Shown in pieces: positions 1-20,456 of a stretch of DNA of 20,456 bases. This DNA comes from a virus. Position numbers and translations under genes: made by a program. Within the stretch, counting starts at the first letter, position 1. Each line of letters starts with the position of its first letter. The stretch covers positions 1-20,456 of IMG/VR virus record IMGVR_UViG_3300013132_000331; one strand, 5' to 3'. Under the pieces are notes generated by a model. The model saw only the letters and a program-made list of their open reading frames with translations, did not search any database and was not told where the DNA came from.

Positions 1-1
1 C

Positions 2-748
2 GGCATCATCGGCCGGCACGCCTTTTTCATCGTGGACAGCGTTGCCTACTGGATGGGTCAGAATGGCTTCTGGCGCTATGTCGGATACGTTGAGCCGTTG
101 CCCTGCGAGATCAGCGACGATGTATTTCGCAACCTGAATGCGACCTATCGCAACAAGGTCTGGTGTCAGCATTTCCCGCAGTTTGGTGAGGTCTGGTGGT
201 TCTATCCCCGTATGACCAGCCTTGCGCTGGAGGATGGCGAAGACCTGCTGCTTGAGACCGGCGAGACGATCGATGCTGAGGGTGGGGCGGTCGAGTGCTC
301 CCATGCGGCGATCTACAATTACCGCGAAGGGCATTGGAACCATACCGAACTGTCGCGGCTGTGCGGCTTTCCCGAAGGCGCGTTTGACTGGCCTGTGATG
401 GTGAATGATTCCGGCGCCATGCTGAAGCACGAGACGGGCTGGTCTTTCGACAGCGCAATCCGCAGGGCGGTTTCGGGTCCGGTGGAACTAGGCGAGGGTG
501 AGCGCCGGATGCAGATTGATGAGTTCATTCCTGATGAACTGACGCAGGGCGATTGCGAGGTGACATTCTACACCCGCGAATATCCCAATGCGACGGAATA
601 CACGGTTGGCCCGTTCAATGCGGCTGACAGGGTCGGTGTCATCACCACGGCCCGGCAAGCGCGTATTGAGCTTCGGGCCGAGAGTGGGACGGAGGATTTC
701 AGGATCGGCACGTACCGCGTGCAGGCGAAGGCGCGGGGGCGGTATTGA
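2..748 (+). CDS. P22 gp10-like packaged DNA stabilisation / tail accessory protein (C-terminal part)
   Basis: The frame is open from base 2 and no start is visible, so only the C-terminal ~248 residues are in the window. The stretch around WMGQNGFWRY, then PLPCEISDDVF, WWFYP and YNYREGHWN follows the pattern I know from the P22 gp10 family, which plugs the portal/head-completion stack of podoviruses and keeps packaged DNA in the capsid. In P22, gp10 binds gp4 and is followed by the tail needle. Here it is followed with a TTGA overlap by a structural protein, as expected in a late operon. A GTG at 32 is the first possible internal start, but homology continues upstream of it (GRHAFFIVD), so the true start lies outside. 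Family identity is inferred from remembered motifs. Confidence 0.8.
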   Translation, partial: GIIGRHAFFIVDSVAYWMGQNGFWRYVGYVEPLPCEISDDVFRNLNATYRNKVWCQHFPQFGEVWWFYPRMTSLALEDGEDLLLETGETIDAEGGAVECSHAAIYNYREGHWNHTELSRLCGFPEGAFDWPVMVNDSGAMLKHETGWSFDSAIRRAVSGPVELGEGERRMQIDEFIPDELTQGDCEVTFYTREYPNATEYTVGPFNAADRVGVITTARQARIELRAESGTEDFRIGTYRVQAKARGRY

Positions 749-1734
749 TCGAGCCGTCTAAAGCCTACACGCAACAGAACGAGTTCGAGCATCGGGACGA
801 GGTCGAGCGCGAGCTTCTCCAGAAGCATGACAAGCGCGCCGATGTAATTATCCCCTACGGCAAGAAACTCGGATTTACGGGTCTCAATGGCGAGCAGGTA
901 ACGCTTGTTCTTAACGAGGACGGCGCCTTCACCATCGATGCCGGGACAGGAGTTGTCCGCTTTGCAGGCGACCTTGAGGTGGCAGGCTCGGTCACGGTGG
1001 GCGAAGTCCGCTGGCCGGTCGCCTTGCAGCCCGCCTATCTCTATGCCGCAGACGGGGCGACAATACAGTGGGCGGACGGAGCGGCCCTGACGCAGATCCC
1101 GCTCTACTCAATCACGGTGCCGGGCGGTGTCGCGCTGGCGGCCGGCGAGGCGTGGGAAAGCCCGACGATCCAGAATGCGACGACGACGGGCGGCACGCTG
1201 CGGCTCAAGATATCAACGCCGGGCGTTACCTCGAATGTCACGGACACGACCGACAGCGCAGGTGGCGTAGGCGAACCCAACCGGGTCATGGCGAAGTCTG
1301 TGACGGGGGATGCCTATAACGGCGTCTACACCTTCACCTTTTCGGGGACGATGGACATTGTTTCTGAGCCCTTGGGCGAGGGGCTCTATTATCATGATGG
1401 AGCGGTCACGCTCTCGACATGGTTCAACGATGGCGGTGGATGGGATGAAGGCCCGCCTGTCGTCATCACGTCCAACAATATCCTGGGCTATGCGATCAGT
1501 TCGGCCAACCTCACGGGCACCCACACATTTACAAACATCGCCAAGTCCGTGACGTGGGCGAACGCGGTGGGCCAGCACGCCGGGACCGAGTTCGGGGCAA
1601 GCTATGAAAGCGGCGGCTCACTGACCGATCTTGTAAGCGTGGCCTACACGACGCAGAGCACATCCGGCACGCGGACAGGCTCGCCCAACGGGGAGACGGC
1701 AACCATCATCGTGACGCCGCAAAACAGCGCATGA
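745..1734 (+). CDS. Putative virion structural protein (tail needle position)
   Basis: A 329-aa protein with a TTG start overlapping the stop of the gp10-like gene (TTGA). The first ~40 residues are charged and helical (EFEHRDEVERELLQKHDKR). The rest is Gly/Thr/Ser/Val-rich, beta-type sequence with short repeating phrases such as GDLEVAGSVTVGEV (~75-90) and many TTxG turns, as in phage fibres and adhesin-like virion proteins. There is no signal peptide or TM segment. It sits where P22 carries the gp26 needle, but it lacks the long trimeric coiled coil of gp26, so it may be a tip or fibre protein that replaces it. I do not recognise a specific family. The role rests on position and composition. 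Confidence 0.6.
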   Translation: MIEPSKAYTQQNEFEHRDEVERELLQKHDKRADVIIPYGKKLGFTGLNGEQVTLVLNEDGAFTIDAGTGVVRFAGDLEVAGSVTVGEVRWPVALQPAYLYAADGATIQWADGAALTQIPLYSITVPGGVALAAGEAWESPTIQNATTTGGTLRLKISTPGVTSNVTDTTDSAGGVGEPNRVMAKSVTGDAYNGVYTFTFSGTMDIVSEPLGEGLYYHDGAVTLSTWFNDGGGWDEGPPVVITSNNILGYAISSANLTGTHTFTNIAKSVTWANAVGQHAGTEFGASYESGGSLTDLVSVAYTTQSTSGTRTGSPNGETATIIVTPQNSA

Positions 1735-1904
1735 GCAACCGCGTTGAATGTCCGACCTGTGGTCGGCTGAAGCCTGATTTCGCCATCAGGGCGGGGCGCT
1801 GCAAGGATGATGAGTGGGACGAGCAGCACCTTGGCGAGACGCGGGCTCATCAGAGCTGGGAAAGGCGCAAGGCGGAAAATGCCAAAAACGAAAGACCGTC
1901 TTGA
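1731..1904 (+). CDS. Small zinc-ribbon-like protein, 57 aa
   Basis: A short ORF starting with an ATG that overlaps the previous stop as ATGA (1731-1734) and ending 26 bases inside the next gene. It begins MSNRVECPTCGRLKP: Cys7 and Cys10 form a CxxC knuckle, Cys24 follows, and His33 and His40 could complete a metal site. The C-terminal half is charged and helical. The translational coupling on its left and the CPTCG motif argue that it is a real gene and not chance. Function is unknown; a virion-assembly or nucleic-acid-binding role is only a guess. Confidence 0.6.
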   Translation: MSNRVECPTCGRLKPDFAIRAGRCKDDEWDEQHLGETRAHQSWERRKAENAKNERPS

Positions 1905-2235
1905 GGAGTTCCGGCCCCTCATAGAACGGGCGCTGGAACGGACGAACGGCGAATGCACATGGGACCAGTTGGCCCATGAAGTGCGTGAAGGCCGGGCGAT
2001 GCTGTTGCCCAGCAAGTCGGGCAATTCGGTTGCCGTGCTTCAGGTGGTGCATGACCTCCACGTCTTCACGGCCTCGGGCGATATGGACGAGTTGATGCAG
2101 ATGGAAGCGGATGTGACCGACATGGCGCGAAGGCAGGGGTTTGACCGGATGACCCTTATAGGGCGTCAGGGTTGGACGCGAGTATTGGGACTGCGCGGCT
2201 GGAAGCCTGAACAGTCGCTGGTGAAGGAGCTTTAG
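1879..2235 (+). CDS. GNAT-like phage protein (P22 gp14 position), 118 aa
   Basis: I choose ATG 1879 (MPKTKDRLEEF). The extension back to 1807 reads MMSGTSSTLARRG, looks non-coding and lies inside the zinc-ribbon gene. A purine-rich AAGGCGGAAA precedes the start. After an N-terminal helix the protein has a strand (VAVLQVVHDLHVF), an acidic helix (MDELMQMEADVTDMAR) and the signature IGRQGWTRVLGLRGWKP (~94-110). This matches a group of short phage proteins usually described as acyltransferase-like, found among head/tail or internal virion genes and similar in layout to T7 gp13. No acetyl-CoA-binding Q/RxxGxG/A loop is obvious, so catalysis is doubtful. Position matches P22 gp14. The fold assignment is from memory of the pattern. 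Confidence 0.6.
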   Translation: MPKTKDRLEEFRPLIERALERTNGECTWDQLAHEVREGRAMLLPSKSGNSVAVLQVVHDLHVFTASGDMDELMQMEADVTDMARRQGFDRMTLIGRQGWTRVLGLRGWKPEQSLVKEL

Positions 2236-2964
2236 ATGTCGTTCCAAAAGTCGAAACAGAAGAACAGTCAGGAGCTGAACCCGTGGGCAAAACAGCAATG
2301 GACTGACCAGACGCGCGGGCTGCAGCAGCAGGTCGATGCCTACACGTCAAAGCCGTTCAACCCATACACGGGTCAGATGGTGGCGGGGCAGAACGCGACC
2401 GAGACCAATGCGCGCGACATGATCGCGAACAACACCTATGACCCGTCCAACGTCTCGAAGTATTTCAACCCCTATGAACGCGATGTGGTGGACGCGGCGG
2501 GGGCGTATTACGATCAGGCCCTGCAGGGCAATCTTGCGCAGAACAATGCGCGAGCGACGCAGGCGGGGGCGTTCGGCGGCTCGCGTCATGGCGTGGCCGA
2601 TGCCGAGCTGATGCGTCAGAATAACATGGACAAGTCCAACATGATGGCGAACCTGCGCTATCAGGGCTACCAGAATGCGCAGGATGTGGGCTTCCGCGAT
2701 GCGCAGAACCGCCGGTCTGATGCGACGATGCTGGCGCAGTTCGGGGCGACCGAGCGCGAGATCGAGCAGGCGCGGCTACTTGCCCAGCGTGCAGAGTTCG
2801 ACCGGCAGGCAGCGGAGGAATATCGCAATCTCATGCTGCAGCTTCAGACCCGTGGCAACATCCTCAATTCGACGCCGATGCTGGTCAATTCGACGGGCAA
2901 GAGCAGCGGGTTCACCGCTACGTTTGGCTACGGCAAAGACGGCCTGACATCTGGGGGCGGCTGA
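2236..2964 (+). CDS. Internal virion / ejection protein candidate (P22 gp7 position)
   Basis: A 242-aa protein starting directly after the previous TAG, with AAGGAG six bases upstream of the ATG. It is Gln/Asn/Ala-rich. The phrases YFNPYERDVVDAA (~76-88) and AGAFGGSRHGVADAE (~111-125) are hallmarks of a widespread podovirus family annotated as virion structural or internal proteins. Residues ~150-205 form a long amphipathic helix (RDAQNRRSDATMLAQFG... LLAQRAEFDRQ), and the end is Gly-rich. Length is close to the 229 aa of P22 gp7, the first of three DNA-ejection proteins, and the next two genes complete such a trio. The role is inferred from motif and order. Confidence 0.68.
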   Translation: MSFQKSKQKNSQELNPWAKQQWTDQTRGLQQQVDAYTSKPFNPYTGQMVAGQNATETNARDMIANNTYDPSNVSKYFNPYERDVVDAAGAYYDQALQGNLAQNNARATQAGAFGGSRHGVADAELMRQNNMDKSNMMANLRYQGYQNAQDVGFRDAQNRRSDATMLAQFGATEREIEQARLLAQRAEFDRQAAEEYRNLMLQLQTRGNILNSTPMLVNSTGKSSGFTATFGYGKDGLTSGGG

Positions 2965-4238
2965 TGGCAGGGCTTTTTGGCGGCGGTCTAGAGCGTATCA
3001 GGCGTCAGGCGGCGTATATGGCTCCGCGTATTCAGCGCGGTGAACGCCCCGCGCCTGCCCCCATCGTGCAGGGTACGCAGGCGCGGACGCGCGATCAGGC
3101 GCAGCAGGCTGGGCTGATCGGCGGGGCGTACAAGAACCCCCGGTCGATGGGCTGGTGGGACGAGATCATGGCCGATCCGTTCACCGCGCTCTTTGCCGGC
3201 CGCAACGGTCTTGACCGCAAGTATGCATCGCAGGCGGCTGAAGATGAGGCGCGGCGGGTCGATCCCTTCCTCGCTACAATGACACCGGAACAGCAGGCCA
3301 TTTACAAGGCCAACCCAGAGGCATGGGGTGAGTCCATGGCGAAAAACTACGCGCCTCAGAATGTCAATGCGGGTGATACGCTGATCATGCGAGGCGATAC
3401 GTCAAAGCCGGTCTTTGCCCCAAAGATCGGAATGGATGGTGGCGTGCCTTATGCGCAGACCTATGCCGATGGCGGCGTGAAGACAGAGTACGGCACGCCG
3501 AGGCAAAAAAGCTATTCTGAGCTGACCGCAGAGGGCGTTTTGGCGGAAACCGTCCGCCACAACCAAGCAACGGAGCGCCTCGGCGGCCAGCGTTTGCAGG
3601 TCGAGCGTGACCGTCCGCAACGCTCTGGCCTGACCGATTATCAAGGCCTGCAGTTCCAGTTCAAGCTGGACGATCTTGACCGCGAACTGGCTGAAAAAGA
3701 GCGCATGCGGAAAGCAAGCCTTGATTCGATCACCGAAACTCTGGCTCTTGCGCGTCGCTTCAGCAGCCCCGAGGAATCGGCCAAGTTCAATGCCACCTAT
3801 GGCAACGTCATAAACCCGACAGGCAAGAAGGATGATCTATTTAACTGGCCGATAGCGATGGACCCGAACCGCGCAGACGGTATGGCTATTCTTGAGCAGT
3901 TGGGTGGCGCGGCCTTCCTTGACTCAATTCAAGCCATGAAGGGTACCGGCTCGCTTTCTGATGCGGAAGGCGCTCGCGTCATGGCTGCTGCAACGCGCCT
4001 GATGACGGTCACCATGAGCGATGCAGAAGCCGCAAAAGCTGCGGCTGACTTTATTGAGAAGCTTGAACGCTATGAAAAAGCATTGAAGGAGGATCTGGAA
4101 AAAGCGCGTGGCGAAGAAATAGGGCGCCGCCAGCGGATGAACGCCATGATGGGACGAGCGGCGGCAGGTGGCGGTGAGGACCTCACATCATACTCAACCG
4201 AAGAACTGGAACAGATGCTAGCGGAGCAAGGCCAATAA
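2964..4238 (+). CDS. Internal virion / ejection protein candidate (P22 gp20 position)
   Basis: A 424-aa protein whose ATG overlaps the previous stop as TGATG. It opens MAGLFGGGLERIRRQ, then a Pro-rich stretch, a WWDEIMADPFTALFAGRNG segment (~62-80), a DPFLATMTPEQQAIYKANPE segment (~98-117), a Gly/Asp-rich beta-type middle (~130-180), and a long charged helical half with likely coiled coil (~225-260 and ~360-395). There is no signal peptide or clear TM segment. P22 gp20 (471 aa) is similar in size and place. I recognise no catalytic motif. Function as an ejected virion protein is inferred from gene order only. Confidence 0.6.
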   Translation: MAGLFGGGLERIRRQAAYMAPRIQRGERPAPAPIVQGTQARTRDQAQQAGLIGGAYKNPRSMGWWDEIMADPFTALFAGRNGLDRKYASQAAEDEARRVDPFLATMTPEQQAIYKANPEAWGESMAKNYAPQNVNAGDTLIMRGDTSKPVFAPKIGMDGGVPYAQTYADGGVKTEYGTPRQKSYSELTAEGVLAETVRHNQATERLGGQRLQVERDRPQRSGLTDYQGLQFQFKLDDLDRELAEKERMRKASLDSITETLALARRFSSPEESAKFNATYGNVINPTGKKDDLFNWPIAMDPNRADGMAILEQLGGAAFLDSIQAMKGTGSLSDAEGARVMAAATRLMTVTMSDAEAAKAAADFIEKLERYEKALKEDLEKARGEEIGRRQRMNAMMGRAAAGGGEDLTSYSTEELEQMLAEQGQ

Positions 4239-7200
4239 TGCCTACCGCAGCCGAAATTCGGGCAGAGCTGGAGCGCCGCAAGAAGGCTGCTCCACCGCCT
4301 GCTGTTCCACCGCCTGCTGCGCCGACCGGAAACAGGCCAGACCCGGAGGCCATCAAGGCCGAGCTGGCGCGGCGGATGGTCACCATGGGCACACCGCAGG
4401 CTGCGGCTCCAGCGTCTAGCAGCTCTGGTCTTGGTCCGGTGAATCCGATGGTGGCCGAAGGGCAGGCGATGGCGCGTCAGTACGCCAGCGCCGACCCGGG
4501 CATGTCTCCGCTTCGGCCTGATGTTCGCGGCGATGTGGCATTGCGCCAGTCTGGCAGGCAGCTTCCGGCTCTGCGCGGCCCGGTCATGTCGTCCGCCCAA
4601 CGCGCCGCGATGGCCCCCGAGCGCGCGGAAGGCTTGCGGCAGCGCCAGCTTGCAGCAGAGCGCCGCGATGCGTCCCGCGCCTATGGTGGCGGCATGGACA
4701 TGGCCGTTTCGACTGATGACAGGGGACGATTGCAGCCCGGTACGGAAGCCGATCGCGATCTCTCCAAGTCAATGATGGCTGCCCTTCCGAATGCGGCGTC
4801 TGATCTAGCTGAGTCAGTCGCCAATCTTCCCGGAGATGCCATCAAACAAATCACCGGGAACAGGCTCATTCCGCAGGTCGATCTGCCTCGCATGGACATG
4901 GAGTATGAGTCGCCTGTCGGTGCGTTTGCCGGCCCGGCCGTCGAAAACCTGACACAATTCATTCTGGCCAGACGGTTGGTCGGAAAAGCCGCAAAGGGTG
5001 GCGGTTCGATTGCCTCGCGTGCGAAGGATGCCGTGGCCGTCTTTGCGGGCGTCGATAGCGACGAGCAGGATTGGGGGCGATTGGCCGAGATGGTCGATGG
5101 CGCAATCCAGGAAACTGGCTCACCGCAGGCCGTGAAGGATGCAATCTCTTGGATTGCTGAGCGCGACCCTGAGAACCCGCTTTTGGAGCGGGTGAAGAAC
5201 ATCATCGACTTTGCGGCTCCAGATGAAGCGTTGCGCTTTGCCGGAAAGGGGCTGTTGGCGGCAGATCATGCGCTGATGGGCAGGTCAGCTCCCGTTCCAG
5301 CAAACGCAGGCGGCGCGTGGCGTCGTCCCGTCGCGCCTCAGCCCTCAGTCGCTCCCGTCGCCCAGCCCGCCGTCAGCAATGCGCCGCAGAGGCCCGCTCA
5401 ACCGGGGCCGACCGGCGCGGGGCAGCAGCCTGCTGGCGGTCCCGCTACCCTCCAGGCTAGCCCCGTCTCCGGCAATCCTGCGGTCGCTCGCGACACTCAA
5501 GACATTTTCCGGAAGCTGTTCATCGACAGCAACGTACCCCGTAACAACGTAGACCGGCTTTTGGGTGAGCTGACAAATGACTTCCAGGTTTTCCAGCGTT
5601 CGGGCTCGCCAATAGCGACGCGCATTGGCCTTGCTGAGTTCGTTGATGCGAATGTCAGGGAGACCGCCAACCGGCTTGGCATGAATATGACGCCAGACGT
5701 TGAGCGCCAAATACAGACAGCGATTCGCGGCAGAGGCCGCGCGGCGCATGGCAGCGAGGGCGGTTCTAAACAGGATCGGCAGCCTTCTGTTATGTCGCAG
5801 TATATCGAGGATATGCGGACAACGCAAAAGGACTGGGCGCGCGAACAGATCGAAGCCCCCAACGCATTCAACAAAGCGGATATTTCGGTTCAGCGCGACG
5901 CCATGAAGGCAACCGCTAAAGACATTGGCCAGCAGGTGTACGGACAAGGCTTGAAGCTTGCGCGCGAAGTCTGGAATGATGTTGCGCCTGCTGCCGCTGG
6001 GGAAAAAGAAGCTCTCACCAACCTCCAAAATTACCTTCTTCGCAAGCCTTATCTCCAAAACGTGCCAGACTATGTGAAATTGCGTCTCGCCGTCGATGAC
6101 GTGCCCCTTGAGGACGCGATCAAAGCCGACCCTGCTGGCATGGCACATCGTATTCAATCGGTGCTTGGTGAAGCTGCATCGCAGGCCAATGACCCCGCCA
6201 TGCGCAGCGCCCTCGGTGAGGCGCGCGAACGGCTCCTGAAAGAGTTGCAGGACGCTGTTCCGGCCTACCGGCAAGCGCGGAAAGACTTTGGCGACGAGTT
6301 CGCCACGATGCGCGCCTTTGATTTTGGCCGTCCGTTCTTTGCCGATTCGCGCCGTCCCGTCGATGTCGCTGACATGAAGGCGGACTATCAGCAGATGACG
6401 ACGCGCCAGAAGACAGCGGCGCGCATGGCTGTTCGGGATGAAATCTTTGGCGTGTTCGGAATGAACGCAGAGGATGCTGCCGTTCGTCTGGAAGTCCTGA
6501 CCCGCGGGAACACGCTTGACGCTTTAGAGGAAGTTTTCGGAGCACCAGGCAAGCGCGTTGCAGACACTCTACGCAGGCTGCGTCAGGAAAGTCAGTGGCT
6601 GTCTGGCGATAAGTCTCGCGGCCTTGCTGGCGTTGATATTTTCTCAGGTTCCAGCACGGTCCCAAATGGAAAAATAATCGAACGCGATGCGATGTCGGTT
6701 CGCAATGGCTTTCAACGCGCCATTGCCAAAGCGGGAGACGTCTCAAAGTTTATGTTTGCCGTTCCTGCGGACTTGGCGCTTATGGTGGGGTCAGGCGGTG
6801 CTTATCATCTGCCGATGCTTTCGCTTGGCGCGGCAGGCGGCAAGCTGACCAAGGGTCTCGGCAATGCGAGCCCTCGCAAGCTGAGCAATGCAACCGAAGG
6901 CATGTTCTCGCTGCCGAAACAGAACGTGTTGGCGCCACCGTCCCGACCCGCTCGCGTGCGCGGGCCACGCTCCCCCGCGACGCAGCAGCCCCTTCCCACC
7001 GATGTGCGAGAGCTTCTCAACGCGTATGCGGCGGCTCCCACAAAGCGCGAGCGGCAGCGCATTCGGCGCGCCCTTGAGGCGCTTGGCGAGCAGGTTCCGA
7101 CAGCGCCCGCCCCAACCGGCCCCCGCCGTCCGCCAGAGCAGTCGGGCTTCGGGGGCGCTCCGGTGAAGGGCGGAAGCGGCACCGTCCAGCGTATGATTGC

Positions 7201-8395
7201 AGGCGGCGTTGTCGGCGGCATGGCCGGGACGTTTGCAGGGCAAGCGGATGCGCAGGCAGAAGAGAAACTGACCGCAGACATCGGCAAGGCGGAAAGCCAG
7301 ATTGCCACGTTTGAGCAGGAAATCGCTGATTTAAAAAAGGCCAAATCAGACTTCGACAAGATCACCGATCCGTTCAAAAAGCAGCGCTTCCTGAAAGACC
7401 AAGGCCTGTATGCCGGAAAAATCGAGGGCGACATTGCCGGTAAGACAACCGAAGGCATCAATGCGTGGGAGAAGAAAAACGCTGAAGCGCAGGCAAGAGC
7501 CGAAGAGGATCTTGCTGCCAAAAAGGCCGAGCTTGCGGACCTCAAAAAACAGGCCGCTTACAGGCAAATCCAGAAAGAGCAGAACCCATTCTTTGACGCG
7601 GTCAGGGAGCTTGGCCCGTCTGGCGCCGCCGTTCTAGGAGGCATTGCGGCAACGGTGCTGCGTGTCAGGGGCGTCGGCAAATCCAAGCAAGCTGTGAAGG
7701 TTATCGAGAACGATATCAACGATCTGCTGACGAAAGGCGACGTCAAAAGCTTGTTCAAGAAAGGCGGCGCGCAGAATGATCGGCGCAATCGCGCTGTCAA
7801 CATGAATGAGTTCTATCGCCGTGGCGGCACACCGGACAACAAGTTGCCATTCAACTATGGCCCATCAGGTTGGAAATCAAACCCGAAAGCGGCGAAACCT
7901 GGATCGCTGTTTAAGCCTGAGACGACGACAAAAATGGACGGCGTCGGCTCGCAGTTTTTCCGACCAAACGATGTAAAGCTGATCGGAGCTGGTGTGCTCG
8001 ATGCCGCGCTGGTGACGCCGTTTGTTGAAGGCGCAAAGGAAGAACTGAAAAAGGCGCAACTGGATGTTGAAAACGGCAACGAAAGCATTGAAGCGCTGAG
8101 GCGCGTCGAGAAGGCCAAGACTAACCTTGCAATGTATGAGGCGGTGCAGCGCTTCGGCTTGGGTCTTGCGGCCGCTGGCGGGCTCAGCGCTGGATATCGT
8201 TACAAGCTTCCACGTCCGGACATTCGCGGCGCAGAAGACGAGGTTACGAAAATAGCTGACTACCTCAAGTCGAAGGCTCCTGCGAAACCGCCAAGAGCAC
8301 CGCGCGTACAACCGCCTTCCGCTACGCCTGTGGCAGCACCATTAAATCAACTTTTGCTGCCGCTTTTGCCTCCAAAGAAACCGGGAAACCCCTAG
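4238..8395 (+). CDS. Large internal virion / DNA-ejection protein (P22 gp16 position), 1385 aa
   Basis: Starts at ATG 4238 in a TAATG overlap. The N-terminus has two copies of an A-x-x-I-(R/K)-A-E-L helix separated by a Pro/Ala linker (~1-50). Residues ~385-800 are mostly helical and include DAVPAYRQARKDFGDEF (~672-688), a phrase I associate with large alphaproteobacterial phage virion proteins. Gly/Ala-rich hydrophobic stretches at ~850-868, ~981-1004, ~1126-1145 and ~1307-1320 could insert in membranes. Residues ~1007-1115 are a coiled coil interrupted by a peptidoglycan-binding-like motif (QGLYAGKIEGDIAGKT, ~1055-1070). This fits a protein ejected into the envelope to form the DNA conduit, like P22 gp16 or T7 gp16 but much longer than P22's 609 aa. 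No lytic transglycosylase motif was seen. Confidence 0.66.
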   Translation: MPTAAEIRAELERRKKAAPPPAVPPPAAPTGNRPDPEAIKAELARRMVTMGTPQAAAPASSSSGLGPVNPMVAEGQAMARQYASADPGMSPLRPDVRGDVALRQSGRQLPALRGPVMSSAQRAAMAPERAEGLRQRQLAAERRDASRAYGGGMDMAVSTDDRGRLQPGTEADRDLSKSMMAALPNAASDLAESVANLPGDAIKQITGNRLIPQVDLPRMDMEYESPVGAFAGPAVENLTQFILARRLVGKAAKGGGSIASRAKDAVAVFAGVDSDEQDWGRLAEMVDGAIQETGSPQAVKDAISWIAERDPENPLLERVKNIIDFAAPDEALRFAGKGLLAADHALMGRSAPVPANAGGAWRRPVAPQPSVAPVAQPAVSNAPQRPAQPGPTGAGQQPAGGPATLQASPVSGNPAVARDTQDIFRKLFIDSNVPRNNVDRLLGELTNDFQVFQRSGSPIATRIGLAEFVDANVRETANRLGMNMTPDVERQIQTAIRGRGRAAHGSEGGSKQDRQPSVMSQYIEDMRTTQKDWAREQIEAPNAFNKADISVQRDAMKATAKDIGQQVYGQGLKLAREVWNDVAPAAAGEKEALTNLQNYLLRKPYLQNVPDYVKLRLAVDDVPLEDAIKADPAGMAHRIQSVLGEAASQANDPAMRSALGEARERLLKELQDAVPAYRQARKDFGDEFATMRAFDFGRPFFADSRRPVDVADMKADYQQMTTRQKTAARMAVRDEIFGVFGMNAEDAAVRLEVLTRGNTLDALEEVFGAPGKRVADTLRRLRQESQWLSGDKSRGLAGVDIFSGSSTVPNGKIIERDAMSVRNGFQRAIAKAGDVSKFMFAVPADLALMVGSGGAYHLPMLSLGAAGGKLTKGLGNASPRKLSNATEGMFSLPKQNVLAPPSRPARVRGPRSPATQQPLPTDVRELLNAYAAAPTKRERQRIRRALEALGEQVPTAPAPTGPRRPPEQSGFGGAPVKGGSGTVQRMIAGGVVGGMAGTFAGQADAQAEEKLTADIGKAESQIATFEQEIADLKKAKSDFDKITDPFKKQRFLKDQGLYAGKIEGDIAGKTTEGINAWEKKNAEAQARAEEDLAAKKAELADLKKQAAYRQIQKEQNPFFDAVRELGPSGAAVLGGIAATVLRVRGVGKSKQAVKVIENDINDLLTKGDVKSLFKKGGAQNDRRNRAVNMNEFYRRGGTPDNKLPFNYGPSGWKSNPKAAKPGSLFKPETTTKMDGVGSQFFRPNDVKLIGAGVLDAALVTPFVEGAKEELKKAQLDVENGNESIEALRRVEKAKTNLAMYEAVQRFGLGLAAAGGLSAGYRYKLPRPDIRGAEDEVTKIADYLKSKAPAKPPRAPRVQPPSATPVAAPLNQLLLPLLPPKKPGNP

Positions 8396-8551
8396 CGCCA
8401 TAACCAGAAGCGCAAGGCCAGCTACGCCAACCCAGAAGAACACCCATTCGACACCGGGCGACAGCGTCCGACCGAGATAGTGTTCCATAGCGGGGACCAT
8501 CAGGCACACGGCGAATATGTTGACCAAAAGCAGCCGGACCGCATCCCACAT
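8342..8551 (-). CDS. Small two-TM membrane protein, 69 aa, antisense to the late operon
   Basis: ATG at 8551 with GGAGG 11 bases upstream. Two hydrophobic helices (~5-21 and ~35-56) are joined by a short loop (HYLGRTLSPG), and the tail is basic (RFLWRQKRQQKLI), which predicts a cytoplasmic C-terminus. It is the only minus-strand gene among the + genes, its last 54 bases overlap the end of the 1385-aa gene in antisense, and it diverges from the gene at 8611. It could be a moron such as a superinfection-exclusion peptide, or a holin-like protein. No family is recognised. The ribosome site and topology make a chance ORF unlikely. Confidence 0.55.
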   Translation of the reverse strand: MWDAVRLLLVNIFAVCLMVPAMEHYLGRTLSPGVEWVFFWVGVAGLALLVMALGVSRFLWRQKRQQKLI

Positions 8552-8575
8552 CGACTAGCGCGCCTCCATCACCTC

Positions 8576-8589
8576 TTAACCGAGGTTAA
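8576..8589. promoter_or_regulatory. Dyad TTAACC-GA-GGTTAA in the divergent gap
   Basis: A perfect 6-2-6 inverted repeat in the 59-base gap between the divergent genes starting at 8551 (-) and 8611 (+). An overlapping alternative pairing (CCTC at 8572-8575 with GAGG at 8582-8585) is also possible. It is placed like an operator for the cassette starting at 8611. No convincing -35/-10 pair was found in this short gap. Confidence 0.4.
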
Positions 8590-8610
8590 CACATCCTGCC
8601 GGAGCTATAA

Positions 8611-9258
8611 ATGTCCCGTCTCCGCAACCGCCCTGACCGTTTCACGTTCAAGGGCGATCCTTTCGCATTCCACCGCATACAGGACGGGGCCACGCTGGGC
8701 CGGCTTGATCCTTACGCATCAACCGAGCAGCGCTGGCTGTTGCACTCCGGCCGCGTGCTGATGGTGACGGGCGCGGATGTCCGCGACATCACCGAACAGG
8801 TTCACGGCATCAAGCTTCCGACAAGCCGACCGACAGGGGATTGGGACGAGGAGCGGGTTGCGGCCATCGAGGAGAATATCCGTCTCCTGTTCCAGCTTGT
8901 CGGCGCTATCGAAGTGGCTCAACCGCGCGAGGAGCCGCCTGCACCGCCCGCGCCTGTGGAAGAACCGCCTCCACCCCTCCTGCCCGAACCGGACGCGCTT
9001 CTGTCCGACTACGGCCCCGTAGGCGAAGACGAGGACATCACCGGCGACGTGCTGCTGGAAGCCTTTGAGGCGGACGCGACCGAGACCGCAGCCGTCGTCA
9101 AGACGCTGTCAGCCACGCGGCTGAAGCATCTCAGCGAACAACTGAACGTCGAACGCGCAAGGCTGGATCGTGAACACCAGGCCACGGGCGTTGCCAATCC
9201 TAGGTCCGCATCGATCGACCGTCTGCTCGGGCTGCTGACGCGACGCGGGGAAGTCTGA
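8611..9258 (+). CDS. Unrecognised Pro-rich protein, first gene of the accessory cassette
   Basis: A 215-aa protein with CGGAG 8 bases before the ATG. The N-terminal ~95 residues look folded (FTFKGDPFAFHRIQDG, RWLLHSGRVLMVTGADVRDITEQVHGI, then a helix ending LLFQLVGAIEV). A Pro/Glu linker follows (~107-130), then an acidic segment and a C-terminal helical region (KTLSATRLKHLSEQLNVER, ~168-186). There is no TM segment or signal peptide, so it is probably soluble. It precedes the coiled-coil, four-TM and Hsp70 genes with short gaps and is probably co-transcribed with them. I do not recognise the family and assign no function. Confidence 0.6.
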   Translation: MSRLRNRPDRFTFKGDPFAFHRIQDGATLGRLDPYASTEQRWLLHSGRVLMVTGADVRDITEQVHGIKLPTSRPTGDWDEERVAAIEENIRLLFQLVGAIEVAQPREEPPAPPAPVEEPPPPLLPEPDALLSDYGPVGEDEDITGDVLLEAFEADATETAAVVKTLSATRLKHLSEQLNVERARLDREHQATGVANPRSASIDRLLGLLTRRGEV

Positions 9259-9281
9259 AACGTGAGGGGCTGGGCAGGGGC

Positions 9282-9701
9282 ATGTCGGAACAGGTTGTAG
9301 AGATCGAGCGTCAGCGTGACGCGTTCAAAAGCCTTGACCGGATCAACACGGTCGAGCGTGATGTTGCGGTTCTCAAAACCCGCTTTGAAGCGGCGTTCGA
9401 GACCTTCCTGAAGGAACTGGAACGCAGCGTTTCAGCCGAGGACATTAAAGAACTAAAGCGAGAATGGGAGACGGCTTTGCGTGAAGCCCTGCACACCGTG
9501 CGCGAACATTTCACCAGCGCGAATGAACAGCAGTCCAGCGCGATCCTTGCGCAGGTTGAGCTGATGCTTGCGCGCGATCGGGAAGCGGCGGCGAGCGAGG
9601 CGAAGAAAACCCGGCAGCAATTCCAGTACCTGTTTGTCGGCGCGCTGCTGTCAATTGCAGGCTCGCTGTTCGTCTCCTGGGAAACCATCGCGCGCGGGTA
9701 G
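9282..9701 (+). CDS. Coiled-coil protein with C-terminal membrane anchor, 139 aa
   Basis: ATG 9282 follows two purine-rich SD-like runs (GAGGGG, CAGGGG). Residues ~1-112 are almost entirely charged amphipathic helix (IERQRDAFKSLDRINTVERD, ELERSVSAEDIKELKREWE) with heptad-like spacing. Residues ~114-134 (FQYLFVGALLSIAGSLFVSW) are one hydrophobic helix, followed by a very short tail. The layout predicts a tail-anchored inner-membrane protein with a cytoplasmic coiled coil. It lies between an unrecognised gene and a four-TM coiled-coil protein, so a shared membrane complex is plausible. The spanin role is already filled at 13627-14122. Function is unknown. Confidence 0.62.
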   Translation: MSEQVVEIERQRDAFKSLDRINTVERDVAVLKTRFEAAFETFLKELERSVSAEDIKELKREWETALREALHTVREHFTSANEQQSSAILAQVELMLARDREAAASEAKKTRQQFQYLFVGALLSIAGSLFVSWETIARG

Positions 9702-9726
9702 CGCGTCAGCAAAGGCAGGGCAGGCC

Positions 9727-10929
9727 GTGAGCAAGTTTCTAGACAAGTTTCTTGAGTTCAAGAATGAGGCCGACGCAACGCGCAAGTTTGCGTTGTTTGC
9801 CGTTGTCATCATCACGCTGGGCCTCGCATCCCTCAGCGTCACTGGCATTGTTGCAACGGCTAATTGGACGTGGCTAAGCTTTTTGCCGATCCTCGGCATG
9901 ATCGTTGCCGTTCTGGGCGCCGAGCTTCTGGCAACCGTCGCTTTCATTCGGATGCTCACCGCATCGACCACATGGCGCAAGGTGGCGGGTGCGTTCATCT
10001 TCGTTGGCCTTGCAGCGGTCGGCGTCCACAATGCGGAGAATGGCGCAAAGGTCGTCTGGCCGGATCGCTTTGCCGAAAGCAGCACAAGCCTTGCCGCCAA
10101 GGCGGCGCTGGCAGGCGAGGAAGCCGGGACGCTGGGGACAGCGCAGCAGGCGGCGATTGCCGGCACCGGGGCCGAGCTGGAACGCGTCAGGACGCAGATT
10201 GCCGAACTGAAGACCGAGCAACAGATCATGGCGAGCATGTCCCCCGAGGGCATCTCGAAGGCGCAATCGCTCCTCCTCGCTCAAGGGCTCTACTTCGGAA
10301 GCGTGGACGGCATCCGCAGGGACAAGACCGAAAGCGCCATGCGGGCGCGCGGTGAGGCGATCCAGGCCGAGCTTGCAACCCTCAAGGCACGCGAGGACGG
10401 CCTCATGGCCGGGCAGGCAAGCCCGGTGCAGGCCGCCACGACCGACCGGCGCCTGTCAGAGATCGAACTGGCCGACAGGGCAAGCCAGGCATTCTGGGCA
10501 TGGGTCTGGCTGATCTTCATGCTCTGCACGCTCGAGGCCGCCCGCTCCCTCAGCCTCTGGGCGCTCATCACAGATATCAGTGCGGTTGACGCCAGGCGCG
10601 ATCGGGAACGGTCGGACGAGCTGGCCGAGCTGCGGCATCAGCAGGAAGTTGCCGCCCTTCGGGGCCAGATGGCTCCCGCAGCCCCGCCTGTCGCGGCTGA
10701 GCCTCCCCCGCCTCCACCCCCCGAACCAGAGCCGGAACCCGCCCCAGAAGCCGTACAGGAGCCGCTGACGCTGGTGGACCCGCCAGAGCCCGAGTTGACC
10801 CCGCAGCAGCGCGCGGCGCGTCAGGGCGGGCTGGCCGCACAGCACGAACGCCGGGCCGCGAAGACTGAAAGGCTGTTGGTTATTGGCCCTGTCTCAACCC
10901 TCGATCAGATGAAGGTTGCCGCAGAATGA
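9727..10929 (+). CDS. Four-TM protein with coiled coil, peptidoglycan-binding-like motif and Pro-rich tail, 400 aa
   Basis: I choose GTG 9727 (reads VSKFLDKFLEFKNEAD), preceded by AGGCAGGGCAGG. The upstream extension to 9568 is Arg/Cys/Ser-rich and overlaps the previous gene out of frame, so it is rejected. Hydrophobic helices lie at ~20-42, ~47-74, ~86-103 and ~255-282. Between the third and fourth is a coiled coil (ELERVRTQIAELKTEQQ, ~150-166), then AQGLYFGSVDGIRRDKT (~185-201), which fits the PG_binding_1 pattern, then more coiled coil. The C-terminal ~120 residues are cytoplasmic-looking, with a Pro/Glu-rich tract (~317-345). It overlaps the Hsp70 gene by ATGA. The topology would put the motif on one side of the membrane. 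Function is unknown; a membrane partner of the Hsp70 is an inference from coupling. Confidence 0.65.
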   Translation: MSKFLDKFLEFKNEADATRKFALFAVVIITLGLASLSVTGIVATANWTWLSFLPILGMIVAVLGAELLATVAFIRMLTASTTWRKVAGAFIFVGLAAVGVHNAENGAKVVWPDRFAESSTSLAAKAALAGEEAGTLGTAQQAAIAGTGAELERVRTQIAELKTEQQIMASMSPEGISKAQSLLLAQGLYFGSVDGIRRDKTESAMRARGEAIQAELATLKAREDGLMAGQASPVQAATTDRRLSEIELADRASQAFWAWVWLIFMLCTLEAARSLSLWALITDISAVDARRDRERSDELAELRHQQEVAALRGQMAPAAPPVAAEPPPPPPPEPEPEPAPEAVQEPLTLVDPPEPELTPQQRAARQGGLAAQHERRAAKTERLLVIGPVSTLDQMKVAAE

Positions 10930-12464
10930 AACTCCGCAAAGTCGTGGGCCTAGATCTCGGATCGAGCAACAGCAGCATTTCGCACTGGACCCCACGCGGG
11001 CCGGAAGTGATCAACGTCGATAGCAGCCCCTTGCTTCCCAGCGTCGTGACCATCGTGCCGGCCGACGCCGTCGCCAAGGGCGATTCACAGATATTCGTCG
11101 GCCTTGATGGCATCGAGGCGGGCAAGCGCAATCGCGATTTCTGCTTTCGCCTGTTCAAGCGCCAGCTTGCCGCTGCATGGCACGAAGACGAGGACACGGG
11201 CCATCAGACCGTTGAGGGCCGGGACGAGGAGACCAACGAGCTAAACGGCGAGCTGCATTACCAGGGGCCGGACGGCTATACCTACAGCCCGACCATGCTT
11301 TGCAGCGCGGTCATATCGAAGCTGCTTGATGCCGCCGCGGTCAAGTTCAAGGAACGGCCTGACGCCGCGGTCATCTGCGTGCCTGCGACCTTCACCCATG
11401 AACAGCGAGCCGCCGTTGAGGAAGCGGGCAAGATGGCGGGGCTCAAATACATCGAGCTGATGGACGAGCCGACCGCGGCCGCTGTGGCCTATGGCTATGA
11501 TTTCAAGAAAGTGCGCAGGATTGCCGTGCTCGACGTTGGCGGCGGGACAACGGACGTTAGCATCATCCAGACCGGCGCCGGGCTGGTCACGGTATTGGGC
11601 ACGGGCGGGTCCAGCATCACGGGCGGGTCGGATGTGGACGCCATGCTTGGCCGCTACATTGTGAGCGAATGGGCCAAAAGCCACGAGGGCGTTGACCTTG
11701 CCGTGGATGATACGGCCATGACGCTGGTTCTCAATGAATCCGAGGAAACGAAGAAGCGCCTGAGCCGGAAACAAAAGACGGAATTTCGGATTAAGGATTT
11801 CGACCGTACGCCTGGCGGGGAGGTCCTGCACATGGACCACGTCGTCGACCGGCCATTGCTTGAACATCTCAGCAAGGAAATTCTTGCCCGGATGCGTCAG
11901 GCTTGCACCATCGCGATAGCCGAGGCCCAGCGCAAAGACCCGAAGTTTTCCGTCCGCGACCTCAATGACGTGGTGCTTGTCGGCGGCGGGACCAGGATGC
12001 CTGCCGTTCAGGCCCTTGCTGCGCAGGTGTTCGGGCAGGAGCCAAAGACCGACATTGACCCCGAGATTGCCGTTGTGCTTGGCGCGGCGATCCGTGCGGC
12101 TGTGATCGAGGGTCGCAAGTCCGACCTCACCATTCAGGATATCATCAGCTATTCGGTTGCCATCGAAGTCTATGACAAGGTCGAGGGCGTCGCGTCCGTC
12201 ATCATTCCGAAGGGCACGCCATACCCGAGCGAGAAGGAAGCGGCCTTTGTCCTGACAAACCGCGAGCCCGGCCAGACGGTCCTGCCTGTGCGCATCGTGA
12301 CGGGCGATGAAAGCCGGGCTGCGCTCTGCAACCTGCTTCATGCGATCGATGTGCCCTTGGAGCCGGGCGAACCGCGTTCTGCCCGCGTGCCGTTCACGGT
12401 GGCGTTGAGCGACAGGGGTACGCCTTACGGGCGTGTTGGCGATGTGGAGTGGGGCGAGGCGTGA
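10926..12464 (+). CDS. Hsp70/DnaK-type ATPase lacking the helical lid, 512 aa
   Basis: An actin-fold Hsp70 ATPase. Phosphate-1 is GLDLGSSNSSIS (8-19, DnaK GIDLGTTNS). A Lys fits the DnaK K70 position (K78, FKR). The connect-1 region has VPATFTHEQRAAVEEAG (152-168) and DEPTAAAVAYGYD (180-192). Phosphate-2 is VLDVGGGTTDVSI (201-213). The adenosine motif is VVLVGGGTRMPAVQ (349-362), followed by DIDPEIAVVLGAA. All ATPase motifs appear intact. Residues ~400-512 resemble a shortened beta substrate-binding domain. The hydrophobic VLLLD linker is altered (DLTIQD), and the ~100-residue alpha lid and C-terminal tail of DnaK are absent (DnaK is ~638 aa). No DnaJ or GrpE is visible nearby. It is coupled by ATGA to the four-TM gene and by GTGA to the endolysin. 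Confidence 0.9.
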   Translation: MKLRKVVGLDLGSSNSSISHWTPRGPEVINVDSSPLLPSVVTIVPADAVAKGDSQIFVGLDGIEAGKRNRDFCFRLFKRQLAAAWHEDEDTGHQTVEGRDEETNELNGELHYQGPDGYTYSPTMLCSAVISKLLDAAAVKFKERPDAAVICVPATFTHEQRAAVEEAGKMAGLKYIELMDEPTAAAVAYGYDFKKVRRIAVLDVGGGTTDVSIIQTGAGLVTVLGTGGSSITGGSDVDAMLGRYIVSEWAKSHEGVDLAVDDTAMTLVLNESEETKKRLSRKQKTEFRIKDFDRTPGGEVLHMDHVVDRPLLEHLSKEILARMRQACTIAIAEAQRKDPKFSVRDLNDVVLVGGGTRMPAVQALAAQVFGQEPKTDIDPEIAVVLGAAIRAAVIEGRKSDLTIQDIISYSVAIEVYDKVEGVASVIIPKGTPYPSEKEAAFVLTNREPGQTVLPVRIVTGDESRAALCNLLHAIDVPLEPGEPRSARVPFTVALSDRGTPYGRVGDVEWGEA

Positions 12465-13627
12465 ACGATCATCTGTACGTCAACAATCACGGACTGAGGC
12501 TTATCACGCAGTTTGAGGGTGAGCCGCGCCTTAAGGCCCGTCTGTGCGAAGGCGGGGCTTGGGAGATCTCATACGGGGTAACGTTCTATCCCGATGGCTC
12601 GCCGGTCAAGGAAGGCGATACCGTCACCTATGACGAGGCTCTGGCCATCTTCCGCAATGCGCTTACCGTGTTCGAGGATCACGTCAAGCGCCTGGTGACG
12701 GTCGCGCTCAACGGCAATCAGTTCTCTGCGCTTGTCAGCCTCTGCTACAATATCGGCTCGGCCAATTTCGAGCGTTCAAGCGTGCTGCGCCATGTCAATG
12801 CGCGCCGCTTCGATGACGCGGCCGACGCGTTCGGCATGTGGTTGTACGCTACGTTAGGCCAGCACAAGCAGGCGCTACGCGGATTGCTTCGTCGTCGCTA
12901 TGCCGAAGCCGTCGTCTTCATGGGCTATGATTTCGAGGTCGCGTGTTCGGACGATGCCGTAGCCCTTGTCCGTGAGCGTCCGCCCGGCGACATCGGGACC
13001 GATAAAGTCCTGTTCAAGACGCCATTCCGTGACGTGCTCGTCGTCGCCCAGCGCTATTCGCTTCCGCCTCTGGACGATGAGCTTGTCCTTACCCAACCCG
13101 CTTCACCGCGCGTGCCTGCGGTCGAGGCGGCCCAGCGACAGCCCGACCCTGCCCGGTCCCCCGCTGTCGCTGGCGCTGCCTCCCCACCCAAACCCGCCAC
13201 TGCGTCTCCGGCGGCGGCCCCGGCGGCGAGGGCTGGCGTAACTCAGCCCTCGCCGCCACCAGTTCCAGCCGTCATCACTCGGCCCGCGGGCACGAAAACC
13301 AAGAGCCCGAACACAGTCGCGCCGGCTGATGTGCCCTACAAGATCGACGCCAATGCTGGCCTGAAGCCGCTGGAAGAAAGCGACCGCGCAAAGGGCTACT
13401 GGTATCAGCAGGCCGGGATTGGGATGATCCGCCTCGGCTCGCTTGGCGTGTTCGGGACAACCGTGCAGGGCGGCGCTCAGGTGCTGCAAGGCGATCCGGT
13501 TCTAAGCAACCTTGTTCTTACCGGCATTGTGGTCGGCGGCATTGCTGCGACTGGCTACGTGGTCAAGGTTTTTGGCGACTGGAAGCGCAAGCGTGGTGAG
13601 AAGGCCGCGACGCAGGGGCTCTACTGA
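12461..13627 (+). CDS. GH24-type endolysin with Pro-rich linker and C-terminal membrane segment, 388 aa
   Basis: Cleaves peptidoglycan glycan strands at lysis. GTG 12461 (GTGA overlap with the Hsp70 stop) is preferred over ATG 12449 inside that gene. The lysozyme domain (~1-155) shows LITQFEGEPRLKARLCEGG, ISYGVTFYPDGSPVKEGD, QFSALVSLCYNIG (88-99), and the late GH24 motif GLLRRRYAEAVVF (141-153). Glu19 is the likely acid. Cys29 sits where T4 lysozyme has Asp20, as in P1 Lyz. The expected Thr position appears to be Glu35 (AWEISYG), which is unusual. A Pro/Ala linker (~212-290) leads to a hydrophobic helix (~349-371) and a basic tail. There is no N-terminal signal or SAR segment, so release probably needs a holin. 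Confidence 0.82.
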   Translation: MNDHLYVNNHGLRLITQFEGEPRLKARLCEGGAWEISYGVTFYPDGSPVKEGDTVTYDEALAIFRNALTVFEDHVKRLVTVALNGNQFSALVSLCYNIGSANFERSSVLRHVNARRFDDAADAFGMWLYATLGQHKQALRGLLRRRYAEAVVFMGYDFEVACSDDAVALVRERPPGDIGTDKVLFKTPFRDVLVVAQRYSLPPLDDELVLTQPASPRVPAVEAAQRQPDPARSPAVAGAASPPKPATASPAAAPAARAGVTQPSPPPVPAVITRPAGTKTKSPNTVAPADVPYKIDANAGLKPLEESDRAKGYWYQQAGIGMIRLGSLGVFGTTVQGGAQVLQGDPVLSNLVLTGIVVGGIAATGYVVKVFGDWKRKRGEKAATQGLY

Positions 13628-13974
13628 TGCAGGGCGTTCTGTTCGGCGTGTTCGACTTCGTCGCCAGGCACAAGTGGGTCCAGTGGGTTCTGACGGCGCT
13701 CCTGATCGTTGTGACCCTCGGCTTTTATCTGGCCTGGCGTGACGATGGCGTGCGCAAGCGTGAGCGGCAGCGGCAGGAAGTCGAAACAGCGAAAGAGCGT
13801 GAACGCGTATTAGCTACGGCACGAGAGGAAGTTGAGAATGCTGAAGATGCAAAGGACGCGGCGTTGGCTGCTCCTGATACCCTGCCTGAGTTTTCCAGCG
13901 CTGACGAGCTGCGGAACGAAGCCCCCGCCCTCGCCAAAATCATACTCCGTGATCATCCGCGAGACGGCCAGTGA
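13627..13974 (+). CDS. Rz: Inner-membrane spanin (Rz-like)
   Basis: A 115-aa protein starting in a TGATG overlap with the endolysin stop. It has one N-terminal TM helix (WVQWVLTALLIVVTLGFYLAW, ~17-37) and then a long charged coiled coil (~40-85; RKRERQRQEVETAKERERV), the standard Rz layout: anchored in the inner membrane with the periplasmic coil reaching for Rz1 to fuse inner and outer membranes at lysis. A +1-frame lipoprotein gene starts inside it at 13838, the diagnostic Rz/Rz1 arrangement. The assignment rests on topology, position after the endolysin and the nested partner, because Rz sequences are poorly conserved. Confidence 0.85.
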   Translation: MQGVLFGVFDFVARHKWVQWVLTALLIVVTLGFYLAWRDDGVRKRERQRQEVETAKERERVLATAREEVENAEDAKDAALAAPDTLPEFSSADELRNEAPALAKIILRDHPRDGQ

Positions 13975-14122
13975 AGTGAAGGCGGCAGCCTGTATCGCGC
14001 TGAAGCCTGACACGCTCACGGAGGCAGAGGAGGCCAATATCGGCCTGCTCAACTATGCCGCGCGCGAGGCTGCTTCGTGGCGCGCGTTCGGCTGCGAGCT
14101 TCAGAGTTTACCCGCCGCCTAG
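13838..14122 (+). CDS. Rz1: Outer-membrane spanin lipoprotein (Rz1-like), nested in Rz
   Basis: I choose ATG 13838 because AGAGGAA lies seven bases upstream; TTG 13832 and ATG 13847 are alternatives. The 94-aa product has a basic N-terminus, a hydrophobic stretch (WLLLIPCLSFPA) and the lipobox LTSC with Cys25 as the lipidation site, followed by a Pro-rich start of the mature chain (GTKPPPSPKS). It begins in a different frame 211 bases into Rz and runs 148 bases past its stop, so the overlap is partial, not fully embedded as in lambda. The mature part is ~70 aa, longer than lambda Rz1. It would pair with Rz across the periplasm. Confidence 0.85.
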   Translation: MLKMQRTRRWLLLIPCLSFPALTSCGTKPPPSPKSYSVIIRETASEVKAAACIALKPDTLTEAEEANIGLLNYAAREAASWRAFGCELQSLPAA

Positions 14123-14169
14123 CGGCACTCAACCGCCGCACAGTCGGCAACACAGGAGACTAACCACCC

Positions 14170-14379
14170 ATGGCTACTATTGAGCTTCCGAACTTTGGCG
14201 GCAAGGATTTCTGGCGCAATGCGCGCCTCCTGCTCTGGTCGCTGATCGTCACGCTTGCTGCGCTGGACATTTTCGACCTGATCCAGATCCCCGAGTATTT
14301 CGCCGGAATGGTCGCGCTCACCTACGTCATTGCCGGCTGGGTGATCGCCTATCACCTGATCAAGCGCTGGCGTGGCTAA
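14170..14379 (+). CDS. Small two-TM protein, holin candidate, 69 aa
   Basis: ATG 14170 with AGGAG 11 bases upstream. Two hydrophobic helices (~19-38, LLLWSLIVTLAALDIFDLI; ~44-64, FAGMVALTYVIAGWVIAYHLI) are joined by a short turn (QIPEY), and the C-terminus is basic (KRWRG), as in two-TM class II holins. Its place right after endolysin and spanins supports a holin, which would release or trigger the endolysin. Small membrane proteins of lysis cassettes are hard to tell from antiholins or pinholins by sequence alone. Confidence 0.6.
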   Translation: MATIELPNFGGKDFWRNARLLLWSLIVTLAALDIFDLIQIPEYFAGMVALTYVIAGWVIAYHLIKRWRG

Positions 14380-14608
14380 GACGATCCGCATACACCTATC
14401 CCCGGCGGTCCTGGCGGTTACGGCCGTCCTGATCGCCGGGGCTGTTGGCTGCGCTATATGGCTGGCTGGGCTTCATTACGATTGCGCCGCGCGCTGGAAG
14501 GAAAGTGGCCTCAAATCGTACTACCGGGACGGGACTTGTTTTGTGCAGGCGGGCAGCAAGTGGGTGCCTGAGCAGAGCGTGCGGGTCTGGGTCAGGAAGC
14601 CGGGTTAG
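14372..14608 (+). CDS. Single-TM small protein at the end of the lysis operon, 78 aa
   Basis: Starts at GTG 14372, overlapping the holin candidate by 8 bases. It has one TM helix (~11-33, PAVLAVTAVLIAGAVGCAIWL) after a basic N-terminus, then a soluble ~45-residue tail with two Cys (DCAARWKESG, RDGTCFVQAGSKWVPEQ) that could form a disulfide if periplasmic. Its stop TAG (14606-14608) shares bases with the stop of the convergent minus gene. It could be an antiholin or an accessory envelope protein. No family is recognised. Confidence 0.6.
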   Translation: MAKTIRIHLSPAVLAVTAVLIAGAVGCAIWLAGLHYDCAARWKESGLKSYYRDGTCFVQAGSKWVPEQSVRVWVRKPG

Positions 14609-14730
14609 CGACGCCGTTTCCCCGGCCACGCGACCGCCACCACCAGCATAGCCAACCCGATCAGCACCATAGGTGACGCCAGGATCAGCGCGGCCCAAAG
14701 GCGGTCGTATTCGTCGATGTCGTTGATCAT
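14605..14730 (-). CDS. Single-TM micro-protein, 41 aa, last gene of the leftward operon
   Basis: The ATG at 14730 overlaps the preceding stop as ATGA. The acidic N-terminus (MINDIDEYDR) is followed by one strong hydrophobic helix (~11-35, LWAALILASPMVLIGLAML) and a basic PGKRRR tail, so it probably sits in the inner membrane with the C-terminus inside. A longer frame extends upstream to 14967 but is Arg/His-rich shadow coding of the neighbour. The stop TAA (14607-14605) interlocks with the stop of the convergent gene. Confidence 0.6.
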   Translation of the reverse strand: MINDIDEYDRLWAALILASPMVLIGLAMLVVAVAWPGKRRR

Positions 14731-15029
14731 CGCTTCGCCTCGATTGCTGCGCGCGGCTGGCGCAGGGCGGCGATGATGGCGGGCAGATGGTTGCGCATCG
14801 CGACGATCAGCGCGGCATCCGTTTCCGCATCGCTGCCGTTGAGCGCTGAGGCGCGCACGCCATCCGTGGTCACAAGGAGCTTCCCGGCGTGATCCGTGTC
14901 GCCGCAGTCCATCACCACGCCGACAGGCCAGTCCTGCCCGAAGCTCGTCAGCGTGTTCGTTCGCCACGGCCCCGGCGTTGCCTTCCCCTCCAACCGCTCA
15001 AGCTCGTCCGCGATCTCGTTCGGGGTCAT
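14727..15029 (-). CDS. Hypothetical early protein, Ea22-like style, 100 aa
   Basis: ATG 15029 overlaps the previous stop (ATGA), with GGAG eight bases upstream. The order ATPGPWRTNTL (~17-27), then a beta-type middle with DTDHAGKLLVTTDG, and DAALIVAMRNHLPAII (~71-86) is typical of the many small phage early proteins loosely called Ead/Ea22-like, which are nonessential in lambdoid phages. There is no TM segment or catalytic motif. The match is a style match and not a secure family call. Confidence 0.65.
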   Translation of the reverse strand: MTPNEIADELERLEGKATPGPWRTNTLTSFGQDWPVGVVMDCGDTDHAGKLLVTTDGVRASALNGSDAETDAALIVAMRNHLPAIIAALRQPRAAIEAKR

Positions 15030-15041
15030 GGTTGGGGCTCC
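15026..15041 (-). repeat. 16-bp junction repeat C, copy 1
   Basis: Matches 15923-15938 at 14 of 16 bases; encodes the shared C-terminus EPQP with an embedded GGAG and the (A/G)TGA overlap. Confidence 0.7.
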
Positions 15042-15364
15042 GAGTTGGCGAGTTCAAGCAGCACATCGGCGTGGCAAAAATATTTCTCGTATGGATCGGG
15101 CGATTGCCCGCACCAACATGCGAGGTTTTTGCCCCTGAGTTCCGCGCGCGCGGCTTCCACGAGCCTCGTCGCTTGTGGCGCAAACGACTGATATAGCTTC
15201 ATGGCGTGGCGTCGGTCTTCGACAATCCGGCCCGGAAGAAACGGGTTGTCCTTGCCGACGACAAACGGGTTTCCCCACTTCGTCGTGCGATCCACCTTCA
15301 CGGTGTTGGCGGGCATCTTCCACCCCTTCGTGCGCTTCAGTTGGATGCGAGCAGGCGCGCTCAT
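15026..15364 (-). CDS. DUF4326 family protein, 112 aa
   Basis: It has the conserved order RIQLKRTKGWKMPANT (~6-21), VKVDRTTKWGNPF (~22-34), RGKNLACWCGQ (~77-87) and CHADVLLELAN (~97-107), which I recognise as DUF4326 (PF14216). The two Cys clusters and the His suggest a metal or catalytic site, but the biochemical role of the family is not established. The family is frequent in phages and sometimes fused to DNA-metabolism proteins. The ATG overlaps the preceding stop (ATGA) inside a repeated junction sequence. It ends EPQP, the same C-terminus as the gene at 15923. Confidence 0.8.
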   Translation of the reverse strand: MSAPARIQLKRTKGWKMPANTVKVDRTTKWGNPFVVGKDNPFLPGRIVEDRRHAMKLYQSFAPQATRLVEAARAELRGKNLACWCGQSPDPYEKYFCHADVLLELANSEPQP

Positions 15365-15386
15365 CTCTTCGTCTCCGTGAGTGCTG
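15361..15386 (-). repeat. 26-bp junction repeat B, copy 1
   Basis: Matches 15600-15625 at 24 of 26 bases; encodes ALTETK(R/K), a GGAG site and the ATGA overlap. The first 10 bases also occur at the junction 16114-16123. Confidence 0.85.
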
Positions 15387-15603
15387 GGGGCGGCTGGCGC
15401 AGCGCGGAGAGGCGGTCCTCCTCCATCTTTTCGATGCGATCAGCATACCGGCGCAGCAGTTCGGCTGCGTCATAGAGAATGTGGAAGCCTTCGTTCACGG
15501 GTGTATAGTCGCGGAGCATGATCCGCTCGACATGGCCGGGGATAGTTGCGGCGCGTTCGTCCAGCGTCTTCGCGCCCGGTAGTTCTCGATATGCGTCGCT
15601 CAT
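15361..15603 (-). CDS. Hypothetical early protein, 80 aa
   Basis: An ATGA overlap at both ends. Mostly helical: GAKTLDERAATIPGHVERI, then YDAAELLRRYADRIEKMEED, a charged amphipathic helix, and a C-terminus ALTETKR that almost repeats the C-terminus of the next gene upstream (ALTETKK). No domain or TM segment is recognised. It is probably a small soluble accessory protein. Its reality is supported by coupled start and stop and by an SD (GGAG) eight bases before the ATG. Confidence 0.6.
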   Translation of the reverse strand: MSDAYRELPGAKTLDERAATIPGHVERIMLRDYTPVNEGFHILYDAAELLRRYADRIEKMEEDRLSALRQPPPALTETKR

Positions 15604-15625
15604 TTCTTCGTCTCCGTGAGAGCTG
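15600..15625 (-). repeat. 26-bp junction repeat B, copy 2
   Basis: Second copy, at the boundary of the 108-aa and 80-aa genes. Confidence 0.85.
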
Positions 15626-15926
15626 CGAGGTAGGCGGCGATGGCGGCGCGGGTTTCTGCTCGGATACGTTCACGAAACATTTCCGACACGTCTGGATCAT
15701 TGAGACGTCCAGCCGATCCGATCATGCGCAACGCAGCGGCGGCCTGTGCTCCCGCCTCCAGCGCCCGCTCATCCACCTTCGCGAGATCGTCCAGCAGTGC
15801 GAGCGCGGCGCGGGCTTGCTCGAACGCGAGGGCGATCTTGATGTCGACCGTGCCGCGTTGGTCTATAAACTCGCTCAGACTTTCCGCCGCTGCGGCCACG
15901 TCGGCGCGTATCTTCTGAATACTCAC
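15600..15926 (-). CDS. Hypothetical helical early protein, 108 aa
   Basis: GTG 15926 in a GTGA overlap with the upstream stop; AAGGAG lies eight bases before it. Ala/Leu-rich amphipathic helices dominate (IRADVAAAAESLSEFIDQR, FEQARAALALLDDLAKVDERALEAG, EMFRERIRAETRAAIAAYL), so it is likely an all-alpha, possibly oligomeric protein. It ends ALTETKK. There is no TM segment, Cys or catalytic motif. Function unknown. Confidence 0.6.
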   Translation of the reverse strand: MSIQKIRADVAAAAESLSEFIDQRGTVDIKIALAFEQARAALALLDDLAKVDERALEAGAQAAAALRMIGSAGRLNDPDVSEMFRERIRAETRAAIAAYLAALTETKK

Positions 15927-15938
15927 GGCTGGGGCTCC
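15923..15938 (-). repeat. 16-bp junction repeat C, copy 2
   Basis: Second copy, between the 64-aa and 108-aa genes. Confidence 0.7.
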
Positions 15939-16117
15939 TTATGCATTGCGTAAAGTGCCTCAAGGCCCTCAAGCGCATAGCGCCGACCTTCAGTGTCGGT
16001 CCCGTGATTTCGGCTGACGCGCATGTATCCGATGGTTTCCCAAAGCAGGCGGCGCACTTCTGACGGGTCGGTCAGGTCAAAGGCTCTGGGCTTGTTGGTC
16101 TGAATTTGCTCACTCAT
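15923..16117 (-). CDS. Hypothetical early protein, 64 aa
   Basis: ATGA and GTGA overlaps at its two ends. The product reads RAFDLTDPSEVRRLLWETIGY then RVSRNHGTDTEGRRYALEGLEALYAM and ends KEPQP. It is soluble, with two predicted helices. No family is recognised. The C-terminal codons double as the Shine-Dalgarno site of the next gene. Confidence 0.58.
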   Translation of the reverse strand: MSEQIQTNKPRAFDLTDPSEVRRLLWETIGYMRVSRNHGTDTEGRRYALEGLEALYAMHKEPQP

Positions 16118-16245
16118 CTCTTCTCCTCACGCGCGGGTGGCCAGGATGGCGCGTAGGCCCGCTTAACCTCGGCCATCATCCGCGCAGCTGCGAACACGTG
16201 CCGGGCGTCGATGACGTTAGAGCGGGGTGGGGGTGGTGGGGTCAT
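16114..16245 (-). CDS. Micro-protein, 43 aa
   Basis: Start and stop are both locked by ATGA overlaps with the flanking genes. It begins MTPPPPPRSN, continues IDARHVFAAARMMAEVKRAYA (helix) and ends REEKR. The first 22 bases are nearly the same as the start of the 28-aa ORF at 16604. Codon-length frame, coupling and lack of gaps support expression. Function unknown. Confidence 0.5.
   Translation of the reverse strand: MTPPPPPRSNVIDARHVFAAARMMAEVKRAYAPSWPPAREEKR
16224..16245 (-). repeat. 22-bp junction repeat D, copy 1
   Basis: Matches 16583-16604 at 21 of 22 bases; encodes the start MT(P/Q)PPPP of two micro-ORFs plus the ATGA overlap. Confidence 0.8.
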
Positions 16246-16517
16246 GTGCGGCGACCTAGATGTTCGCCAAACTTAACAATAGCTACGCCTACCTTCGTCG
16301 CCCCGAATATCAGCAACATGAACGGCGAGGCGATTAGCAGGAGCGGCCACGCGAGGCACAGAAAAGTGCGCAGAAACGCCTGGTTATTAGGGTCTGTTTC
16401 GATGTATTCCTTGCCGGCTTTATCGGCTTTGCGCATGTCGCGACCTTCGACCCAGCCCATCGCTAAAAGCACAACGGGCATTCCGCCGATGTAAATCGCC
16501 AAGGAACTCCAATCCAT
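16242..16517 (-). CDS. Two-TM membrane protein, 91 aa
   Basis: The ATG immediately follows a TAG inside the 33-bp junction repeat, which supplies a GGGGGGAAGG ribosome site. TM helices lie at ~5-22 (SLAIYIGGMPVVLLAMGW) and ~51-72 (TFLCLAWPLLLIASPFMLLI). The loop between them is charged (EGRDMRKADKAGKEYIETDP) and likely cytoplasmic. The tail is amphipathic and basic. An early small membrane protein of a phage could act in superinfection exclusion, but no family is recognised. Confidence 0.6.
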   Translation of the reverse strand: MDWSSLAIYIGGMPVVLLAMGWVEGRDMRKADKAGKEYIETDPNNQAFLRTFLCLAWPLLLIASPFMLLIFGATKVGVAIVKFGEHLGRRT

Positions 16518-16546
16518 CTACCTTCCCCCCGCCACAATGCTTGCGC
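16514..16546 (-). repeat. 33-bp junction repeat A, copy 1
   Basis: Identical over 33 bases to 17344-17376. It encodes the last residues ASIVAGGR, a TAG, a G-rich Shine-Dalgarno and the ATGG of the next gene. Confidence 0.95.
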
Positions 16547-16604
16547 CGGCGTGCTGATGTTCCATCGTTGTTTTCCTCAAAAGGGGTGGGGGTGGTTGGG
16601 TCAT
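16518..16604 (-). CDS. Candidate micro-ORF, 28 aa, ending in the 33-bp repeat
   Basis: The ATG at 16604 overlaps the stop of the PAPS-reductase-like gene (ATGA), and its TAG directly abuts the next ATG. It reads MTQPPPPLLRKTT then EHQHAGASIVAGGR. The last eight residues are identical to the end of the gene at 17348. It looks like a fusion of two junction modules with almost nothing between. It may be a translational bridge or the scar of a deleted gene and not a functional peptide. Confidence 0.4.
   Translation of the reverse strand: MTQPPPPLLRKTTMEHQHAGASIVAGGR
16583..16604 (-). repeat. 22-bp junction repeat D, copy 2
   Basis: Second copy, immediately after the PAPS-reductase-like gene. 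Confidence 0.8.
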
Positions 16605-17347
16605 ACTGCATCCTCAACGGCAATCTGACAGAGAAAATCACACGCTGGCGCGATGGGATTTGTGGTCGGCCAATCGGCGGGAATTTCATCGAGGAACATG
16701 CGAACGTCTTTGATGCGCGTAAGCCGCACGTCCAGATCACGTGACAGCTTCGCCATGCGCTCGAAGTGCTCGGGGAATTGTTTGCGCACGAGCGCCCAAT
16801 AGTCGGGGCTTGTGGCCTTCGGGCACGGGATGCAGTTGTTATTGTGAAACCCCAACGCATACATGGCCGGAAGCGTGATGCCTGCCGATTGCAGGAACCC
16901 AAGCGCCCCGGCCTTCGTGATGCCGCGTTCAATCAGTGGCGCGCGAACGCTGCGAAGCTCTGGAAAGTTCGCCTTGAAACGGTTGAACCGCGCGAGGTCG
17001 GCAGCGTCAGCGGTGTATCCGAACACGTGCGAGTCGGTCGGGCGCTGGTAGGCAAAGCGCGGCTGCTTCTTCAGCTCATCCGTGCAAAGCGCGCCCTCAA
17101 TGCCCGCGAGCCAGCGGCGCTTTTCCCACACATCCCACGTTGAGTGGTACTTATCCGAACGAACGCGAATGACGGGCTGACCGAACCAGCGCTCGCAGTC
17201 AGCGATAAAGCGCTCGTTGTCTGGATGCTCCGCGCCTGTCTCGCAGTAGACTGCTTCGCAATGGTCTTCCGTGAGCATGAGCTTCGTTGCAACGGCAGAC
17301 GCTGCGCCAGCGCTGAACCATGACAAGGTACGGGGCGGTGGGGCCAT
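16601..17347 (-). CDS. Phage PAPS-reductase-like PP-loop protein, 248 aa
   Basis: Adenylyl-sulfate reductase / PP-loop ATP pyrophosphatase fold, soluble. The N-terminal LSWFSAGAASAVATKL (8-23) is the phage version of the SGGxDS PP-loop, followed by CETGAEHPDNERFI (~35-48), matching the DTG strand. The C-terminal NNNCIPCPKATSPDYW (~170-185) is a CxxC cluster typical of this phage group. Sulfite production is unlikely in a phage; related PP-loop enzymes activate substrates by adenylation in nucleotide or tRNA sulfur chemistry and in DNA modification (DndC type). The substrate here is unknown. ATG 17347 abuts the previous TAG and uses the SD of the 33-bp repeat. Confidence 0.82.
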   Translation of the reverse strand: MAPPPRTLSWFSAGAASAVATKLMLTEDHCEAVYCETGAEHPDNERFIADCERWFGQPVIRVRSDKYHSTWDVWEKRRWLAGIEGALCTDELKKQPRFAYQRPTDSHVFGYTADAADLARFNRFKANFPELRSVRAPLIERGITKAGALGFLQSAGITLPAMYALGFHNNNCIPCPKATSPDYWALVRKQFPEHFERMAKLSRDLDVRLTRIKDVRMFLDEIPADWPTTNPIAPACDFLCQIAVEDAV

Positions 17348-17376
17348 CTACCTTCCCCCCGCCACAATGCTTGCGC
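17344..17376 (-). repeat. 33-bp junction repeat A, copy 2
   Basis: Second exact copy, between the 66-aa gene and the PAPS-reductase-like gene, 830 bases from copy 1 in the same orientation. Confidence 0.95.
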
Positions 17377-17548
17377 GCTCGTCTTGTGCTGCGGCTTCCT
17401 CAGCGATCAGATCGTCAATCGCTTCCTGTTCCGTGGCGCCCCAACCGACAATGTAGTCCTCGTCGTCGCCTTCACGGGTCGCGCGCCAATCGTTGCAGCG
17501 ATACGGAATGGGCGGGTGTACATATTCAGTGATGATATTGCGGCTCAC
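17348..17548 (-). CDS. Hypothetical early protein, 66 aa
   Basis: GTG 17548 in a GTGA overlap with GGAGG eight bases upstream. It reads ITEYVHPPIPYRCNDWRATR, then an acidic patch (EGDDEDYIVGWGATEQEAIDDLI) that resembles small phage proteins whose fold is beta-strands plus one helix. The tail ASIVAGGR is the repeated C-terminus. There is no TM segment. Function unknown. Confidence 0.62.
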   Translation of the reverse strand: MSRNIITEYVHPPIPYRCNDWRATREGDDEDYIVGWGATEQEAIDDLIAEEAAAQDERASIVAGGR

Positions 17549-17560
17549 AGCCCAATCCTC
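17542..17560 (-). repeat. Bipartite junction repeat F, copy 1
   Basis: On the minus strand GAGGATTGG, 3 bases, GTGAGCC: SD and GTG start of the 66-aa gene. It matches 18044-18064, where the gap is 5 bases. Confidence 0.6.
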
Positions 17561-17730
17561 CGCGCAAACTCTGCCCTGACATCACCGCGCTGTTCCGTGC
17601 GCCTCACGTGCGCGACCAGGTCGAAGCTCGGCGCGACGTTGAGGCGGCCGAACTTGGCGTTTCGCTTTGCGGCGAGTTCATCGAGCGGCGGATTGACGAT
17701 GCGGGCGATGCGTTGCTGTAGGGGGGTCAT
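17545..17730 (-). CDS. Hypothetical early protein, 61 aa
   Basis: ATG 17730 overlaps the preceding stop (ATGA). A basic protein: MTPLQQRIARIVNPPLDELAAKR, FGRLNVAPSFDLVAHVRRT, RAEFARRIGL. Possibly nucleic-acid binding by charge, but no motif is recognised. Its last codons contain the GGAGG used by the next gene. Confidence 0.58.
   Translation of the reverse strand: MTPLQQRIARIVNPPLDELAAKRNAKFGRLNVAPSFDLVAHVRRTEQRGDVRAEFARRIGL
17718..17730 (-). repeat. 13-bp junction repeat E, copy 1
   Basis: GTAGGGGGGTCAT on the + strand, 12 of 13 with 18118-18130; covers the start codon and next codons of the 61-aa gene. Short enough that chance is possible. Confidence 0.5.
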
Positions 17731-18050
17731 TGCGTTTTATCCTGCGTTGGTGTCGTTGGCGGTTCAATATTGCGACTTTCCGTTGTGACGGGTGCGTCAG
17801 GGGGGCCGCGCAAAATCTTGAGCCAATAGCGTTCGCACAATGGACACTTGGGAGAGCCAACAGGGTCGGGCTGCTCGGTCGAAGTAGATCGTGGCCCCCC
17901 GGCGCCGTTTCGGCACGCGGTTTCAAAAAGCGTGTAGGGCTTGCCGTCAAACATAGAAACGGGACGAGAAATCAGCCAAAAGCACTCCTCGGTCCTCCGT
18001 ACCCACGATGACCCCCACACGCCACTAACTGGTTGCTGTTGATGGCTCAC
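17727..18050 (-). CDS. Hypothetical CxxC protein, 107 aa
   Basis: I choose GTG 18050, which overlaps the stop of a 27-aa ORF (GTGA) and has GAGG ten bases upstream, over the in-frame TTG at 18059. The N-terminal half is folded-looking (SGVWGSSWVRRTEECFWLIS, DGKPYTLFETACRNG). Cys69 and Cys72 form a CPLCERYW knuckle, with Cys23 and Cys46 possibly completing a zinc site. The C-terminal ~25 residues are Pro/Thr-rich and disordered. No family is recognised. Confidence 0.6.
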   Translation of the reverse strand: MSHQQQPVSGVWGSSWVRRTEECFWLISRPVSMFDGKPYTLFETACRNGAGGPRSTSTEQPDPVGSPKCPLCERYWLKILRGPPDAPVTTESRNIEPPTTPTQDKTQ

Positions 18051-18064
18051 GGTATCCAATCCTC
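18044..18064 (-). repeat. Bipartite junction repeat F, copy 2
   Basis: On the minus strand GAGGATTGG, 5 bases, GTGAGCC: SD and GTG start of the 107-aa CxxC gene. It supports the GTG start at 18050. Confidence 0.6.
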
Positions 18065-18130
18065 GTTCAAATCATCCAACGGGTGGCGCGGCGTGAGCCA
18101 GTCGAGCAGTGCGCGCAGTAGGAGGGTCAT
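18047..18130 (-). CDS. Candidate micro-ORF, 27 aa
   Basis: The ATG at 18130 overlaps the pentapeptide gene stop (ATGA), and the TGA overlaps the next GTG (GTGA). It reads [17 protein letters not shown] then [10 protein letters not shown], an amphipathic helix with an acidic tail. It fills the gap exactly, keeping the operon translationally continuous. It may be a short peptide or a coupling leader. Confidence 0.42.
18118..18130 (-). repeat. 13-bp junction repeat E, copy 2
   Basis: GTAGGAGGGTCAT on the + strand, at the start of the 27-aa ORF. Confidence 0.5.
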
Positions 18131-18774
18131 GCCTGCACCTGTTCAGCAGCTTTCACTTCCGCCGCGATCACGTCGTCAAAGTAGTCCAGAATGCGCAGCG
18201 TCTCGCGTGCCTTGGGCGTGTCGGGGTATTCGCGGGCGACGTGCGCCGCGTAGTCTGCGCTCGTCAGGAACCAGCACCCCGCGACGATCATCGGCGGCCC
18301 TTGCTCCATCTCGAACAGCATGAACGTGTAGCCGTCGCTGACGCGCTGGACACTAGCAAGTTGGCGCTTGATTTTTTCGCCGTTGAGGTCCGCGCCGCTG
18401 AGGTTCGCGTGGCTGAGGTTCGCGCCGATGAGGTACGCGTGGCTGAGGTCCGCGCCGTTGAGGTCCGCGCCGCTGAGGTTCGCGTGGCTGAGGTTCGCGC
18501 CGATGAGGTACGCGCCTCTGAGGTACGCGTGGCTGAGGTTCGCGCCGCTGAGGTTCGCGTGGCTGAGGTCCGCGCCGCTGAGGTTCGCGCCGATGAGGTA
18601 CGCGTGGCTGAGGTCCGCGCCGCTGAGGCTCGCGCCGGTGAGGTACGCGTGGCTCTTAACCGCCACCCGCACCGCCAGCCCTAGCTTGACCGTCCAGTGT
18701 GCGTCCTCGGAGCAGTCGATTTCAGCGGTGCACTGGACCGCGCCCGTGAAGCGGTTTTTGATTTCGTACTTCAT
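18127..18774 (-). CDS. Pentapeptide repeat protein, 215 aa
   Basis: The N-terminal cap (1-40, [20 protein letters not shown]) is typical of phage pentapeptide proteins. Residues 41-130 are 18 uninterrupted pentapeptides of the form (S/I)(G/H)A(D/N/Y)L, predicting a right-handed quadrilateral beta-helix of about 4.5 coils. Residues 131-215 form a separate domain ([34 protein letters not shown]). Such rods can mimic DNA (Qnr, MfpA gyrase inhibitors), but most phage members have no known target. An early-expressed phage DNA mimic is possible. ATG 18774 overlaps the NinB stop (ATGA). Confidence 0.88.
18385..18654. repeat. 18 x 15-bp tandem repeat encoding pentapeptides
   Basis: The 15-base unit (cgcgNNgNtgaggtN on the + strand) repeats without interruption and varies mainly at a few positions, so the DNA is far more uniform than the protein requires. 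This suggests recent expansion or homogenisation and likely length variation by slippage. Confidence 0.9.
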
Positions 18775-19169
18775 GCCGACACCTTATCGCGCGCGTTCAG
18801 CTTCACGCCGTAGCGCGCCGCGAATGCTTCAATGATGGTCATCAAATCTGACATCTCCTCTTTCGAGAGGTCCGATGAGGACCGTCCCAGCTGGACGAAC
18901 CCGTCGCCGTGAATGTTCGGCACGATGCGCATTTCCTGTTTCAGCGCGGCCAGAAACACCTGTTTCCAGTCTTCCGGTGTCAGCCTCTGGCCATGCCATT
19001 GAAGTTGGCCGGCGACTTCAGTGAGCATGGCCCAGAGCCGCGCATTCTGATCCAGCGTGCGCTTCGGGCCTTGGAACGTGACGCGCGTTTCTGGCGGCGC
19101 TCGGCGTATCCAATCGATTGCCTTGGCGCGCATGGCATCGTTCCAGAGGACCAAAACCGCCCTGCTCAT
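18771..19169 (-). CDS. ninB: NinB family recombination protein, 132 aa
   Basis: I choose ATG 19169 ([11 protein letters not shown]), which overlaps the upstream stop (ATGA); the extension to 19196 is Gly/Arg filler. The core [17 protein letters not shown] (37-53), [15 protein letters not shown] (63-77) and the C-terminal [22 protein letters not shown] are the NinB (lambda Orf) signature. Orf binds ssDNA/SSB and acts as a recombination mediator, replacing RecFOR in lambda Red recombination. It sits directly after a RecT-like annealing protein, forming a recombination module. Confidence 0.9.
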
Positions 19170-19966
19170 CCCCGCGCCCCTGCCTCGTCTTCCCACACCT
19201 GCGTCTCGCCCAGTTCCTCCCAGCGCTTAGCGAAAGGGATGCGGTAGAAGGCGCGCATCAGATGGGGCTTGGCGGCCTTCAGCGCTTTCTTCTCCGGGCT
19301 CGTCCACCATGCTTTCAGATCCTCGCGTGTGCTGAACGCCTCCATTTCGCTTTCAAGCTCGGCCCATTCGGGCTGCGTGGTCTGATCGACCTCCTCGCCG
19401 TCGAGCTGTGGGGCGGGCAGAGCCTCTTGCGCAACGACCGGCGCCGCAGGCTGACGCGCGGGCTCGAAGTCCATGACCTCCTCAGCGGCGTACATGCCGC
19501 CTAACGCGCCGGGAAATGCCGTGCGGACGCCTTCCGAGATGACACGCGCGCGAAGCATCTGACGGGGGAATTTCCGCCACATATCCCTGCCGCCCAGTCC
19601 GGCCTGCTTGGCGCGATCCATGTCCCAATCGATCTCGACCGGCTCGCAGCTTGCGTGGCTGAAGACGGCGGCGACGCGCTCATCCGTGAGGCAGGTCCAC
19701 TTGACCTTGCCGCCCGCTTGCTGGAAACGCGCCAGCATGGCTTCCGCCTTCAAGCTGGGCTTGCCCTGAATGACCGAATAGTCCTGCATCGCGCTGGCGA
19801 CGTGACGGCCATCGGCCTCGGCCATGAGCATCAGGGCGACAACCTGATCCACGCTGGACAGCCCGAAGAGGCGCGAACGCACGATGTGTTCGGCCATGCG
19901 CTCGATTTCATCGAAACTGCGGCGCGCAACGGGCTGAGCGGTATACTGAACAACTTCCCCAGCCAT
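19166..19966 (-). CDS. RecT-like single-strand annealing recombinase, 266 aa
   Basis: ATG 19966 (MAGEVVQYTAQ) overlaps the upstream stop as TGATG; the longer frame to 20077 is shadow coding. Conserved phage RecT-type features are SVDQVVALMLMAEADG (~38-53), YSVIQGKPSLKAEAMLARFQ (~63-82), SHASCEPVEIDWDMDRAKQAGL, and MWRKFPRQMLRARVISEGVR (~129-148), ending at YAAEEVMDFE (~159-168). The C-terminal ~95 residues are a Pro/Glu linker and a helical tail that may bind SSB or a nuclease. RecT proteins anneal complementary ssDNA. No partner RecE/Exo nuclease is visible in the window. The family call comes from remembered motif order. Confidence 0.78.
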   Translation of the reverse strand: MAGEVVQYTAQPVARRSFDEIERMAEHIVRSRLFGLSSVDQVVALMLMAEADGRHVASAMQDYSVIQGKPSLKAEAMLARFQQAGGKVKWTCLTDERVAAVFSHASCEPVEIDWDMDRAKQAGLGGRDMWRKFPRQMLRARVISEGVRTAFPGALGGMYAAEEVMDFEPARQPAAPVVAQEALPAPQLDGEEVDQTTQPEWAELESEMEAFSTREDLKAWWTSPEKKALKAAKPHLMRAFYRIPFAKRWEELGETQVWEDEAGARG

Positions 19967-20346
19967 CACGCAGCCCCCGTCAGGCGTGCGTCGCGCGCGG
20001 TGTCGTAGGCATGATCGATCGCAGCGGCTTCCATGTCGGCCATCAGCGTCTGGCAGTAGTCGTCGTAAGCGCGCCAAGCGTTGCTATCGATCTCCGCGCG
20101 CTCAACCGTCGTCGTGGCCGAAAGGGGCAGCGCTTCGTAGGCGGATGCTTGAAAAAGATCGCACTCTAGCGCGGGAAGCTCCCCGGCAAGGCTTTCCACC
20201 ATGGCGTCAAACGCGCGACGCGCTTTGCGGCCCGACATGCCGCACTCCATGGCCTGTTCGATTGCCAGCCAGATGCGGCTTCCGGCATGGCATGCCGCCA
20301 GCGCGATCCGGTCGGCGGCGATTTCTGCGGCGTCTCGTGTAGACAT
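19966..20346 (-). CDS. Hypothetical protein, first gene of the leftward operon, 126 aa
   Basis: I choose ATG 20346 (MSTRDAAEIAADRIALAACH) with GGGAG six bases upstream, over ATG 20379, which would sit at or upstream of the transcription start. It is helical: AGSRIWLAIEQAMECGMSGRKARRAF, FDAMVESLAGELPALECDLFQ, a VERAEIDSNAWRAYDDYC segment. No TM segment or catalytic motif. As the promoter-proximal gene next to recombination genes it could be a DNA-metabolism or host-takeover factor, but no family is recognised. Confidence 0.62.
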   Translation of the reverse strand: MSTRDAAEIAADRIALAACHAGSRIWLAIEQAMECGMSGRKARRAFDAMVESLAGELPALECDLFQASAYEALPLSATTTVERAEIDSNAWRAYDDYCQTLMADMEAAAIDHAYDTARDARLTGAA

Positions 20347-20369
20347 GTGCAACTCCCTTGCTTGGGAGG

Positions 20370-20398
20370 AGATAAGCACGGGACGGATACCGACGCAA
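20370..20398 (-). promoter_or_regulatory. Leftward early promoter
   Basis: On the minus strand TTGCGT (20398-20393), 17-base spacer, TTATCT (20375-20370), preceded by TG one base upstream (extended -10 style). The -10 is a weak match. It lies 24 bases before the first start codon, and an operator-like site fills the spacer. Confidence 0.5.
20380..20391 (-). promoter_or_regulatory. Operator-like site O3
   Basis: On the minus strand GGTATCCGTCCC: one perfect half-site and one with a single mismatch (TCCC for TACC), preceded by C. It fills the spacer of the leftward promoter, 21 bases centre to centre from O2 (two helical turns). Confidence 0.45.
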
Positions 20399-20400
20399 GC

Positions 20401-20412
20401 GGTATTTGTACC
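20401..20412 (+). promoter_or_regulatory. Operator-like site O2
   Basis: GGTATTTGTACC: perfect GGTA/TACC half-sites around a 4-base centre, preceded by C. It lies just upstream of the leftward -35 box, 44 bases centre to centre from O1. Confidence 0.55.
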
Positions 20413-20433
20413 TAGCCCCGAAAATAATTCCTC

Positions 20434-20456
20434 TTGACGGTGTCGGTATGTTTACC
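20434..20456 (+). promoter_or_regulatory. Rightward promoter, -35 half (runs off the window)
   Basis: TTGACG at 20434-20439 is followed by exactly 17 bases to the window end, so a -10 box would fall just outside. It diverges from the leftward promoter, as expected for a repressor or right-arm operon. Confidence 0.4.
20445..20456 (+). promoter_or_regulatory. Operator-like site O1
   Basis: GGTATGTTTACC: perfect GGTA/TACC half-sites around a 4-base centre, preceded by C. It lies in the spacer of the rightward promoter. Confidence 0.55.

Follow-up and report, generated by a model that had tools for sequence, protein, structure and literature searches.

Virus-encoded Hsp70 proteins are known from plant RNA viruses, the closteroviruses, whose HSP70h of 550-606 aa has virion and movement roles. 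Among phages, jumbo phages (Lak, the LR7565xx records and the moraphages, PMC12619734) encode a full-length DnaK with a lid. In the single-gene lysis system of MS2, which has no phage Hsp70, the host-encoded DnaJ acts at the membrane on the phage lysis protein L, as a chaperone of the Hsp70 system (PMC10688784). Two bacterial Hsp70s are specialised in ways that bear on the present locus. HscA is devoted to one partner and binds only the short peptide LPPVK of IscU, and the peptides favoured by DnaK have a hydrophobic core with positive residues on its flanks, as in NRLLLTG (PMC8215388). HscC is a short, specialised Hsp70 that is thought to act at the plasma membrane and has membrane partners encoded nearby, the tail-anchored J-proteins DjlB and DjlC (PMC8215388).

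We analysed a phage Hsp70 that shares features with each of these systems. The stretch of DNA under study, referred to as the window, is a virus record of 20,456 bases, and its relatives with a lidless Hsp70 are IMG/VR contigs. A preliminary description of the window reported a phage-encoded lidless Hsp70-like ATPase in a late position, coupled to a membrane protein and the endolysin, and this arrangement recurred in 33 contigs, including the window; because both lidlessness and gene order recur, the association is not due to chance. The same description regarded an Hsp70 gene as rare in phages, which has to be amended in view of the jumbo phages; the unusual point is that a podovirus carries a lidless form in its lysis region. 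What is new here is that a 46-residue tail of the neighbouring membrane protein switches with the type of Hsp70 while the body of that protein does not.

The Hsp70 gene (10926-12464, + strand) encodes 512 aa, divided into an NBD (about residues 1-398), a linker (about 399-405) and an SBDbeta (about 406-512) from Pfam, NCBIfam and PDB sequence matches, AlphaFold2, Foldseek and residue mapping. The Pfam model HSP70 (PF00012) matched with 286 bits (E 6e-85, profile positions 1-452 of 599, cut-off 20.6) across the NBD and SBDbeta, which places the protein in the Hsp70 superfamily, and the PDB sequence search gave the same identification. In the alignment with E. coli DnaK, the equivalents of D8, K70, P143, R151, E171, D194, G196-198, T199 and D201 were conserved, as the preliminary description had noted for the ATPase motifs, and those of D8, K70, E171, D194, T199 and D201 were kept in all lidless types. 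The protein is thus a predicted ATPase with intact catalytic residues. Its C-terminus falls where the lid helices of DnaK start. The AlphaFold2 model, built on 19 relatives, showed a DnaK-like fold made up of an NBD and an SBDbeta of eight strands (residues 411-509), without a lid (mean pLDDT 85). The earlier view of a short beta-domain without a lid therefore holds for the lid and not for the domain, which is essentially complete. The best solved matches in Foldseek were DnaK structures, with TM scores up to 0.86. The viral matches were giant-virus Hsp70s and closterovirus HSP70h, which has the same overall fold and about 18-21% identity; the sole named phage match was weak.

Other features set the protein apart from canonical DnaK. 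The interdomain linker (12120-12140, + strand) reads SDLTIQD where DnaK has KDVLLLD, so that LTIQD replaces VLLLD (389-393), in agreement with the linker change described earlier. E177 and D180 (11454-11465, + strand) occupy the positions of R167 and N170, the J-domain receiving site of DnaK in the alignment; in DnaK, the HPD motif is oriented towards the arginine R167 (PMC7289447). R167, N170 and the VLLLD linker were changed in every lidless protein examined, and the complete relatives (486-513 aa) end before the helical lid (SBDalpha). The scores lay below the cut-offs of the NCBIfam DnaK equivalogs (278.7 against 648 bits and 269.3 against 822.55 bits) and of the HscA models (240.1 against 620 and 234.8 against 708.55 bits). 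HscC, in contrast, keeps R167 and N170 and cooperates with J-domains. A search of 26 phage records, which are fragments, found no J-domain, and a J-protein may be encoded in another part of these genomes or by the host.

Scans with the Hsp70, the upstream membrane protein and an alignment of all Hsp70 types added 32 IMG/VR contigs that encode a lidless Hsp70 (30-96% identity). These proteins have 486-513 aa; two are truncated by contig ends, and some contigs are near-copies of one another. Based on identity, we distinguished type I (that of the window, 73-98% within the type), type II (36-41% to type I), type III (37-43%) and type IV (50-53%), and two single lines outside these types (L183 and L211). 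The other Hsp70s of the same scan with measured frames were DnaK-like, about 520-650 aa from match to stop, and had no such membrane-protein or lysozyme neighbours.

In a maximum-likelihood tree, 17 lidless proteins were separated from 32 others with a branch support of 100/100. The lidless proteins fell outside HscC, the jumbo-phage DnaKs grouped with bacterial DnaK, and HscA formed a long branch of unsure placement beside the phage lidless proteins. A quick second tree that included L183, L211, L178 and L210 placed lidless and full-length proteins on opposite sides of one branch; the branches leading to L183 and L211 were long. As the trees part lidless from full-length proteins and the long HscA branch adjoins the former, a single origin of the lidless form is compatible with these data, not proven by them. 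The closest cellular sequences were DnaK-like at about 33% identity, and those rebuilt in full were full length; the L183 protein is nearer to DnaK (about 41%). A recent capture from a host was rejected on this low cellular identity and on the fully supported separation. That the gene is a host-derived dnaK fragment or an assembly artefact is barely credible: hosts commonly encode Hsp70s, and DnaK-like genes of hosts do occur in some phage records, but the gene order is conserved in 32 relatives, which rules this explanation out, and the separation from cellular DnaKs is fully supported (100/100). In INPHARED, only DnaK- or HscA-like Hsp70s were found. The record of Pseudomonas phage Y6 (OQ572408) and several OR84xxxx records, which are unannotated or unverified, carry DnaK-like genes and may contain host DNA.

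A membrane protein was encoded upstream of the Hsp70 in 33 of 33 contigs, directly so in all except one (L038), where an HNH homing-endonuclease-like gene lies between the two. In the other 32, the spacing from the membrane-protein stop to the Hsp70 start was -4 to +11 nt. In the window, the two genes overlap as ATGA at 10926-10929. A GH24 lysozyme was encoded downstream in all contigs that continue, with an HNH gene in between in L014, L021 and L026, and the Hsp70 stop of the window overlaps the lysozyme GTG start at 12449 or, more likely, at 12461 as GTGA. Both start/stop overlaps had been pointed out previously. Further upstream, a coiled-coil protein with one C-terminal TM in hydropathy analysis (9282-9701, + strand) precedes the membrane protein in most contigs, with similar-looking small genes at this place in L183 and L211. 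In most relatives, the block is also preceded by a conserved sequence that corresponds to the C-terminal part of a soluble protein (8611-9258, + strand). Full-length phage DnaKs had neither a membrane-protein nor a lysozyme neighbour of this kind, and the DnaK-type Hsp70s in comparable viral contigs were likewise without them. The constant order and late position support the conclusion that the Hsp70 is genetically locked to the membrane protein and the endolysin. The conserved order and the retention of the ATPase residues across types confirm the observation of the preliminary description, and neither isolated dnaK fragments nor a loss of ATPase residues, which would have counted against it, were seen. 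Its interpretation is partly supported; the functions it put forward (folding of virion proteins, gating of lysis, a moron or defence function) are candidates.

The endolysin (12461-13627, + strand; the frame is also open from the GTG at 12449) consists of a GH24 lysozyme domain (Pfam Phage_lysozyme, 110 bits), a Pro-rich linker and a C-terminal TM region predicted by hydropathy. With such a C-terminal anchor, the GH24 domain would stay on the cytosolic side. The domain order is that of SpmX (GH24, Pro-rich linker, C-terminal TMs), whose model gave 68.5 of 700 bits; the SpmX and BgtA models matched below their cut-offs, which hints at a host perhaps among the Alphaproteobacteria. The next gene (13627-13974, + strand) encodes a spanin-like protein with one N-terminal TM (18-36) and a weak PHROG match to Rz-like spanins. 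A two-TM protein of 69 aa (14170-14379, + strand), which has homologues downstream in several relatives, is a holin candidate by its hydropathy.

On the + strand of the window, ejection-type genes are followed by small genes that encode membrane segments and then by the Hsp70, the lysozyme and the spanin-like gene. In the right part, the - strand encodes NinB, a RecT-like protein and others. No RNA families or tRNAs were found in the window, and tRNAs gave no pointer to a host. Genes for the large terminase, portal, major head protein, ejection-type proteins and tail spike occur in the relatives together with one for a tyrosine-type integrase, and the group therefore looks like uncultured, apparently temperate podoviruses. 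The portals were similar, at 24-40%, to those of Manatee Spring podoviruses, Alcaligenes phage QDWS535, Roseobacter CRP-901 and Caulobacter RW. No member of this portal set was among the Hsp70 matches in INPHARED. The annotation of two of them (MW202785 and OK172329) lists no Hsp70 and places a GroES co-chaperonin in the head-gene region.

This setting bears on an alternative in which the Hsp70 is a chaperone of virion assembly or DNA ejection that folds or delivers the large internal (ejection) proteins, its proximity to lysis genes reflecting late transcription only. Ejection-type proteins (PHROG 2534 and 598) are indeed encoded upstream, no promoter or terminator that separates the Hsp70 block from its surroundings was found, and closterovirus HSP70h provides a precedent for a viral Hsp70 in the virion. 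However, the constant neighbours are the membrane proteins and the endolysin, the upstream ejection genes vary strongly, and the portal relatives of similar architecture lack an Hsp70. We consider this explanation rather unlikely.

The upstream membrane protein (9727-10929, + strand, 400 aa) is predicted to have three N-terminal TMs (the third weak), a periplasmic coiled coil, a further TM and a cytosolic C-terminal part. It had been described as a four-TM coiled-coil protein. Three TMs exceeded a simple hydropathy threshold (21-39, 55-73 and 263-281), and the fourth is a weaker candidate (about 84-106). Four clear TMs were seen in each of two proteins that occupy this position and belong to another family. 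DUF4407 (PF14362) did not match in seven of eight records, and the L210 record gave a sub-threshold 12.6 bits. No cellular counterpart was found in GTDB contigs or in 385 genomes from the same class as a Brevundimonas genome, the latter a weak result without a positive control, and INPHARED held no relative of either membrane-protein family. The hairpin of the predicted periplasmic coiled coil resembles PG_binding_1 below threshold. A coiled coil with a peptidoglycan-binding-like QGLYxGxxxG hairpin (Pfam below cut-off) occurs both here and in a large ejection-type protein (4238-8395). In L014 (8772-10001), the hairpin (residues about 156-215) is swapped for a divergent version, and the flanks match L009 and L010.

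The cytosolic part comprises a Pro/Glu-rich linker (10663-10788, + strand) and a C-terminal tail of 46 aa (10789-10926, + strand), which we regard as a candidate Hsp70 docking peptide from its co-variation with the Hsp70 and its presence on a different body in L210. The tail, predicted to be cytosolic from hydropathy and charge, consists of a basic-rich stretch and a short aliphatic core behind the linker; in the window this core is ERLLVIGP (10867-10890). The cores RLLVIG, RVLILA, YIPVP, RLIVIP, KKIPV and KILIPP resemble known Hsp70 ligands in their sequence.

The body of the membrane protein (residues 1-308) was about 70-100% identical between most phages regardless of Hsp70 type (41-44% in L045), whereas the forms of the last 46 residues matched the Hsp70 type, and no mismatch was seen among the contigs. 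Over 22 contigs, the correlation of distances with the Hsp70 was 0.95 for the tail, 0.29 for the body and 0.79 for the lysozyme domain; the partial correlations were 0.91 for the tail given the lysozyme and 0.55 for the lysozyme given the tail. Within type I, the tail (0.63) was no better than the body (0.60), and the signal of co-variation therefore lies between types. Pairwise blastn and alignment revealed that nucleotide similarity between phages of different Hsp70 types ends in the linker. For example, L026 (type I) and L037 (type II) are 94% identical in DNA up to nt 1070 of the membrane-protein gene, then carry a different tail and Hsp70, and regain similarity only towards the end of the lysozyme region; the break point is nearly the same in other pairs. 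In L210, the Hsp70 is 98.8% identical to that of L023, and the four-TM body of the membrane protein, without detectable similarity to the window-type protein, belongs to a different family, also present in L183 (29% identity). Its tail is nevertheless homologous to the window-type tails (hhalign aligned the tail only, with a probability of 97%) and by eye closest to those of type II. The L183 protein has weak similarity to the window protein across coil and tail (25%, E 1e-12), and the two bodies may therefore share a remote ancestor.

The tail segment adjoins the Hsp70 gene, and joint exchange without binding would give the same co-variation. Tail, Hsp70 and lysozyme domain could simply be a linked cassette that is exchanged through crossovers in low-complexity linkers or by homing endonucleases. 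This is suggested by the break in the Pro-rich linker with similarity resuming in the later lysozyme gene, by the lysozyme-Hsp70 correlation and by the HNH genes beside the Hsp70 in four contigs, which could drive such exchange (L038, 1296-2018; L014, 11524-12207; L021, 3639-4442; L026, 2945-3511). The equally close Hsp70-lysozyme junction has, however, recombined in L006 (Hsp70 95% and lysozyme 57% identical to the window), yet no tail and Hsp70 are mismatched, and the linkage holds down to 30% Hsp70 identity and across two membrane-protein families. We judge linkage without binding unlikely.

The exchangeable alleles may also be read as a system of envelope exclusion or counter-defence, expressed early or from the prophage, in which Hsp70-tail pairs block other phages or host defence. 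Relatives carry an integrase, the alleles change on bodies that stay nearly constant, as in diversifying systems, and chaperones take part in bacterial immunity, as in the case of DnaJ and bNACHT25 (PMC12169576). Against this stand the lack of any detected promoter or terminator of its own, the strict proximity to the endolysin and the PADLOC search, in which the best Hsp70 match reached an unconvincing 16.1 bits; a known anti-phage defence system was rejected on this result. Such a role seems quite improbable. PADLOC also matched a PAPS-reductase-like protein of the window (16601-17347, - strand) to SspD (49.6 bits, E 1e-13; Pfam PAPS_reduct sub-threshold), possibly a DNA-sulfur-modification-type or other sulfotransferase-related phage gene. 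A pentapeptide-repeat protein (18127-18774, - strand, 141 bits) is encoded between NinB and other early genes.

We favour the reading, with a probability of roughly 0.55, that this protein is a dedicated, membrane-tethered and J-independent Hsp70, docked through the tail and acting late at the envelope, perhaps on lysis. The constant gene order, kept ATPase residues, lost J-domain residues, co-variation of the tail, the L026/L037 swap and L210 are in favour of this reading. The correlation of the lysozyme domain and the equality of tail and body within type I count against it. In an AlphaFold2 model of the read-through tail and Hsp70 chain of L029, the Hsp70 was folded and the tail unplaced (pLDDT below 50), perhaps because of the short fixed connection and the thin alignment; the model is thus neutral on docking. 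The tail would probably be a private ligand of the Hsp70 peptide groove, as LPPVK of IscU is for HscA, and would hold the Hsp70 at the inner membrane without a J-protein. The phage pair would differ from HscA and IscU, since HscA has a lid and a J-protein partner and its client is a soluble protein of Fe-S assembly, not a phage membrane protein. The membrane recruitment proposed in the preliminary description gains strength from this switching tail as a candidate docking element.

With somewhat less than even odds, the ATPase cycle of the docked Hsp70 would act on a late envelope event. The likeliest target would be the holding and release of the membrane-anchored endolysin or the membrane complex itself, leading to timed lysis; the constant proximity of the endolysin and its predicted C-terminal membrane anchor make lysis control the most likely role. 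More tentatively, the Hsp70 might be an ATP-driven clock or holdase, lidless, J-free and controlled through a private peptide, that sets the moment at which the membrane-anchored endolysin is released, and the membrane protein may then contact peptidoglycan. A literature search of an open library returned no description of a module of this kind, which is limited evidence of novelty.

Hsp70s are usually lidded and controlled by J-proteins, and the phage form has neither the lid nor the J-contact residues and is locked to one membrane partner. If the binding is true, this would be a minimal Hsp70 whose targeting is encoded in an exchangeable tail, with natural cognate and non-cognate pairs. It would make the need for a lid and J-proteins testable, and could uncover a layer of lysis or envelope control in phages that uses ATP.
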